A stretch of 64,000 nucleotides of DNA, taken from assembly GCA_958295855.1 (NCBI GenBank), contig OY282383.1:874481-938480 (forward strand). Reading direction: 5' to 3'. Numbering within the stretch: position 1 is the stretch's first letter; every line of letters begins with the position of its first letter. Made by a program: the position numbers and the translations under genes. This document shows positions 1 to 64,000 of the stretch, piece after piece. Below the pieces are notes generated by a model that saw only the letters and a program-made list of their open reading frames with translations, was not told the DNA's origin and ran no database searches. The stretch is from an uncultured Poribacteria bacterium. Its GTDB lineage: Bacteria; Poribacteria; WGA-4E; WGA-3G.

Positions 1-557
1 CAGCCGTTCTCTCCTTTCTTAGACGATTCCCTTGTAGGAGGGGCCTCCGATGCCGATTCCCTGTCCGAAAACCATAAGCCAAACTGGAGTATCAGATGGA
101 TTCCGATAAGAATAAACCCGAACGGGATGATGCTCTTTGCCCACCAAAGCGGGATAGTTCCAATCAGTGTGGCGGGACTTAACTGCTCATCTTGCAAAAA
201 TACAAAACCGTAGTACGCTAAAATGCTAACCACAATCAGCGCGATGCAATCCACAATAAGGGTACTCCAACGAATGATGTTTTTAGGCAAAACCCGGCTG
301 AGCACGTCAATGCTGATGTGTCGCCGCTCGCAGGTAGCAAGCGCGGCACCGAGGAAGCACAACCAGAGCGTCAAGTTTTGAAGCATCACATCGCTCCACA
401 ACAGGCTCGTGTGGAAGATATAGCGCAAGACGATTTTGAGAATTGCGAGCCCTACCATCATCGCAATAATCAGACATAGCAAGCCTGTTTCGATCTTGCC
501 AAGGTAAGTATTGATACGCTGTAAGCGGGAGAGACGCATCGCAACGCTGTTGTCCAT
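1..557 (-). CDS. TRAP transporter small permease (DctQ-like), 3' end beyond window
   Basis: The reading frame starts at an ATG at 557 behind a good AGGAGG site and stays open to the window edge, giving 185 residues without a stop. The translation has the small TRAP permease (DctQ) pattern: a short charged N-terminus, a hydrophobic segment at about residues 18-38, an ERRHISIDVL motif at about 75 (typical of the family), and two more hydrophobic segments near 95-115 and 130-155. TRAP systems use an ion gradient to import carboxylates or sugar acids delivered by a periplasmic binding protein. The start lies 14 bp after the LarA-like stop, so the two are probably co-transcribed. The large permease and binding protein would lie to the left of the window. 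The last visible codons are Ser/Pro/Lys-rich and look repeat-derived. Confidence 0.85.
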   Translation of the reverse strand, partial: MDNSVAMRLSRLQRINTYLGKIETGLLCLIIAMMVGLAILKIVLRYIFHTSLLWSDVMLQNLTLWLCFLGAALATCERRHISIDVLSRVLPKNIIRWSTLIVDCIALIVVSILAYYGFVFLQDEQLSPATLIGTIPLWWAKSIIPFGFILIGIHLILQFGLWFSDRESASEAPPTRESSKKGENG

Positions 558-571
558 ATTTTGTTAGCCTC

Positions 572-1822
572 CTATGCCAACACCTGAATCCCCGCCGACG
601 GGAACACAGTGACTTTGGCGCGTGCCGGTAGTTTCTCCGCGAACAACTGGATGAGTTGTTCCAGCTCACGGAAAAGGAGCGCGCCCGGATGCTTTTTGTA
701 AAAATCGTCTACCAAAAAGTGTTCCGACCAGACGTGCAGTTGTTCCCGGCTTCCAAGTTGGGGCGTAGGAAGTTCGGGTTGCGGCTTGCCCTCTCTCTCT
801 CGAAGAAAACGGGCATAATCCACCTGATCGAATAGTCCGTGGTAGCAGATGCCGTCGCTCGCGGGGTTGAGTGCCATCTGATACGCCTTCTCGAAATAAC
901 GCGTTGCCCACAACGCTTTTCCCGTTTGAATCGGGTCGCTGTCAAGTGGGTAGCAGTTCAGCACCACCAAATCTGTCTCTTTTCGGCTTGCTTCTGGTAT
1001 TTCCGTGCCGTAAGTGTCTAACGCGAAGTGTGCGCCTTTACGGTGCGCCTGCACAAAATCACCGACAAACAGCCCACAGATTTCACGGCGGCGATTGAGT
1101 ACAACGTTGACGATACCATCAAGGCCTAGGACACCTGCCACCGCTTCAGCGAAATCGCGATGATCGGGTTCACTGCCTTTTCTCTCAATAACAGCATGCC
1201 CGCGGCTCGGTGAGAAGGAGTGAAAATAGAACATCGTCGCGAAACCAGCGATGCCGGGGACAACTAACTTCGCGCCGCCACCAAAACCGACGGCCCCGTG
1301 CGGATAGATGCCGCCCAGACAGATTTTGAAATCCGCATCGGCGACAACGCGATTGATATAGATGGGCATGCCGTTCTCAAGGCTTCCCAATGCCCGCAGA
1401 GTTCCGCTCATAAAGTCGTGGCTCGTCGCCTCATATTCAGCAGCGACATCTGCCCCAATCTTCTTCGAGACCTCTTCATCGGTGAGAGGGCGGTGCGAAC
1501 CGCCTCCGACAACAAACCGCGTCTCCGATTTCGGGATGCCTGCTGCAGTGAGTTCGCGCAGCAGAAACGGGATAACTGTCGCTGCCGGTGTCGGTCGACT
1601 CAGATCGTCCACGACGATGGCAGCACTCTTTTTGCCTTTCGCCAGTGCCGAAATGCGGGGTGTGCCAATCGGTTCGGCGAATGCGCGTTCAATTTGTGCG
1701 TCGGAAAGCACGGGTGCATCCCTCGGTCCCAACATCTCAACCTCCCAACCCATTGGGAAATTCAGCGTTAATTCTTCATCGCCATACCAGGCGCGAGAGT
1801 GTACGGTAGCCGTATTCTTCAT
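572..1822 (-). CDS. LarA-like (lactate racemase / nickel-pincer nucleotide) family enzyme
   Basis: This 416-residue protein matches the LarA (DUF2088) family. It has VVDDLSRPTP near residue 70, GGGSHRP near 105 (equivalent to the GTHRP histidine), and PHGAVGFGGGAKLVVPG near 175-190, which contains the histidine and the lysine that anchors the pincer cofactor in characterised LarA. LarA enzymes epimerise 2-hydroxy acids with a nickel-pincer nucleotide made by LarB/C/E, none of which lie in this window. The ATG at 1822 has a GGAGA site. The next gene is a TRAP permease, so a racemase for an imported hydroxy acid or sugar acid is a reasonable inference. The substrate cannot be read from sequence and need not be lactate. 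Confidence 0.85.
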   Translation of the reverse strand: MKNTATVHSRAWYGDEELTLNFPMGWEVEMLGPRDAPVLSDAQIERAFAEPIGTPRISALAKGKKSAAIVVDDLSRPTPAATVIPFLLRELTAAGIPKSETRFVVGGGSHRPLTDEEVSKKIGADVAAEYEATSHDFMSGTLRALGSLENGMPIYINRVVADADFKICLGGIYPHGAVGFGGGAKLVVPGIAGFATMFYFHSFSPSRGHAVIERKGSEPDHRDFAEAVAGVLGLDGIVNVVLNRRREICGLFVGDFVQAHRKGAHFALDTYGTEIPEASRKETDLVVLNCYPLDSDPIQTGKALWATRYFEKAYQMALNPASDGICYHGLFDQVDYARFLREREGKPQPELPTPQLGSREQLHVWSEHFLVDDFYKKHPGALLFRELEQLIQLFAEKLPARAKVTVFPSAGIQVLA

Positions 1823-1845
1823 GATTTCTCTCCATTTTCAGCGTG

Positions 1846-1870
1846 TATCGGGATTACAAATCCCTCCTAC
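1846..1870 (-). repeat. GGAGGG-TTTGTAA-CCCGATA intergenic repeat copy
   Basis: Read on the minus strand this is GTAGGAGGGATTTGTAATCC followed by CGATA. The same word occurs between genes at 13351 and twice inside the surA-like gene (13495, 13672). It is a short dispersed repeat with a partly palindromic core (GGG-TTTGTAA-CCC). Confidence 0.7.
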
Positions 1871-1888
1871 AAGGCTTCTGTGCCGAAA

Positions 1889-2311
1889 CTATACATCCAT
1901 AGCGGCGCGGTTTGCCTTTCCCTCTTCCGGTTGAAAACTGAGGTTGGCAGCCGCTGGTTTAATCTGACAATTCTCATCCGAAATTTCAAGATTGGGGCTA
2001 GCATTCTCCAATGGCTCAATTGAAAGTCGGCACCCAAGCGCAGTGAGAAGCGTTCTGAGCGTGTCAATCCGCGGTGCCTCGTCGCTGGATAGCACTTCCG
2101 ATAGGGTTTGTGGGGCGATGCCAGTTTTCTGGGCAGGTTCGGAAATCCCACCTCTCGATTCTACAACGCTATGAAGTGCCAACTGAACTGCGGCCGGATT
2201 TCCGTAGGTTTGATACTCTTCTAGCACCGCTTGAAGGAAATCAATAGCCTCCTCGGGTGACTCAGCTAGCTGCGCAATTAGCATCTCTCGCCAGGTTCGC
2301 ATTTTTCTCAT
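1889..2311 (-). CDS. HigA-type antitoxin / addiction-module antidote with HTH
   Basis: I chose the ATG at 2311 because it has AAGGAGAGACACCA just upstream and overlaps the TGA of the toxin remnant (ATGA); a longer frame from 2338 has no ribosome site. The 140-residue protein opens with MRKMRTWREM. It has an XRE-like HTH at about residues 60-95 (GISEPAQKTGIAPQTLSEVLSS), as in the family of putative addiction-module antidotes that pair with RelE/HigB killers. The C-terminal 35 residues are polar and without recognisable motifs. Only the last codons of the toxin remain upstream, so this looks like an orphan antitoxin, possibly retained as a repressor or as protection against a related toxin. Confidence 0.75.
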   Translation of the reverse strand: MRKMRTWREMLIAQLAESPEEAIDFLQAVLEEYQTYGNPAAVQLALHSVVESRGGISEPAQKTGIAPQTLSEVLSSDEAPRIDTLRTLLTALGCRLSIEPLENASPNLEISDENCQIKPAAANLSFQPEEGKANRAAMDV

Positions 2312-2391
2312 TGGTGTCTCTCCTTGTATTCTCGCCAATAGGTTTTTGCGCGTTCAATATCCTGCGTCTGCGATGATTTATCGCCACCACA
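2308..2391 (-). pseudogene. HigB/RelE toxin C-terminal remnant
   Basis: This stretch translates to a 27-residue tail (CGGDKSSQTQDIERAKTYWR, then EYKERHQ and TGA) with the characteristic end of addiction-module killer proteins (CGGDKS...DI..A..YW.EY). Its TGA overlaps the ATG of the antitoxin, the normal toxin-antitoxin junction. A stop codon lies in frame two codons upstream, and no toxin body is visible up to pyrG. It is therefore the decayed 3' end of a lost toxin gene. Confidence 0.75.
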
Positions 2392-2520
2392 GATTCATTC
2401 TCGGACGCATCGCGCGCCGCCCTTACATTTTCTGTGCATCACCAATTGTCAATTGACAGATGCCATGCAACTGACTGCTTGATTATACTGCGTCTTACGA
2501 CATAACATCGAAAATAAACC

Positions 2521-4152
2521 TTAATTTTCAGGAGACACGCATGCCCTTGTTTGCCGTTGATAGCCGAGCACTGCCCCGATAAATTCCCGGAAAAGTGGAT
2601 GCGGGGCAAGCGGTTTCGATTGAAATTCGGGGTGGAATTGTGAACCTACCATCCACGGATGCTCGGTTACCTCAGCAATTTCGACAAGGCTTTCGTCCGG
2701 TGAAACCCCGCTAAAACAGAGCCCTGCCGATTCCAATGTTGCTCGGTATCGGTTATTCAACTCGTAGCGATGGCGGTGCCGTTCTACGATAATAGGCTGC
2801 TGATATGCCGCGTAACTTTTAGTGTTTTCTTTAAGCACACAAGGATAAAGCCCAAGCCGCATCGTCGCGCCAAGGTCGGCGATGGCGCGTTGTTCAGGCA
2901 TCAAATCTATCACCGGATGCGGTGTCTCCTCATCCACCTCTGTGCTGTTTGCTTTTTTTAGAGTCGCTACGTTCCGGGCAAACTCAATCACGAGACACTG
3001 CATGCCGAGGCACAACCCCAAATAGGGAATGTGATTTTCGCGGGCATATTGCGCGGTAACCAACATGCCTTCAATGCCGCGATAACCGAACCCCCCCGGT
3101 ACCAGAATCCCATCTACATGTTCAAAGACTGTGTCAAGGTTCGGCTGTTCTGTCAGCGTTTCAGAGTCTATCCACTCAATGTCAACTGCCGCTTCGTTGG
3201 CAATCCCACCATGTTTCACCGCTTCCTGTACGCTGATATAGGCATCGTTCCCGGTTGTATATTTCCCAACAATCGCGATTCGGGTGTTGTGTTTCGGGTT
3301 TTTCAGTTTTTCAACCATGGCTACCCATTCGGTATCCATCGTTGCGCGTCTTTCAAGCCCCAGTTTTTTTGAGACGAGATGCCCCATGCCTTGTTTTTCA
3401 AAATTAAGTGGAATTTCATCAATGCATTTGGTGTCCAATCCTTCAAGAATGTACTCCGCACTGATGCCACAGAGGAGCGCAATCTTCATGCGTATGCTTT
3501 CATCAAGCGGCTGGCTGGTGCGGCAAAGCAACAGATCCGGCTGAATGCCCAACTCTTGGAGCTTCCGGATGCTATGTTGTGTCGGTTTGCTCTTGCTTTC
3601 ACCGTTCGGTAAGGTGTAAATCAGCGAGACATGGAGAAACATTGTATTTTCTCGGCCGACGTCAACTGCCATTTGTCGGATAGCTTCGACAAACGGCGGT
3701 GTTTCAAAATCACCTATAGTCCCGCCGATCTCTGTAATAACGATGTCAGCATCGGTATCCTTCCCAATCTGATAGATGCGGCGTTTGATTTCATCCGTAA
3801 CATGCGGGATGAGCTGCACCGTTTCGCCGAGGTAATCGCCTCGCCGTTCCTTCTTAATCACCTCGCTATAGACAGAACCTGTCGTAAAGTTAGCGTGCTG
3901 GTTCAGATCCAGCCCGAGAAACCTTTCGTAGTTTCCCACGTCCAAGTCGGTTTCAGCGCCATCATGGGTTACGAAAACCTCGCCATGTTGGAACGGATTC
4001 ATCACCCCGGCATCCACATTGAGATACGGATCTATTTTGATAACACTCACTTTGAAGCCGCGATCGATGAGCAACCGCCCTAATGATGCTGTGGTAATCC
4101 CCTTGCCGATACCTGAGATCACGCCGCCTGTCACAAAGATATATTTTGTCAT
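2521..4152 (-). CDS. pyrG: CTP synthase
   Basis: CTP synthase converts UTP, ATP and glutamine to CTP in the cytoplasm. At 543 residues it has the normal length. The synthetase domain occupies about residues 1-265, opening with MTKYIFVTGGVISGIGKGIT (P-loop). The class I glutamine amidotransferase domain occupies about 290-535, with the nucleophile in GLCLGMQ and the His/Glu pair in QFHPEFQSK. The start ATG overlaps the kdsB stop by 4 bp, so the two are translationally coupled. CTP is the co-substrate of KdsB, which makes the pairing metabolically sensible. Confidence 0.97.
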   Translation of the reverse strand: MTKYIFVTGGVISGIGKGITTASLGRLLIDRGFKVSVIKIDPYLNVDAGVMNPFQHGEVFVTHDGAETDLDVGNYERFLGLDLNQHANFTTGSVYSEVIKKERRGDYLGETVQLIPHVTDEIKRRIYQIGKDTDADIVITEIGGTIGDFETPPFVEAIRQMAVDVGRENTMFLHVSLIYTLPNGESKSKPTQHSIRKLQELGIQPDLLLCRTSQPLDESIRMKIALLCGISAEYILEGLDTKCIDEIPLNFEKQGMGHLVSKKLGLERRATMDTEWVAMVEKLKNPKHNTRIAIVGKYTTGNDAYISVQEAVKHGGIANEAAVDIEWIDSETLTEQPNLDTVFEHVDGILVPGGFGYRGIEGMLVTAQYARENHIPYLGLCLGMQCLVIEFARNVATLKKANSTEVDEETPHPVIDLMPEQRAIADLGATMRLGLYPCVLKENTKSYAAYQQPIIVERHRHRYELNNRYRATLESAGLCFSGVSPDESLVEIAEVTEHPWMVGSQFHPEFQSKPLAPHPLFREFIGAVLGYQRQTRACVSPEN

Positions 4153-4895
4153 TTTGTTTTAGCACCTCTTCCTTCTAAAATCCGTTTCACCCGCTCCAAG
4201 TCGGCTGGCACATCAACACCGATAAGTGAGGTATCGGTTTCTACAACATGGATGGGGACACCGTGTTCCAAAAAACGCAACTGCTCTAACCCCTCGGCAA
4301 TTTCATAAGGGGTGCATTCCCACTTGGTGAAGGTAAGGAGTTGTTCCCGTCGGTAAGCATACAACCCGACATGTCGATACACCGGAAATTTCTGCACCGC
4401 GCCCTCCTGCACTTTACCGGGCATAGATGCACGCGAAAAATATAACGCATCGCCCTGAAGATTTGTAACAACTTTAACGACGTTAACATCCCGGTAATCT
4501 CTAGCGGTTTCAACCCGCTGTTTTAATGTGCAAACCTGCACCGCCGGTCTGTCGATGAAAGGCTGAAGCATCATGTCTATCTGCGCGGGTTCAAGCAACG
4601 GTTCGTCCCCTTGAATATTGGCGATAATATCACACGTCAGTCCTTCCGCAACGACAGCCACGCGCTCGGTGCCGGTCGCACACGCCCCGGTCATCTGGAC
4701 GTTCCCACCGAATTGCTTAACAGCATCGTAGATGCGCCGGTCATCCGTTGCAACAATAACTTCATTTAGGGTTTTTGCTCGGCACGCGTTTTCATAGACA
4801 TGTTGCACCATCGGCTTCCCCAGAAGATTTGCCAACGGCTTCCCCTCAAAACGGCTTGAGGCATAGCGGGCTGGAATAATTCCTACACTTTGCAA
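4149..4895 (-). CDS. kdsB: 3-deoxy-manno-octulosonate cytidylyltransferase (CMP-Kdo synthetase)
   Basis: The enzyme activates Kdo with CTP for lipopolysaccharide inner-core assembly. The 248-residue protein begins (L/M)QSVGIIPARYASSRFEGKP, the nucleotide-binding signature of KdsB, and has NIQGDEPLL near residue 92, a conserved metal/CTP site. The start codon is TTG at 4895 behind a GGGAGGGGG run; no ATG fits the conserved N-terminus. It is the first gene of a pyrG operon and implies a Gram-negative envelope. Confidence 0.95.
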   Translation of the reverse strand: MQSVGIIPARYASSRFEGKPLANLLGKPMVQHVYENACRAKTLNEVIVATDDRRIYDAVKQFGGNVQMTGACATGTERVAVVAEGLTCDIIANIQGDEPLLEPAQIDMMLQPFIDRPAVQVCTLKQRVETARDYRDVNVVKVVTNLQGDALYFSRASMPGKVQEGAVQKFPVYRHVGLYAYRREQLLTFTKWECTPYEIAEGLEQLRFLEHGVPIHVVETDTSLIGVDVPADLERVKRILEGRGAKTK

Positions 4896-4989
4896 ACGTT
4901 ATGCCCCCTCCCAGCAAGGTTTGTAAATTTGCAGTCATCGCGGTTTTTCTGAGAATCAAAAAGATAACAATTTTAAAACTTCATCTTGT

Positions 4990-5018
4990 AGTTTAATGCA
5001 AAACGAGGTTAAAATCAA
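4990..5018 (-). promoter_or_regulatory. Candidate sigma70-like promoter for kdsB-pyrG
   Basis: On the minus strand TTGATT and TAAACT are separated by 17 bp, about 95 bp upstream of the kdsB start. The match is moderate and rests on consensus only. Confidence 0.45.
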
Positions 5019-5101
5019 GGAAAAACTATCTCAATTTTTATCAACTCCCCGTTTTCAAAACCCATGCTTCAGCGTGGGGCTGTAGAAAACGCAAAAAACA
5101 T

Positions 5102-5131
5102 TTGACATGACTTTGCAAAGTAGTGTATAAT
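5102..5131 (+). promoter_or_regulatory. Promoter inside the IS left end
   Basis: TTGACA and a perfect TATAAT are separated by 18 bp, just inside the left-end hairpin. The miniature element at 17318 keeps the same arrangement (TTGAAA-18-TATACT), so this is probably the native tnpB promoter. Confidence 0.65.
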
Positions 5132-5425
5132 GACTATAGCATTGTTGGTAGAGATTTTCACCCGCGTAGCAAGGCGCGGTCGGGCCGAAACCGAGTGAAA
5201 ACGGGACAATGCTGGAGAAAACAATGCGAACCTACAAAGCCGATTTGCCACAATTGTGGACAGCGTGTGATGTTTCTGGAACTGCAAGACCGGGAGTGGT
5301 ATTGTCATGTGTGTAAAACCCTGCATGATAGAGATGTGAACGCTGCAATAAACATTCTTAAGGTTGGGATATCAACCTTTGGCGGAGAGGGCATAGGACT
5401 CGCCACGGCGAGCAACCCTTGTTGA
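5123..5425 (+). pseudogene. Truncated TnpB (C-terminal zinc ribbon remnant)
   Basis: The open frame encodes about 100 residues. From about residue 40 it reads ICHNCG, then ELQDREWYCHVCKTLHDRDV and NAAINI, the four-cysteine zinc ribbon and the RDVNAA motif at the end of TnpB (RNA-guided nuclease, Cas12 ancestor). The OB-fold, RuvC I and RuvC II parts are missing, so the product cannot be an active nuclease. The N-terminal 35 residues look like out-of-place sequence at the deletion joint. Confidence 0.8.
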
Positions 5426-5491
5426 TACCACAATCCACCTTGCTGGCACGGGGTTAGCAGCCCCACTGCTTCAGCTGGGGGAGTATATCAC

Positions 5492-5521
5492 TTGCAGATG
5501 CGAGTGGAAAAGTGGTAAACT
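5492..5521 (+). promoter_or_regulatory. Candidate promoter for the LamG gene
   Basis: TTGCAG and TAAACT are separated by 18 bp, immediately downstream of the IS right end and 40 bp upstream of the LamG start. The -10 is preceded by TGG, giving an extended -10 as at 12120 and 16139. Confidence 0.45.
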
Positions 5522-5560
5522 TTAATACAAGTGAATAAATTTTTTAAAGGAGATTCTCAA

Positions 5561-6391
5561 ATGAAACGCAGTTTGACAATTCTGGTGTGCTTACTTTTGG
5601 TATACCCCTTCTGTCCATATACAGCAGAATTCTCTTTGCTTGGCATTCAGGCAGTATCCGCCGAGGTCTTGGATCCGGATTTGGTGCTGTATTTCGATTA
5701 TGAGGACTTTAAGGGAGATACCGTTGTTGAAAAATCTGGCCACGGTTACGATGGCGCGATTAACGGCAAGGTAACGCAATCCGACGACGGAAAATTTGGC
5801 AAAGCCGGCCATTTCGTCTCAGGCAGTTTTCTGGATTTGGACGGGCCCAACATCGATGAAAATGATATTCCGACCGAGGGGATGAGCGTCGTTGCGTGGA
5901 TTAACGTCGAAGCTGTTGCGGACATGGCGCTCTTCAACGCTCGCGCCGGGGATAACACGTGGCTTGTGCATCCGGAGGCACGCGGAGAAGGCAATTACCG
6001 CTGGCTCAATCGGAGCCCCGGCGGCGCGACGATATTCGACATCCGCGCAGGGAAAAACGAAGCCAATGAGTGGATACATTATGCCGGCACGTTCAGTCGT
6101 GCAGAAGGCTTAGCCGTTCTCTACATCAACGGGGCCAATGTCGGTGAGGAAAAGGCACGGGTGGGAACCCCCATCGCACCAGATTGGGATTCGGGGGCGC
6201 GTGTCGGCTATAACATTGACAATAATCGTCCCTTCAATGGGCTCATGGATGACCTGACCGTTTGGAAACGCGGTCTCACCGAGGAAGAAGTGAAATTCAT
6301 CATGGACAATGGTGTTGGTGGATTTCTTGCTGTGGAAGCCCAAGGCAAACTCACCACCACATGGGGGCGACTTAAAGCCGCTTCTCGGTAA
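5561..6391 (+). CDS. Secreted LamG-domain (concanavalin-like) protein
   Basis: I chose the ATG at 5561 because AAAGGAGATTCTCAA precedes it; a GTG 30 bp earlier has no site. The 276-residue product starts MKRSLTILVCLLLVYPFC, a signal peptide ending near residue 34. Residues 40-250 form a LamG/concanavalin A-like jelly roll: YFDYEDFKGDTVVEKSGHG, MSVVAWINVEA, WIHYAGTFSRAEGLAVLYING and FNGLMDDLTVWKRGLTEEEV are typical strands of that fold, which binds glycans or matrix proteins. The C-terminus ends GKLTTTWGRLKAASR, nearly the same tail as the lamin-tail protein at 31232, suggesting a common surface-sorting signal. The gene stands alone after the IS derivative. Confidence 0.88.
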   Translation: MKRSLTILVCLLLVYPFCPYTAEFSLLGIQAVSAEVLDPDLVLYFDYEDFKGDTVVEKSGHGYDGAINGKVTQSDDGKFGKAGHFVSGSFLDLDGPNIDENDIPTEGMSVVAWINVEAVADMALFNARAGDNTWLVHPEARGEGNYRWLNRSPGGATIFDIRAGKNEANEWIHYAGTFSRAEGLAVLYINGANVGEEKARVGTPIAPDWDSGARVGYNIDNNRPFNGLMDDLTVWKRGLTEEEVKFIMDNGVGGFLAVEAQGKLTTTWGRLKAASR

Positions 6392-6670
6392 GCATCTATT
6401 TTCACATTACTTTTTTGTCCAATCCGGAGGAGGGGTTTCTTCGCACAAGCCCTTCCTCTTGTCAGCGCGCTGTCATGAAGTTTAAGAAATTAAACGGGTA
6501 TTTTCCGCGGTGGTATATCGCCCCGCAAAGCGGGGTAAATGCCTTTGCCCTCTTCAGGTAGGAGTGCCCTCCAGGGCGCGATGCCTTGGAGAAGCCGAAT
6601 GACCCATTTATTTTTATATCTTCATCCACGCGCGCTTTTCTTTTAAACCCAAATAAAACCCAAAATCCTC
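6392..6670. other. Non-coding stretch with short repeats
   Basis: No gene is seen. The stretch holds an interrupted copy of the GGAGGAGGGGTTT repeat near 6426-6456 and the palindrome CCCCGCAAAGCGGGG at 6521-6535, which recurs at 24851, 40338, 60037 (variant) and 62616. Confidence 0.55.
6521..6535. repeat. CCCYGCAAAGCRGGG palindrome, copy 1
   Basis: A perfect 6-bp stem with an AAA loop, in the context TATATCG-CCCCGCAAAGCGGGG-TAAATGCC. Copies at 40338 and 62616 have closely similar flanks (TATAA before, AATAC or AAATAC after). It may be an IS200/IS605-type end hairpin of a second subfamily. Confidence 0.6.
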
Positions 6671-6699
6671 TTGACATTTCTGTCCTTTTTGTGTATCAT
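6671..6699 (+). promoter_or_regulatory. Strong promoter for the aminotransferase gene
   Basis: A consensus TTGACA and a TATCAT are separated by 17 bp, about 180 bp upstream of the aminotransferase start. Confidence 0.7.
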
Positions 6700-6729
6700 A
6701 AAAGCAAGCATTTTCCCCCAGCAACGTCT

Positions 6730-6894
6730 ATGGTGAGTCACGAATTTAAATTTTGCCCAAAATGTAGCGCACATCTAACTGAGAAGTACATTGAAGACAG
6801 ACACCGTCAGGTATGCCCAGCTATTGAATCGAGTGCAACAGATATAGTGCGCCTAAGGACACACAACGAGGAAAAAATATGCATACAATTTTAG
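6730..6894 (+). pseudogene. Small zinc-ribbon fragment (NUDIX N-terminus-like)
   Basis: A 54-codon frame begins MVSHEFKFCPKCSAHLTEKY and contains CPKC and a third cysteine in RQVCPA. This resembles the N-terminal zinc ribbon of NUDIX hydrolases (FCP.CG..L.......R..CP..), but the expected fourth cysteine and the NUDIX domain are absent. The frame overlaps the aminotransferase start by 16 bp. It may be a decayed gene end or a small leader ORF; I cannot tell which. Confidence 0.4.
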
Positions 6895-8231
6895 AGCGGT
6901 ATCAAAAAACCTTTGCAAAAGATAGAGAGCTCGCACACGCCGCGAATCAACTCTTTCCCGACGGTGTGACACACGACAGCCGCTATATGTCGCCATTTCC
7001 GGTTTACATTACCCGTGCCGATGGTGCAAAAAAATGGGGGCTTGAAGACAAGACGTTTATTGATTACTGGGCAGGGCACGGTGCATTGCTCCTCGGCCAT
7101 AACCCGCCTGAAGTTGTAGAAGCCGTGACTGTGCAGCTGCACCACGGCACCCATTACGGCGCGTGCCACCCGCTTGAATTGGAATGGGGCACTCTGGTAA
7201 CGCAACTTATTCCCTCTGCAGAACGCGTCAGGTTTGTCAGCTCCGGCACGGAAGCAACGCTCATGGCAATTCGCCTTGCACGCACCTATACGGGCAGGAA
7301 CAAGGTGTTAAAATTTGCTGGGCATTTTCACGGTTGGCACGACAGCCTCATCTTAGGTGCCTACCCACCCTTTGAGATAGCCGTACCGGGTATCCCACAG
7401 GAGGTGCGCGATACAACCCTCATCTGCCCACCCAACGATATTGATGCCGTTGAAACATTGTTGAAAACCGATAAAGATATAGCCTGCGTCATTCTTGAAC
7501 CTACAGGTGCGTCTTTCGGTGTTGTCCCAACCGACGGCACATTTTTACAGCAACTGCGAGAACTCACGCAAAAATATGGCGTTCTTCTCATTTTCGACGA
7601 GGTAATTACAGGATTTCGGGTTGCCCCCGGCGGCGCGCAAGCCCACTACAACGTCACGCCCGATATGACGACGCTCGCGAAAATTTTGGCAGGCGGACTT
7701 CCCGGCGGTGCACTCGTCGGCAAAAAAGAGATTCTCGAACTCATTTCGATGCAAGCCGAACAGCGCGGCCTAAAAATGCCGCACCCTGGTACGTTTAATG
7801 CCAATCCACTCTCGGCATCCGCGGGAATCGCGATGCTTAATATTGTTAAAACCGGCGAACCGCACAAACAGGCGCATCGCATTGCACAGCAACTTCGGGA
7901 TGAGCTCAACAGCGTTATTGATGCATACCGATTAGACTGGGCGGTTTACGGCGAGTTCTCAGGCATCAAACTCCTCATCGGACACGGTGAAAAGGAGGCG
8001 CGCGCCGCTGATTTTAACCCTTACGCATGGGATTACCGGAAACTCAAAGGGGGCAACAATGCCCAATTGCTAACACCCCTCCGGTGTGGCTTGCTGCTCA
8101 ATGGCGTCGACCTCGCCAGCAACGGCGGCATGACAACCTCGGCACATACAGAAGCCGACATCGCACAAACAGTGCAAGCCTTTGAACAGACAATTGACTG
8201 GATGAAAGCAGAAGGACTCATAGCAAATTAA
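6879..8231 (+). CDS. Class III PLP aminotransferase, glutamate-1-semialdehyde aminomutase-like
   Basis: The 450-residue PLP enzyme has the fold type I class III signature: FVSSGTEATLMAIRLARTYT near residue 115, AGHFHGWHD near 145, IFDEVITGFR near 235 and the PLP lysine in TTLAKILAGGLPGGALVG near 268. The layout follows glutamate-1-semialdehyde 2,1-aminomutase (HemL). However, the N-terminus (FPDGVTHDSRYMSPFPVYIT) differs from the HemL GGVNSPVR motif, so I would not call it a heme enzyme. GSAM-like aminotransferases of this type are common in lineages with many secondary pathways. A GAGG site precedes the ATG, and transcription probably starts from the promoter at 6671. Confidence 0.85.
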   Translation: MHTILERYQKTFAKDRELAHAANQLFPDGVTHDSRYMSPFPVYITRADGAKKWGLEDKTFIDYWAGHGALLLGHNPPEVVEAVTVQLHHGTHYGACHPLELEWGTLVTQLIPSAERVRFVSSGTEATLMAIRLARTYTGRNKVLKFAGHFHGWHDSLILGAYPPFEIAVPGIPQEVRDTTLICPPNDIDAVETLLKTDKDIACVILEPTGASFGVVPTDGTFLQQLRELTQKYGVLLIFDEVITGFRVAPGGAQAHYNVTPDMTTLAKILAGGLPGGALVGKKEILELISMQAEQRGLKMPHPGTFNANPLSASAGIAMLNIVKTGEPHKQAHRIAQQLRDELNSVIDAYRLDWAVYGEFSGIKLLIGHGEKEARAADFNPYAWDYRKLKGGNNAQLLTPLRCGLLLNGVDLASNGGMTTSAHTEADIAQTVQAFEQTIDWMKAEGLIAN

Positions 8232-8237
8232 CGAGAC

Positions 8238-8272
8238 TTGTAGGGCAAGGGCCATGTGTCTCAGCCCTACAA
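8238..8272 (+). terminator. Inverted repeat downstream of the aminotransferase
   Basis: TTGTAGGGC and GCCCTACAA form a 9-bp perfect stem with a 17-nt loop, 7 bp after the stop codon. No long T tract follows, so termination is uncertain. The arm resembles the TTGTAGGGGTAGG repeat of the 29-36 kb arrays. Confidence 0.4.
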
Positions 8273-8301
8273 ATTATTTATCAGATGCCCTGTGGTAAGG
8301 C

Positions 8302-9651
8302 ATGCTTCTGTGCCTTCCCGTTGTTGTGTCTTTTGCAATGGATTACTATATTAACCTATTCGGTGACGATTCACACTCAGGTTTGGCTAAAACCCAACCG
8401 TGGCGAAGCATTGACCGGGTGAATGCCACACAATTGAAGCCGGGCGATTCGGTATGGTTTCAAGCCAACCAGACCTTCAGTGGAAACCTCTCTCTTGCCG
8501 AGACACAGGCGGATACCGCCGCCCCACCGATAACTATCGGTTCATACGGTGAAGGGAGAGCGACGATTGATGCTGGCACAGGGCCCGGTTTCTGCGCCAA
8601 AAACACGGGTGGTGTGCGGCTCGTCGAGCTCAACTTTGTAGGCGCGGGGGCAGAGACGAATACCAGTTCTGGCATTTGGTGTCTCAATACACTGCCGGGG
8701 AACATAAAACTGGCGCATATCCGTATTCACAAGATTGATGTCAGCGGTTTCAAGCACGCCGGAATTTGCATCATGGCGCAACCCGCAGATGAAAGCTGGA
8801 GCGGATTCTGCGATGTAAAAATTACACATGCCACCGTTCATGACAACGGCGATGCAGGAATAAGTTGCATAGGTGTGTGGAATCCAGAGCAAGAAGGATA
8901 TGCGCACGCTGATGTTTATGTCGGAAACTGCCGTGTCTACAAGAATCAGGGTATTCCCGGTAAGGGAAGCCATTCAGGGAACGGTATCGTCCTCGCACAG
9001 GTAGATAGAGCAACAATTGAGTACTGTAAGGCTTATGAAAACGGCAGGTTAAACGATTATGAAGGCGGCGGGCCCGTTGGTATTTGGGCATGGGACGCAA
9101 ACCGCGTTGTCATTCAGTTTAATGAATCGCATCACAACCGCACAGGGAGCAGCAAAGACGGTGGTGGGTTCGATCTGGATGGCGGCGTGACAAATTCGCT
9201 TGTTCAGTATAACTATTCACATGACAACGATGGCGCGGGATATCTGCTGGCACAATTCAGCGGGGCTAGCGCGTTTCACGATAATGTCATCCGCTATAAT
9301 CTCAGTGTAAACGATGGGCGAAAAAACAGCTACGGGGGCATCCACATCTCGTCTACCGGGGCAAACGGCGGCATCAGAGACACTGCCTTCTATCACAATA
9401 CGATCTTTGTAGCTGCATCTGCGAACGGAAATCCCGCTGCAGTTGACTGTCTGAGCAAGGGAATTCGCAACATTCGCTTTTACAACAACACCTTTGTGAC
9501 TGGCAAGATGAGCGCGCGGTTAGAAACCGCGCCTACAAGAGGCAGGAGCTCGGGTGGTTTCCCTCCCACCCAGTTCCAAGGGGGAGGGCTCATCCGTGGC
9601 AAAACCAATCCAGAGGTAATTTTTGAAGGCAACACTTGCTTGACTGTTTAG
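8302..9651 (+). CDS. Secreted right-handed parallel beta-helix protein
   Basis: The 449-residue protein starts MLLCLPVVVSFA, a short signal peptide, then MDYYINLFGDDSHSGLAKTQ and PWRSIDRVN...LKPGDSVWFQ, the standard opening of secreted beta-helix (polysaccharide lyase-like) proteins. Residues about 90-400 contain stacked strand/turn repeats rich in Asn (for example YNYSHDND, YNLSVNDG, FYHNTIF, FYNNTF). Such proteins bind or cleave acidic polysaccharides; no catalytic set is certain here. The last 55 codons include a GCGCGGTT-AGA-AACCGCGC hairpin and a CCCACCCAGTTCCAA word that also occurs at 11494, so the C-terminus has probably been remodelled by repeat insertion. Confidence 0.8.
   Translation: MLLCLPVVVSFAMDYYINLFGDDSHSGLAKTQPWRSIDRVNATQLKPGDSVWFQANQTFSGNLSLAETQADTAAPPITIGSYGEGRATIDAGTGPGFCAKNTGGVRLVELNFVGAGAETNTSSGIWCLNTLPGNIKLAHIRIHKIDVSGFKHAGICIMAQPADESWSGFCDVKITHATVHDNGDAGISCIGVWNPEQEGYAHADVYVGNCRVYKNQGIPGKGSHSGNGIVLAQVDRATIEYCKAYENGRLNDYEGGGPVGIWAWDANRVVIQFNESHHNRTGSSKDGGGFDLDGGVTNSLVQYNYSHDNDGAGYLLAQFSGASAFHDNVIRYNLSVNDGRKNSYGGIHISSTGANGGIRDTAFYHNTIFVAASANGNPAAVDCLSKGIRNIRFYNNTFVTGKMSARLETAPTRGRSSGGFPPTQFQGGGLIRGKTNPEVIFEGNTCLTV
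9514..9532. repeat. GCGCGGTT hairpin repeat inside the coding 3' end
   Basis: GCGCGGTT-AGA-AACCGCGC is an 8-bp perfect hairpin followed by CTACAAG. It lies within the beta-helix reading frame and resembles a dispersed intergenic palindrome. Confidence 0.5.
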
Positions 9652-9753
9652 TTGGCACCCATTTTCGCCCATGTGCCTTGGGAGCGGGCATCGCGCAGGA
9701 ACACAAAGAATTCCCGCGAACGTAGAAAATCGAAAACGAAATTTGAAAGGAAT

Positions 9754-10746
9754 ATGCAAAAAATGAAAACAATTACCTATCGCGATGCGCTCAAAGAAGC
9801 ACTCGCAGAAGAGATGCAACGCGACGAGGCAGTCTTTCTCATGGGTGAGGATATCGCCGAATACGGCGGAGCCTATAAGGTCACGGATGGTCTCTTCCAG
9901 CAATTCGGAAAAGAGCGCGTCCGAAACACCCCCATCTCTGAATCCGCTATCATAGGTACAGCACTCGGAGCCGCTGTCACAGGCATGCGCCCCGTTGCCG
10001 AACTTATGTACATTGACTTTACGGCAGTCGGCATGGATCAGATAGTTAACCAGGTCGCGAAAATCCGCTACATGGTTGGCGGGCAGTTAGATGTGCCACT
10101 TGTCATTCGCACGCAAGGCGGGGCAGGCCGCTCCTCCGCTGCACAGCACGCGCAAAGCCTCGAAGCATGGTTCGTGCATATCCCCGGCATCCTCGTTGTC
10201 ATGCCTTCTACGCCTTACGATGCAAAAGGGTTGCTGAAAACCGCGATTCGAGACGATAACCCCATCATGTTTATTGAACACAAGCTCCTCTACACTGAAG
10301 AAGGCGAGATGCCTGATGAGGAGTATACCATCCCGTTGGGTGTAGCAGATGTCAAACGCGAAGGCGACGATGTTACAATCTTAGCCACTTCGCGCATGGT
10401 GTTGAACGCGCTCGCCGCAGCAGATGAACTTGCTGAAGAAGGCATCTCCGCAGAGGTGGTGGATCCAAGGACATTAATGCCCCTTGACAAAGAGACAATT
10501 TTCAACTCTGTCAAGAAAACCAATCGGCTGCTCATCGCGCATGAGGCGGTAGGCAGAGCCGGGTTTGGAGCCGAGATTGCCGCCCTTGTTGTCCGAGAGG
10601 TTTTCGACTACCTCGATGCCCCCATCGAGCGCGTTGCAGCGGCACCGGTGCCTGTGCCGTTTGCTCCCGTTATGGAAAACTTTGTTATTCCGGATGCATC
10701 ACAGATTGTTGAAGCCGCTCGCAAGCTAGTCCACTACGAAATCTGA
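9754..10746 (+). CDS. pdhB: Pyruvate dehydrogenase E1 component, beta subunit
   Basis: The 330-residue protein is a transketolase-like E1 beta subunit. It has ALAEEMQRDEAVFLMGEDIA (Glu for TPP activation) at about 12-30, TPISESAIIGTALGAAVTGM near 65, and the transketolase C-terminal domain from about residue 200 (VVDPRTLMPLD, HEAVGRAGFGAEIAA). It joins E1 alpha to decarboxylate pyruvate or a branched 2-oxoacid. No alpha subunit, E2 or E3 gene is adjacent, which is unusual. Starts at 9754 and 9763 are both possible around the AAAGG site at 9746; spacing is short for the first and long for the second. Confidence 0.88.
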   Translation: MQKMKTITYRDALKEALAEEMQRDEAVFLMGEDIAEYGGAYKVTDGLFQQFGKERVRNTPISESAIIGTALGAAVTGMRPVAELMYIDFTAVGMDQIVNQVAKIRYMVGGQLDVPLVIRTQGGAGRSSAAQHAQSLEAWFVHIPGILVVMPSTPYDAKGLLKTAIRDDNPIMFIEHKLLYTEEGEMPDEEYTIPLGVADVKREGDDVTILATSRMVLNALAAADELAEEGISAEVVDPRTLMPLDKETIFNSVKKTNRLLIAHEAVGRAGFGAEIAALVVREVFDYLDAPIERVAAAPVPVPFAPVMENFVIPDASQIVEAARKLVHYEI

Positions 10747-10855
10747 TCTGTCGACATTCCTTGCGGAGAATTGAAACGGCAGGTGGTGTGATGCCTTTCG
10801 ATTTAGGCCTGGCTACGAGGATGAGTTTCCCTTGTGCCTCGCCAGGCTACTTCCG

Positions 10856-11455
10856 CTAAAACTCCCATCGCAACAACGCTGTCTGCTTATGCCAAACGAG
10901 CATCCCCACCGCAGTGCCGAGTGCTGCGCCCACTACCACATCCGAAGCATAATGCCGCCCCAAATAGATGCGGGAGAAGCCAACCAATCCCGCACCAATG
11001 TAAAGCGGCACCCGCCATTTTGGATACCGATACCCTAAAATCGTTGCTGAACTGAACGCAAGCGACGTATGCCCTGATGGAAAGGATGGATTCCCTAGCG
11101 TTTCGTCAAGGGGCCGCCTCCTGCCAACTAGCCGCTTCATTCCAAACGTCACAAGCCCGGTGCCGAGGAATGCTGAAGATAAAAGCCGTCCTGTCTCCTG
11201 ATGCGATTCATCGCCGTACGCCATGAGCAGAATCGATAGCCCCATCACCGCTCGGTAATGCCCAAACTCTGTAATTCCCTCCATAAGCGTCCACATCGGC
11301 TCTCGATGTGGTGGTGCATCGTAGACGCGTTCAAAGAGGGATTCATCCCAGCGCGTGATGAAATTTTCGGCATCCGCATCTAAACCTGTTACGAGACAGC
11401 AGAAAAACAGTACGTAAATGAGCCGGGGCCACGACTTTTTGTAGGGCGTAGGCAT
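10856..11455 (-). CDS. PAP2-family phosphatase (membrane phosphatidic acid phosphatase-like)
   Basis: The three PAP2 motifs are present: KRLVGRRRP, PSFPSGH and SRIYLGRHYASDV. The protein removes phosphate from lipid phosphates (such as undecaprenyl pyrophosphate or phosphatidate) at the membrane. I placed the start at the ATG at 11455 (MPTPYKKSWPRLIYVLFFCC), which gives an N-terminal signal or anchor segment and 199 residues. A longer frame to 11545 reads through repeat-like sequence (containing the GGAACTGGGTGGG word) and is probably not coding. No operon partner is seen. Confidence 0.82.
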   Translation of the reverse strand: MPTPYKKSWPRLIYVLFFCCLVTGLDADAENFITRWDESLFERVYDAPPHREPMWTLMEGITEFGHYRAVMGLSILLMAYGDESHQETGRLLSSAFLGTGLVTFGMKRLVGRRRPLDETLGNPSFPSGHTSLAFSSATILGYRYPKWRVPLYIGAGLVGFSRIYLGRHYASDVVVGAALGTAVGMLVWHKQTALLRWEF

Positions 11456-11626
11456 CCCTAATGCTTGCCCACTACCACCCCACTGTTTCCCACCCACCCA
11501 GTTCCAAACCTTGTGCCTGCCCATGCTTGACTTATCCCATTTCAATTTTGAAACTTATCCCCTTCTTTATGCGTTATATTTCCCAATTAGATTCAGGGTT
11601 ACATGCCCCTATAAGAGGGAGACAAC

Positions 11627-11854
11627 ATGCGAATACGCCACACTACCGTTGAATATGACCTCACCGAAGCCGCAACGATGCTCGGTATCTCTCCAAATCA
11701 CCTCAAACAGGCAGTTGACACCGGGCACCTGCAATATTACTATCGGAGCGGCAAAAACAATTATCAATTCCACGAAGCGAGTCTCTGTACCAATAAGGAG
11801 CTGCTCTCAAAGCAAGACTCTCTAGCCAATTTCCGCATCGCTGAGGCACGGTGA
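11627..11854 (+). CDS. Small MerR/excisionase-like HTH protein
   Basis: The 75-residue protein has a winged-helix HTH_17-like start: YDLTEAATMLGISPNHLKQA followed by VDTGHLQYYYRSGKNNYQF, the helix-turn-helix plus wing of excisionase-type DNA binders. A GAGGGAGACAAC site precedes the ATG. Such proteins act as recombination directionality factors or small regulators. No integrase is nearby, so the role is open. Confidence 0.6.
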   Translation: MRIRHTTVEYDLTEAATMLGISPNHLKQAVDTGHLQYYYRSGKNNYQFHEASLCTNKELLSKQDSLANFRIAEAR

Positions 11855-11873
11855 CCTCACGCTACAGCGGGCG

Positions 11874-12041
11874 TTACCACGGTGCTTGGCGCGCCGGCAG
11901 TGCATCCACTGTCCAGGCCATCCGATGAATAAGGTGCTCCTGCATAGCTATCTTAATCTTCCAACAATCCGGATGTTCCCAGAGATTGTGCGTCTCATGT
12001 GCATCCATTTCTAAATCGTAGAGCTCCCCGCCGTTTGTCCC
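11874..12041 (-). pseudogene. Sulfatase C-terminal remnant
   Basis: The minus-strand frame contains GGELYDLEMDAHETHNLWEH followed by PDCWKIKIAMQEHLIHRM, the typical end of arylsulfatase-family enzymes (GELYDLE.D..E..NL...). Upstream of this the frame has no sulfatase body and runs into the start of the enolase-superfamily gene. It is the leftover 3' end of a deleted sulfatase gene. Confidence 0.7.
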
Positions 12042-12119
12042 ATGTGCACTGATATTATAGACGCACCTGCAAAAGTTGTCAACCGCAGAAAACTCTGACT
12101 TAGGGGCATTCAAAATCGC

Positions 12120-12148
12120 TTGAATCCAAAACTGAATTGTGGTATCAT
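12120..12148 (+). promoter_or_regulatory. Promoter of the enolase-superfamily gene
   Basis: TTGAAT and TATCAT are separated by 17 bp, and TGG directly precedes the -10 (extended -10). It lies 28 bp upstream of the start codon. The sequence around the -10 (ATTGTGGTATCAT) parallels the one at 16139-16167. Confidence 0.65.
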
Positions 12149-12175
12149 GCGACAAACATCGAATGGAGCGAAACA

Positions 12176-13345
12176 ATGAAAATCAAAGACATACAAACCG
12201 TCCGAATCAACGTGCCGCCGAGTGACATCAAACGGACACCGCCCCGCCGCGAACCGTGGAACGCCCACGCCGAAGTCGCTAACCCGATGTCACGCTACCC
12301 CAAATACAAACGCCACCGTGCCAGTTGGATGCCGAAGTGGGATACCGTCTACGTCAAAGTCACCGCTGAAGATGGAACGTGGGGGATAGGCGAGACATCG
12401 TTCGGTACCCCGGTCGCCGCGATTATCGATGAACACTTCGCGCCGATGCTGATAGGTGAAAACTGCTTCGCTGTTGAAAAGATTTGGGACATGATGTTTC
12501 GCATGTCCAAACCTTACGGTTCGCAAGGCTTAGCCAGTTGCGCGATGAGTGGTATCGACATTGCACTCTGGGATGTGAACGGCAAAATTAAGAATCAGCC
12601 GGTCTATGAACTGCTCGGTGGCCCGTTGCGTGAAAAAATGTTTGCTTACGCCACCGGTAACGATACGGATTGGCAGTTGGAGCTCGGGTTCAAAGCGGTG
12701 AAATTGGCGTGTCCTTACGGGCCCGCAGACGGGAAATGGGGCTTGAAAGAGAACGAAAAATTGGTTGCAAAAACCAGAGAAACAGTCGGCGACGACGTTG
12801 AAATTATGTTAGATTGCTATATGGCTTTTGATGTCGATTACACCATCCGTTTGGCACAACGGCTTCGGCCCTATCGCCTGAAGTGGATTGAGGAATTTTT
12901 GATTCCAGAAGATATTGATGGGCTAGTGAGAGTCAGAGAGGCTGTGGATTGGCTCTCGTTAGCCAGTGGCGAACACCATTACACCCGCTTCCCATTTCAA
13001 CAGATTATCGAAAAGCGATGCTTGGATATCTTGCAACCGGATACCTTCTGGGTGGGTGGGATAACCGAATGCGTCAAAATCTGCCACATGGCGGATGCGG
13101 CTGGTTTAACCGTTATCTTTCACGGCGGCGGGCTCAGGCAATCTGGCCTCCATCTTTCTGCTGCGATGCCGAATACACCTTGGGTGGAGTATTACCTCGG
13201 TACCCCGCCCGGCGTGCCTTTAGCGGAGACAAAATTATTTGATGGCGAATCTCTCCCAAAAGACAGCTATATTTCCCCAAACGATGGGCCCGGACTCGGT
13301 TTGCACATTGAAGAAGAATGGCTAACGCCGAGGAACCCGCGCTAA
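12176..13345 (+). CDS. L-rhamnonate dehydratase-like enolase-superfamily enzyme
   Basis: The 389-residue protein belongs to the mandelate racemase/muconate lactonizing group and follows the rhamnonate dehydratase (RhmD) pattern closely: YPKYKRHRASWMPKW, SGIDIALWDVNGKIKNQPVY, PADGKWGLKENEKL, and the metal ligands in MLDCY, WIEEF and SGEHHYT, followed by ILQPD. The His after the third metal ligand (GEH) corresponds to the RhmD acid/base residue. The reaction would be dehydration of an aldonate to a 2-keto-3-deoxy acid in the cytoplasm. The ATG at 12176 has a GGAG site. The exact sugar acid is inferred. Confidence 0.82.
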   Translation: MKIKDIQTVRINVPPSDIKRTPPRREPWNAHAEVANPMSRYPKYKRHRASWMPKWDTVYVKVTAEDGTWGIGETSFGTPVAAIIDEHFAPMLIGENCFAVEKIWDMMFRMSKPYGSQGLASCAMSGIDIALWDVNGKIKNQPVYELLGGPLREKMFAYATGNDTDWQLELGFKAVKLACPYGPADGKWGLKENEKLVAKTRETVGDDVEIMLDCYMAFDVDYTIRLAQRLRPYRLKWIEEFLIPEDIDGLVRVREAVDWLSLASGEHHYTRFPFQQIIEKRCLDILQPDTFWVGGITECVKICHMADAAGLTVIFHGGGLRQSGLHLSAAMPNTPWVEYYLGTPPGVPLAETKLFDGESLPKDSYISPNDGPGLGLHIEEEWLTPRNPR

Positions 13346-13350
13346 TTTCT

Positions 13351-13376
13351 GTGGGAGGGGTTTGTAATCCCGATAA
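13351..13376 (+). repeat. GGAGGGGTTTGTAA-CCCGATA repeat, intergenic copy
   Basis: This copy lies 6 bp after the enolase-superfamily stop. It is the intergenic parent form of the sequence embedded twice in the next gene. Confidence 0.75.
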
Positions 13377-13474
13377 GTGATAAGCGTGCTTTGTCCGCCT
13401 CAAAATAAGGGGTATATTCGTTCGTCGTCGCGCAATTTCCAAAATCAATGCGTAAATCTCAGCAGGGGTTTGTG

Positions 13475-14476
13475 ATGCAATTTTCTAAATTTTTGTGGGA
13501 GGGGTTTGTAACCCCGAATATAGGACGCTACAGTGCCTTTCTGCTTTTCCTGTTTGTCGGGAATGTGCACGCGCAAACTTTAATTGATTCCGTAATTGCC
13601 GCGGTCAATGGGGAGGCCATCACCCAAAGTGAACTTGAAAACGAATTCCGCATCGCTGCTATTATCGGGACGTGGGAGGGGTTTGTAGCCCCGAATACGG
13701 CCGAGCCCACCGTCTCCGAAAAACAGGCAGTCTTAGATGCTATTATCGCCCGCAAATTTGTCTTGCAGGAAGCGGAGCGGCTTGGCATTATGCTCACCGA
13801 TCGCAGCATACAGGTGACAGAACAGCTAGCGGAAATTCGCTCAAAATATGCGGACGAGACAGCATTCTACAGCGTTTTGCAGAAGCACGAGTTAGAAATT
13901 GAAGCCTTAGAGAAGTGGGTGCATGACCGGCTCATTTATGATGTCTTCTTTCGCCGCAAATTTGTCAACACTGTCAACAGCGAAGAAATCACACAGTTAG
14001 CCGCCCAATACTTTGAGAAGCACAAAACCGAATTTATTGTGCCGGCGACTGTCACGTTTCATGCCCTACGCATAGCGGTGCCCCCGGATGCATCGGCAAA
14101 AGAGAAGCGGGGTGCCGAGGCACTCGCGCAACAACTCAGCTTACGTTTACAGCAAGGTGTAACGTTTGAGGCAGTTAAGCAAACTTACAAAGCTGAGCTG
14201 TTCATCAGTTTTAATGTCTCAACCCTGCCGGATGATACGCCGTTAGGCACTATTATCGCGCAATTGAAAGTTGCTGAGCGAAGCAATCCGCTTCCCGTTT
14301 CAGAGGGGTACCTGATTGCTGAACTCATCAAGAAAACTCCGGCACGCCAAAAACAGTATCCGGAAGTCAAAGACGAGATTGTGGCGCGAATTCGCCAACA
14401 AAAAGCAAAAGGCGAGTTTGACACGTGGCTAACCAAACGAAAATCAGAGGGAAACTGGTATATTTTAACAGAATAA
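13475..14476 (+). CDS. SurA-like periplasmic chaperone / peptidyl-prolyl isomerase-related protein
   Basis: The 333-residue protein has a signal peptide (IGRYSAFLLFLFVGNVHAQ) followed by the SurA N-terminal signature SVIAAVNGEAITQSELENEF and LDAIIARKFVLQEAERLGI. The rest is helical with a parvulin-like region near 180-290 (FHALRIAVPP, EGYLIAELIKK). It probably assists outer-membrane protein folding. The start at 13475 has AGGGG upstream; an ATG at 13448 has no site. Two copies of the dispersed repeat are translated in the same frame as WEGFVTPN (in the signal peptide n-region) and WEGFVAPN (after the chaperone helix); removing both leaves a normal-looking SurA N-domain. The TPR gene follows after 1 bp. 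Confidence 0.75.
   Translation: MQFSKFLWEGFVTPNIGRYSAFLLFLFVGNVHAQTLIDSVIAAVNGEAITQSELENEFRIAAIIGTWEGFVAPNTAEPTVSEKQAVLDAIIARKFVLQEAERLGIMLTDRSIQVTEQLAEIRSKYADETAFYSVLQKHELEIEALEKWVHDRLIYDVFFRRKFVNTVNSEEITQLAAQYFEKHKTEFIVPATVTFHALRIAVPPDASAKEKRGAEALAQQLSLRLQQGVTFEAVKQTYKAELFISFNVSTLPDDTPLGTIIAQLKVAERSNPLPVSEGYLIAELIKKTPARQKQYPEVKDEIVARIRQQKAKGEFDTWLTKRKSEGNWYILTE
13495..13520 (+). repeat. Dispersed repeat embedded in surA-like gene, copy A
   Basis: GTGGGAGGGGTTTGTAACCC followed by CGAATA matches the intergenic copy at 13351 except for two bases. It encodes WEGFVTPN within the signal peptide. Confidence 0.8.
13672..13697 (+). repeat. Dispersed repeat embedded in surA-like gene, copy B
   Basis: GTGGGAGGGGTTTGTAGCCC followed by CGAATA is translated in the same frame as copy A, giving WEGFVAPN. 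Confidence 0.8.
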
Positions 14477-14477
14477 A

Positions 14478-16097
14478 TTGTGCAAAGGGGGTGGGTTTCT
14501 GAAACTTCATACTGCCATTTGTTATCTTCTCTTCATGCTCACTGTATCAACGTTTGGCGATGTCTCACCGTGGGATATATCTGCCTATCCTGGAACGATG
14601 CGGAAGCAGTTGGAAAACGCCCAGCGCGCCTTTCAGCAAGAGCGGTGGCGCGATGCACACCGTTTATATCAAGCCCTTGCGAAAACGGCACCGAAGCTGC
14701 CCATTGCCCACATTGGCAAAGGTGATGCTTCTGCGAAGCTGAAGGATTATCCCAGCGCGATTGCCGCTTTTCAGCATGCATTACAACTGATTGCAGCACG
14801 CCCACAAGCCGAACGCGTTGCCTTTGAACCTACTGTACAAGCCAAACTTGCCGCCGCGTACCACCGCAACAAGCAACTTGATGATGCCGATAAGTGGTTT
14901 CAGAAAGCGATCAAAGGTGCGGGTGAAAACGCGCCAGCCCCCTGGTATGTTGCCTTGGGACAGATTGAAACCGAGCGCGGCAACTTAGAGCAAGCACGCC
15001 GATACTACATCGTTGCCGTGCAACTGCACCCAGATACAACAGCTGCCTATAACAACCTTGGGCATGTCCTTCTCAAACTCAACCGGATTGACGAAGCCGA
15101 TGCCGTTTTTCGGGAAGCACTCACTCAAAACAACACACTTGCCAGTGCCGCTTTCGGACGGGGGGAAGTCGCAGCAAGGCGTGGACAACTCGCTGCTGCC
15201 CAACGTTTTTACGAACAGGCAACTCAAGATGCACCACACGAACCGACCTTTCACAAAGCACTCGCAGATGTCCTTCGCAAAATTGGAGACAACAAAGGTG
15301 CAGAAGCTGCCCAAGCGCGCTACCAACAAACCTTAGCGGAACGCTATCTCCATCAGGCACATCAGTTCATTGAAAAACGCCAGACGCAACACGCGCTAAA
15401 GCCGCTTCAAAAGGCACTCGAAGCAGCACCCACGTTTATTCCTGCCTTGAAAGATTACGCCTACATTCAGATGCAGCAGGGCGATCTGGCAACCGCCAAG
15501 CACACCTATCAACGCGTGCTCACACTAGAACCTACCTCACGTCAGGCACTTTTACATCTCGGCATGATAGAAACGAAACTTGGAAATCAAACCGGTGCGG
15601 AGGCCCACTTCCTTACACTCATCCGACATGAACCAGACTTTATGGACACCTACTCTCAGCTTGCAAACCTCCGTGAGGCATCAGGCAACTTAACTAGCGC
15701 GGCGGCGGCTTTCACGATGGGCATACAACACGAACCCGCATGGGCACCAGGGTATTGGTGGCGCGGGCAAATTCGTCAGAAACAAGGTGAGCCCGGCAAA
15801 GCAGAAAAAGATTTCCGCAGGGCAATCCAACTCGCCCCAGATGTGCCCTTTCCAAAAGATGCCTTAGCATTCCTGCTCGCAGAAGAAAACAGGGGGCTTG
15901 CCGAGGCACTCACCCTAGCCGAGGCTGCTGTTGCGCAGGACACACACCCGGCACACCGTGCAACGCTTGCTCTCGTTTATTACCGGCTCAACCGCATCCC
16001 TGACGCACAGCGTGAAATTGAATCCGCTTTTACTCAAGCCCCGAAACACCCCTATATTCTAAAAATTCGTTCAGAAATCCTAAAAACCAATCGGTAG
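14478..16097 (+). CDS. Secreted or periplasmic TPR-repeat protein
   Basis: The 539-residue frame is almost entirely tetratricopeptide repeats, about twelve units, for example PTTAAYNNLGHVLLKLNRID, PTSRQALLHLGMIETKLGNQ and WAPGYWWRGQIRQKQGEPGK. TPR arrays are protein-interaction scaffolds. A hydrophobic segment (LHTAICYLLFMLTVSTFG) acts as signal peptide. The start is unclear: the TTG at 14478 has no ribosome site, while a CTG at 14499 sits 4 bp after GGGGGTGGG; an ATG at 14535 would lose the signal. The gene follows the surA-like stop by 1 bp, so the two form an operon, perhaps for envelope protein assembly. Confidence 0.82.
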   Translation: MCKGGGFLKLHTAICYLLFMLTVSTFGDVSPWDISAYPGTMRKQLENAQRAFQQERWRDAHRLYQALAKTAPKLPIAHIGKGDASAKLKDYPSAIAAFQHALQLIAARPQAERVAFEPTVQAKLAAAYHRNKQLDDADKWFQKAIKGAGENAPAPWYVALGQIETERGNLEQARRYYIVAVQLHPDTTAAYNNLGHVLLKLNRIDEADAVFREALTQNNTLASAAFGRGEVAARRGQLAAAQRFYEQATQDAPHEPTFHKALADVLRKIGDNKGAEAAQARYQQTLAERYLHQAHQFIEKRQTQHALKPLQKALEAAPTFIPALKDYAYIQMQQGDLATAKHTYQRVLTLEPTSRQALLHLGMIETKLGNQTGAEAHFLTLIRHEPDFMDTYSQLANLREASGNLTSAAAAFTMGIQHEPAWAPGYWWRGQIRQKQGEPGKAEKDFRRAIQLAPDVPFPKDALAFLLAEENRGLAEALTLAEAAVAQDTHPAHRATLALVYYRLNRIPDAQREIESAFTQAPKHPYILKIRSEILKTNR

Positions 16098-16138
16098 GTG
16101 CCATCTCCCGAGCGCGATTCCTCAATGTGATTTTTTTC

Positions 16139-16167
16139 TTGAAAATTAAAACGAACTGTGGTATTAT
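16139..16167 (+). promoter_or_regulatory. Promoter of the P460-like lipoprotein gene
   Basis: TTGAAA and TATTAT are separated by 17 bp, with TGG before the -10 (AACTGTGGTATTAT), the same form as at 12120. It lies 140 bp upstream of the start codon, which leaves a long leader. Confidence 0.65.
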
Positions 16168-16195
16168 TTATAGTGAAGTTGTGTAGTACATGAAC

Positions 16196-16267
16196 ACGAA
16201 GAGTGACACGCTAAAATGAATGGCTTTGTCGCTTTAAAGCCTTATGAATAGATTGGCAACTCTTCGT
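16196..16267 (+). promoter_or_regulatory. Structured 5' leader (candidate cis-regulatory RNA)
   Basis: ACGAAGAGT (16196-16204) and ACTCTTCGT (16259-16267) form a 9-bp closing stem. Inside it GGCTTT-GTCGCTTT-AAAGCC forms a hairpin (16222-16241). The structure lies between the promoter and the ribosome site (AAGGAG, 16295). It matches no riboswitch class I recognise. Confidence 0.4.
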
Positions 16268-16307
16268 CAACCTTTTAATTAAGAATGTAGAATAAGGAGC
16301 ATTAAAC

Positions 16308-17309
16308 ATGCTAAAATTTCAGATAACCTTGATTGTTATCTTAATCAGCTGTGTTGCCTTCATATCCTGTGAACGGAGCCAGAAAATGTTAGAGCCGGCA
16401 CTGCCGGATGCAGAGATGCCCGCCGAGACGATGGATATGATGGTAGACATGACAATGTACCACTCGTGGTTGAAGATTAATCTTCCAACACCGGGGCCCC
16501 AGGCAGACGCTACGAGTCCGGCGGAAACCGGGGAAGTGCACGGCAAAGGCAGCCGCGCTGTCTATATCAACGATACCGGTGTCATGGCGTTGAGAGGCGA
16601 TAGCCTGACAACCTTCCCTGCCGGGACTGAAATTGTCAAGGAAATCATGGATGACACCAATATGTTTGTACAGACGGTCGCGAAGATGACCAAAACGGAC
16701 GACCCGATGTACGTAGAACACAACGGCTGGATGTACGTCCAATATGCTCGTCCGTCAGCAGACGGCAAGGACGCACTGGCCGGCGGGGGCAGTTTGGCAG
16801 GCAGCGCAGGCTGCCACGGATGCCACGCCAAAGCTGATACTGACAGTGTTTTCGTGGCATCGCTGACTCTCCTACAGCTCGTTGGAGCAAACGAAGACCT
16901 CCTTGAAGTGCCCCAAGCAGCCGAGGGCACGGGTGCTGGCGACATGGGCGACGGTGATGCTGGTGCTGGTGACATGGGCGACGGTGATGCTGGTGCTGGT
17001 GACATGGGCGACGGTGATGCTGGTGCTGGTGACATGGGCGACGGTGATGCTGGTGCTGGTGACATGGGCGACGGTGATGCTGGCGCCGGTGACATGGGTG
17101 ACGGTGATGCTGGCGCCGGTGACATGGGTGACGGTGATGCTGGTGCTGGTGACATGGGTGACGGTGATGCTGGTGCTGGTGACATGGGCGACGGTGATGC
17201 TGGCGCCGGTGACATGGGCGACGGTGATGCTGGTGCTGGTGACATGGGCGACGGTGATGCTGGTGCTGGTGACATGGGCGACGGTGATGCTGGTGCCGGT
17301 GGTGCCTAG
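16308..17309 (+). CDS. Cytochrome P460-like lipoprotein with acidic repeat tail
   Basis: The 333-residue protein begins [20 protein letters not shown] followed by Cys21, a lipoprotein signal. Residues about 45-200 resemble cytochrome P460: [41 protein letters not shown] and the c-type heme motif CHGCH (CxxCH) at about 168. P460 proteins oxidise small N-compounds or act as c-type hemoproteins outside the membrane. From about residue 212 the tail is twelve copies of [10 protein letters not shown], an acidic, flexible, potentially cation-binding stretch. Long frames on the other strand across the repeat are by-products of its 30-bp period. The substrate is unknown, and the family call rests on motifs only. 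Confidence 0.75.
16941..17300 (+). repeat. Twelve tandem 30-bp coding repeats
   Basis: Twelve units begin GACATGGGYGACGGTGATGC. They differ only at a few synonymous positions (GGCGCCGGT versus GGTGCTGGT; GGGC versus GGGT), and neighbouring units share variants, a sign of recent expansion by slippage or unequal crossing-over. Confidence 0.95.
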
Positions 17310-17317
17310 TAGTTAGC

Positions 17318-17548
17318 AACTCCCCGTTTTCAAGGTTTCCCCATGCTTCAGCGTGGGGATGTAGAAAACGCAAAAAACATGTTGAAAAACTTGAGGTGAG
17401 TGTGGTATACTCTATCATACAAGGTTGGGATATCAACCTTTGGCGGAGAGGAAGTAAAACCTGCGTCTTTGTTATGCCCAAATCCACACTGCGGGCACGG
17501 GGGCTTCCAAAAGAGGTTGCCCAGTGCTTAGCGGTGGGAGTATATCAC
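17318..17548 (+). mobile_element. IS200/IS605-type miniature: promoter plus right end, no tnpB
   Basis: The left end (AACTCCCCGTTTTCAA with the CCCCATGCTTCAGCGTGGGG hairpin) and the right end (terminating GGGAGTATATCAC) match the element at 5043-5491. Between them lie a promoter (17382-17411) and about 130 bp corresponding to the last part of tnpB and the right end, including the shared AAGGTTGGGATATCAACCTT and TGGCGGAGAG. No tnpB coding sequence remains. In IS605 elements this part specifies the omega (right-end) guide RNA. Confidence 0.75.
17382..17411 (+). promoter_or_regulatory. Promoter inside the IS miniature
   Basis: TTGAAA and TATACT are separated by 18 bp with TGG before the -10. 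The placement is the same as the TTGACA-18-TATAAT promoter in the 5043 element. Confidence 0.6.
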
Positions 17549-17564
17549 ATCTCATAGCACCTAT

Positions 17565-17617
17565 AAGAAGGGGACCGAGAACAACATGCTGTTGTTGCAG
17601 GTCCCTTTCTTCTTTTT
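17565..17617 (+). terminator. Rho-independent terminator
   Basis: AAGAAGGGGACC pairs with GGTCCCTTTCTT around an inner AACAACA-TGC-TGTTGTT stem, followed by CTTTTT. It would end plus-strand transcripts from the P460 gene or the IS miniature. Confidence 0.8.
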
Positions 17618-17654
17618 CGTAGAAGGCATCTCCGAATCCCGACATCTTACAATT

Positions 17655-19460
17655 TCAGGCGATACACGCGCCGCTTTGTGCCGGAAGTGAAACCCTTACC
17701 GAATCCTCCGACACCGTCACCGGATTTCCGTTGAGAAGGTCTGCCAAGGTAGGATCCATCTCCGAATCGCTACCCCGCCCCAACGGAAGCGAGACATCAA
17801 GCGTTTGAGAACGCCGACTCGTGTTCAATGCAACCAGCATCTTACTATCTGCTGAGGTGCGGAGATACGCATAAGTCCCGTTTTTAACGTTCAGATGAAC
17901 AACCTGTCGCTTCCCTGAAGCGAGCACCGGAAACTGGCTCCGTAATGCCCCCAAGCGTCGGAAATAAGCTAACAACGCTGTGTCCTCTTCATTCCCCCAC
18001 GGCATGGGCAACCGCGCTTCTTCAAAACGCCCAAGTGGGTTCCGTTGTGAAACGCCCACCTCAGTCCCGTTGTAAATCACAGGCGGTTGAGAGAGCGTGA
18101 AGAGCACGAGTGCCGCCAATTTGACCTTCGCCTTATCCTCGCCCGCTAAGTAGAGGATGCGCGTCATATCGTGATTGTCTAAAAACGCAGGGAGAGCGAA
18201 ATTCTGCGGGAAATAAGCCTCGTGTGCTGCTAAAAACGCCTCAAATTCCAGCAGTGTTGAAGTTTCAAGGGCAAAGGTTCGCCGAAGTGCATCCGCAAGC
18301 AGAAAATCGAGACACCCATCAAAATGCGGGATATAAGAAGCTATCACTGCCGAATGACTCACTACCTCCCCAAATAGAAAAGCGTCAGGGTTTACCGCCT
18401 TGCACGCTTGGCGGAAAGCTGCCCAAAACGTATGTGGCGGGCCCGGTGCATAGTCAAGCCGATATCCATCAACCCCATTGCGTAACCAATATTGGGCGCA
18501 TTCTAATAGATAATCACTCGTTGGTTTGTGCTTTAGGTTCAGCTGTGGCATCCCCTTCACGCCGAAGAAACTTGCATATTCATCCGGCCATCTTTGCCAC
18601 GTATACCACTGTCTATACTCACTGTCTGCTTCATGCTGTGCCGCCTGAAACGTTGGATGGTGATTCGACCAGTGATTGGCGACCAGATCGAGGATAACCC
18701 GCATCCCGCGCCGATGTGCTTTTTCAATCAGTTCTTTCAGTTCAGCGTTTGTTCCAAGCCGGGGTTCGACTGTGTAGTAATCTGTCGCATCGTAGCCGTG
18801 GTGCGATGGACTTGCAAAAAGGGGCGAAAGCCACACCGCGTTGCCCCCAAGCGATTGAATGTAATCCAGTTTCTGAATTGCACCGCGGAGCGTTCCACCG
18901 AAAAACCCAGAGAGGTTTGTTGGCTTTTTCCACGGCACCCCATCCCCCGGATAGAACCGATCCAAGAAGATGTGGTAGATAACGGCGGAGCTCGCCCACT
19001 CTGGTGCTTCATAATCATCGATGGGGATTGCGAACTCGGTTGCTTCGGATAGTACTCGCGCTTGGTTATCTGCAAAAATCCATTTTGGCGCAGCGTGCAG
19101 GTTGCCAACACTTGCTGTCAAACCACCCGAACCGAGCACGCGCCCGCCAATCCGATAACACACGGTTGTCCCGCTGGGTTGCGGAGGAATCTGCCCATGC
19201 CAGTGGCGAACGTACCGCCATTCAAGCGTATTCCACACCGATTCACCCTGCCCAAGGTCAAACGTAGTTTCTCGTCCCCCTGAATTCACCCAACAGCGGA
19301 CGGAATCGTAAGCGATACCGCCCGACGTTGTCACGTGCACGGTAATCGGTTGATTCGGCACTGGGCGCATCGGAATTAATCGATGGAGGTGCTTGATGCC
19401 TACCACACTGCTTCGGTATTCGGCGATGCGATTGTCAAAATCTCTTTGCGGGCCAAACAT
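17655..19460 (-). CDS. GH13 alpha-amylase-family enzyme (neopullulanase/maltogenic type)
   Basis: This GH13 enzyme has an N-terminal beta-sandwich (residues about 1-150, CBM34-like) and a TIM barrel with the conserved regions: VILDLVANH (region I), GYRLDYA (II, nucleophile Asp), FGEV (III, acid/base Glu) and FLDNHD (IV). It hydrolyses alpha-1,4-glucans or cyclodextrins. No signal peptide is evident, so it is probably cytoplasmic. The frame is open to 19673, but that part overlaps the upstream lipoprotein gene and its terminator hairpin, so I placed the start at the ATG at 19460 (MFGPQRDFDNRI, 601 residues). The ribosome site is weak, so the start is uncertain. Confidence 0.88.
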   Translation of the reverse strand: MFGPQRDFDNRIAEYRSSVVGIKHLHRLIPMRPVPNQPITVHVTTSGGIAYDSVRCWVNSGGRETTFDLGQGESVWNTLEWRYVRHWHGQIPPQPSGTTVCYRIGGRVLGSGGLTASVGNLHAAPKWIFADNQARVLSEATEFAIPIDDYEAPEWASSAVIYHIFLDRFYPGDGVPWKKPTNLSGFFGGTLRGAIQKLDYIQSLGGNAVWLSPLFASPSHHGYDATDYYTVEPRLGTNAELKELIEKAHRRGMRVILDLVANHWSNHHPTFQAAQHEADSEYRQWYTWQRWPDEYASFFGVKGMPQLNLKHKPTSDYLLECAQYWLRNGVDGYRLDYAPGPPHTFWAAFRQACKAVNPDAFLFGEVVSHSAVIASYIPHFDGCLDFLLADALRRTFALETSTLLEFEAFLAAHEAYFPQNFALPAFLDNHDMTRILYLAGEDKAKVKLAALVLFTLSQPPVIYNGTEVGVSQRNPLGRFEEARLPMPWGNEEDTALLAYFRRLGALRSQFPVLASGKRQVVHLNVKNGTYAYLRTSADSKMLVALNTSRRSQTLDVSLPLGRGSDSEMDPTLADLLNGNPVTVSEDSVRVSLPAQSGACIA

Positions 19461-19508
19461 AAGTTTTTCTACCTGTTTGTAGTCGTGCGATTCATCGGGG
19501 TTCCGAAT

Positions 19509-19541
19509 AAAAAAAGCCGTGTAGCAGGTACACGGCTTTTT
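19509..19541 (-). terminator. Terminator of the TIG/LysM gene (bidirectional form)
   Basis: On the minus strand AAAGCCGTGTA-CCTGC-TACACGGCTTTTTTT is a near-perfect 11-bp hairpin with seven Ts, 21 bp after the lipoprotein stop. The opposite strand also has five Ts. Confidence 0.85.
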
Positions 19542-19561
19542 CATGTTCATTGCCAATGTGC

Positions 19562-20491
19562 TTACTTGTCGCCCCAGGCTCGTCCACGTGGAATTAATAA
19601 CAGTTGTCCCACGCTTAGTTTCTTCCGGTCGAAGACATAATAGTCCTGATTCGAGGCAACTAACCGTTCCCACTTCTCTGCGTTATCGAAAATTTCAGGG
19701 CGCGCGGCGATGCGTTTCAGTGCCGCTTCACCGTTCTCTTCCTGAATATCCTCTGCGCGCACATGGTACTTGTAAAGCACTTCAGGACTCGTCACACTAA
19801 AGCTGAAGCTATGCGAACCAGCGAGGGTATTCCCTGCCATGTCGGTTGCACCGGAGACGGTGACGGTGTACATGCGGCCTGCGCGCATGGGCATATCTGA
19901 TGTAAATGTCACGGAATCGCCGCTTCCCGTGACTGTGCCTGCGAGCATTGCTTCCATTGGTTCACTCATAGAATCGTCCGTTTTCGCAACGGCGACACTA
20001 ATAGAGGTGCTATTGGGGGAAATCGGTTCACTGAACATGACAGACACGCTATTCATTACATTCAGCGAATCTGCGTATTCAGAGATGACTGTCCCATCGC
20101 CCGGTTCGTTCATTGTCACCGTCGGTGGTGTCGCATCTGTGTAAGCAAACTGTTGCGAAAGCGTGACAGGCACCTCAGGTTTCCCTTTGTTGGTGATAAC
20201 AACAGGCACCGATTGCCCTGCCATGCCGGCAGGTGTTACGGCAGTAATTTCCGTCTTGCTTGGAACCGTCACACTTTGGGCATTTTTCCCGCCGAACGCC
20301 ACGGTCACGCCGTTTTTCATATCAAATTTTTCGCCGGTAATCCGGACAGTCGTTCCCCCGCTTTCGGGGCCCTCTGTGGGGCTCATCCCGGTCGGCATCG
20401 GTTCCGGATTACAGCCACCGCAACCCACCATCCATGCACAGACAATCGTGAGGACAGCAAAAACGGCTATGTTTCTGGGTTTTGTATTCAT
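19562..20491 (-). CDS. Lipoprotein with IPT/TIG, Ig-like and LysM-like domains
   Basis: The 309-residue protein has a lipoprotein signal (lipobox MVGC, Cys24). Residues about 30-115 form an IPT/TIG domain (GMSPTEGPESGGTTVRITGE, VTPAGMAGQSVPVVI). Residues about 122-232 form a bacterial Ig-like (Big_5) domain (PPTVTMNEPGDGTVIS, VMFSEPIS, AGRMYTVTVSGATDMAGNTL). The C-terminal 65 residues resemble the LysM/LysM-extension family (YHVRAEDI, LKRIAARPEIFDNAEKW, LSVGQLLLIPRG), a peptidoglycan-binding module. It is a cell-envelope protein transcribed alone from the promoter at 20610. Confidence 0.85.
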   Translation of the reverse strand: MNTKPRNIAVFAVLTIVCAWMVGCGGCNPEPMPTGMSPTEGPESGGTTVRITGEKFDMKNGVTVAFGGKNAQSVTVPSKTEITAVTPAGMAGQSVPVVITNKGKPEVPVTLSQQFAYTDATPPTVTMNEPGDGTVISEYADSLNVMNSVSVMFSEPISPNSTSISVAVAKTDDSMSEPMEAMLAGTVTGSGDSVTFTSDMPMRAGRMYTVTVSGATDMAGNTLAGSHSFSFSVTSPEVLYKYHVRAEDIQEENGEAALKRIAARPEIFDNAEKWERLVASNQDYYVFDRKKLSVGQLLLIPRGRAWGDK

Positions 20492-20609
20492 TGAGTCTCC
20501 TTATCGTCCGGAACAAGTTCGTTCCGTTTTCGTTGGAAAATAATTCCTTGTAATGTAGGGAATCGCCTTTCAAAAGCTTCCCCGTCAATTCTATTAAGAT
20601 TTAAAAATT

Positions 20610-20639
20610 ATTATACACGGAAACTGATGCTGTTGTCAA
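20610..20639 (-). promoter_or_regulatory. Strong promoter of the TIG/LysM gene
   Basis: On the minus strand the perfect hexamers TTGACA and TATAAT are separated by 18 bp, about 120 bp upstream of the start. Confidence 0.8.
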
Positions 20640-20647
20640 CATTTTTG

Positions 20648-21496
20648 CTAACCCCGCCAGGTTGTCCGTTTTAACGGGTCGCGTACGGCAACCGCCAACT
20701 CCGGACCGAAGCCTTCTATTCCCAACCTTACCGTGTCACCGTCGCCAATTGCGGTGAGTGCTTCATGGTGTGTGCCTGTAGACACCACGTCGCCTGGCTC
20801 CAATGTTACCACGTTGGTTACCTCTGCTAGCAATTCAGGGATAAAGCGTGCCATGGAGTTCGTAGAGAAATCGTGTTGCAAGGTGTTGTTAATCCAGAGT
20901 TGCACGCCGAGGGCGTTACTATCTGTCACTTCGTCAGCGGTGACGAGTGCAGGGCCCATCGGGGCAAACGTATGCCAACTTTTCCCTAAAAAGAAACCGC
21001 CGGGCAAACCGCGTGCAGACACATCAATAAATTGCGTGTAACCAAACACACAGTCAAGTGCGTCCGCTTCAGAGAGATGCTTCGCCGTTTTACCGATAAC
21101 AATCGCTAGTTCCGGTTCAAAGTGAAACACGGTTACATCTGCTTCTGGCAATTCAACTGTCCCTTTTGTAGCGATAATGCCGGTTGGTGACTTGAGAAAG
21201 GCGTTGAAATCGCCGCGGGAGGGGCTATCCGGTTCAATGTAATTGCCTGCGAGGCAGACGAGTTGGCCCGGGCGCGGCACTGGTGCTTTGAGACTGACGC
21301 TGGCTAAATCGATTGCCTCGCCATTTTCGGCGGCATCTGCTATTGTTGAACGCAGGCTATCAAAGCCCTCAATCACTGTTCGTATCAGCTCTTGCGGCGT
21401 ACGATACGAGAGCTCGCTCAGCGCATCACTGATGTCAACAATTCCGTCTGCTGTGATTACACCTAATTGATAATCATTGAAGAATGCAAGTTTCAT
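20648..21496 (-). CDS. Fumarylacetoacetate hydrolase (FAH) family protein
   Basis: The 282-residue protein has the FAH fold. The metal-binding ExE lies in HFEPELAIVIGK near residue 127. CVFGYTQFIDVSARGLP and GKSWHTFAPMGPALV follow, and TLEPGDVVSTGT marks the C-terminal part. The family hydrolyses or decarboxylates 2-keto acids such as 2,4-diketo-3-deoxy-sugar acids. It overlaps the preceding Gfo/Idh gene by 4 bp (ATGA), so the two are coupled. Together with the reductase upstream this suggests a sugar-acid degradation route; the exact substrate is unknown. Confidence 0.88.
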   Translation of the reverse strand: MKLAFFNDYQLGVITADGIVDISDALSELSYRTPQELIRTVIEGFDSLRSTIADAAENGEAIDLASVSLKAPVPRPGQLVCLAGNYIEPDSPSRGDFNAFLKSPTGIIATKGTVELPEADVTVFHFEPELAIVIGKTAKHLSEADALDCVFGYTQFIDVSARGLPGGFFLGKSWHTFAPMGPALVTADEVTDSNALGVQLWINNTLQHDFSTNSMARFIPELLAEVTNVVTLEPGDVVSTGTHHEALTAIGDGDTVRLGIEGFGPELAVAVRDPLKRTTWRG

Positions 21497-22617
21497 TGAT
21501 TTTCTCCTCTGTTAAGACGCTTCACGAGCGGGTGGCTCCGCTCCGCCAAGGGCAGCGGCACCTTCTGCCCACTGAAATGAGAGACGTAGGTGGCACTGAC
21601 ACACTCAAGCGATGTAATCGCATTGCGCCCGCCGAGTTCTGGGGCAGTTCCGTTGAGAATCGCCTCTCGCATATTTTGGGCACTCCAGATAGTGTGTCGT
21701 GTCTGCCATGCTTTCCCTGAGATGAGAAACTTATCTGCGTCAATTTCTATCTGTTCCCAGGCGGGGGTATGTGCTGCAAACGAGACATCGAAGGGGCAGT
21801 ACCACAGTTCATCTATACCTGTTTCTGGGTTCGGTTTTATCATCAATTGCCCCTCCGAGCCGAGCAGATGCGGGCCCATCATCCAACCGTGTCGGCGTTG
21901 GCGACAGTAAAGCTCCATAATGCCGTAGCTTCCCTTGGTCCCGCCGATATGTACCAGCATCGTATCTCCCGCGACGATTCCGTTGTCGCGCCGGTCGGTT
22001 TTGCACAACTCACTGCTGTGCATAATGTCCGCCGCCGTCACATCGTGTCCCTGGTATGTGATATGTGCTTGCATCCAAGAGATGCCATCTAAAAAGAAAT
22101 CCATCTCATCAAAGTAGTGAACGCCCATTTCCATCAACTCAAACCCGGCTTCTCGTCCCTTGCCCACCTCGCGAATTGAACGCAGTTCACCGATTTTGCC
22201 TGCTTCAATCAGGGATTTGGCGTGTCGAAAGAGCGGGCTAAATCGGAATTGATGGCTGACTGCTAAATGGACACCCGCTTCGCGACACGCCGCCAGCATC
22301 CGGTCGCCATTTTCTAAATCCACCGACAACGGTTTTTCACATAAAACGTGGATACCTGCTTGTGCGGCAGCAATCGTAATCGGGGCGTGTAAAGGGGCGT
22401 GCGTACACACGCTCACAATATCCAGCCCTTCGCGCGCGAACATCTCTTCGTAGTCGGTGTAGCGGTTTAAGACACCGTATTCATCGGCGCGAGTGTTGAG
22501 CGCATCGCTGTTGATGTCGCACAGCGCAACGAGCGCAACCCCCTCCAGATTCGCATACGCGGTGGCATGACTTCGGCTAATCCCGCCACAACCGACAATC
22601 CCGGCCCGTAATGTCAT
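21493..22617 (-). CDS. Gfo/Idh/MocA-family NAD(P)-dependent oxidoreductase
   Basis: The 374-residue protein has an N-terminal Rossmann domain (RAGIVGCGGISRSHATAYAN), the family motif HVLCEKPLSVD at about residue 95, and a C-terminal alpha/beta domain with HYFDEMDFF, where the catalytic His/Asp pair of the family usually lies. Members oxidise or reduce sugars and inositols. It is part of a minus-strand group with DlgD-like and FAH enzymes. Confidence 0.9.
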   Translation of the reverse strand: MTLRAGIVGCGGISRSHATAYANLEGVALVALCDINSDALNTRADEYGVLNRYTDYEEMFAREGLDIVSVCTHAPLHAPITIAAAQAGIHVLCEKPLSVDLENGDRMLAACREAGVHLAVSHQFRFSPLFRHAKSLIEAGKIGELRSIREVGKGREAGFELMEMGVHYFDEMDFFLDGISWMQAHITYQGHDVTAADIMHSSELCKTDRRDNGIVAGDTMLVHIGGTKGSYGIMELYCRQRRHGWMMGPHLLGSEGQLMIKPNPETGIDELWYCPFDVSFAAHTPAWEQIEIDADKFLISGKAWQTRHTIWSAQNMREAILNGTAPELGGRNAITSLECVSATYVSHFSGQKVPLPLAERSHPLVKRLNRGENQ

Positions 22618-22754
22618 GGGTTATCTCCAATTCCAACTTCTGGTTGACAGCACACGGCGTGTGCCTCCTACTGGCTGCAACGGCAATTTTGAGGTGCGTG
22701 AGTCCTATCTATTATACGCGTATACAAAAAGCGTGCAAGCCAAAAATGCGTAAT

Positions 22755-23774
22755 TTAGCCTGCCTCGCTTCTATTTATCTCCAGCAACGCCTGCCATTGT
22801 GCCTCGTCCACGAGGACACCCTTTTCAAGACTTTCCTGCCGTGTACGCAGCATGCCTTCCCCCGGATACCTCACCTTTTCGGTTGCATCTAACGGGGTGG
22901 CGGTATGCACATCTTTGATAATTGCGTCCACCGTCTCGTTCAACACCGCTTGTCCCATGAGTCCGATAGCATGAATCGCAATATACACCTGAGACACCGC
23001 GTATTCTGAGCCCTGCTTTCCGATTTCGTGCGTGGCTTGTCCACCTGAAATAACGGATGCCAGTGTGTCCAGCACGATTGCCAGCCCGGAGCCTTTCCAA
23101 TAACCAATGGGAAGTGCTCTTTCCGAATCAAGAATCTCCCCCGGTTCAACCGTTAGGTTTCCGTGAGTGTCGTACCCGCCCGGTAGGGGTAATTGTTTTC
23201 CTTGCAGCTTTAGCACCTCTAATTTGCCGTTTGAATACTGGCTCATCGCCATATCCAGCAGCATAAGTCCCTCTTTTCTCGGCACGGCGATTGCCATCGG
23301 ATTGTTTCCAATCTTTTTTTCCGCAGAACCCCACGGCGGCATAAGCCGGGTTGTGTTTGTCCAACATATCCCGATGTATCCAGCCTCCGCTGCCTGGAGT
23401 GCGTAAGCACCGCCTCGCATCCAGTGGTTTGTGTTGGACAACCCCACGCACCCGATACCGTGTACTTCGGCAAGTTCTGTTGCCCGTTGCATACAGACAT
23501 GTGCGTTGACAAGCCCTACCCCCATCTTGCCATCCCACCGTTCTAATGCGCCGAAGCTCTCAATTTTTTCTGGCTGGGCGCGAAAATCGATCTGTTTGCT
23601 CTGCAACCCAGCGACGAACCCAGGGAAGCGGTTTAATCCGTGAGAGTAGACACCGTCGCGCTGATTTTCGGCGAACAGGCGCGCACATAACATTGCTCGC
23701 TCGCCGGCAAATCCAACTGTCGCAAGCACACGATAGAATTCATCACGCAAAGTTTGGAAAGGCACACGTCTCAT
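22755..23774 (-). CDS. dlgD: 2,3-diketo-L-gulonate reductase-like (Ldh/YiaK family)
   Basis: The 339-residue protein follows E. coli YiaK/DlgD nearly end to end: GVYSHGLNRFPGFV, ANHWMRGG-type SNTNHWMRGGAYALQAAEAG, YIGICWTNTTRLMPPWGSAE, QLPLPGGYDTHGNLTVEPG and PIGYWKGSGLAIVLD. This family reduces 2,3-diketo-L-gulonate or related 2-keto sugar acids with NADH. The strictly conserved His in the SHG motif is present. A GAGG site precedes the ATG. Neighbouring FAH and Gfo/Idh genes support an acid-sugar pathway. Confidence 0.87.
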   Translation of the reverse strand: MRRVPFQTLRDEFYRVLATVGFAGERAMLCARLFAENQRDGVYSHGLNRFPGFVAGLQSKQIDFRAQPEKIESFGALERWDGKMGVGLVNAHVCMQRATELAEVHGIGCVGLSNTNHWMRGGAYALQAAEAGYIGICWTNTTRLMPPWGSAEKKIGNNPMAIAVPRKEGLMLLDMAMSQYSNGKLEVLKLQGKQLPLPGGYDTHGNLTVEPGEILDSERALPIGYWKGSGLAIVLDTLASVISGGQATHEIGKQGSEYAVSQVYIAIHAIGLMGQAVLNETVDAIIKDVHTATPLDATEKVRYPGEGMLRTRQESLEKGVLVDEAQWQALLEINRSEAG

Positions 23775-23838
23775 GCAATTTTTTCCTCATCAGGGCAATT
23801 GGCTTTAGTCCAGTAGGGACAGCATTTTTATAGAAACG

Positions 23839-24696
23839 CTACCACATTTCAAGCCATTGCGCCAGGGGTGTCACGGGTTGCGTTTGGCTACGGATAACCC
23901 ACTTAAAATTCCGGTCTTTCCAATAAATTGTGCCAGGGTGGTCTTCGTCACGGAGATAACGTATATCAATTGCCCAACGGATGACTCCACTTGTCGTGTG
24001 TGGTAGCGAGCGATGGAGTGTGAGATTGTGGAACAGCAAAGCATCCCCTAATGCCATAGGGCACGTTACGACACGAGAATCCTCGACCAGGGTGTCCATC
24101 ACCTCAAGAAACCGTCCTTCCCGTTCTTCCGTATGATGCTCAACCACGCCCAAACGATGTGAGCCTGCAACCACCTGTAAACAACCGTTGCTGGCATCTA
24201 CCGGCACTAACGGTATCCATGCAGTCGGAATGAGGGAATTTTCACTCACTGTACCGAAATAGCCGCTGTCCTGGTGCCACGGGACCACAGTCAATTGCTG
24301 ACCGGGCAGTTTGGGGCGGGCATTGAAAACGGGATGTCCAATCACATCTGTACCTGTGAGTTGCCCTATTGCGTCCACGAGGAGAGGGGCGTGGTGCAGC
24401 TCGAAAATTTCAGATGTCGCAATTTCGCCACGCCAAGAACGCCCAAAGCGGCTGGCATGCGCACCAGCGACGTGCGCGAGACGTGTTTCAAAAGGAAGTT
24501 CTAACCCTTCATCTTCGATAGTCCCATTTTCTTTCAGCGTGCGAATGATGCCATCGACGACGTGGGCAAACCTGTCGCGCACGCCACTGATGAGAGACTC
24601 CGGAATAACGCCTTGCAGCAGCAAATAGCCATCGTTTTCCCACTGAGCTACCTGTTCAGGTGATAGCGGGGGTGCCTGTTTCTGATGTGTTTTCAT
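23839..24696 (-). CDS. Phytanoyl-CoA dioxygenase (PhyH) family protein
   Basis: The 285-residue protein is a Fe(II)/2-oxoglutarate-dependent oxygenase. The iron ligands are visible as the HxD in VVPWHQDSGYF near residue 140 and the distal His in LTLHRSLPHTTSGVIRWAID with the 2-oxoglutarate Arg. PhyH proteins are strongly expanded in Poribacteria. It leads the minus-strand group 24696-20648 and could act on a small metabolite or secondary product. Confidence 0.9.
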   Translation of the reverse strand: MKTHQKQAPPLSPEQVAQWENDGYLLLQGVIPESLISGVRDRFAHVVDGIIRTLKENGTIEDEGLELPFETRLAHVAGAHASRFGRSWRGEIATSEIFELHHAPLLVDAIGQLTGTDVIGHPVFNARPKLPGQQLTVVPWHQDSGYFGTVSENSLIPTAWIPLVPVDASNGCLQVVAGSHRLGVVEHHTEEREGRFLEVMDTLVEDSRVVTCPMALGDALLFHNLTLHRSLPHTTSGVIRWAIDIRYLRDEDHPGTIYWKDRNFKWVIRSQTQPVTPLAQWLEMW

Positions 24697-24922
24697 TTTT
24701 TTTACGCCAATTTATCAATTCTAAAGTTCGGACAATTTTGAGAATTAAGATGACAAAAAGCAAAAAAGATTGTAAAGATAATAACATATTTGACAAAAAA
24801 AAGCAAAGAAAAATAGACAGCGGTAGGTTGGGTTCGGGCAGAATTGCAATCCCCGCAAAGCGGGGAATACAACGTCGCAAACCCCTCCACAGAAACCCAA
24901 CAGGCAACTCATAACTAAAAAA
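24697..24922. other. AT-rich intergenic stretch with repeat fragments
   Basis: No gene is seen. It holds the palindrome CCCCGCAAAGCGGGG (24851-24865) and, at 24877-24890, a rearranged copy of the GTGGAGGGGTTTGC repeat on the minus strand. Confidence 0.55.
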
Positions 24923-24951
24923 TTGACATTTCGCCCAGAAAATGATACCCT
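24923..24951 (+). promoter_or_regulatory. Candidate promoter of the dimethylformamidase-like gene
   Basis: TTGACA and TACCCT are separated by 17 bp, ending 23 bp upstream of the start. The -35 is perfect and the -10 keeps only T, A and the last T. Confidence 0.5.
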
Positions 24952-24973
24952 ACATATCAAAGGAGGAGACGTA

Positions 24974-26368
24974 ATGGCAACTTTAACGCAAACCGAAAAC
25001 CAAATCAGACCGTTGTATATTGATGGATACACTCACCAACTCAGTTATGCCCCCGGTGCCGACATTGCGTTCCACGTCTCAACGAGTGCAGAAAACTATT
25101 CGCTTGAGATTGCTCGCATCGGCGCGACGCGCGAGGTTGTCTGGAGTCAAGCCTCCCTTCCCGGGGAAGCACACCCGATTCCCGAAAACGCTTCATCGCA
25201 CGGGTGTGGATGGCCGATTGCCTTTACGCTTGAAGTGCCTGAAACGTGGCAGAGCGGCTATTATGAAGGCACACTCCGTGCAACCGATAGTGGCGGTGCC
25301 CACGTCTATAGAAATCACCGCACGGCTGAAAGCACGCTCTTCTTTATTGTCCGGCCTGCGAGACCGGGCGCGGATACGCCTATTCTGCTTCAACTCTCTA
25401 CCAACACCTACAATGCGTACAATAACTGGGGTGGTTTCAGTCTCTACGGGTATCACGGGCAGAGCAAGATACAGGGGAACCGTGTCTCGTTCAACCGCCC
25501 CACCCGTGGTATCTTCACTAACTGGGAGTTGCCCTTCATCGTCTGGGCAGAGCAGAACGGATATACGCTTGATTACGCTGCGAACAGCGATCTGGAGTAC
25601 CACCCGGAACTTTTAGAACATTACAAACTCGTGTTGAGCGTTGGGCATGATGAGTACTGGTCTGCCCCGATGCGCGATAATCTTGAGGCATTTATCGAGA
25701 ACGGAGGGAACGCCGCCTTCTTTAGCGGGAATTCCGTCTGCTGGCAGGTGCGCTCCGAAGATGACGGCAGAGCCCTCGTTTGCTGGAAGCAGACCTACAA
25801 TCAAGATCCCGTCTATAAGACTGGCGATTACCGAACCCTCAGTACCCTCTGGAGCCACTATTTGGTGGAGCGTCCCGAGAACCAGTTGACCGGCGTGGGT
25901 TTCCTGCAAGGGGGTTATCATTTGAGTCACGGGCAGTTTATGGACGGTGCAGGGGAATACACCGTGCATCGCCCGGAGCATTGGGTGTTTGAAGGGACAA
26001 ACCTTGCACAAAATGACACCTTCGGTGGCGAAAATACCATTGTTGGCTACGAATGCGATGGGTGCGAGTGGAACCTTGAAAACGGTTTGCCGGTACCCAC
26101 CTATCGCGACGGCACCCCTGAAGGTTTCACAATTCTCGCGACAGCTCCTGTCCGCTGGCATCCTGATGATTGTGAATGGTATGAACGTTGGGAAAAAGGG
26201 AGAACAGGTGCTGCAACAATGGGCATCTATACACAGGGTGGCACAGTTTTTACTGCGGCTACAACCGACTGGGCGCATGGGTTGGCAGGCGGCGATGCGG
26301 TCGTTGAACGCATCACGCACAACATTTTACAACGGCTTGCGCGGAGAATTCATAATCAAAATCCCTGA
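24974..26368 (+). CDS. N,N-dimethylformamidase beta-subunit-like protein
   Basis: The ATG at 24974 has AAAGGAGGAG upstream, giving 464 residues. The protein matches the large-subunit family of N,N-dimethylformamidase: NTYNAYNNWGGFSLYGY near residue 145, SVGHDEYWSAPMRDNLEAF followed by IENGGNAAFFSGN near 220-255, and ATTDWAHGL near the C-terminus. The N-terminal 120 residues form a beta-rich domain (ADIAFHVSTSAENYSLEIAR). Authentic dimethylformamidase needs a small alpha subunit, which is not present, so this is probably a relative of unknown substrate. The SDR gene follows after 41 bp. Confidence 0.8.
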   Translation: MATLTQTENQIRPLYIDGYTHQLSYAPGADIAFHVSTSAENYSLEIARIGATREVVWSQASLPGEAHPIPENASSHGCGWPIAFTLEVPETWQSGYYEGTLRATDSGGAHVYRNHRTAESTLFFIVRPARPGADTPILLQLSTNTYNAYNNWGGFSLYGYHGQSKIQGNRVSFNRPTRGIFTNWELPFIVWAEQNGYTLDYAANSDLEYHPELLEHYKLVLSVGHDEYWSAPMRDNLEAFIENGGNAAFFSGNSVCWQVRSEDDGRALVCWKQTYNQDPVYKTGDYRTLSTLWSHYLVERPENQLTGVGFLQGGYHLSHGQFMDGAGEYTVHRPEHWVFEGTNLAQNDTFGGENTIVGYECDGCEWNLENGLPVPTYRDGTPEGFTILATAPVRWHPDDCEWYERWEKGRTGAATMGIYTQGGTVFTAATTDWAHGLAGGDAVVERITHNILQRLARRIHNQNP

Positions 26369-26409
26369 TTTTTCATATAATTTCACTAACAACACCAAAC
26401 GGAGCTTTT

Positions 26410-27240
26410 ATGGTGGAACACGGACTTGTAAGCGGAAACGTTGCTGTCATCACTGGGGCAGCGAGCGGCATCGGGAGAGGATTGGCAGAACGCTTCGCTG
26501 CGGAAGGCATGAAAGTCGTCCTCGCCGATGTTGAAGAGAAGCCCTTAGCCAAACTTGAAGCCGCCTTAAGGGCGAAAGGCGCGACTGTCCTCGCTGTCAG
26601 AACAGATGTCTCAAACGCCGCGGCTGTCGAGAACCTTGCACAACAGACGCTGAATGCTTTTGGCGCGGTGCATATCCTCTGCAACAATGCAGGCGTTGTC
26701 TGTAGCCGCCCTATCTGGGAGCATACGCTTGCCGACTGGGAATGGGTGTTGGGCGTTAACCTGTGGGGTGTCATCCACGGCATCCGAGCGTTTGTGCCCC
26801 GCATGCTCGCGCAGGGGGACAAGTGTCATATTGTGAACACTGCCTCTATCTTGGGCTTGGTGGGAGGCAGTGGCGAAGGCATCTATAAAGTGAGCAAACA
26901 CGGTGTCGTCGTGCTTTCCGAAACCCTCGCCGATGAATTGGCACAAAAGGAAGCGAATATTCAGGTGCATGTGCTTTGCCCCGGATGGGTTCGCACGGGA
27001 ATTCTGGATTCTGGCCGGAACCGCCCGGACGCATTACAAAATCAGGCGGAGAAGCCGCACCCGCGTGAACTCCTTATCGGCGGTTCTCGGAATGCGCGCG
27101 CCGAGATAGAATCTGGCATGTCACCTACGGAAGTGGCGGATCATGTCTATAATGCTATCCAGAGCGGTACCTTCTATATTCACACACATCCTGAGCATAA
27201 AACGTCGGTTCGTTCGCGTATGGAGCGTATCCTTGAATAG
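26410..27240 (+). CDS. Short-chain dehydrogenase/reductase (SDR)
   Basis: The 276-residue classical SDR has the cofactor motif TGAASGIG, NNAGV, the catalytic Ser in VNTASILGLVGG and YKVSK (Tyr-x-x-x-Lys), then CPGWVRTGI. The aspartate in LADVEEK after strand 2 suggests NAD rather than NADP. The substrate is unknown; it probably shares transcription with the upstream gene. Confidence 0.92.
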   Translation: MVEHGLVSGNVAVITGAASGIGRGLAERFAAEGMKVVLADVEEKPLAKLEAALRAKGATVLAVRTDVSNAAAVENLAQQTLNAFGAVHILCNNAGVVCSRPIWEHTLADWEWVLGVNLWGVIHGIRAFVPRMLAQGDKCHIVNTASILGLVGGSGEGIYKVSKHGVVVLSETLADELAQKEANIQVHVLCPGWVRTGILDSGRNRPDALQNQAEKPHPRELLIGGSRNARAEIESGMSPTEVADHVYNAIQSGTFYIHTHPEHKTSVRSRMERILE

Positions 27241-27285
27241 ATACTGCTTTAAGATATAGCAAGATGAGAGGTGAACCCAATTTTT

Positions 27286-27519
27286 ATGGAGAAAAAAATG
27301 GCGATAAAAGAGGGATTTTTCGTTGCGGATTGTGTTGAGTTAGGGCATCTTGTGTTTTATCCCATGTGCGGAAGCGGCACAATGGGCAAGATCGCACTCA
27401 TACACAGACGCAGATTTATAGGTGTTGATATTTCTGAAGAATACATTGCCATCGCCACAGAGCGCGTGAAAGCCTTGAACGCTTTAAAGACGATTAATCA
27501 GAGCATCCACACTCAATAA
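27286..27519 (+). pseudogene. DNA methyltransferase C-terminal fragment
   Basis: The 77-codon frame contains FYPMCGSGTMGKIALIHRRR and FIGVDISEEYIAIATERV, the motif I and following strand of beta-class N4/N6 DNA methylases (DPF.GSGTT......R..IG.E....Y...A..R). The catalytic DPPY motif and target-recognition parts are missing, and the usual DPF is replaced by YPM. It lies directly upstream of a full methyltransferase and is probably the tail of a deleted paralogue. Confidence 0.65.
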
Positions 27520-27568
27520 GCCAATCGAATTTATTTGACTCGTAATTCAAATTGATAAGGACTTTGTC

Positions 27569-29128
27569 ATGTATAACAATCGCACCCTTATTCGAGGCGA
27601 TAACTTGGAAGAGATGCGGAAGTTCCCGGATGCATGTGTGGATCTCATCGCTACAGATCCGCCATTCAATTCCAAACGTGATTACTTTGTTCCATACCGT
27701 GACGCGCAAGGACAAGAACCGGACTCCCTCGTTAAGGCATTTACCGATACGTGGGCATGGGGCAACGCGGCAGAAGATGCCTGCAGACATCTTATCGTCG
27801 AAGAAGGCGGACAGATAGGTGATACCATTCAAGGTTTACAGCAGTTTTTAGATGAAACACCTATGATGGCATACCTCGTAATGATGGCTATCAGAATCGT
27901 TGAGATGCACCGAATCCTGAAACCTACAGGTGCACTGTACCTCCACTGCGACCCATCTGCTAGCCACTATCTCAAAATTATCTTGGACGCAATTTTTGGT
28001 TCAGAAAATTTTAGGAATGAAATCGTATGGAAGCGGCGATTAGATACACACAACCTCTCTACATCCCACATGGGTAGAAACCATGACATTGTATTCTATT
28101 ATGGGAAATCCCCGCAGGCTTCGTATCGCATCCAATATACACCTTACGACTCTGATTATATCAAATCTGCCTACAAACATGAAGATGCAAAAGGACTGTA
28201 TCGGTTGCTGCCATGTACGAACGAATCTGGTGGAAACAAACCCTATTCATTCAGGGGCATCACGCGCGCTTGGCGGTTCAGCGAAGCGAACATGAAGCAG
28301 ATGTACAAATCTGACTTGTTGGTGCAGCTGCGAGAGGGCGGTCCATATTACTACAAGAAGTATCTGAGTGAAGCAAAAGGGGTTCCGTTACAAGACATTT
28401 GGACAGACATCGCGCCTGTTCGCGGAAAGGCAAGCATCGGTTACCCCACACAGAAACCTCTCGCTCTCTATCAGCGCATTATTGAAGCGTCATCAAACAA
28501 AGGTGCTCTTGTCTTAGATCCGTTCTGTGGGTGTGGCACGACGCTGATGGCAGCTGAAGCACAAGGCAGGCGATGGATAGGAATAGATCTTACCTACTTG
28601 GCAACGGGTGCTGTGAAAATACAGATAGAGAAATTGTTTCCCAATCTACGGGACAGCGTCATTCTCACTGGCACGCCTGAGGATGAAACAACAGCGTTAG
28701 CACTTGCCCGCACCGATCCTGCTGGCTTTGAGGAGTGGTGCGTCACGCATGTCTTGAAGTTTAAATCGAATGCGAAGAAGGGCGCAGACGGTGGTATTGA
28801 CGGCACGTTCACATTTCCCATCGGCAAAGTAAAGGGTAGACAGGCGTATGGCAAGATGGTCGCGCAAGTCAAGGGTGGCAATTATACGCTGAGTCAGGTG
28901 CGCGACTTTCGCACCGCGATGCAGAATGCAAAGGCGGATTTAGGGGTATTTGTCGTTACACGGGAGCCGACACGTGGGATGTTAGACGAGATCCGACGAG
29001 CCGGCACATATCAGATAGATGCGGGTGGGTTTACGGTGTCAATACCTTGTCTACATATTTATCCGATACAGGATTACTTCAAGGGTGTTTTCCCAAAACT
29101 GCCGTTCGGCGAAAGGCTGTTGTTGTAA
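27569..29128 (+). CDS. DNA methyltransferase fused to Mrr-like restriction endonuclease domain
   Basis: The 519-residue protein has a beta-class methyltransferase domain (motif IV LIATDPPFNS near residue 28, motif I VLDPFCGCGTTLMAA near 313) for N4-cytosine or N6-adenine methylation. From about residue 390 a PD-(D/E)xK domain of the Mrr type follows: FKSNAKKGADGGIDG supplies the acidic residue and MVAQVKGG the QxK pair, then DLGVFVVTREPT. This layout could be a single-chain restriction-modification enzyme. The start ATG follows AAGGA with a short spacer. No separate endonuclease or specificity subunit is nearby; the fragment at 27286 is a partial relative. Confidence 0.82.
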   Translation: MYNNRTLIRGDNLEEMRKFPDACVDLIATDPPFNSKRDYFVPYRDAQGQEPDSLVKAFTDTWAWGNAAEDACRHLIVEEGGQIGDTIQGLQQFLDETPMMAYLVMMAIRIVEMHRILKPTGALYLHCDPSASHYLKIILDAIFGSENFRNEIVWKRRLDTHNLSTSHMGRNHDIVFYYGKSPQASYRIQYTPYDSDYIKSAYKHEDAKGLYRLLPCTNESGGNKPYSFRGITRAWRFSEANMKQMYKSDLLVQLREGGPYYYKKYLSEAKGVPLQDIWTDIAPVRGKASIGYPTQKPLALYQRIIEASSNKGALVLDPFCGCGTTLMAAEAQGRRWIGIDLTYLATGAVKIQIEKLFPNLRDSVILTGTPEDETTALALARTDPAGFEEWCVTHVLKFKSNAKKGADGGIDGTFTFPIGKVKGRQAYGKMVAQVKGGNYTLSQVRDFRTAMQNAKADLGVFVVTREPTRGMLDEIRRAGTYQIDAGGFTVSIPCLHIYPIQDYFKGVFPKLPFGERLLL

Positions 29129-29204
29129 AGGTGAAAAACATGATACACGTTGATTAGGAAAAGAAAGACAATTACCCACATGACAAAGGAGCAATAAGGA
29201 TTTT

Positions 29205-30575
29205 GGGGTGCCTCGCGGTTCAACATCTTCGGTAAAGTGCCATTATTTTCTTTTCTTGTAGGGGTAGGCCTTGTGCCTACCCTGTTTTCTTGTAGGGGTA
29301 GGCCTTGTGCCTACCCTGTTTTCTTGTAGGGGTAGGCCTTGTGCCTCCCCTGTTTTCTTGTGGGTGAGCTGCGCCGCGGATTTTTCTCGTCTGAATCGCG
29401 GATTTACGCGGATAGCGCGGATTAACGCGGATTTTGGTGCCCTCTCTATTCAACATCTTCGGTAGTTTGCTATTAAATTCTTTTTTGTAGGGGTAGGCTT
29501 TGTGCCTCCCCTGTTTTCTTGTGGGTGAGCTGCGCCGCGGATTTTTCTCGTCTGAATCGCGGATTTACGCGGATAGCGCGGATTAACGCGGATTTTGGTG
29601 CCCTCTCTATTCAACATCTTCGGTAAAGTGCCATTAATTTCTTTTCTTGTAGGGGTAGGCCTTGTGCCTACCCTGTTTTTTTGGAGTCAGCTGTGCCGTG
29701 CCTCCCCTGACCAAAAAATGCTGGCCCCGCGCTGCCCCCTAAAATCCGCGTTTATCTGTGTAATCTGCGTAAATCCGCGATTCAGACGAAAGACATCCGC
29801 GTTTATCTGCGTCATCCGTGCTACTCCGCGATTCAGACAGAGGCACTACACCTGTCGCCCCGCTGGGGCTTAGCATCTAGGGCAGGCCCCGGTTCTATAC
29901 ACATACCGCCCCGCTGGGGCTAAAGGGTAGGCACAAGGCCTCCCCCTACATAGGAAGGGTAGGCACAAGGCCTACCCCTACAAGAAAACGTCATTCCGCG
30001 ATGCACCCCAAAATCCGCGTCATTCTGCGTAATCCGCGATAATCCGCGATTCAGACGAAAGAAATCCGCGTCATTCCGCATCATCCGCGCTAATCCGCGA
30101 TTCAGAGGTAATATACCACTGCGCCCATAAGCGACGTGCATTCAGATAGAGGCACTACACCTGTCGCCCCGCTGGGGCTTAGCATCTAGGGCAGGCCCCG
30201 GTTCTATACACATACCGCCCCGCTGGGGCTAAAGGGTAGGCACAAGGCCTACCCCTACATAGGAAGGGTAGGCACAAGGCCTCCCCCTACAAGAAAACGT
30301 CATTCCGCGAGGCACCCCCAAAATCCGCGTTAATCTGCGTCATCCGCGATAATCCGCGATTCAGACGAAAGACATCCGCGTCATTCCGCGCTATCCGCGT
30401 AAATCCGCGATTCAGACGAAAGACATCCGCGTACTTCTGCGTCATCCGCGTAAATCCGCGATTCAGACGAAAGACATCCGCGTCATTCTGCGTTATCCGC
30501 GTAAATCCGCGATTCAGACAAAAATCCGCGTCATTTCGCGTCAGCCGCGTAAATCCGTGCATTCAGAATCGAAAA
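29205..30575. repeat. Intergenic repeat array upstream of the lamin-tail gene
   Basis: No credible gene lies in this 1.4 kb. It contains three tandem 34-bp units beginning CTTGTAGGGGTAGGCCTTGT (29255-29356), two near-identical blocks of about 108 bp (29356-29463, 29518-29625) with CGCGGATTTACGCGGA words, two copies of a block of about 140 bp (29840-29988, 30149-30290) with CGCCCCGCTGGGGC palindromes, and 51-bp units ending AAATCCGCGATTCAGACGAA at 30320-30560. The CGCGGATT words run in one orientation up to about 29620 and in the opposite one afterwards. The 51-bp period gives spurious 17-residue repeat frames on the minus strand. Confidence 0.85.
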
Positions 30576-30580
30576 AAGGC

Positions 30581-30609
30581 TTGACATTTTAAAATTTTTG
30601 TAGTATAAT
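30581..30609 (+). promoter_or_regulatory. Consensus promoter at the edge of the repeat array
   Basis: TTGACA and TATAAT, both perfect, are separated by 17 bp. No reading frame starts within 600 bp downstream on this strand until the lamin-tail gene. Confidence 0.85.
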
Positions 30610-30615
30610 ATTCAA

Positions 30616-31037
30616 GCATAAAGAAAGACTCACGCACATCTAAGTGGTCGGTCTGTAACCGCGCCCGCGTGCCAGACGTTATTCTATGTTACAAGGTGGA
30701 ACCACAACCAGTAAGTTTTGCCCTCAAAAATGTATGAACGCCAATGAACCATAAAAAGTTTGATAAAACCCTCAATGTAAAAGAAAAGTGCCTGCAACAA
30801 ACGCGCCGCCCCAAGGTGCTTGGGTTGTCGTCTGCCTGCAAGGTGCAGTTCGCGTGTTCACACGTTTTGGATGATGTGAGCTTACAGGTCGATTTCCCCC
30901 CCCGCATTCACATACGTTAAGTATAACCCCTATAAAACTTCACAAGCAATCTCTGTCGACCGCCGCGGTCGGCGTAGCTTCGCGCCCGCACCCTCTTCGT
31001 CTCAAACCGACGGAGTGCGTTGCGGGCGGTTTTGTTC
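30616..31037 (+). ncRNA. Candidate ~420-nt non-coding RNA or long leader
   Basis: The segment runs from the predicted start of the 30581 promoter to a terminator-like hairpin. It contains no supported gene but has several short perfect hairpins (CCCAAG-GTG-CTTGGG, CGTG-TTCA-CACG, GACCGCCGCGGTC). It lacks the conserved words of RNase P RNA, tmRNA or SRP RNA that I could recognise. It may be an independent RNA or the leader of the lamin-tail gene. Confidence 0.4.
30983..31037 (+). terminator. Terminator-like hairpin 1 upstream of the lamin-tail gene
   Basis: CGCCCGCA pairs with TGCGGGCG, with an inner CTTCGTC/GACGGAG stem, followed by GTTTTGTT. Confidence 0.55.
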
Positions 31038-31152
31038 CCATAACCGATTCACGCTGCGTTACCTGCTGCGGCACACGCCGCGCGGTGGACATCGAGAGCG
31101 CACACAAGCATTATTCTGGGAAAATCTCTTATCCCATGTTACCTCACACACC

Positions 31153-31190
31153 GGAAAACCGTGGGATGCTGCCCACGGTTTTCCTCTTTT
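31153..31190 (+). terminator. Strong terminator hairpin 2 in the lamin-tail leader
   Basis: GGAAAACCGTGGG-ATGCTG-CCCACGGTTTTCC is a perfect 13-bp stem followed by TCTTTT. It ends 41 bp before the lamin-tail start codon, so either the gene has its own promoter in between or expression is controlled by attenuation. An ACTAAC-A-GTTAGT palindrome lies between it and the ribosome site. Confidence 0.75.
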
Positions 31191-31231
31191 CACATCAGTT
31201 AACTAACAGTTAGTGTTTAAGGAGATAGCTA

Positions 31232-34200
31232 ATGGATACTAACACTTTTAAAAATTTTTTCATGACCAAGTTTTTTGTGTTACTGCTGATTGCCGGCATT
31301 GCTACCCTGGCAGCACCGATGGCAGTGCAGGCAGCAGCTCAACCGCAGGTAACTAAGGTTGAGATAGTGGATATGCCCCCGCCTGCACAGTCTGGCAATT
31401 CTGCCTATGCCTTTGCCCGCCAAAGGTTACTTGGAGATTGGAACGCGATTCCGGATAAGACGACACTACTAACCAATCAGATGCATGAGGACGGTCCTTA
31501 TCTTATTGCGCCCGGGTACTCCCTCGCAGCCAAGCTAGGTGCTGGCGAACCCGTTAAATTCTTCAAGCTTGGCGATAAGATAAAGTTTAAGGTGACATTT
31601 AACATCGCTGTGGCCATTACCGCGGTGGATGGTTCTAACCTGCCGGCCCTGATGCTAGTTTTCGACGGTAGGTCACCAACCCCGGGCACCACGGAACAAC
31701 GCGCAGTCTACGATAAAGCAGCGACTGATGCGCTCAGAGCTGCCTCTACCCCCGTTAACAATGCAGTAATTTTCACATACACGGTGGTAAAAGGTGACGA
31801 CTGCTTCGGCCATGGTTTGACTTTTGTGGATTCCGCCTATGTTGGCGATGAGCATAATTACATAACAGATAACGTTCCCATGAGTACTGACACGATTGGT
31901 GGTACTCCGGGCCATTACGTTTGGGCGTGGTATTGGTTCCATCAAATATTTTATTGGGATGGGAGGGAAGGAGGTCGTTACGGTAACACGGCTCCACCCT
32001 CGTCGATACCCAGAACGACGGCTTATCTTCACGATGGCCTTAACTATCTCATAGATACTATAAGTGCGAACGTGAGAATCCACGGCGTGATCAAGGCTCC
32101 TAATTATACTGGTGATTTACGCACAGCAGCGGTGGACTTTAGAACGGGTGGTTTTAAAGTCGGTAATCCCAATGTGGATGTTACCGAGGCTGACGGTGTG
32201 ACAGGGCCCTTTGATGTGGAATTCCTATTTTTCAATTATGGGACTGGATCTGACGAGGACGGTGTCATTGCGGATACCACGCAAGGCTTCGCGGCTGCTG
32301 ACATCAAGATCACTGGCACGGGGGTAGACTCGGACGCGACTGGCTGGGCGGTCTCGGCACCTGTGTTTATAGGTTTAGACCATCGGGATCCAGCATTTCC
32401 TAATGATCTGGGTGATGCGCCGGCGCGAGTCAAACACTCTGCCTCGTTCAAGGTCTACAAAGCGACTATCACGCCGCCTTCGGATTATGATGGAGATATA
32501 AAGATAACGGTGCCTGCGGGTGCCACGATGGACATTGCAGGTAACCCGAGTCTAGCATCCAATACGTTAACGGTCCCTGTCGTCAGTCTCGCCGCCACTT
32601 TGGGTGTGCCAACCAAAGGTACGCGTGCTTTGCCAGCAGCAGAGGTTCCCGCAAAAGGTTTTGTTGTGCTAGCACATGAAGGTGCGTCTATCTCCAACAC
32701 CGGCTTAGCGAAGGGGTTTCATCCTACAGCGCACTTGCCGAACTTAGAAAACTTGTTAGGTCCCGACACCAACGGTGGTACAATTGAATTGGTTGACACG
32801 AGAACGCCTGCCACCAAAGGTCCCATCATCACGGAAATCATGTGGGGTAGCGATCTGAGTCAAGCCGATCCGAAGTTTAGCCAGTGGATTGAGATTTACA
32901 ATGCAGGTGATGCGATTGAATTGTCCAATTACCAGTTGAAGATCACGCCAGCCCTCAGCGGCACTTTCTCTGCCGATGACAATGCGGTTGATACCGTAGG
33001 TAACTTGGGGAATGGCAAATGGCGCGTGCCGGGCCAAGGTGGTCGAACAGTGGCAGTGGAGGAGACTGAGGAGATGGAAGGTGCTGATGTTGTGCCGCTG
33101 ATCTCCATGCGCCGTAAAGTTGATTTCAACAAGGCGGCGAGTGAGGTGAATAATGGCACGCTTTCTAGTAGTTGGGAGGCCAGCACTACACCTGTGCTCA
33201 ATATTGCGCCCAATCGTATTGCGACCCCGGGTGCGAAACCTGCCACGCAGATAACGCAGGCCAGCAAAACCACTATTCCGTATTCGCCTGTTATCATCAA
33301 CGAGATAGGGCACAGCAGCACCGCAGACAACGTTTGGATAGAGCTCCGCGCCAAGGAGGCAGCCAATCTCAAAAACTGGCGTTTGAACATTATCACTGGG
33401 AAGGATCAGGAAAGGGTTTTGCTAGATTTCCCGGATAAGGATCTCAACCTGGGTAAAGACCAGATACTGCTGATAGTGAACAGAGATCCGTTGACCACGC
33501 CTTTGGCGCGCGGCAAAAAGTTTGGGGATTCGAATGGTATGACTGCGGCAGCCGATCAGGAAAAGAGCGGTCTCCAGACGGATGCGATGTTCTATGATGC
33601 GAAGGGCACGCTGGGTGCTCTGCCGGATGAGGATGCCGGTCAGTTCCTGTTAGTGCTGCGAAACGCTAAGAAAACGAAGCATGAAAACATCGTCGATATC
33701 AGTGGTCAGCTCTTTGTAGCCGATCCTGCGTTGAGCACCAATATTTGGCCCCTTACTGCCACGCCCGCAGGGAACGGCAACGTGATTAACGAGAAGTTTG
33801 AGGCGGGCAAGGTCTGGAGGCGCGCTAAGGCCGGTGAAGGTTTTGGCGAAAAAGTGTGGGAGCCGGTAGGTTACACCGGGCTAGGGTATGACCGGAGTGC
33901 GGATAACACGCCTGCCAATGGCGGCACGCCTGGGTTCCCGAATGATGCGCTCAAGGCAAAACCGGGCGATCTTGCTAGTGGTGCAGTTACCATCAGTGAG
34001 ATTATGGTAGTCTCCGATGGCGGGCGTTATCCGCAATGGATAGAGCTCCGCAATAGTTCGCCTTCCCAAGGTATCAACCTTAATGATTGGCATCTGCGAA
34101 TAGAAAATGTGGGCACTGATGTGGATTCCCGTCAGAATGTCACTATCAATCTGCCGGACGATTACATTATTGGCCCGAACCAGACGCTACTGATTGCGAC

Positions 34201-34954
34201 GCGTCGTGGTTCTGCACCGGAGCCGCTGAACTCCCAGCGCGTGATGCTCTTGTGGACCGACAGCGGAGGTGCGCGGCAAGCGTTAGAGGTTGACAATAGC
34301 CGGTTTTCGATGCTGAGCATGAAAGGGTTCACGTTGGAGTTGTTCGGCAAAGATGTGGCGTTGTCAGGCACTCCCACCGACACAGTGACGATTGGTGCGG
34401 AGCTGTTGACAGAGGCTAAGATTGGTAATCCGGAGCAACGTATCTCGCTCATACGCTACTATGACAGCAGAGTTGCAACAGACAACTGGGGTAGCGCGAA
34501 AGGTTCCGAGCAACTGATCCGGATTCCGAGCGACACCTACTACGGTATTTCAGACGATATCGGCACACCGGGCTACTATCCAGGTACTGCTTTGCCTGTG
34601 TCTTTGTCAAGTTTCTTACCCAAACGTACGGATGCTGGTGTAGTTATTAAATGGGTGACACAGTCGGAGTTGAACAATGCAGGGTTTAACATTCTGCGTA
34701 GCGCGACGAAGACAGGTGCGTTTGTGGTTATCAATCCCACGATGATTCAGGGTGCGGGTACCACAGGTGAAAAGCAGACTTACAGCTACACCGACAAGAC
34801 TGCCAAACCGAACATTGTCTACTATTACCAGATAGAAGATGTTTCGTTTGACGGGCATCGTCAGCGTCTGACGGGTGCGACTCGCTTGCGCGGGCATATC
34901 GGTGCTGCGGGCAAACTCACGACGACGTGGGGTGATTTGAAGGTTCAAGATTAA
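31232..34954 (+). CDS. Large secreted lamin-tail-domain (LTD) protein
   Basis: The 1240-residue protein has an AAGGAGATAGCTA site and a signal peptide (KFFVLLLIAGIATLAAPMAV) ending near residue 35. Residues about 40-520 are beta-rich and without a named domain. Three lamin-tail domains follow: GPIITEIMWGSDLSQADPKF near 530, SPVIINEIGHSSTADNVWIE near 685 and VTISEIMVVSDGGRYPQWIE near 915. Residues about 1120-1215 form a fibronectin-like end domain (LSSFLPKRTDAGVVIKWVTQ, NNAGFNILRS), and the tail is GKLTTTWGDLKVQD, as in the LamG protein at 5561. LTDs occur in secreted nucleases and surface proteins; here no nuclease motif is seen. It stands alone between two repeat arrays. Confidence 0.88.
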   Translation: MDTNTFKNFFMTKFFVLLLIAGIATLAAPMAVQAAAQPQVTKVEIVDMPPPAQSGNSAYAFARQRLLGDWNAIPDKTTLLTNQMHEDGPYLIAPGYSLAAKLGAGEPVKFFKLGDKIKFKVTFNIAVAITAVDGSNLPALMLVFDGRSPTPGTTEQRAVYDKAATDALRAASTPVNNAVIFTYTVVKGDDCFGHGLTFVDSAYVGDEHNYITDNVPMSTDTIGGTPGHYVWAWYWFHQIFYWDGREGGRYGNTAPPSSIPRTTAYLHDGLNYLIDTISANVRIHGVIKAPNYTGDLRTAAVDFRTGGFKVGNPNVDVTEADGVTGPFDVEFLFFNYGTGSDEDGVIADTTQGFAAADIKITGTGVDSDATGWAVSAPVFIGLDHRDPAFPNDLGDAPARVKHSASFKVYKATITPPSDYDGDIKITVPAGATMDIAGNPSLASNTLTVPVVSLAATLGVPTKGTRALPAAEVPAKGFVVLAHEGASISNTGLAKGFHPTAHLPNLENLLGPDTNGGTIELVDTRTPATKGPIITEIMWGSDLSQADPKFSQWIEIYNAGDAIELSNYQLKITPALSGTFSADDNAVDTVGNLGNGKWRVPGQGGRTVAVEETEEMEGADVVPLISMRRKVDFNKAASEVNNGTLSSSWEASTTPVLNIAPNRIATPGAKPATQITQASKTTIPYSPVIINEIGHSSTADNVWIELRAKEAANLKNWRLNIITGKDQERVLLDFPDKDLNLGKDQILLIVNRDPLTTPLARGKKFGDSNGMTAAADQEKSGLQTDAMFYDAKGTLGALPDEDAGQFLLVLRNAKKTKHENIVDISGQLFVADPALSTNIWPLTATPAGNGNVINEKFEAGKVWRRAKAGEGFGEKVWEPVGYTGLGYDRSADNTPANGGTPGFPNDALKAKPGDLASGAVTISEIMVVSDGGRYPQWIELRNSSPSQGINLNDWHLRIENVGTDVDSRQNVTINLPDDYIIGPNQTLLIATRRGSAPEPLNSQRVMLLWTDSGGARQALEVDNSRFSMLSMKGFTLELFGKDVALSGTPTDTVTIGAELLTEAKIGNPEQRISLIRYYDSRVATDNWGSAKGSEQLIRIPSDTYYGISDDIGTPGYYPGTALPVSLSSFLPKRTDAGVVIKWVTQSELNNAGFNILRSATKTGAFVVINPTMIQGAGTTGEKQTYSYTDKTAKPNIVYYYQIEDVSFDGHRQRLTGATRLRGHIGAAGKLTTTWGDLKVQD

Positions 34955-34972
34955 GGTTCAGGGATATATTCT

Positions 34973-35015
34973 AAAGCATGGCAGTGGACTTCGGTTCATT
35001 GCCATGCTTTTTTTT
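34973..35015 (+). terminator. Terminator of the lamin-tail gene
   Basis: AAAGCATGGCA and TGCCATGCTTT form an 11-bp perfect stem followed by TTTTT, 18 bp after the stop codon. Confidence 0.9.
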
Positions 35016-35845
35016 CGTCTGAATGCACGGATTATCGCGGATTTTTTTCGTCTGAATTGCGGATTTACGCGGATTACGCGGAAGTACGCGGATTTTGGGG
35101 TGTCTTGCGGGTCAGCATTTTTTTGTAGGGGTAGGCCTTGTGCCTACCCTGCCTTTTTATTCTGAATCGCGGATTATCGCGGATAGCGCGGATTTACGCG
35201 GATTTTGGGTGTCCTTTCCATTCAACATTTTCGGTATCTTGCTATTCATTTTTTTTTGTAGGGGTAGGCCTTGTGCCTCCCCTGTTTTCTTGTGGGTGAG
35301 CTGCGCTGCGCCTCCCCTGACCAAAAAATGCTGACTCGCGCGGGCCCCAAAATCCGCGTTAATCTGTGTACTCCGCGTAAATCCGCGATTCAGACGAAAG
35401 ACATGCGTTTCCATACACATACCGCCCTGACAGGGCGAAAGAAAGGGTAGGCACAAGGCCTCCCCCTACAAGAAAACGTCATTCCGCGCGATGCCCCAAA
35501 ATCCGCGTTAATCTGCGTAATCCGCGTAAATCCGCGATTCAGACGAAAGACATGCGTATCTATACACATTGCGCCCTGACAGGGCGAAAGAAAGGGTAGG
35601 CACAAGGCCTCCCCCTACAAGAAAACGTCATTCCGCGCGATGCCCCAAAATCCGCGTTAATCTGCGTAATCCGCGTAAATCCGCGATTCAGACGAAAGAC
35701 ATGCGTATCTATACACATACCGCCCCGCTGGGGCTAAAGGGTAGGCACAAGGCCTACGCCTACAAGAAAACGTCATTCCGCGCGATGCCCCAAAATCCGC
35801 GTCATTCCGTGTCATCCGCGATAATCCGCGATTCAGAAAGTGACG
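35016..35845. repeat. Intergenic repeat array downstream of the lamin-tail gene
   Basis: The array has the same word families as at 29.2-30.6 kb: GTAGGGGTAGGCCTTGTGCC, CGCGGATT runs up to about 35210, then the reverse complement with AATCCGCGATTCAGACGAAA from about 35350. Two blocks of about 122 bp (35455-35575 and 35577-35700) are near-identical direct repeats. No gene is supported. Confidence 0.85.
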
Positions 35846-35871
35846 TTTATTTCAATACGTCTAAAATTCTA

Positions 35872-35900
35872 TTGACAGATTGTAGCGTTTACTATAAAAT
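35872..35900 (+). promoter_or_regulatory. Promoter of the HpcH/HpaI aldolase gene
   Basis: TTGACA and TAAAAT are separated by 17 bp, 55 bp upstream of the start codon. Confidence 0.65.
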
Positions 35901-35954
35901 ACGTTTAAAGCACCACACTTCCCACATATATTGTACAACAGAAGGAGAATCGCA

Positions 35955-36833
35955 ATGCCCAAACGAGCGAATAAAGCCATTGAATTACTAGCAGACGATC
36001 AGCCTATTTTCTATACAGGCAGTCACACGGGCGCGGAGCTGAACTATGATGCAGGCCGCGCGATGGCAAAAACATGGGCAGACTATATCAACGTCGGCAT
36101 GGAGCACGGTAGCTTCGATCTGTCCGGGTTAGATAGCTTCATGCGCGGGCTTGCCGATGGCGGCCCAACCAACAGCGGACACCAAACGCCAGCTGTTATT
36201 GTAGAATTGCCGGTAGACGGAATCAGCGCGGATGTGATTCGCGCGAACGGGTGGCAGATGCGCCAACTGCTCGCACGAGGGGTGCATGGACTTCTGCTCT
36301 GCCACGCGGAATCACCAGAGGCAGTCAAAGCGTTTGTAGAGGCATGCCGCTACCCCTTCCAGACAATCGGGGTAGGTACGCAATTGGACGTTGGCAGACG
36401 CGGCTCCGCCGGGCAAGGCTCCGCCGCACCTATCTGGGGTGTTTCCGTTGACCAATATTTAGACACTGCCGATGCGTGGCCATTGAATCCGAACGGCGAA
36501 CTGATGCTAGGGTTGAAATTTGAAAATAAGCGGGCGTTAGCCAACGTTGAAATAACCGCGCAAGTCCCAGGCATCGCCTTCGCGGAATGGGGGCCCGGGG
36601 ACATGAGCATGTCTTTTGGCTACAAAAATCCGCCGAACCCGCGGCCACAGGAACTGGAGGATGCTCGGAATCGCGTGTTTGAGGCGTGCAAATCAGCAGG
36701 CATTCTATTTCTGGAGAGTGCATCGCCAGATACAATTGAAGCAAGTCTTGACGCTGGCGTGAGAATCTGCGGTTCAGGCGAAGAATGTGCACGCATCGGG
36801 CGGGCTTATGCAGGCAGGACAATGCCTGTCTAA
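35955..36833 (+). CDS. HpcH/HpaI aldolase family protein
   Basis: The 292-residue protein belongs to the HpcH/HpaI (class II 2-keto-3-deoxy acid aldolase) family: a TIM barrel with INVGMEHGSFDL near residue 48, GLKFENKRAL carrying the metal-binding Glu near 190, and AFAEWGPGDMSMSFGY with the second metal ligand near 215. It cleaves 2-keto-3-deoxy or 4-hydroxy-2-oxo acids to pyruvate and an aldehyde. The ATG at 35955 follows AGAAGGAGAATCGC. The next gene is an RraA-like aldolase 79 bp downstream, so both may serve one sugar-acid route. Confidence 0.85.
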   Translation: MPKRANKAIELLADDQPIFYTGSHTGAELNYDAGRAMAKTWADYINVGMEHGSFDLSGLDSFMRGLADGGPTNSGHQTPAVIVELPVDGISADVIRANGWQMRQLLARGVHGLLLCHAESPEAVKAFVEACRYPFQTIGVGTQLDVGRRGSAGQGSAAPIWGVSVDQYLDTADAWPLNPNGELMLGLKFENKRALANVEITAQVPGIAFAEWGPGDMSMSFGYKNPPNPRPQELEDARNRVFEACKSAGILFLESASPDTIEASLDAGVRICGSGEECARIGRAYAGRTMPV

Positions 36834-36912
36834 GGCACATTTGATGTACCGGAGCGCGAGGCCCCCGGGCCTCGCATTGGGACGGTATACGAGCAAAAAA
36901 AGGAAATTTATT

Positions 36913-37647
36913 ATGGCATTAACAGAACAGGAAATGTTGGCAGAATTGCGGCAATTTGATACCCCCTCAATCACGAATGTGGTTGCCACTTATCCGACAA
37001 GCCCACTCTGCCTTGGACTTTACAACCCATGGACAGAAAATTGGTACACGGATACTACCCTCCGGTGTATGTACCCTGAGTTGGGCGCAGTTGCCGGGTA
37101 CGCAGTGACATGTGTCTATAGCGTGCCGGATCCGAACTATTCGCGGCTCTCTTTTATGGATGTCATCGATGCGTTAGGGGCCTCCAAACAACCCACAATT
37201 CTGGCATTTGAGCAGAAGTTCCCCCCAGAATTTGCGAACAAGGTAGGCTTAGCTGGCGGCAACATGACAGCAGCCATGAAATCTATAGGCTGTTTGGGCG
37301 CAATCTCTAACGGCCCGTCGCGCGACATTGATGAAATCCGTCCAATGGAATTTCAGTACCTGCTGAGTGGCATCACCCCAGGCCACGGCGCGATGGCAGT
37401 TCAGGCTATCAACGTCCCGGTCTCTATCGCAGGGATGGACGTGTCACCCGGTGAAATTATCCACATGGATGAAAATGGCGCGTGCAAGTTTCCGGGAGAG
37501 CAGCTGGAGGCGGTGTTGACGAACGTCAAAGCATTGCTGAAAGAGGAAGGCGACCGGATCGGGAAATTGCTGTCGGGTCCGAAAACAGCAAAGCAGGTTC
37601 GTGCAATCTTCAGCGGGCATTCTTATGCCGAAGATGAAGACGAATAG
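36913..37647 (+). CDS. RraA-like / 4-hydroxy-4-methyl-2-oxoglutarate aldolase family protein
   Basis: I placed the start at the ATG at 36913 (MALTEQEMLAELRQFDTPSI), after AAAAAGGAAA; the frame is open further upstream but overlaps the HpcH gene. The 244-residue product has the RraA signature GGNMTAAMKSIGCLGAISNG followed by PSRDIDEI, in which the Arg-Asp pair binds substrate and metal, and the late swivelling-domain motif VSIAGMDVSPGEIIHMDENG. Members are class II pyruvate aldolases or oxaloacetate decarboxylases; some were once called RNase E regulators. Context with HpcH supports an aldolase role. Confidence 0.85.
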   Translation: MALTEQEMLAELRQFDTPSITNVVATYPTSPLCLGLYNPWTENWYTDTTLRCMYPELGAVAGYAVTCVYSVPDPNYSRLSFMDVIDALGASKQPTILAFEQKFPPEFANKVGLAGGNMTAAMKSIGCLGAISNGPSRDIDEIRPMEFQYLLSGITPGHGAMAVQAINVPVSIAGMDVSPGEIIHMDENGACKFPGEQLEAVLTNVKALLKEEGDRIGKLLSGPKTAKQVRAIFSGHSYAEDEDE

Positions 37648-37840
37648 AAGGATAATACTGGAGATTCGGGCAGGCTCTGCGGCCTGCCGCTACAAGCAGG
37701 ACTCTCCACCCTTGTCCCGTCACTGTCCTTACGTAAGTTCTGTCAATCGGGCAAGCCGTGAAGCGGCAACTGATTTCATGGACGCTGTTGAAAAAGTTAT
37801 GCAATGGATAGACACTAACATCTAACGGCGGACTTACACA

Positions 37841-38107
37841 ATGGCGTGCAAAGTGATAAAACAGAAAATTCAGGAAACGCTCAAAACAGGCTACTTCAAT
37901 GATATAAAAGACTTCGTTGATGTGTCCGATGGATATGATGATCTCATCCATGTTGTCGTCGTTAGCAGAAAATTTGAGGGCCACCGTCCGAGAATCAGGA
38001 TTAAGTTAATATGGGACGAACTCTTAAAACGGCTTTCAGACGAGGAATGGGGATACGTTTCCTTATTGATTGGGGCCACCCCCGAAGAAGTTAGATTCTG
38101 TTATTGA
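37841..38107 (+). CDS. BolA-like small protein, copy 1
   Basis: The 88-residue protein aligns by eye with BolA over its full length: an N-terminal helix (VIKQKIQETLK), HVVVVSRKFEGHRPRIRIKL in place of the BolA [20 protein letters not shown], then LIWDELLKRLSDEE and a TPEEV end like the BolA YTIKEW. BolA proteins regulate transcription and handle Fe-S clusters with monothiol glutaredoxins. The invariant RHR His is replaced here, so cluster binding is doubtful. It is paralogous to the gene 52 bp downstream. The ribosome site (CGGCGGAC) is weak. Confidence 0.6.
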   Translation: MACKVIKQKIQETLKTGYFNDIKDFVDVSDGYDDLIHVVVVSRKFEGHRPRIRIKLIWDELLKRLSDEEWGYVSLLIGATPEEVRFCY

Positions 38108-38159
38108 GGGTTAGCAACGCCCGAAAAAAAAATTCACGTCTGGTAACGGAGGCATAACA

Positions 38160-38435
38160 ATGGCCTGTGAAATGCTCAAGCAGAAAATTCACGATAGGCT
38201 CAAAGCGAACATGTTCAGCGGGGAAAACGACTATGTCGATGTATTCGACGATGGGGAGGTAGACATCCGTATTCTCATCATCAGCAGAAAATTTGATGAC
38301 AATGGACACAGAATCACGGAACGCCAAACCCGCGTCTGGAATGAAATCGTAGACGTGATGTCGGAGGAAGAATCGCAGCTTATTTCCCAACTCGTCGCAG
38401 TGAGCCCTGAGGAAATTAAGGCGTGTCCCCCTTAA
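38160..38435 (+). CDS. BolA-like small protein, copy 2
   Basis: The 91-residue paralogue of the preceding protein shares MAC..(L/I)KQKI, ISRKF and PEE at the same positions. It has a good GGAGG site. Its region matching the BolA RHR motif reads TERQTRVW, again without His. The two are a tandem duplication, well diverged in sequence, so the duplication is not recent. Confidence 0.6.
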   Translation: MACEMLKQKIHDRLKANMFSGENDYVDVFDDGEVDIRILIISRKFDDNGHRITERQTRVWNEIVDVMSEEESQLISQLVAVSPEEIKACPP

Positions 38436-38446
38436 CGCGAACCACC

Positions 38447-38504
38447 TTTGCTACGCAGCACCAGATGGGGGTTTCCTAGTGCTTTAGCAGTGGGAGTATA
38501 TCAC
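38447..38504 (+). mobile_element. IS200/IS605-type right-end relic
   Basis: The sequence ends TTTAGCAGTGGGAGTATATC and AC, matching the right end of the 17318 miniature. No left end or tnpB is near. Confidence 0.6.
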
Positions 38505-38671
38505 GGAGGAATTCACTGAATTTTGTGCGGTTGAGGAATCCCTGTCGCTCATTTCAATAGGATGTGAGCTCCCCTTGCGCGATATTTATAGACGCGTCAA
38601 ATTTTCTGAGCAGCCAGCCAGCCTCTTGAATAGGAATTAGGCGAAAATGTAAAGCAGAGGAGATACCAATT

Positions 38672-38749
38672 ATGAGCTCCTATCTATCACTACCCAACGT
38701 TGAAAACGATTCTTGGCTAAAGGAGAATAAAAATGGAGAACGTTTTTGA
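38672..38749 (+). CDS. 25-codon upstream ORF overlapping tyrS
   Basis: An ATG behind GAGGAGATACCAATT opens a short frame (MSSYLSLPNVENDSWLKENK and five more residues) that stops 17 bp inside tyrS in another frame. Its strong ribosome site and overlap suggest a leader peptide coupled to tyrS translation. It has only one Tyr codon, so classical attenuation by tyrosine is unlikely. Confidence 0.4.
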   Translation: MSSYLSLPNVENDSWLKENKNGERF

Positions 38750-39968
38750 AACCCTTAAGGAACGGGGTTTCATCCAACAGTGCAGCAATGAAGAACGTGT
38801 AGCAAACCTATTTGCGGAAAAACAGGTTACCTACTACGTCGGTTTTGATGCGACAGCGGTGAGTCTGCATGTGGGAAGCCTTGTGCCAATCATGGCGATG
38901 GCACATCTGCAACGGGCAGGGCATACGCCGATTGCAATCATCGGTGGCGGCACCACGATGATAGGCGATCCGACAGACAAAACGGAAATGCGGCCGATGA
39001 TATCCGCCGAACAGATTGAAGCAAACGGTGCAGGTATTCTTGAACAGCTACAGCGTTACCTGAAGCTTGATAATCGCGCGGGACGGTTTTTGAACAACGC
39101 GGAGTGGTTGCTTTCGCTAAACTATATTGAATTTCTACGCGATATCGGCAAGCATTTCCGCGTCAATGAGATGATTCGCGCCGAAGGATATCGGCAACGC
39201 CTTGAACGCGAGATGGGGCTCTCATTCCTTGAATTTAATTACCAGTTGCTGCAAGCCTACGATTTTTTGCATCTTTTCCAGCGATACGGATGTGCTCTCC
39301 AACTCGGCGGCGATGACCAGTGGGGTAATATCCTTGCGGGGGTGGAGCTCGTACGCCGGATTGAAGGCAAACGGGTACACGCGATGACATTTCCGTTGCT
39401 AACGACAGCAGGCGGCGCAAAAATGGGAAAAACCGCAGGCGGCGCAGTGTGGCTCGATGCACAGCGAACATCGCCCTACCAGTTTTATCAATATTGGATT
39501 AACACTGACGACCGGGATGTTGCGCGGTTCTTAGCCTATTTTACCTTCCTGCCGATGGAGGAAGTCAGAAGGTTGGGGCGTTTGAAAGACGAAGAGAGTC
39601 GCGAAGCGAAAGCAGTACTCGCTTACGAAACGACTAAACTTGCACACGGGGCATCCGAAGCGGATAAAGCACAAGCAGCATCGCGCACCGCATTTGGCGG
39701 CGGTGGAATGGATCTGGAAGCAATCCCGACTTCTGCTATTGCTGCCAACCGACTTCACACAGGCATTCCCATCATGGAGTTGTTCCATGAAGTCGGGTTA
39801 GCCACGTCACGAAGCGAAGCCCGCCGGCTAATTCAGCAGGGCGGTGCCTATATCAACGAGAAGCAGTACCGTGCCATAGATACCGTTGTTGACGCTAAGC
39901 TACTTGAGGAGAATGCGTTGCTCCTCCGCGCGGGTAAAAAGCGTTACCACCGCGTCGTTCAAAAGTAG
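38733..39968 (+). CDS. tyrS: Tyrosyl-tRNA synthetase
   Basis: This cytoplasmic class Ic synthetase charges tRNA-Tyr. The 411-residue protein shows the HIGH-like HVGSL near residue 47, the tyrosine-binding QLGGDDQWGNI near 190, the KMSKS-like KMGKT near 232 and a C-terminal S4 RNA-binding domain (from about 345, SRSEARRLIQQGGAYIN). A GGAGAATAAAA site precedes the ATG. Confidence 0.96.
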   Translation: MENVFETLKERGFIQQCSNEERVANLFAEKQVTYYVGFDATAVSLHVGSLVPIMAMAHLQRAGHTPIAIIGGGTTMIGDPTDKTEMRPMISAEQIEANGAGILEQLQRYLKLDNRAGRFLNNAEWLLSLNYIEFLRDIGKHFRVNEMIRAEGYRQRLEREMGLSFLEFNYQLLQAYDFLHLFQRYGCALQLGGDDQWGNILAGVELVRRIEGKRVHAMTFPLLTTAGGAKMGKTAGGAVWLDAQRTSPYQFYQYWINTDDRDVARFLAYFTFLPMEEVRRLGRLKDEESREAKAVLAYETTKLAHGASEADKAQAASRTAFGGGGMDLEAIPTSAIAANRLHTGIPIMELFHEVGLATSRSEARRLIQQGGAYINEKQYRAIDTVVDAKLLEENALLLRAGKKRYHRVVQK

Positions 39969-40114
39969 TAGGCACACTCCGTGTGCTGTCACACAATTGA
40001 GTCTCATTTAAAAAAATTTGACTTGCAAGATAAATTGTGTTAATATATAATAGAGTTGATTTGATTTCTAAACATTTTTTGCGAATAACGTCTTAATTAA
40101 AGGCATCAGAGAAA
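39969..40114. other. Intergenic stretch leading into a TnpB remnant
   Basis: It starts with a GGCACACTCCGTGTGC palindrome just after tyrS and contains the promoter at 40023-40051. No gene is seen. Confidence 0.5.
40023..40051 (+). promoter_or_regulatory. Promoter upstream of the TnpB remnant
   Basis: TTGCAA and TATAAT are separated by 17 bp. The layout resembles the promoter that precedes the TnpB remnant at 5102. Confidence 0.55.
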
Positions 40115-40228
40115 GTTAAGTTTGCAAATTCGGAGTTGAATCTGCGTGAACGTATATACCACTGCGATGAATGTGGTTTCACGTGCGACAGAGATGTCAA
40201 CGCGGCTATCAACCTGTGTCCTACATAA
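40115..40228 (+). pseudogene. TnpB C-terminal remnant, second locus
   Basis: The frame encodes RERIYHCDECGFTCDRDVNA followed by AINLCPT and a stop, the end of a TnpB zinc ribbon with the RDVNAA motif. The first CxxC pair and the RuvC core are missing. About 110 bp downstream the palindrome at 40338 may mark the element's right end. It differs in sequence from the 5043 and 17318 elements and belongs to another subfamily. Confidence 0.75.
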
Positions 40229-40337
40229 AAACTTGTCGCCCGTAGCAGGCGGGAGACGCAAAACGCCTCTGGAGTTCGTGTAAGCCCTACGCGGGTAGGC
40301 AGTGAACGTTGAAGGAGGAAGAGTGAATCGGTATAAG

Positions 40338-40352
40338 CCCTGCAAAGCAGGG
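40338..40352. repeat. CCCTGCAAAGCAGGG palindrome behind the TnpB remnant
   Basis: It is flanked by GGTATAAG and TTAATACC, which are inverted relative to each other and extend the stem imperfectly. Similar structures lie at 6521, 60037 and 62616. Confidence 0.6.
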
Positions 40353-40773
40353 TTAATACCTTTACTGATAACCACCTGAGAGATTTGAGCAGGTTTGGTT
40401 AGATATGTATAAGTTCCTCACTGCGGAATCTGTAACAATGCGAATACTCGTCTGCAAGACTCGTCTCACAGTACATAAGCACCGTGTATGGCTCGCTCCG
40501 GCATACTTATTATGGGAGGGCTTTTTGGCGCAGCTTGCAAGTTTCCAAAACTTGCTAGTGAAAAGCTACGCGTTTGCCCTTTTTACGCTCGGGTTGTACC
40601 TCTATTTGTACTACGACGGCGGGTGGTGATGGTTCGCAAGCACTCATGATGTTTTAACCGATGCCATTTATCACCACCCAATGTCGACAACGACTCGATA
40701 TTGGGTAATTTTTTTTAACCGACAAGAAGCGTCTGATTGAACCAGAGTTATTTTTCGGAGGAAGTGGAAAAGC
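40353..40773. other. Intergenic region upstream of aroF, no supported gene
   Basis: A 74-codon frame (40405-40629) overlaps repeat words such as TATGGGAGGGCTTTTTGGCG and has no ribosome site, so I do not call it. The rest holds only an imperfect AT-rich stretch before the aroF ribosome site. Confidence 0.5.
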
Positions 40774-41790
40774 ATGGTAATCGTTACCAAGAGAGAGGCA
40801 ACACAGGAACAGGTTGAGGCAGTTGTCAAACGCATCGAGGGTGTGGGGTTGAAGGCGCAAGTCTCAACTGGCGAACAACACACCGTGATTGGGGTTATAG
40901 GAGATAAAACGTTGCTTGGCGATATTCCGATCGATTCAATGTCCGGCGTGGAACGGACAATGCCGATTACTGCCCCGTTTAAGTTGGCGAGCCGCCAGTT
41001 TCGGGAAGAACCGACGGTTATCGCAGTGAACGGCACCAAGATTGGTGGAAAGCAGTTGGCCGTTATGGCGGGGCCGTGTGCAGTGGAAAGCGCTGAACAG
41101 ATTGTGACTATCGCCCAGCATGTCAAAAAAGCAGGTGCACAGTTCATTCGAGGCGGTGCCTTTAAGCCTCGTACCGGGCCCTATAGCTTCCAAGGGTACG
41201 GCATAGACGGCCTGAAAATGCTCATGGCAGCGAAAGAGGAAACCGGCTTGGGCATTGTTACAGAAGTGATGACACCGCATGAGGTTGAGCTCGTCGGGGA
41301 ATATACGGACATCTTTCAACTTGGCACACGGAATATGACAAATTTCTATCTGCTGCGAGAAGTCGGGCAGGCGGGAAAACCTGTTATCCTCAAGCGCGGC
41401 ATGGCTTCAACGATTGAGGAGTGGTTGCTTGCCGCAGAGTACATCCTCGCCGAAGGCAACCCGGATGTCATCCTGTGTGAACGTGGGATTCGCACCTTTG
41501 AAACCCACACCCGCAACACGCTCGACCTGAACGCAGTGCCTGTCATTCATGAATTGAGCCATCTGCCTATCGTCGTCGACCCGAGCCATGGTACCGGCAT
41601 CCGAAGCCTCGTCAGTGATATGACAAAGGCATCTGTCGCCGCAGGCGCAGATGGGCTGTTGCTGGAAGTACATCACGACCCGGATCATTCGATGACAGGT
41701 GATGGCGCACAGTCGCTGTTCCCGACACAATTCGAGACACTGATGCGGGAACTGAAACCGATTGCCATCGCTGTCGGCAGGGAAATATAA
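40774..41790 (+). CDS. aroF: 3-deoxy-7-phosphoheptulonate (DAHP) synthase
   Basis: The first step of the shikimate pathway joins PEP and erythrose 4-phosphate. The 338-residue protein is the type I-beta form: an N-terminal ferredoxin-like domain (residues 1-70, [20 protein letters not shown]) that usually confers feedback control, then a TIM barrel with [39 protein letters not shown] and VDPSHGTGI, which carry the PEP- and metal-binding residues. GGAGG and GTGGAAAAGC precede the ATG. leuA follows after a repeat-bearing gap. Confidence 0.96.
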
Positions 41791-41791
41791 G

Positions 41792-41930
41792 CAGAGGAAC
41801 CTGCCTCTGTCGTAAGGGCGGAGCCCTGTCTCCGCGCCTCTATTGCAAGGGGTAGGGGCAGAAGCCGCCCTTACAAGCGTACCTGCAAGTTCGTAGGCGC
41901 ACAATTCATTGCGCAAGTGGAGGGACACAG
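41792..41930. repeat. Intergenic palindromes between aroF and leuA
   Basis: Three inverted repeats are stacked: CAGAGG-AACCTG-CCTCTG, GTAAGGGCGG with CCGCCCTTAC about 43 bp apart, and the near-palindrome GGCGCACAATTCATTGCGC. They resemble dispersed extragenic palindromes rather than one terminator. Confidence 0.55.
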
Positions 41931-41932
41931 CC

Positions 41933-43486
41933 TTGGACGATTTTGAAACCAACCCAGAAAAGGTCTATATTTTTGATACAACGCTCCGCGATGCCGAGCA
42001 GACACCCGGCGCAGCACTGGGCATCGAAGAAAAACTGGCGATTGCAAAACACCTCGCCAAATTAAATGTCGATGTCATCGAAGCCGGCTTCCCGATTTCG
42101 TCACCCGGTGATTTTGATGCAGTGCAACGGATAGCCACCGAGGTCGAGGGGCCGGAAATTTGCGCGCTCTCGCGCGTTGTCGAAAAGGACATTACCGCAG
42201 CCTGGAAAGCCATCCAGGACGCGCCGCGCGCGCGTATCCATACGTTTGTCGGCACATCGCCAATTCACATGGGGCGCATCACACGCACAACACCGGAAGA
42301 CACGCTACAGATGGCAGTGGACGCGGTCGCCTACGCAAAGGGCTTGTGCGCGGAACACCCGGATGCTACCGTCGAATTTTCACCGATGGACGCGGGACGC
42401 ACCGAGTTAGCGTTCCTGTACAAAGTGGTTGAAGCCACCATCGCTGCAGGCGCAACTGTCGTCAATATCCCGGAAACCGTTGGATGGACAGTCCCAACCG
42501 AATTCGGGAACCTCATCGCTGGAATCATGGAGAATGTACCGAATATTGAGGAGGCTATTATTAGCGTTCACTGCCACAATGATTTAGGATTGGCTGTAGC
42601 GAATAGCCTTATAGCCGTTGAACAGGGCGCACGGCAGGTAGAGTGCACTATCAACGGGCTCGGGGAACGGGCAGGAAATACATCGCTAGAAGAAGTGGTG
42701 ATGGCAATCCGAACCCGGCGCGATTATTTCAAGGGGTATTACACGGACATTAATGCCAAGGAAATCGTCCCTATCAGCAGGCGCGTGAGTCGCACGATGG
42801 GCATTGCGGTGCAACCCAACAAAGCGATTGTCGGCGCAAACGCTTTTGCACACAGCTCGGGCATCCACCAAGACGGTATTATTAAGTCGCGCGTCACGTT
42901 TGAGATCATCGACCCGAAAGAGATTGGGTGGAAAGAGAGCCAGCTCATCCTGAGCCCGCGTTCCGGTAGAAACGCGCTCAGACACCGTCTCAGTGAACTC
43001 GGCTACGAGGTGGAACCGGCACAGTTAGACAAGGTCTATGAAAGATTCCTGCGCGTCGCGGATAAGAAGAAAGCGGTGCACGATGCCGACCTCGAGGCAA
43101 TCATGAGCGATGAGATTCGCGCCATCCCCGCGGTCTTTGAGCTAGACTACATTCAGGTAGTCAGCGGAACCAAAATCTCACCGACGACTACCATCGGCAT
43201 TAGGACAGAAGATGGCGTTGTTGAGAGAGCCTCTACGGGTCACGGGCCCGTTGATGCTGCCTTTAAGGCAATCGGGCAGATTGTTGACATCCAACTGAAT
43301 CTCATCGATTATCAAATCCGTTCGGTTACCGAAGGCGAAGATGCCATCGGCGAAGTCACGCTGAAGGTGCAGGACAACGGGAACCTCATCACGGGGCGCG
43401 GTGCCAGCACGGACATCATTGAGGCGAGTGCCAAAGCCTATATCCATGCTGTTAACAAGCTGATGCAGCTGCGTGCAGAGCGGTAA
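41933..43486 (+). CDS. leuA: 2-isopropylmalate synthase
   Basis: The enzyme condenses 2-oxoisovalerate and acetyl-CoA in leucine synthesis. The 517-residue protein starts at TTG 41933 after GTGGAGGGACACAG; an upstream in-frame TTG would place the ribosome site inside the gene. The catalytic TIM barrel opens with IFDTTLRDAEQTPGAAL and contains the metal site SVHCHNDLGLAVANS. HSSGIHQDGI is the subdomain motif, and the LeuA regulatory domain (leucine feedback) covers about 385-515. The family's usual GEQSPG is AEQTPG here. A terminator follows. Confidence 0.95.
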   Translation: MDDFETNPEKVYIFDTTLRDAEQTPGAALGIEEKLAIAKHLAKLNVDVIEAGFPISSPGDFDAVQRIATEVEGPEICALSRVVEKDITAAWKAIQDAPRARIHTFVGTSPIHMGRITRTTPEDTLQMAVDAVAYAKGLCAEHPDATVEFSPMDAGRTELAFLYKVVEATIAAGATVVNIPETVGWTVPTEFGNLIAGIMENVPNIEEAIISVHCHNDLGLAVANSLIAVEQGARQVECTINGLGERAGNTSLEEVVMAIRTRRDYFKGYYTDINAKEIVPISRRVSRTMGIAVQPNKAIVGANAFAHSSGIHQDGIIKSRVTFEIIDPKEIGWKESQLILSPRSGRNALRHRLSELGYEVEPAQLDKVYERFLRVADKKKAVHDADLEAIMSDEIRAIPAVFELDYIQVVSGTKISPTTTIGIRTEDGVVERASTGHGPVDAAFKAIGQIVDIQLNLIDYQIRSVTEGEDAIGEVTLKVQDNGNLITGRGASTDIIEASAKAYIHAVNKLMQLRAER

Positions 43487-43538
43487 TTTGTCTGAATCGC
43501 CCAAAAGAGCTCACTATAGACAGATTCCGCCGATTATT

Positions 43539-43568
43539 GGAAGAGGCAGTTAGTGCCTCTTCCGGTCT
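43539..43568 (+). terminator. Terminator of leuA
   Basis: GGAAGAGGCA-GTTAG-TGCCTCTTCC is a perfect 10-bp stem followed by GGTCTTT, about 50 bp after the stop codon. Confidence 0.7.
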
Positions 43569-43612
43569 TTAAGCGAATTGACAAAATTTGCGAAATAGGG
43601 TAAACCTTACAC

Positions 43613-43987
43613 ATGACAGAAATACGGGTTGTCTACTATCGGGAACCGAGCGGGCAAGTACCCTTGCAACGATGGCTTTACACGCTGCCAAAAACTTCCC
43701 ACTCTGAGTGCCACAAATCAATTAGGCGACTACAGCAGGTAGGGCAGAATCTCCGATTGCCACATGCACGCCGTCTGCCCGGTAACATCTATGAACTTCG
43801 GACACGGATAGGAACACTCAGATATAGGATATTTTACTTCTGGCATAGCGGAACTGCTGTTCTCTCCCACGGAATCGCTAAAAAGACTTCTGCCATACCG
43901 CAACGCGAAATAGCCCGCGCTCTGAAACGAAAACAGCAGTTTGAGCAAAACCCAGCCCTGCATACACAGGAGATTACCAATGCTTGA
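43613..43987 (+). CDS. RelE/HigB-family toxin (phage Gp49-like)
   Basis: The 124-residue protein has the RelE/HigB layout: VVYYREPSGQVPLQRWLYTL, LRLPHARRLPGNIYELRTRI and LRYRIFYFWHSGTAVLSHGI followed by AKKT, with the basic residues typical of ribosome-dependent mRNA interferases. It overlaps the next gene by 8 bp. The N-terminal QVPLQRWL part corresponds to the PV..WL motif of the Gp49 family. Function as a toxin is inferred from family and gene order. Confidence 0.8.
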   Translation: MTEIRVVYYREPSGQVPLQRWLYTLPKTSHSECHKSIRRLQQVGQNLRLPHARRLPGNIYELRTRIGTLRYRIFYFWHSGTAVLSHGIAKKTSAIPQREIARALKRKQQFEQNPALHTQEITNA

Positions 43988-44825
43988 AAACAACACTGTT
44001 GAGAATAGCTTTGCCGGCAAAGGTGCAGTCGAAATGATGGACACGTACCATTTTGAGGCAGATCCCGAGATGCGAGCGTTGTTAGAGAAAGCAGACATCA
44101 ACGGAGAAATTGCGCAACATGTCTATGATTTACGCGATGCCATCGGGTGGAACCAAGCGGAATTCGCCGAACTTGTCGGTGTTCTGCCCAGTGTTATTGA
44201 AGATGTTGAAGAGTCTGCCTATGAAGGCGACACGCTCGCAGTGCTGGGGCAGATCGAGAAAGCGTTCCTCAAACACTTTGAGCCGCAGTGGGATGCTGCA
44301 AAAACGCTCTATCCGAACGCGCTACTCAGCGCAACGATAACCGGATTCAAGTTCAGATACTTCCGATACCACTGTGGCAGAACAGCACCCTTAGATTCAG
44401 CCTGTGCAACAGCCTCTCCGCGCAACCTGAAGAAACCGCAAACGATACAGTACCTCCTTGAGGCGTTAGAGCCCTGGCAACACGCGCTTAAACGCAACCG
44501 ACAGGAATTGAAAATCTTCGCCCTTGCAGGGATAACAGAATGGTGCCACCTCGACCGTAGTTTCTATATCACCTTTTCTGGCAAGCCTGATGAACACATT
44601 CGGGCTGTTGATGTCCATAGGCAACTCATTGACGCTTTCGTGCAATACCTCCACACCGATGAACGGACAGCCCTCAAACAATGGCGACAAGTTCTGGGAG
44701 CGCAGGAGCAGACGCGCTACCTCACGGAACTTGAGAAGGCCCTGCACGAAAGGACCTTCGCAGAATTCCCTGATACCGAGTGGCTCGTGAAGGAGCTCAT
44801 CGGATTTGTAGAAGTGCCACATTAG
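43980..44825 (+). CDS. XRE-type antitoxin-like protein with long unknown C-terminal domain
   Basis: The ATG at 43980 follows CAGGAGATTACCA and overlaps the toxin gene. The 281-residue protein has an XRE HTH at about residues 35-85 (IAQHVYDLRDAIGWNQAEFA, ELVGVLPSVIEDVEE), as in HigA partners of Gp49-type toxins. The remaining 190 residues (ITGFKFRYFRYHCGRTAPLD, IFALAGITEWCHLDRSFYIT) have no family I recognise. Usual antitoxins of this class are about 100 residues, so the extension is a real oddity and may sense a signal or bind a further partner. Confidence 0.68.
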   Translation: MLENNTVENSFAGKGAVEMMDTYHFEADPEMRALLEKADINGEIAQHVYDLRDAIGWNQAEFAELVGVLPSVIEDVEESAYEGDTLAVLGQIEKAFLKHFEPQWDAAKTLYPNALLSATITGFKFRYFRYHCGRTAPLDSACATASPRNLKKPQTIQYLLEALEPWQHALKRNRQELKIFALAGITEWCHLDRSFYITFSGKPDEHIRAVDVHRQLIDAFVQYLHTDERTALKQWRQVLGAQEQTRYLTELEKALHERTFAEFPDTEWLVKELIGFVEVPH

Positions 44826-44914
44826 CGGATAGCCAGGAGTAGGGATGTGCCTTGAATTTTCCTTTTGCCTGAATCAGGATTTTCAGGATAATACCCCTTA
44901 AAAAGCAGGTTCCC

Positions 44915-44955
44915 TCTCTCGTAGGCGCAATCTAACAGAGCACGCCTACGAGAGA
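44915..44955. terminator. Inverted repeat between convergent genes
   Basis: TCTCTCGTAGGCG and CGCCTACGAGAGA form a perfect 13-bp stem with a 15-nt loop, between convergent antitoxin and pepA genes. There is no T tract, so it may be an extragenic palindrome as much as a terminator. Confidence 0.45.
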
Positions 44956-45006
44956 AGTATCCTTCTCACCACACCTTAACGCAGGAACCAAAGGCAGACA
45001 GCACAT

Positions 45007-46494
45007 CTACCAATCCTCAACCAATTGCACCAGCAACCGCACGCCCCACCCTGTGGCACCCTCAGGGATATACGTCGAACCTTTCATCCCCCACGCAGTA
45101 CCAGCAATATCAAGGTGAACCCACGGGTATCCCTCCGCGAATTTCTTCAAGAACGCCCCACCTGCAATCGTGCCAGCAGTGCCATCCCCGATGTTCTGCA
45201 CGTCCGCCACCTTGCTTTTGATTCCTTCATCGTAATCGTCCCAAAGCGGAAATTCCCATACCCGTTCGTGCGTCTTTTCAGCCGCCGCCTTCACTTTCTC
45301 CATCAAATCTGAATTGGTACCCATCGCACCGGCAGCAACATGCCCCAGGCAGGTAATCACAGCACCCGTGAGCGTGGCTAAATCGACAACGCCGTTCGGA
45401 TTATACTGGGCTGTCCATCCGAGCGCGTCAGCCAAAATCAAGCGCCCCTCCGCATCGGTATTCAGAATCTCAATCGTTTTTCCGCCGTAGGAGGTGACAA
45501 CATCACCCGGTTTTATCGCAGTGCCGCTCGGCATGTTCTCGGTCGTCGCAATGATGCCGATGACGCGCACGTTCGGTTTGAGTTGTCCGATGGCCTGCAT
45601 CGCGCCTATCACCGCGGCAGCACCGGACATGTCATGCTTCATATCCCCCATTTTGCTACTTGGCTTGATACTGATGCCGCCGGTATCGAAGGTAATGCCT
45701 TTTCCAACGAGCACAACGGTATCCTGTCCTTCGCCTTCAGGGGTGTAGTCCAGAATGACAAACCGCGGCTCCTCAACGCTTCCTTGTGCGACAGCTAACA
45801 GCGTGCGGAATCCCTTTTCCTCCAAGGTCGCTTTGTCAAAAACGTCACAGGTGAGACCCGTCGCTTCCGCTACCTCCTGTGCCTTCTCAGCGAGTCGCGT
45901 CGGTGTGAGATGGTTTCCGGGTTGATTGCTCAGATCCCGGGCGAGGGTGGTGCCGTTGGCTATAGCTTGTCCCCGCGCAACAGCGCGTTCTACCGCCGAT
46001 TTGCCGAACCCGCTCTCCACCAGAAAGGTAAGGGATTCCAGCGTCTTATCTTCGTCATCATCGCCACTTTCCGTTTTGTGCACTTTGAACTGATAGAGGG
46101 AGAGCAGGCTTGCCTCAGCGGCAGCCTGAATCCACTCGTCTTGGGCTTCGGTAGGGACATGAAACGCGACGGTTTTAAGCCCCATATCGCGCACATGACA
46201 GGCGGTGTGCCCGACTGCCTGACGCACCTTCTCCACGGTGAGTTCATCAAACGAACCAAGCCCTACCAAGAGGATGCGAGGCGATGCTATCGCACCGTTT
46301 GTGTATAGTACACTGATGTTTTTCAGTTTGGCCTTGAAGTCACCGAGGTCCAAAACCGCTTGGATGCGCCCACCTAAGGCAGCATCGGCGGTGCGGAGAA
46401 GCTCATTGTGGATGTCAGAATCTTCAAAAACATAGATGACTACGGCATCGGTTTCCGCCTGGCGAAAATCGCCGATTTCAACATGAATATTCAT
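45007..46494 (-). CDS. pepA: Leucyl aminopeptidase (M17)
   Basis: This cytosolic, usually hexameric, metallo-exopeptidase releases N-terminal residues. The 495-residue protein has the M17 layout: an N-terminal macro-like domain (residues 1-165) and a catalytic domain with VLVGKGITFDTGGISIKPSS (Lys and Asp), MKHDMSGAAAV, and the signature NTDAEGRLILADAL. An AAAGGAAC site precedes the ATG. It is the last gene of an operon with a cupin and an HTH protein, 12 bp after the cupin stop. Confidence 0.95.
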   Translation of the reverse strand: MNIHVEIGDFRQAETDAVVIYVFEDSDIHNELLRTADAALGGRIQAVLDLGDFKAKLKNISVLYTNGAIASPRILLVGLGSFDELTVEKVRQAVGHTACHVRDMGLKTVAFHVPTEAQDEWIQAAAEASLLSLYQFKVHKTESGDDDEDKTLESLTFLVESGFGKSAVERAVARGQAIANGTTLARDLSNQPGNHLTPTRLAEKAQEVAEATGLTCDVFDKATLEEKGFRTLLAVAQGSVEEPRFVILDYTPEGEGQDTVVLVGKGITFDTGGISIKPSSKMGDMKHDMSGAAAVIGAMQAIGQLKPNVRVIGIIATTENMPSGTAIKPGDVVTSYGGKTIEILNTDAEGRLILADALGWTAQYNPNGVVDLATLTGAVITCLGHVAAGAMGTNSDLMEKVKAAAEKTHERVWEFPLWDDYDEGIKSKVADVQNIGDGTAGTIAGGAFLKKFAEGYPWVHLDIAGTAWGMKGSTYIPEGATGWGVRLLVQLVEDW

Positions 46495-46506
46495 AAATGT
46501 TCCTTT

Positions 46507-46815
46507 CTATTGAGATGCGCGCATGCCTGTCAAGACGACAAGGGGTTCCGCGCTCGTGACAGTAATTGAATGGTAAGTCCTCGCGGGGACATCAATCCGG
46601 TCGCCGCGTTCGACAGTGCCGTGTGCATCGGCTACCTTCACCTCCGCAGTGCCAGATAACACGCAGACAACTTCATCTTGGCTGTGGATGTAATCGAGGT
46701 AGGCACCGCCTGGACGGCCTGTCCATTCGTAGGCATCGAATCCCTCGGATTGTAACTGTTTCTTTAACGCATTGGTGTCCTTATTCTGTTGGGACCAGGA
46801 TGATTTCCAACTCAT
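46507..46815 (-). CDS. Small cupin-domain protein
   Basis: The 102-residue protein folds as a single cupin: YLDYIHSQDEVVCVLSGTAE and VERGDRIDVPARTYHSITV contain the two cupin motifs with a Glu and a His in metal-binding positions. It overlaps the preceding HTH gene by 4 bp. Small cupins bind metals or small ligands; paired with an HTH protein it could be a sensor, but that is inference. Confidence 0.8.
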   Translation of the reverse strand: MSWKSSWSQQNKDTNALKKQLQSEGFDAYEWTGRPGGAYLDYIHSQDEVVCVLSGTAEVKVADAHGTVERGDRIDVPARTYHSITVTSAEPLVVLTGMRASQ

Positions 46816-47099
46816 AATAGATCTCCTTCCATATAACGTTTCAACCGATCCCGAAAATCAGAAAGGCATGCCACGCTGAAATGATCATCGTCGCCATTCT
46901 TGAGTTTCGAGATGTCTGCTGGGGCAACCGCCAGAAGTTTCGCTGCCTTAGCGCGCCTCAGCCGAGACTTCTTGAGAAGTGTAAATACCTCAAAAGTTAA
47001 CCTCGTCCGAAACGACAAGGCTTCGGCTTCCGCAGCAGAAAATCCTATATCTTTAAACACGTTCCCACTGCTTTTCTCAAACTTCACGTTATCATACAT
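46812..47099 (-). CDS. XRE-family HTH regulator (HigA-like)
   Basis: The 95-residue protein has a central HTH: FEVFTLLKKSRLRRAKAAKL followed by LAVAPADISKLKNGD, as in the HTH_37/HigA2 class of antitoxin-like regulators. A GGAGG site precedes the ATG. No toxin is adjacent; instead it overlaps a cupin gene. An imperfect dyad lies 76 bp upstream and could be its operator. Confidence 0.75.
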   Translation of the reverse strand: MYDNVKFEKSSGNVFKDIGFSAAEAEALSFRTRLTFEVFTLLKKSRLRRAKAAKLLAVAPADISKLKNGDDDHFSVACLSDFRDRLKRYMEGDLL

Positions 47100-47175
47100 C
47101 TATTGCCTCCATTTCTCTGGCTCGCCTTAAGCGTTGCTTGATTCAGTTTTCCGAAACTTCAAGCATTCGCGCTGT

Positions 47176-47211
47176 CACCTTATGAAAAATTCTTGATTTT
47201 TTATAAAGGTG
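47176..47211 (-). promoter_or_regulatory. Imperfect dyad upstream of the HTH-cupin-pepA operon
   Basis: The arms CACCTTATGAAAAAT and ATTTTTTATAAAGGTG are inverted copies with one mismatch and one extra base, around TCTTG. Read on the minus strand one arm contains TATAAA, a possible -10. This is consistent with autoregulation by the HTH protein. Confidence 0.45.
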
Positions 47212-47290
47212 AGTTAATTAAAACAACAACTTTCTCAGAGTGAAGAAACCCGATTTTGACAACGGAAAAATCGGAGCAGAAACCCAATTG

Positions 47291-50008
47291 CTAAAGTGGC
47301 TCCAGCCGGACAGGGCATACCTTCAATTCAGCAGTATGCGTCACCGGATCGTAACCCGAACCTGTCAGCAGATTCACCGGCACATCGCCAAAACTGAAAC
47401 TCGCGAAGACGGTGCCGCGCGGTGAACGGTTTGTCGCCTTCACTTTAATCGTGATACTGCCGCGAGCACTGCTCATTTTGCACCACTCCCCGTTCGCCAA
47501 CTGCCACTTTTCAATGTCAGCAGGGTTCACCTCAAGCGACTCTTCAGATAACAGATAATCAATCCCCTGTGCTCGGCCGGTTTGCGTGCGGGTGTGATAG
47601 GACTGCAGCCGCCTGCCTGTCGTTAGCCACACCGGAAACGCTGCACTGATAGTTTCAGCGGGATCGCGGTAGTGAACGTTTGAAAAAACACCCCTTCCGT
47701 TGATAAATTCTTCCTCATGTAGCCGTGGTGTACCAGGGTGTGCTTTGTGCGGCACCGGCCACTGGTACTCGCCCTTTTCAATGCGCTCCCAATCTAAGCC
47801 GGCGTAAATCGGTGACAGCCGGCACAACTCGTTGAAAATCGGTTTTGGCGAGTCAAAATCAAAGCCTTTAAAACCGAGACGTTGTGCAATTTGACAGATA
47901 ATCCACCAATCCGGTTTGGCTTCACCGGCGGGCGGCACTGCGGCGCGCAGTCGCTGCACACGCCGTTCCGTATTCGTGCAAACCCCATCGGTTTCCCCCC
48001 AGGCGGTTGCTGGCAGGACAACATCGGCGAGTTGTGCCGTTTCAGTCAGAAAGATGTCAATGACAACGAGATGTGCTAATGAACGCAGGGCATGTTCACA
48101 ATGCACGCGATGCGGGTCGGATAGCAATGTATTTTCTCCGTCGATGAGCATCGCATGGAGCTCGGCACCGCATAGTTCCAGCGCGGTGACTTTGGTGATG
48201 CCCTTCTCCATGTCAATCTCTCTGCCGTATGCCGCTGCAAACTTCTCCTGATTTTCAGGTTCAGTGACTGCCTGGAAGCCGGGGTAGTTGTTCGGCAACG
48301 CACCGCTATCCCCTGCGCCCTGGATGTTGTTTTGCCCGCGCATCGGGTTGATGCCGGTGCCCTCGCGCCCCACATTGCCTGTCATGAGGGCAAGATTGCA
48401 AAGGCTTTGCACATTCTCAACGCCGCAGATGTGTTCGGTGATGCCAAGCGTGTAGTAGATAGCCCCTTTATCCGCACTGCCGTACCATATCGCCGCTGTC
48501 TCAATATCCTTCGCCGGCACACCCGTAATCGTCTCTGCCCATTCGGGTGTCCACTCGCTGATATGTTCAAAGAAGTCATCAAATCCGACGGTGCGAGTGG
48601 CGATAAACGCCTCATCCATCAAGCCTTCTCGTGCAATAACGTGCGCCATCCCCAAAAGCAGTGCCGTATCCGAACCGACGCGGAGCGGCAGATAGAGATG
48701 CGACATGTCCGCGAGCCCGATGCGTCTGGGATCTGCAACGATAAGCTTCGCCCCGCGGGCAACGGCTTTTTTGAGCCCTGTCGCGGCGACAGGGTGACAT
48801 TCTGTCATATTTGTGCCGATGCAGAAAATCACATCGGGCTTCTGCATATCAATGAGTGGGTTAGACATTGCACCACGTCCGATTGTCGCTGCCAGCCCGG
48901 CAACGGTCGGGGCGTGTCAGGCACGGCTGCAATTGTCAATGTAGTTAGTGCCGAACCCTGCGCGGATGAACTTCTGCATCAGATACGCGGCTTCGCTCGG
49001 GGCGCGCCCAGAGGCGATGCCATAAATGCTATGCCTGCCGTATGTCGCATGGGCTTTGCGGAATCCTTCGGCGGCTCTGTCAAGCGCATCGTCCCATGTC
49101 GCCTCGCACAGTTCGCCATCGTCACCGCGCACCAACGGCGTTTTCAGCCGGTCGGGGTGGTGTACAAAGTCATAAGCAAACTGCCCTTTCACACAGAGTG
49201 CCCCTTGATTGGCGGGCCCGTCCATGGCCGGATGGATACCGACGATTTGCCCCGCTTTCGTGAGCATATCAACCGAACAGCCGACACCGCAATAAGGACA
49301 TATCGTTCGGGTTTTTTCAATATCAGGCAAAGGCGCAGCCACACGCGGTTGTGTCGTATCCTCAGCATGCCGCAGAGCCTTCTTATCTGCAAGGGCACCT
49401 GTCGGGCAGGTGTGAATGCACTGCCCACAAAAGGTGCAGGCGGAGTCCTTGAGGAGCCCATCAAACTCGGTGGTAATCTGTGTGTCGAAACCGCGATTCA
49501 TCACAGTGATGGCGTGATCTCCCTCTTGTTCGGCACAAACGCGCACACATCGATAACAGGAGATGCAGAGTTCATAATCTCTGAGGATAAACGGGTTGTC
49601 ATCCGCTTTGATCGTGCCGGATGTTTCCCCCGTTATACCGGGGGTGTGGACAGCATACCTGTCGCGGAGGTTCGCAAGTTCGCCGGCGGCATAGCCACGC
49701 AACGCATCGACATCCACCTCGCGATTCTCGCTGACAACCATCTCAAGTAGGGTTTTGCGGTAGGCCTCAATTGTCTCGGTGGCTGTCTTGACTACCATGC
49801 CCGCTGTGGCTTGCGTCGTACAGGATGCGACAGGGGTTCGCGCGCCCTCCAAGTCGACGATGCAGAGGCGGCATCCCCCAAAGGGTTCAAGCCGTGCATC
49901 GTAGCAGAGCGTTGGAATCTCTTTTTGATGACGTTGTGCCACTTCGAGGATAGTTTCGCCTTCTGAAAACGTAACCTCGACTCCATCAATTTCCATTTCG
50001 TGTTTCAT
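47291..50008 (-). CDS. fdhA: Formate dehydrogenase alpha subunit, selenocysteine-containing
   Basis: Two open stretches join through one in-frame TGA at 48917-48919 in the exact active-site context (YIDNCSRA-U-HAPTVAGL), where formate dehydrogenases carry Sec or Cys. Read through, the protein has 905 residues. It has a [2Fe-2S] domain (PTLCYDARLEPFGGCRLC), two 4Fe-4S ferredoxin motifs (CISCYRCVRVC; CTFCGQCIHTCP), the molybdopterin-domain cluster CPYCGVGC, Sec followed by His, GINPMRGQNNIQGAGD with the substrate Arg, and a C-terminal molybdopterin-binding domain (from about 790). It oxidises formate to CO2. The start ATG at 50008 follows AGGAAAAAATACG. No beta or gamma subunit, tRNA-Sec or selA/B gene is in the window. 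Confidence 0.9.
48887..48905 (-). promoter_or_regulatory. SECIS-like hairpin for UGA decoding
   Basis: Eleven nucleotides after the UGA the mRNA reads CGUUGCCGGGCUGGCAGCG, a 7-bp stem with the loop GGGCU. The E. coli fdhF element has a GGUCU loop at the same distance. This supports selenocysteine insertion by SelB. Confidence 0.75.
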
Positions 50009-50029
50009 CGTATTTTTTCCTGAGGGCAC

Positions 50030-50097
50030 GGCACGCGGCGTGTCTATTGGTTACGGCACGCGGCGTGTCTATTGGTTACGGCACGCGGAGCGTGCCT
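50030..50097. repeat. 25-bp tandem repeat upstream of fdhA
   Basis: Two exact 25-bp units beginning GGCACGCGGCGTGTCTATTG are followed by a third partial unit that continues to GGAGCGTGCCTAC. Similar GGCACACGGCGTGTGCC palindromes lie near 22647 and 39970. Confidence 0.75.
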
Positions 50098-50112
50098 ACT
50101 ACTTTGTGCCTA

Positions 50113-52896
50113 CTACTTTAGTCTCATCTGGTGTGGGGCACCCATCGCGGCAGAGATATACGGCCACTCTGTCACGAGGTTGTTGTACGCCGCAGCACTC
50201 GACGCATCGCCACGCACCTCATAGTACGCATACAAGACGCGCGCCAAACGTTTCGCAGACTCCGAATCGCGCATCGCACGCGCAACTGCGGCACAGCCCA
50301 AAATACCACCGCTGTGCTCTACGCCAGAAAGATGCCACATCATCCGCAGACACCCCTCCCACGCTGTCATTTCTTCGCGATTGTCACGCTCAGCGTATTC
50401 TTCCGCTCGCAACAGCCGAACCTTGCCGCGCGCCGCAATGAGCACTCTGTCGTGCAGCGCGGCGATGTCTATATCCTTCGCCTTTGAAAGCCCCTCTGCA
50501 TCCCCGAAGTTGCCCGCCATGTACCCGTGCTGCTGCAGCCACGTCAAACAGAATTGACTCTCCGCATCCAGCTCGCCTGTCTCTTTTTCATGGTAGGCGG
50601 TGATTTCGTTGTTGATGTGCATGAGTGCCTCGCGGATTGGCACGATCTCACCACTGATTCGCATCACTTTGCTATAGCGGGAGTAGACCTCCATGCCGGG
50701 GCCGATGGCGGCTTGCGCCAAATCGACCGGTCTGATGTTTGTGATGCGCGTGAGTCTGTCAAGTTCGCGGGGCATCTCTTTTTTTAGTGCTTGTAGAAAT
50801 TCGTTGCGGGTTATAGTAGGGGCCTCTTCATCGCGAGGCCGGCACACTAACACAACAGAAGAGGCCAGCGCGTTTCTCTGTCCGTGAAAACCACTAGTCT
50901 GCTCTGTGCGCATGGGCCAAGTGCTGATTATTTTAAAGCCTGCGTTGACGGTTGCTGTGAGCATTGTCTCCCAGCCGGTGGAGGTTTTTCCATCCTGTTC
51001 CTCTTCCTGCTGTTTGTAAGCGTAAAAGATGGAGGAGGGGAACTCGTCTGAGCAGTGTTGCCGCATCCGCAGCAGGGCTTTGCTGAGCAGTTCCTCAAAC
51101 CTCCGCGGGGGGTCTTCAAATCGTGCCGGAATGGCGACTATCTCTTCTTCCTTGGGCGTCATCATGCCGGCAAACAGGTCTGGATAGACATCACGAAGCA
51201 AGGGGCGTATCCAGACATAGAAGAAGTCGGAGAGATCTGCGTAGTCAATATTATCGTAATAGGGCGGATCTGTAATAAAAACGGGCATATCCTGAGCATG
51301 CGGCGTAGTACATACATCCGCCTGATACGCTTCTCCAGTGTTTGCTGAGACGGGCAAATTCTCAACAACCTTTGCAATCCACGCTATCTGCGCCATCCAG
51401 TTTTGCGTTGAGTTAGAGAACGGATTCGCCTCGGCGAAGTCCCACGTCATTGGAAGGGCTTGGCGTGCAAAAACCATCCGGATGCTCTCGCCTTGGTTTT
51501 GCCAACGGGTGAAACGACAACCACTCTCAGCAGTTTTGTCAACAGCAAGGGACAGGTAAGTGCAAACCGCATCCGCATATCTTTTTCCCGCACCATCCTG
51601 GGTAATCTGATTGCGAACCTCAGATAGCAAGTCGCTGAAAGTATTTAGTGTCGTGAGTTGTCGCTCGGTGAAGAGTTGATGCCACTGGGTAATTCCATAC
51701 CCGCGGCCACTTACCAAAGTTGGATTATTGGGCATTGCCGGCCGAGGTTTCCACTCGGGTTTTGCCGATAGAGAAACGCGGGTATGCGCATCGGTTGGGG
51801 GTAGAAAAAGTTTCTGGCGGTTGCCTTCGGCAACTATCGCTGTATTTATCTCTCCGATTTTGCCCGCTTTCGCTTGCTCTCGAACATAAGGCAACTTGAC
51901 AGCACTCCCGCACGCAAAGCAGTAGGCACCTGTTCGGCTGACTGTAGGCTTCGGCACGCCTTCATTATCGGTTTGCACAACCCATGACATCGTGTTCGAT
52001 TCTCTGTCGACAACAGGCTTTGTCCAATGCTCATTACCTTTCTTTCTTGAGAGTTGGAAGGTTGTCATCAGCGGCATCTGGAGTCCACACGCGGGGTTGA
52101 TACAGGGGATCGTGCGCGCCCATAGCCACCCCACGACAGTCGCAGTTATACCTGTGGGCAATTCCACGGGTGGATAGAGATGTCCGATGCGTTTGTGTGC
52201 TTCCTCACGCATCCACGCACCATAGTAGCGGATGTCGGATGCCAAGCCTGCGGTGCCTTTCCACGGCACACGCGTCTTGCTTTTACCTGTGCCGGTGAAC
52301 ATTCCCATCGGATCGGCATCTGGATGGACCGGTTTCTGGTTGTGAAACGTCGGCGGCAATTCAATCATCGCCTTGTTGAGCAGCACGGGCAGCGGATTTA
52401 GATCGGAGGCGCGTGCGCGTAATCCCAGGCGTTGTGCCTCAAGCGGGATGGAGCCTCCCCCACAAAACGGATCATAGATTGCGGGGCAATGGTCGCGGAG
52501 GTACTGTAGGACTGCCGCCGGATCTCTTTCGAACCGCTGGCGACAAGCCGTTAGGTCTTCGGCGTTGTTGCGTGCGACAGAGATTGCAATTTCACGGCGT
52601 GCCTCTGCCAAGAGATTTTCGTCGGTGCTATTTTTCCAGATGACAAGTCTCCGGAGGAGGTGATGGAGTCGGTTTCGTTCTGCGTTCTGCTCGGGTTCGG
52701 TTGGGAACTCGTCTATGCATTCGGAAGGGTCGTCCACCATGCTGGCGAAGATGACTGCGCGGCATGCGGCGAGGGGCCGGCGTGCCCAGTAACGGTGCAG
52801 TGTTGAGGGGTGTCCATGCGTCAGCAAAGCGTCTTTTGCAGACTCTTCGTTGATAGCTTGGAGCGGTATATTTACCTCAATGAGTTTTTTGCGCAT
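50113..52896 (-). CDS. DUF1156-family DNA methylase (large, orphan)
   Basis: I chose the ATG at 52896 (MRKKLIEVNIPLQAINEESA) for its GGGGAG site and the conserved DUF1156 opening; 927 residues result. The N-terminal HPSTLHRYWARRPLAACRAV motif, a motif I in YDPFCGGGSIPLEAQRLGL near residue 145 and the motif IV VFITDPPYYDNIDYADLSDF near 535 define this large class of adenine-specific methylases. Paired cysteines at about 265 and 325 suggest a zinc site. Relatives often sit with DUF499 ATPase and helicase genes in phage-defence clusters; none is adjacent here. Its role could be orphan methylation. Confidence 0.85.
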   Translation of the reverse strand: MRKKLIEVNIPLQAINEESAKDALLTHGHPSTLHRYWARRPLAACRAVIFASMVDDPSECIDEFPTEPEQNAERNRLHHLLRRLVIWKNSTDENLLAEARREIAISVARNNAEDLTACRQRFERDPAAVLQYLRDHCPAIYDPFCGGGSIPLEAQRLGLRARASDLNPLPVLLNKAMIELPPTFHNQKPVHPDADPMGMFTGTGKSKTRVPWKGTAGLASDIRYYGAWMREEAHKRIGHLYPPVELPTGITATVVGWLWARTIPCINPACGLQMPLMTTFQLSRKKGNEHWTKPVVDRESNTMSWVVQTDNEGVPKPTVSRTGAYCFACGSAVKLPYVREQAKAGKIGEINTAIVAEGNRQKLFLPPTDAHTRVSLSAKPEWKPRPAMPNNPTLVSGRGYGITQWHQLFTERQLTTLNTFSDLLSEVRNQITQDGAGKRYADAVCTYLSLAVDKTAESGCRFTRWQNQGESIRMVFARQALPMTWDFAEANPFSNSTQNWMAQIAWIAKVVENLPVSANTGEAYQADVCTTPHAQDMPVFITDPPYYDNIDYADLSDFFYVWIRPLLRDVYPDLFAGMMTPKEEEIVAIPARFEDPPRRFEELLSKALLRMRQHCSDEFPSSIFYAYKQQEEEQDGKTSTGWETMLTATVNAGFKIISTWPMRTEQTSGFHGQRNALASSVVLVCRPRDEEAPTITRNEFLQALKKEMPRELDRLTRITNIRPVDLAQAAIGPGMEVYSRYSKVMRISGEIVPIREALMHINNEITAYHEKETGELDAESQFCLTWLQQHGYMAGNFGDAEGLSKAKDIDIAALHDRVLIAARGKVRLLRAEEYAERDNREEMTAWEGCLRMMWHLSGVEHSGGILGCAAVARAMRDSESAKRLARVLYAYYEVRGDASSAAAYNNLVTEWPYISAAMGAPHQMRLK

Positions 52897-52957
52897 AATA
52901 TTAATCTCCCCGCGCAGGGCGCAGGGCGTATAAACCCTAGTTGTCATAGTGCTTTAG

Positions 52958-54604
52958 TTACTGATTGTTCAGACCCCACACGATAAACGGAGCGAGTTTC
53001 GCCAGTACCTCAAGCGGTGTCTCTTTCTCTGAGAGCGTCGCTTTCAACACTGCCTCATTTCTACGGACAGAGAGCCAGGCGAGAAGCGGGGAAATTTCTT
53101 TGGATGTTGCAAGCAGCATGTCTGCAGGCGGGACACCATTTCTTGATTCTAACACCCTGGCTAAGTTCATAAGCACAACTGCTGTGGGAGTCTTTGGCAC
53201 CTGTTTTAAGTAGGAGGGCTTCTTTTTCTCCTTAATTCCATCAACAATGGCATGCATCTGCTCTTCTGAAAAACTCAAGCAAAACAGGCCGTCTGTGTTG
53301 CCGTAGTAGATATTCGACGCGAAGGTTGATACCGCCGTGCCTTTATACTCTGTTTGAGAGACAGAAGCATTTTGCAAGTTAGAGACGCTGTTGCCAAGCT
53401 GATTCCATTTCCGCTGGTTACGGGAATTGAAGATTAATCCGCCGTGTGTTTCTACGCCCGCAGCATCCATCTCAAAGGGAGCATCAAAACTAATATCAAG
53501 GCTATCCAAGGCACTCGGGTCAAACTGAGTTAGATCAGATACCGCCAGAGCAATTTCACCGGTCAGCCCTGCGATAACATCTTCTTCCAAATTGAGGTTC
53601 AACATCCCTTCAAGAAACGAGATAAACGCGTAGGTTTCACCTGTTCCCTTTTCATCAAGTTCGGTCTGCACGATGTGCCATATACCTTCTAATACCACCG
53701 GGGCTGCGGCTACAAACAGATCTTCGTTACCTGACAAACCGTTGAGCGTTCTCAACCGCGCGCCCTCTTTCAGAAAAAGCCCTATTTTATTCTCTGAAAG
53801 ACTCGGATTGAGGTGCGCGTGAATTTCGAGTGCTGGTGCAACTTCAAGGACATTGAGCTGTACAAACAGCGTTTCAAAAGCGGCGAGTTGCCTCCGTTCC
53901 GCCCCACTCAATTCTCTAATCCGTGGCAAGGCTTGTTGAACATTAACATACCCGCCAACCTGCCCCGAGCCCAACTTTTTGTATGCTTTGGCAAATTCCT
54001 TATTCTTTCCAAGAGAAAGGGATCTTTTTTTGTAGGTATCTATCAGCGTTTCAAAACTACCCGCCCCGATGCCAACCACAAGAAATTCACTCACAAATCC
54101 GTAGGTAATCGGCTGTTGTGGTAATTCAAGAATGCTGTATTGAACTTTGCGGTATTTCCCTGCGTCAGGTTTCAATGTACCTTCAGACATACCCATTATG
54201 CCTGTGGCGATTTTAGCAAGCCGTTGGAGTTCGCCGAGGTTTCCGCCCGAATGCACAATTATCCCTGCCTGAATGTCACCTGCACCATTTTCCCACATTG
54301 CGAAACCCGTTTGGTACCCTATCGTCCCAAGCAGTCCCGATAGATTCGTGCCAAACATCCCCATTCCCATTGTCATCCCTTGATTCATCTCCGCCACTTC
54401 CGAGGAGGTGTTCGCCAAAAGAGCCTGCACCTTCGCCCAGTTTTCAGACATCTCGATCTCCGCGTAGACCTCGTCTATATCTTGTAGTTGTAGATAAACA
54501 AAACTATCCCCGGGGATGAAATCTTTAACTTTTGCGGCATTCGCGGAAAAAGAGATGCCAACGAGGAAGAAGATAAAAAGCGTTGTTTGCAATTTTCGTT
54601 TCAT
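52958..54604 (-). CDS. Secreted DUF3352-like protein
   Basis: The 548-residue protein starts MKRKLQTTLFIFFLVGISFS with a signal peptide to about residue 23, then KVKDFIPGDSFVYLQLQDID, the opening typical of DUF3352 proteins (a start about chain-like periplasmic proteins of unknown function). The body is a set of beta/alpha units such as FLVVGIGAGSFETLIDTY and LFVAAAPVVLEGIW. I do not know its role. It lies between the methylase and the symporter on the same strand, and the gap of 48 bp to the symporter suggests cotranscription. Confidence 0.65.
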   Translation of the reverse strand: MKRKLQTTLFIFFLVGISFSANAAKVKDFIPGDSFVYLQLQDIDEVYAEIEMSENWAKVQALLANTSSEVAEMNQGMTMGMGMFGTNLSGLLGTIGYQTGFAMWENGAGDIQAGIIVHSGGNLGELQRLAKIATGIMGMSEGTLKPDAGKYRKVQYSILELPQQPITYGFVSEFLVVGIGAGSFETLIDTYKKRSLSLGKNKEFAKAYKKLGSGQVGGYVNVQQALPRIRELSGAERRQLAAFETLFVQLNVLEVAPALEIHAHLNPSLSENKIGLFLKEGARLRTLNGLSGNEDLFVAAAPVVLEGIWHIVQTELDEKGTGETYAFISFLEGMLNLNLEEDVIAGLTGEIALAVSDLTQFDPSALDSLDISFDAPFEMDAAGVETHGGLIFNSRNQRKWNQLGNSVSNLQNASVSQTEYKGTAVSTFASNIYYGNTDGLFCLSFSEEQMHAIVDGIKEKKKPSYLKQVPKTPTAVVLMNLARVLESRNGVPPADMLLATSKEISPLLAWLSVRRNEAVLKATLSEKETPLEVLAKLAPFIVWGLNNQ

Positions 54605-54652
54605 GAGAATTCCCTCAATGCGCGCGTGGAAAGCGCGCCGACATGTGCTTTG

Positions 54653-56350
54653 TTAAGGCACCCGAATGTCATCAACCAATGCCTGCACCTCAGCAGGTGG
54701 GGGCGGTGTCACAGCTGCCACACCGATGGCGACAATGAAGTTTAGCGCCATGCCGAGTGTGCCGATACCCTCAGGCGAAATACCCCACCACCAATTCTCA
54801 GGTGTATTCAGTGCCGGGTTGATAAATTTGAAATAGATGATATACGCTGCTGTAAAGGTGATACCGACAATCATACCACTGACTGCGCCTGCCTTGTTCA
54901 TACGTTTAGAGAAAATGCCCATCACAATTGCAGGGAAGAATGAGCTCGCCGCGAGCCCGAAAGCGAACGCTACAACCGGGGCGACAAAGTCCGGCGGATT
55001 TATCCCGAAATATCCCGCGATACAGACAGCAACGCCTGCCGCAATTCGCGCGGCAATTAATTCCCTTTTCTCACTTAACGTTGGGACAATCGCGCCCTTG
55101 AGCAGATCGTGCGCGACTGCCGTGGAGATGACGAGGAGCAAACCCGCGGCAGTGGACAACGCCGCCGCCAAACCGCCCGCGGCAACTAACCCGACAACCC
55201 AGTTGGGGAGCTTCGCAATCTCAGGATTCGCCAATACCATGATGTCCCGGTCAATTTCAAGTTCATTTTGCACATCTGATTTTGGGCCACGGTACTGAAT
55301 TTTCCCATCGCCATTCACATCGTTGAACGTAATCAGCCCTGTTGCCTCCCAATTCCGAAACCACGTCGGGACATCTTCATATTTAACATCTGTGAGCTCG
55401 CCGTTCTGTTCATATCTGACAGTTTTGAGGAGGTTCGTTCGCGCAAAGACAGCCACAGCGGGGGCGGTTGTATAGAGAATCGCGATGAACAGCAACGCCC
55501 ATCCTGCCGAAATTCGTGCCTCAGATGCTTTTCGTACCGTGTAAAAGCGAATAATCACGTGCGGAAGCCCGGCTGTGCCTAACATCAATGCCGCCGTAAT
55601 GAAAAAGACATCAATCGTCGTCTTGCTTCCGTCTGTGTATCGGTTAAAGCCGAGTGCCTCATTGAGTCCATTGAGCCGGTCCAGCAGGTACATGCCAGAG
55701 CCGTCCGCAATCTTCGCGCCCAACCCCAACTGCGGAATTGCATGGCCGGTAATCAAGATAGAAATAAAAATTGCAGGCACGAGATACGCAAAGATCAGCA
55801 CACAGTATTGTGCCACCTGCGTATAAGTAATGCCTTTCATTCCGCCGAGCACCGCGTAAAAGAACACGATTCCCATACCGATAAGGACACCCGTTTCAAC
55901 ACTGACGCTCAGAAACCGGGAGAAGACAATGCCGACACCGCGCATCTGCCCTGCAACGTAAGTGAATGAGACAAACACCGCGCACACGACAGCAACAATC
56001 CGAGCCAATTGCGAATAATACCTGTCACCTACGAAATCTGGTACCGTATACTTGCCGAATTTGCGGAGGTAGGGTGCCAATAGCAACGCGAGCAATACGT
56101 AGCCGCCTGTCCATCCAAGCAGATAGACAGAGCCGTCGCGTCCCATAAAGGAAATCATCCCCGCCATTGCGATAAAAGAGGCCGCGCTCATCCAATCCGC
56201 AGCCGTTGCCATCCCGTTCACAATCGGATGTACATTGCTGCCGGCAACGTAGAAATCCCCGGTTGAGCGTGCCTTGGACCAGAGTGCCACGCCGATATAC
56301 AACGCGAAGGAAAGTGCCACCATCACGAAAGTCCATGCTTGTACGTTCAT
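54653..56350 (-). CDS. Na+/solute symporter (SSS family, acetate-permease-like)
   Basis: The 565-residue protein has about 13 membrane segments and the SSS pattern (GMATAADWMSAASFIAMAGM near residue 48, AAALSTAAGLLLVISTAVAH near 400). It resembles cation/acetate symporters (ActP), with an extra hydrophilic loop around residues 310-375 (DVNGDGKIQY). It imports a small carboxylate with Na+. It overlaps functionally with the DUF4212 subunit encoded 2 bp upstream, the normal pairing for this class. Confidence 0.9.
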   Translation of the reverse strand: MNVQAWTFVMVALSFALYIGVALWSKARSTGDFYVAGSNVHPIVNGMATAADWMSAASFIAMAGMISFMGRDGSVYLLGWTGGYVLLALLLAPYLRKFGKYTVPDFVGDRYYSQLARIVAVVCAVFVSFTYVAGQMRGVGIVFSRFLSVSVETGVLIGMGIVFFYAVLGGMKGITYTQVAQYCVLIFAYLVPAIFISILITGHAIPQLGLGAKIADGSGMYLLDRLNGLNEALGFNRYTDGSKTTIDVFFITAALMLGTAGLPHVIIRFYTVRKASEARISAGWALLFIAILYTTAPAVAVFARTNLLKTVRYEQNGELTDVKYEDVPTWFRNWEATGLITFNDVNGDGKIQYRGPKSDVQNELEIDRDIMVLANPEIAKLPNWVVGLVAAGGLAAALSTAAGLLLVISTAVAHDLLKGAIVPTLSEKRELIAARIAAGVAVCIAGYFGINPPDFVAPVVAFAFGLAASSFFPAIVMGIFSKRMNKAGAVSGMIVGITFTAAYIIYFKFINPALNTPENWWWGISPEGIGTLGMALNFIVAIGVAAVTPPPPAEVQALVDDIRVP

Positions 56351-56352
56351 GC

Positions 56353-56628
56353 TTATTCTGTTTCCTCCGCTTCTTCACCTGTCTGGTATGCTTTGTCCAA
56401 GCGGTTCATCAACGCCGCATAGACAAAAATTAAGCCAACGAAAATCCATATTGATGCTTGTTGGGCAAAATAGAACCCGATGCGATACCCCCCAAACTGG
56501 AGCTTGTCAAGTTGTTCGACAAACACAATTGAGCAGAGATACGATGTGACAAACCAGATGCCGAGTAAGATAGCGAGATATTGCAGATTTTTCCGCCAAT
56601 ACGTACGATTTTTCTCCGATGTTTCCAT
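56353..56628 (-). CDS. DUF4212 small symporter subunit
   Basis: The 91-residue protein has two membrane segments (LAILLGIWFVTSYLCSIVFV and ASIWIFVGLIFVYAALMNRL), matching DUF4212, the small partner of SSS symporters. I chose the ATG at 56628 (AAGGAGGGCAATTG upstream). The symporter gene follows after 2 bp. Confidence 0.9.
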   Translation of the reverse strand: METSEKNRTYWRKNLQYLAILLGIWFVTSYLCSIVFVEQLDKLQFGGYRIGFYFAQQASIWIFVGLIFVYAALMNRLDKAYQTGEEAEETE

Positions 56629-56690
56629 CAATTGCCCTCCTTAGGGAAATCGCTATGACAGGTAAACGCCCGATATGTCCTTTAATTTTA

Positions 56691-56719
56691 ATTGTATCGT
56701 AATTTCGGATATTTGTCAA
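56691..56719 (-). promoter_or_regulatory. Promoter of the DUF4212-symporter operon
   Basis: On the minus strand TTGACA and TACAAT are separated by 17 bp, 63 bp upstream of the start. Confidence 0.75.
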
Positions 56720-56759
56720 CTACGGAATATGCCTACAGTAGGGATTTTTGGTTTTTGGG

Positions 56760-58379
56760 TTATTGCGATGAGGGCGCTTCTTGTATCACGGGAATCACGT
56801 AACTCCGCAGCCCCACCCCATCTATCGTTTCTGTTTCTACCCGCGGCTCTGGATTCCTTCGATGATCGAAAACGACGTAGTATCCCTGCAAAGTGCCCTC
56901 TAATTTGAGATAGGCGGCGAGCTGCTTTTTTCCTGCCTGATAGCGGATGTCACCTCGCCAAATCTTTGTTTCAACGATGTATTTGCGCCCCTTGTGTGTG
57001 ATGAGCAGATCCATTCTGCCTCGGCCTGTCGCGACTTCAAAGGACATGACTCCGCCCACGCCCCGCGCGAACAGGTCGAGATAGGTGAGGAGGAGGTGTC
57101 TGCCCACGGATTCTTGTGGCGTATCTGGCACCTGTAGGATTTTGAATCCGGCGCGGGCGATGAAGTCCCGGAAATTATCAAGCAGCCGTTCCATGTCTAT
57201 TTGTCCTGCTGCTGTCAGGTATGCCTGAAAGCCTGCGATATTGTCCTCATGGAAGTATTCCCGTTCCAGCCCGTTCATCGTGGGCTTGAACGCCTGCAAG
57301 ATGGTATACAGATAAATTGGGTTGGCAATTTCACACATGCCATCAGGCCCTTCTTTGATAACACCGTAAGTTGCGAGTTCACTGATGAGCTCATCGTGTA
57401 GGTTGAAGCCTACTCCTTCCTCGTAAGACATGATGTCCATCAGGATTCTTTCAAAACGTCTGTCCCTGCGGATATTGGTTGTGAGATGCTCAATGTTGGT
57501 GTTCCTGGCGCGAAGGAGTTGTGTGTGTGCCGTTGTAAAGTGTGCCGGGGTAATCGTCTCTGTTTTCGGAATGTCGAGTTCCGCTGTGAGAATTTGTGCG
57601 AGCCTGTTGACGAGTACCGGCTGACCGGCCGTCTGTTTGTGAATATCGGCGATGACTTCTGGGGCGAAGGCTTGTCCGACTTCGGCGGTATATTGGCCAA
57701 GCAGCCCGCGCACCTGTTCGAGCGTGAAGTTCGGTAGGTTGAACTCATCTTGGATATTGAACGGAGAGACAGACCGGTCGTAGTCGAGCTGCGCGATGCT
57801 CTTGACTCCCACAATACCGACACTGTAGGGACATTGCATCTCCCCAGAGAGATAAATCTGGCGAAGTGCATACAGGAAATCGCTCACAATAGTCCGCGGG
57901 ATGCCATCAAATTCGTCAATGAGAAGCACAACCCTCTTGAAAGCGGGTACCTGCTTGTGAGAATTGCTGTCCAACAAACTTCCGAGCTGCTGAAAAAACA
58001 GCAGCATTGAAAAATCATCAGTTAACGTTGTGTTCTCCAAAAACTGCGTTAACGCTTCAGAAGGCGCGCCGCCGCGTTTTTGGAAAACACTCTCGATTTG
58101 CATGCACATCAGTCGGTAGAGCCGGGCGTAAAAAGTGGCGGGCGAGGCACTGCGCATCACTTGAAAATCCAATTGAATCGGGAAATAGGTTGGATGCTCT
58201 TCTGTGAGTGCCGCAAGTGCCAATCGAAAAAAGGTCGTCTTGCCGGTCTGGCGCGGTGCGAAGAGCACAATGTACTTGCCATCTTTGACGCGGTTGGTGA
58301 AATCCACGCTCTCCTCGGTGCGGGGAACAACATAATACTCTTCAGGGTAAACGCGACCTTCGGTGCCAAAACGTCTCAT
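56760..58379 (-). CDS. AAA ATPase / PD-(D/E)xK nuclease-superfamily protein, copy 1
   Basis: The 539-residue protein has an AAA-like ATPase domain with Walker A APRQTGKTTF near residue 41 and Walker B VVLLIDEFDGIP near 150. A winged-helix region follows, and a C-terminal PD-(D/E)xK-like domain has GRMDLLITHKGRKYIVETKI near 475. Such ATP-binding proteins with a nuclease-like tail are common in large free-living bacteria; their biochemical role is unknown. It is nearly identical to the gene upstream (58419-60011) in residues 1-51 and from about 190 to the end, but the segment in between differs strongly and is 9 residues longer. Confidence 0.8.
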   Translation of the reverse strand: MRRFGTEGRVYPEEYYVVPRTEESVDFTNRVKDGKYIVLFAPRQTGKTTFFRLALAALTEEHPTYFPIQLDFQVMRSASPATFYARLYRLMCMQIESVFQKRGGAPSEALTQFLENTTLTDDFSMLLFFQQLGSLLDSNSHKQVPAFKRVVLLIDEFDGIPRTIVSDFLYALRQIYLSGEMQCPYSVGIVGVKSIAQLDYDRSVSPFNIQDEFNLPNFTLEQVRGLLGQYTAEVGQAFAPEVIADIHKQTAGQPVLVNRLAQILTAELDIPKTETITPAHFTTAHTQLLRARNTNIEHLTTNIRRDRRFERILMDIMSYEEGVGFNLHDELISELATYGVIKEGPDGMCEIANPIYLYTILQAFKPTMNGLEREYFHEDNIAGFQAYLTAAGQIDMERLLDNFRDFIARAGFKILQVPDTPQESVGRHLLLTYLDLFARGVGGVMSFEVATGRGRMDLLITHKGRKYIVETKIWRGDIRYQAGKKQLAAYLKLEGTLQGYYVVFDHRRNPEPRVETETIDGVGLRSYVIPVIQEAPSSQ

Positions 58380-58404
58380 TTTCCGCTCCTAGTTCTCAAA
58401 ATCC

Positions 58405-58422
58405 GCTGGGGGAGTATATCAC
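58405..58422 (+). mobile_element. IS200/IS605-type right-end relic at the gene duplication joint
   Basis: GCTGGGGGAGTATATCAC is identical to the last 18 bp of the element at 5043-5491. It lies between the two ATPase copies, and its final bases provide the TGA stop codon of copy 2. Confidence 0.6.
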
Positions 58423-60011
58423 TGTGATGAGGGCGGCTCTTGTATCACGGGAATCACGTAACTCCGCAGCCCCACCCCATCTATCGTTTCTGTTTCTACC
58501 CGCGGCTCTGGATTCCTTCGATGATCGAAAACGACATAGTATCCCTGCAAAGTGCCCTCTAATTTGAGATAGGCGGCGAGCTGCTTTTTTCCTGCCTGAT
58601 AGCGGCTCTCACCTCGCCAAATCTTTGTTTCAACGATGTATTTTCGCCCCTTGTGTGTGATGAGCAGATCCATTCTGCCTCGGCCTGTCGTGACTTCAAA
58701 GGACATGACGCCGCCCACGCCCCGCGCGAACAGGTCGAGATAGGTGAGGAGGAGGTGTCTGCCCACGGATTCTTGTGGCGTATCCGGCACCTGTAATATT
58801 TTGAATCCGGCGCGGGCGATAAAGTCCCGGAAGTTATCAAGCAGCCGTTCCATGTCTATTTGTCCCGTGGTAGTCAGGTATGCCTGAAAGCCTGCGATAT
58901 TGTCCTCATGGAAGTATTCCCGTTCAAGCCCGTTCATCGTGGGCTTGAACGCCTGCAAGATGGCATACAGATAAATTGGGTTGGCAATTTCACACATGCC
59001 CTCAGGCCCTTCTTTGATAACACCGTAAGTTGCGAGTTCACTGATGAGCTCATCGTGTAGGTTGAAGCCTACTCCTTCCTCGTAAGACATGATGTCCATC
59101 AGGATTCTTTCAAAACGTCTATCCCTGCGGATATTGGTTGTGAGATGCTCAATGTTGGTGTTCCTGCCGCGAAGGAGTTGTGTGTGTGCCGTTGTAAAGT
59201 GTGCCGGGGTAATCGTCTCTGTTTTCGGAATGTCGAGTTCCGCTGTGAGAATTTGCGCGAGCCTGTTGACGAGTACCGGTTGTCCTGCAGTCTGTTTGTG
59301 AATATCGGCGATGACTTCTGGGGCGAAGGCTTGTCCGACTTCGGCGGTATATTGGCCAAGCAGCCCGCGCACCTGTTCAAGCGTGAAGTTCGGTAGGTTG
59401 AACTCATCTTGGATATTGAACGGAGAGATGGACCTGTCGTAGTCGAGCTGCGTGACGCTCTTGACTCCCACAATACCGACACTATGGGGGCATCGAGGCT
59501 TCCCGGCGAGGTAGATGTGGCGGAGGGCATTCAGAAAACCGCGCACTGCAGCTTGCGGGATGCCATCAAACTCGTCAATGATGAGGACAACCCGCTGATG
59601 TGACAGAAAATTGGCGAGGTCTTCAAAGAAATCCATCATCGACACATGCTCGGTTAGCACGGTGTTCGCCAAAAATTGCTTTAGCGTCTCAGGAAGAGCC
59701 CGCCCGCGTGCCTTGAAAACGTTCTCAATTTGCTGGCAAATCTTTTTATACAGATGCGGGTAAAATGCTGACAGAGCATAGTCTTGGTACACGTCAAAAT
59801 TCAATTGGATTGGGAAATAGGTTAGTTCTTCAGCGGCGAGTGTGTGCAGGGCACGTTGAAAGAAGGTTGTCTTGCCGGTCTGGCGCGGTGCGAAGAGCAC
59901 AATGTACTTGCCATCTTTGACGCGGTTGATGAAATCCGCGCTCTCCTCGGTGCGGGGAACAACATAATGCTCTTCAGGGTAAACGCGACCTTCGGTGCCA
60001 AAACGTCTCAT
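58419..60011 (-). CDS. AAA ATPase / PD-(D/E)xK nuclease-superfamily protein, copy 2
   Basis: The 530-residue paralogue of the preceding entry has the same Walker A (APRQTGKTTF), Walker B (VVLIIDEFDGIP) and tail motif (GRMDLLITHKGRKYIVETKI). The C-terminal 340 residues differ from copy 1 at only about nine positions, while residues about 52-190 share less than half. The stop codon lies inside an IS right-end relic. Both copies begin MRRFGTEGRVYPEE and have the same short spacer upstream (TTTCCGCTCCTA), so the duplication included the promoter-proximal region. Confidence 0.8.
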   Translation of the reverse strand: MRRFGTEGRVYPEEHYVVPRTEESADFINRVKDGKYIVLFAPRQTGKTTFFQRALHTLAAEELTYFPIQLNFDVYQDYALSAFYPHLYKKICQQIENVFKARGRALPETLKQFLANTVLTEHVSMMDFFEDLANFLSHQRVVLIIDEFDGIPQAAVRGFLNALRHIYLAGKPRCPHSVGIVGVKSVTQLDYDRSISPFNIQDEFNLPNFTLEQVRGLLGQYTAEVGQAFAPEVIADIHKQTAGQPVLVNRLAQILTAELDIPKTETITPAHFTTAHTQLLRGRNTNIEHLTTNIRRDRRFERILMDIMSYEEGVGFNLHDELISELATYGVIKEGPEGMCEIANPIYLYAILQAFKPTMNGLEREYFHEDNIAGFQAYLTTTGQIDMERLLDNFRDFIARAGFKILQVPDTPQESVGRHLLLTYLDLFARGVGGVMSFEVTTGRGRMDLLITHKGRKYIVETKIWRGESRYQAGKKQLAAYLKLEGTLQGYYVVFDHRRNPEPRVETETIDGVGLRSYVIPVIQEPPSSQ

Positions 60012-60036
60012 TTTCCGCTCCTACGTTGGTAAAAAG

Positions 60037-60051
60037 CCCAGCTTTGCTGGG
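60037..60051. repeat. CCCAGCTTTGCTGGG palindrome
   Basis: A variant of the CCCYGCAAAGCRGGG family in inverted orientation, between ATPase copy 2 and gmhA, followed by ACTTATACC. Confidence 0.5.
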
Positions 60052-60142
60052 ACTTATACCATATCAAAATCCTCAATCATGTATTCTATCACGTCCCCGT
60101 CTGAAAGTCCAGCACAAATTTTCAGGTTCGGCAGGACAGCTC

Positions 60143-60730
60143 TCAATAATTCTCTGGAAACATCAACCGCTCCACCTGTTCTATCAGGATATGCAGCACC
60201 TTAATATGAATTTCCTGAATCCGATCTGCGGTATCACCGGGGGCAATCAGGTAGATATCGCAGTGGTGTTTGAGCCTGCCGCCATCCCTGCCGAGCAGCC
60301 CGAACACCTGCATTCCGCGTGATTTCGCCGCTTCCGCTGCTCGCACAACATTATCAGAATTCCCGCTCGTTGAGAGTGCCACCAGTAAGTCGCCAGGGTG
60401 TCCCAGTGCCGACACCGGGCGTGCGAAAATCTCTGCAAATCCGAAATCGTTAGCTGTGCATGTAATATGGCCTGCATCGCTGAGCGCAATCACTGGCAGG
60501 GGCCTTCGATCCTCCCGAAACTTCCCAGTGCATTCTTCGGCAAAATGGATGGCATCACACAAACTGCCACCGTTCCCACATGCGAAGACTCTGCCTTGCC
60601 GTTCAAAAACGTTTCGCATCAACGCTGCCGTTTCCGCGATGACAGCGATGTTTTCGGGATTTTGAATAAACTGATTGAGCACGTCCTGTGCCTCTAACAG
60701 GGCATCGCGAATGCTATGCAAGATGTCCAT
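60143..60730 (-). CDS. gmhA: Phosphoheptose isomerase (SIS domain)
   Basis: The enzyme isomerises sedoheptulose 7-phosphate to a heptose 7-phosphate for the LPS inner core. The 195-residue SIS protein has GNGGSLCDAIHFAEECTGKF (phosphate loop and catalytic Glu near residue 67), LLVALSTSGNSDNV and EIHIKVLHILIEQVE with the catalytic His near 178. A GAGGAAATATA site precedes the ATG. It lies 33 bp downstream of an ABC permease gene and could be cotranscribed with it; kdsB elsewhere in the window fits the same pathway. Confidence 0.9.
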   Translation of the reverse strand: MDILHSIRDALLEAQDVLNQFIQNPENIAVIAETAALMRNVFERQGRVFACGNGGSLCDAIHFAEECTGKFREDRRPLPVIALSDAGHITCTANDFGFAEIFARPVSALGHPGDLLVALSTSGNSDNVVRAAEAAKSRGMQVFGLLGRDGGRLKHHCDIYLIAPGDTADRIQEIHIKVLHILIEQVERLMFPENY

Positions 60731-60763
60731 TATATTTCCTCACCTTTTTTCACAAATTCACTG

Positions 60764-62566
60764 CTAAATCCGGAAAATCTCCCCTAACTTTCCACCAAGC
60801 ACGCGCCCCGCGCCAAGCAGACACGCAATTAAGATTAACATTCCCACCACACCCAACGCACTCGCCACATAAGCACCGTGGTCGTGACGCTGAGAGAGTG
60901 CCCAAATGGCTTTGGTAATCGGATAGTGCTTATCCTGCATCGCCAAGATCAGGCTGTCGCTGACTTCTAACATGGAGAATGAAAATACTAGAATCGCACC
61001 GGCGAGAATATTCGCGATGACGAGGGGCAATGTGATTTTATACAGCGTCCGTATCGGCGTTGCGCCCATGTTTTGCGAGGCTTCTTCATAAGTTACGCTC
61101 GTCTGCTGTAGGCCCGCATAGATGGAACGCAACATGTACGGCAGCCGTCGGACAGCATAACTGATAATTAGCAGGAACGTCGGGTTTTGTCTTGGATCCA
61201 GCACGGAAACGAGCCCATCGGGAAGATGCCGCAGCAGAAGCGTCGTATCCGCGAAGCTGCCCATATATCCGAACGCTATCGCAACGCCCGGCAATGCTAA
61301 CGGCAACATTGCAACCGCATCTAACAGGTTTTGGAACGGAAGGCGTTTGCGCGTCAAGAGATAGGACACTACAATGCCGACGAGGAGCGCGAGCAGTGTG
61401 CTGAAGATGCTGTATTTTAGACTGTTGAGAATACTCGGCAGTGTATCCGAATGTGTAAATGTCTCAACGTAGTGCGCCAGAGTCCAAGATTGTGGTAGGA
61501 TGCTTAACCACCACTGACTTGCATCCGGCGTTAATGAGTTTAGGATAATACTGATGTGCGGTAGCAACGCCATGAATGTCAAACCACCGATAAAGAGGTA
61601 GATAATGCTGCGCATTTTCCAGTTCGCATCTACTTCACGCGAGGTCACGTGTCCTCGTCCGAGCATCTCATAGTTTTTACTGCCTGTCCACCGTTTAGAG
61701 GCGTAAAAGGCGAGTGCTGTCAGTACGATGATGAGCACCACAAGGGCATAGCCCATTGGATTTGTGTTTGCCTCAGTCACTTGGCGGAAAATCTTCACGG
61801 CAATTACGTCTTTGTAGCCAAACATTAGGGGCGTACCGAGGTCGGTGAACGCCCAGATAAAAACGAGAATCGCGCCTGCAAAGTAACCGGGCATCATTAA
61901 AGGCAGTGTTATCCGCCGGAATATTTGAAATCGCGAGGCACCGAGGTTTTCTGCGGCTTCCTCCAAACTTGGATCGACGTTTGCCAATGCTGCAACGATG
62001 TTCAGATACATTATCGGGTACAGGTGCAACGCTGACAACATCACTACACCCCAGAAGCCTCCGCCTAACCAATCAATCGGATCAGCGGAGCGTTCAAGCA
62101 GGTTAAGTTTGACGAGAATCATATTGACGCTTCCATATAGCCCGAAAAACTTTTTCATGCCGATGGCACCGACGAACGGCGGCATAATCATCGGAATCAG
62201 GATAATCGAGCGCAACATATTGCGGCCGGGATACCGATACCGGGTCAAAAAATATGCCAGAGGGAGGCTCACAACGCTCGTGACTAACGTGACCATCGCA
62301 CCGACTTTGAAACTATTGATAACCAGTTCTCGGATGTTTGGATCTGTCACCATCAGTTTGAAGTACGTCATGTCGAAAGTGTTCTCAATCCAGAATGCTT
62401 CTTTGAAAACATAGAGGAGTGGGTATATGAGAAATACGACGAAAAACAGCGTTGTCAGTGCGAGGATTGTACTGACGGATGGGGTTAAATCGTATTTTCG
62501 GCGAATTCTGTCCGTTAAGGATTGATGGGTATCTGCTTTACCTTTTGCCTCTTGGCGATTGAACAT
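60764..62566 (-). CDS. ABC transporter permease with two fused permease domains (iron/thiamine type)
   Basis: The 600-residue protein has about 12 membrane segments in two halves. Each half has its own EAA loop: EEAAENLGASRFQIFRRITL near residue 205 and YEEASQNMGATPIRTLYKIT near 495. The double-domain layout is that of Fe(III) and 2-aminoethylphosphonate importers (FbpB/PhnV-like). An ATPase gene lies divergently 216 bp away; no binding protein is in the window. The ATG follows GGAGAAAAAG. The substrate is unknown. Confidence 0.85.
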   Translation of the reverse strand: MFNRQEAKGKADTHQSLTDRIRRKYDLTPSVSTILALTTLFFVVFLIYPLLYVFKEAFWIENTFDMTYFKLMVTDPNIRELVINSFKVGAMVTLVTSVVSLPLAYFLTRYRYPGRNMLRSIILIPMIMPPFVGAIGMKKFFGLYGSVNMILVKLNLLERSADPIDWLGGGFWGVVMLSALHLYPIMYLNIVAALANVDPSLEEAAENLGASRFQIFRRITLPLMMPGYFAGAILVFIWAFTDLGTPLMFGYKDVIAVKIFRQVTEANTNPMGYALVVLIIVLTALAFYASKRWTGSKNYEMLGRGHVTSREVDANWKMRSIIYLFIGGLTFMALLPHISIILNSLTPDASQWWLSILPQSWTLAHYVETFTHSDTLPSILNSLKYSIFSTLLALLVGIVVSYLLTRKRLPFQNLLDAVAMLPLALPGVAIAFGYMGSFADTTLLLRHLPDGLVSVLDPRQNPTFLLIISYAVRRLPYMLRSIYAGLQQTSVTYEEASQNMGATPIRTLYKITLPLVIANILAGAILVFSFSMLEVSDSLILAMQDKHYPITKAIWALSQRHDHGAYVASALGVVGMLILIACLLGAGRVLGGKLGEIFRI

Positions 62567-62615
62567 CTTTTTCTCCGAGCATATTGTTGTGAGGAACGTT
62601 TTCTAAAGGATATAA

Positions 62616-62632
62616 CCCCTGCAAAGCAGGGG
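62616..62632. repeat. CCCCTGCAAAGCAGGGG palindrome
   Basis: A 7-bp perfect stem with an AAA loop in the divergent ABC intergenic region, with TATAA before and CAAATAC after, as in the other copies of the family. Confidence 0.6.
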
Positions 62633-62693
62633 CAAATACAATACCTATTTTCGTAATTATACCCTATATTGTGCCAAATTGCACCTATTTTTG

Positions 62694-62723
62694 TTGACAT
62701 CCGATCGCGATTCATGCGATACT
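62694..62723 (+). promoter_or_regulatory. Candidate promoter of the ABC ATPase gene
   Basis: TTGACA and GATACT are separated by 18 bp, 60 bp upstream of the ATPase start. A TATAAT on the minus strand at 62656-62661 could serve the divergent permease gene but lacks a clear -35. Confidence 0.45.
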
Positions 62724-62782
62724 AGAGCAAGACTTAAAATCCAGGTAGGAGCCACCTTCCGGTCCCGAAAAAGAATATCACG

Positions 62783-63916
62783 ATGGCAACAGTAAAACTA
62801 GAAAACGTTACAAAAAGGTTTGGCGAACTCATCGCCCTAGACGATATCACAGTCGATGTCCACGATGAGGAATTTTTTGTGCTGCTCGGGCAGACGGGCG
62901 CGGGAAAAACGACAACGCTGCGCTGTATCGCCGGCTTGGACAAGCCGGAAGAAGGCACCATCTACTTAGACGATGTCCCTGTCAACGACAAAACGCCTGC
63001 TGAGCGCGATGTCGCTTTTGTCTTTCAATCACATATTCTCTATCCGCATCTTACTGTTTACGAGAACATGGCGTTCCCGTTACATCCGAGACGGCTCTCC
63101 GCTGAGGAGATCGACAGGCGTGTCAAGGATATCGCGCAGATGCTCCACATTGAGCACCTGCTCATGCGCACCCCGAATCAGTTGAGCGGCGGTGAAACGC
63201 AGCGCGTCGGCCTCGGCAGGGCGATGGTGCGCCGGCCACAGGTGTTCCTCATGGATGAGCCTATTTCCAACCTTGATGCCAAACTCCGTACCGAAATGCG
63301 CGCCGAAATCAGGTGGCGGCAGCGCGAACTCGGCACAACGACTTTCTATGTCACGCACGACCAGGTTGAAGCCATGTCCATGGCAGACCGGGTCGCTGTG
63401 CTTGAAGCGGGCAAGATTCAGCAGTTAGGAACACCTGCCGATATTTACAATCGTCCTGCCAACCTGTTTGTCGCCGGCTTCATCGGCAGTCCCAGCATGA
63501 ACTGTATTCCGTGCACCATCTCTCGTACCAACGCTCAGCTCCAGTTAGCACTATCTGGCAACGTAGGGGCAAATAACTCGTTCGCAATTCAGGATGCCCG
63601 CCTTGCTAAAACAGTGAACCAAGCCACCCGAAACAGCGACGTTGTTCTGGGCGTACACCCTGAGGATGTTCTCGTCAGTCATCAAGCTGTCCCGAATGCA
63701 TTTCAGAGTGAAGTCTATAGCGTTGAACCCCTCGGCGCGGAAACGATAGTTGAGTTAACCCTCGGAACGGATGCAGCTGGTGTGCATACGATTCTCAAAT
63801 CCCGGACAACCCCTAACTTTGAAGCGAAAATTGGACAGCCCCTCTACGTTACGTTTGTCCCTGAACGGATTCATCTCTTTGATAAAACTACAGGAGTCGC
63901 TTTAAGGGCACCGTAG
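62783..63916 (+). CDS. ABC transporter ATP-binding protein (FbpC/MalK/UgpC type)
   Basis: The 377-residue ATPase has Walker A LLGQTGAGKTTTLRC near residue 35, the Q-loop VFQSHILYPHLTV, signature LSGGETQRVGLGRAM near 133, Walker B VFLMDEPISNLDAKL and the H-loop YVTHDQVEAMS. A C-terminal TOBE domain (about 275-370) marks the MalK/FbpC group. It supplies energy to an importer; the divergently encoded permease is the probable partner. The gene ends 84 bp before the window edge; nothing further is seen there. Confidence 0.92.
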   Translation: MATVKLENVTKRFGELIALDDITVDVHDEEFFVLLGQTGAGKTTTLRCIAGLDKPEEGTIYLDDVPVNDKTPAERDVAFVFQSHILYPHLTVYENMAFPLHPRRLSAEEIDRRVKDIAQMLHIEHLLMRTPNQLSGGETQRVGLGRAMVRRPQVFLMDEPISNLDAKLRTEMRAEIRWRQRELGTTTFYVTHDQVEAMSMADRVAVLEAGKIQQLGTPADIYNRPANLFVAGFIGSPSMNCIPCTISRTNAQLQLALSGNVGANNSFAIQDARLAKTVNQATRNSDVVLGVHPEDVLVSHQAVPNAFQSEVYSVEPLGAETIVELTLGTDAAGVHTILKSRTTPNFEAKIGQPLYVTFVPERIHLFDKTTGVALRAP

Positions 63917-64000
63917 GGTGTCGCTTGAAAGCGTATATCAGCATTATGAGTTGGCAGCTTAAATGTTTTAACCTCATGCCCAATTTTGTGAAGCGAATTG

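Follow-up and report, generated by a model that had tools for sequence, protein, structure and literature searches.

A formate dehydrogenase gene of uncultured Poribacteria with an in-frame UGA and a conserved SECIS hairpin very probably encodes a selenoenzyme

Introduction

Does an in-frame TGA in a formate dehydrogenase (FDH) gene of an uncultured Poribacteria bacterium end the protein, or is it read as selenocysteine (Sec)? Recoding of UGA as Sec, aided by a downstream hairpin, is the textbook mechanism in bacteria. The gene in question, fdhA, lies in a stretch of 64,000 nucleotides (hereafter the window). A literature search found no paper naming both Poribacteria and selenoproteins, and the locus offers a well-supported case of Sec decoding in a little-studied phylum. 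We conclude, with a probability of roughly 97%, that fdhA encodes a single 905-residue selenoenzyme in which UGA 364 is decoded as Sec with the help of SelB and the downstream hairpin.

The comparison covered 40 genomes, consisting of the host genome and its relatives, 38 of them in the same order. By its named relatives, the group is Candidatus Poribacteria. In addition, 80 FDH relatives were taken from named databases, 79 of which could be placed at the Sec site; the remaining one (L112) was not placeable and was left out.

Table 1 Coordinates of the features described in this study (positions without a contig handle refer to the window)
Feature	Position	Strand	Remarks
fdhA, formate dehydrogenase alpha subunit	47291..50008	-	905 residues with Sec364; TIGR01591, Pfam and structure alignment
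fdhA domains			N-terminal 2Fe-2S and 4Fe-4S, then Mo/W-bis-MGD catalytic domain
In-frame UGA, predicted Sec364	48917..48919	-	conserved TGA; Cys in other relatives
Bacterial SECIS apical hairpin	48887..48905	-	arms CGUUGCC/GGCAGCG, loop GGGCU at 48898-48894
Rfam RF01989 (SECIS_3) match	48864..48922	-	52.3 bits, E 1e-11; position computed from L021:3071-3129
selD	G000:C1:2282746-2283684 (L019:1396-2457)	-	in-frame TGA and its own short hairpin
Fused NuoE-NuoF, stand-alone	G000:C1 ~3751300-3752985 (L148:892-2574)		unlinked to fdhA, apart from complex I

One enzyme on both sides of the TGA

The initial annotation had assigned the two frames flanking the TGA to one enzyme, and profile searches bear this out. 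Both lie in the same reading frame, and the read-through FdhA is a full-length match to NCBIfam TIGR01591, scoring 742.5 bits against a cut-off of 666.25. Residues 1–363 correspond to positions 1–127 of this 672-position profile and residues 365–905 to positions 132–671, the two partial matches being adjacent and free of overlap. Pfam recognizes Fer2_4, Molybdop_Fe4S4, Molybdopterin and Molydop_binding in the protein, which also aligns end to end with solved FDHs. Among these are PDB 7vw6 and 6tg9, alpha subunits whose N-terminal Fe-S domains are included in the alignment and which we take to be of the NAD-linked FdsABG type. Formate dehydrogenase H of Escherichia coli, encoded by fdhF, belongs to the same family and carries Sec at the same catalytic position; the window FdhA differs from it by an additional N-terminus of ~230 residues with NuoG-like Fe-S domains.

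As had been anticipated for automatic annotation, mechanical ORF calling splits fdhA into products of 370 and 525 amino acids. Metabolic reconstructions of uncultured Poribacteria that build on such a split miss a formate dehydrogenase. The split is also what speaks for taking the TGA as a true stop, with fdhA being either a pseudogene or two separate proteins.

The TGA occupies the catalytic position

The TGA aligns with a cysteine of 7vw6, presumably the catalytic one, so that this enzyme has Cys at the active site where the Poribacterial FdhA is predicted to have Sec. Across the 79 placed database relatives, the site is encoded by TGA in 35 and by a Cys codon (TGC or TGT) in 44, with no other codon observed; the FDH of a class-level relative (G039), 45% identical, likewise has Cys. 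The assignment of the TGA to the Sec/Cys active-site position is thus upheld.

Within the order, the TGA is present in all 38 FDH genes, and the frame beyond it stays open in 37, at protein identities of 73–89%. The exception, which also counts toward a true stop, is G034 (L060, G034:C25), where a single frame break occurs ~15 codons after the conserved TGA and homology continues in another frame; it may represent an assembly error in a draft genome or a recent loss. A disrupted frame beyond the TGA in relatives had been named at the outset as evidence against Sec decoding, and among the 38 genes it is confined to this genome. Against a true stop stand the retention of the codon in 38 of 38 genes with conserved coding sequence behind it, its location exactly on the catalytic residue and Cys as the sole alternative there, which together make that explanation highly improbable.

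Two further explanations concern the codon itself. TGA is one base away from both TGC and TGT, and a sequencing error in a Cys codon could therefore produce it; the same TGA, however, recurs throughout the order, in 38 genomes, and another 32 distinct sequences from outside Poribacteria carry it, leaving an error the most remote of all explanations considered. Alternatively, UGA might have changed its meaning across the whole genome, to Trp or Gly for instance, or be suppressed non-specifically, in whose favor there is only the reading through of UGA in fdhA. Among the 38 longest non-overlapping ORFs of the window, UGA terminates seven, one of which is the 5′ part of the FDH gene. Since UGA thus ends ~6 of the other 37, recoding appears site-specific rather than a reassignment of the code. 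With Cys as the only aligned substitute and a complete Sec machinery in the genome, we regard reassignment or general suppression as very improbable.

Geometry of the hairpin and matches to SECIS models

The initial annotation had described a 7-bp hairpin with a GGGCU loop, starting 11 nt after the codon. Its position, its loop and the 11-nt gap between the UGA and the first base of the hairpin (48905) are confirmed, whereas its length needs revision: the universal core comprises 6 bp (48904–48899 with 48893–48888), and conservation of the outermost C-G pair (48905/48887) is limited to the lineage.

Folding and comparison with bacterial SECIS models had also been proposed, and the comparison speaks for the hairpin. 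The bSECIS model, as set out in PMC13188914, specifies an apical loop of 3–9 nt, an upper stem of 4–16 bp, a G in the first two loop positions, a UGA-loop spacing of 16–37 nt and a minimum free energy (MFE) of -7.5 kcal/mol or lower. The window hairpin lies within all of these limits, with a 5-nt loop (GGGCU), a stem of 6–7 bp and a spacing of 18 nt. The 50 nt from the UGA fold at -19.7 kcal/mol, and in 97% of the Sec genes the apical MFE is -7.5 kcal/mol or lower. Rfam SECIS_3 matches the region with the same placement relative to the UGA and the same architecture, but several model pairs are not formed in the window and the 52.3 bits remain below the gathering threshold of 63. SECIS_1 (RF00031) was uninformative for bacteria, giving no match in any control genome. 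Folded as a single sequence, the window region is no more stable than its shuffles (z = -0.09); the proof of the hairpin is comparative, and there the signal exceeds chance by a wide margin. An extended lower stem, present in the MFE fold, was rejected, as its variable pairs show no covariation in the 38 genes of the order.

The SECIS of E. coli fdhF, whose loop and bulge have established roles and in which U17 is bulged, begins right after the UGA, as does that of the window. Counted from U1 of the UGA, the two share U17, U18, G19, C20, G22, G23, C25, U26 and G27, the E. coli letters having been verified in 5388 genomes. They differ at position 17, where the bulged U of E. coli can pair with G or A in the window; at position 21, a C paired with G28 in the window and a loop A in E. 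coli; and at loop position 24, where the window has G while most relatives and E. coli have U. Accordingly, GGUCU stands at these loop positions in E. coli fdhF and in 56 of the 69 distinct Sec genes, the window form GGGCU being found in seven. A literature search for details of the SECIS/SelB contact found nothing.

Comparative evidence for the hairpin

Conservation of the TVAGLA motif, together with the unremarkable single-sequence fold, would be compatible with a hairpin that merely reflects codon or amino-acid constraint. Cys homologs offer a contrast: by a count over seven pairs, 96% of cells are paired in Sec genes and 51% in 45 Cys genes, where the hairpin is mostly broken, and mean apical stability is -11.1 against -3.9 kcal/mol. 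The core is paired in all 69 distinct Sec genes, six of the seven pairs never being broken, and in a set of 34 diverse Sec sequences the 6-bp core is paired in 204 of 204 cells. Covariation of the core in this set reaches 0.476, compared with 0.202 after shuffling and at most 0.173 when pairing partners are slid; displaced partners lose the pairing. The third-base pair of the Val and Ala codons has passed through all four Watson-Crick types by compensatory changes. For the outer pair, the 38 genes of the order show CG 23 times, GC 11 times and UA twice; in one gene, another hairpin pair has CG in place of UA. Given these patterns, codon or amino-acid constraint in place of a SECIS is very unlikely, and the hairpin, judged by comparison of sequences, is a genuine SECIS. 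With about 70 Sec genes, the core of the FDH SECIS is proved cleanly by covariation, which is beyond the reach of single-sequence folding.

Third-base conservation within Poribacteria was assessed in 37 codon-aligned genes. Codons +5 to +9, which form the hairpin, have codon entropies of 0 to 0.49, compared with a mean third-base entropy of 1.68 bits in 173 four-fold columns elsewhere, none of which falls below 0.4. This constraint on neighboring third bases for the sake of pairing likewise argues against the TGA as a true stop. Two codons outside the hairpin core are also nearly frozen, codon -2 (48923–48925) being CGU and codon +11 (48884–48886) ACA, each in 36 of 37 genes. CGUG-CCUGA-CACG could pair as a small stem around the UGA; that these codons constitute an additional Poribacterial recoding signal beyond the standard SECIS is a speculative and rather doubtful proposal.

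Selenocysteine machinery and a second TGA-containing gene

A search of the genome for selA, selB, selD and tRNA-Sec, suggested along with the original claim, recovered all four. In the 5.53-Mb host genome, selA (596 bits), selB (354 bits) and selD (358 bits) each occur once, and a tRNA-Sec (78 bits, anticodon UCA by ARAGORN) adjoins selB; every one of these matches exceeds its curated cut-off. Like fdhA, selD contains an in-frame TGA; it lies at the CxGU site (KCAG-U-ASKL), the canonical Cys/Sec position, and is followed by a hairpin, at a UGA-loop spacing of 17 nt versus 18 nt in fdhA. In some relatives, the selD hairpin shows a joint change from Ala/Glu to Asp/Asp (APGE to DPGD) with the pairing kept.

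As a different protein, SelD lends independent support to Sec decoding, and the genome accordingly has at least two selenoprotein genes. The earlier proposal that this lineage decodes UGA as Sec thus gains from both the sel set with tRNA-Sec and the second TGA gene: on sequence grounds, Poribacteria very probably have two genes or more, fdhA and selD among them, in which UGA is decoded as Sec.

Within the order, 35 of the 38 genomes yielded selA and 37 a tRNA-Sec. The exceptions are draft assemblies that hold the other marker: searches did not recover selA in the TGA-FDH genomes G005, G023 and G037, nor tRNA-Sec in G030. A selD gene was detected in 36 of the 40 compared genomes, always with one internal TGA, and was not found in the TGA-FDH genomes G010, G015 and G027. 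Each of these seven genomes keeps other sel markers; the missing genes are probably due to incomplete assemblies. At the class level, the Cys-FDH genome G039 gave no match to selA, selD or tRNA-Sec; in G038, which is without an FDH, selA, tRNA-Sec and a selD with an internal TGA are nonetheless present.

The gene, its codon, the conserved covarying hairpin and the complete sel set are present in the genome; Sec insertion at codon 364 and the reading of the loop by SelB we infer from the established E. coli system. By this analogy, the ribosome would meet UGA at codon 364 of fdhA, SelA would make Sec-tRNA-Sec with selenophosphate from SelD, and SelB carrying Sec-tRNA-Sec would recognize the loop of the hairpin, which begins at the 12th nt after the UGA, and deliver Sec in place of termination. 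By homology, the selenium of Sec364 would then ligate the Mo or W of the bis-MGD cofactor.

Distribution and evolution

According to PMC13188914, no bacterial selenoprotein family is more widely distributed than FdhA, which makes the Poribacterial case ordinary in kind. In a quick FDH tree, from which L076 was left out because its frame is too short, the Sec and Cys forms make up clusters that are interspersed with one another, with ~11 changes between them. The Poribacterial FDHs fall in an all-Sec clade with those of Chloroflexota, Planctomycetota and Verrucomicrobiota, apart from the G039 enzyme with its Cys. This placement across phyla suggests horizontal spread of this Sec form of FDH.

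Probable electron partner and genomic context

In other Poribacteria families, as in Planctomycetota, Verrucomicrobiota and Chloroflexota, fdhA has homologs of the fused NuoE-NuoF, 62–73% identical to it, as immediate neighbors. In several of these relatives, FdhD adjoins fdhA as well, whereas in the host genome it is present but unlinked. In the same-family relatives with complete genomes or long contigs that were examined (L062, L063 and L066), no partner genes were seen next to fdhA. Whereas relatives with NuoE-NuoF next to fdhA resemble FdsABG-type FDHs in arrangement, the host genome has its presumed partner genes unlinked, and the likeliest interpretation is a NAD-linked enzyme with a dispersed operon. 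FdhA is thus probably a NAD-linked FDH, with the unlinked NuoE-NuoF as its likely diaphorase partner. It would interconvert formate and CO2, probably with NAD(H) via this fused protein.

Just upstream of the fdhA start, at 50028–50119, are short tandem GC-rich repeats, one with a unit of 25 nt (ACGGCACGCGGCGTGTCTATTGGTT) and one consisting of a pair of 14-nt copies. Directly upstream on the minus strand, at 50113–52947, a 944-residue DUF1156 protein is encoded, which by eye resembles a DNA methyltransferase.
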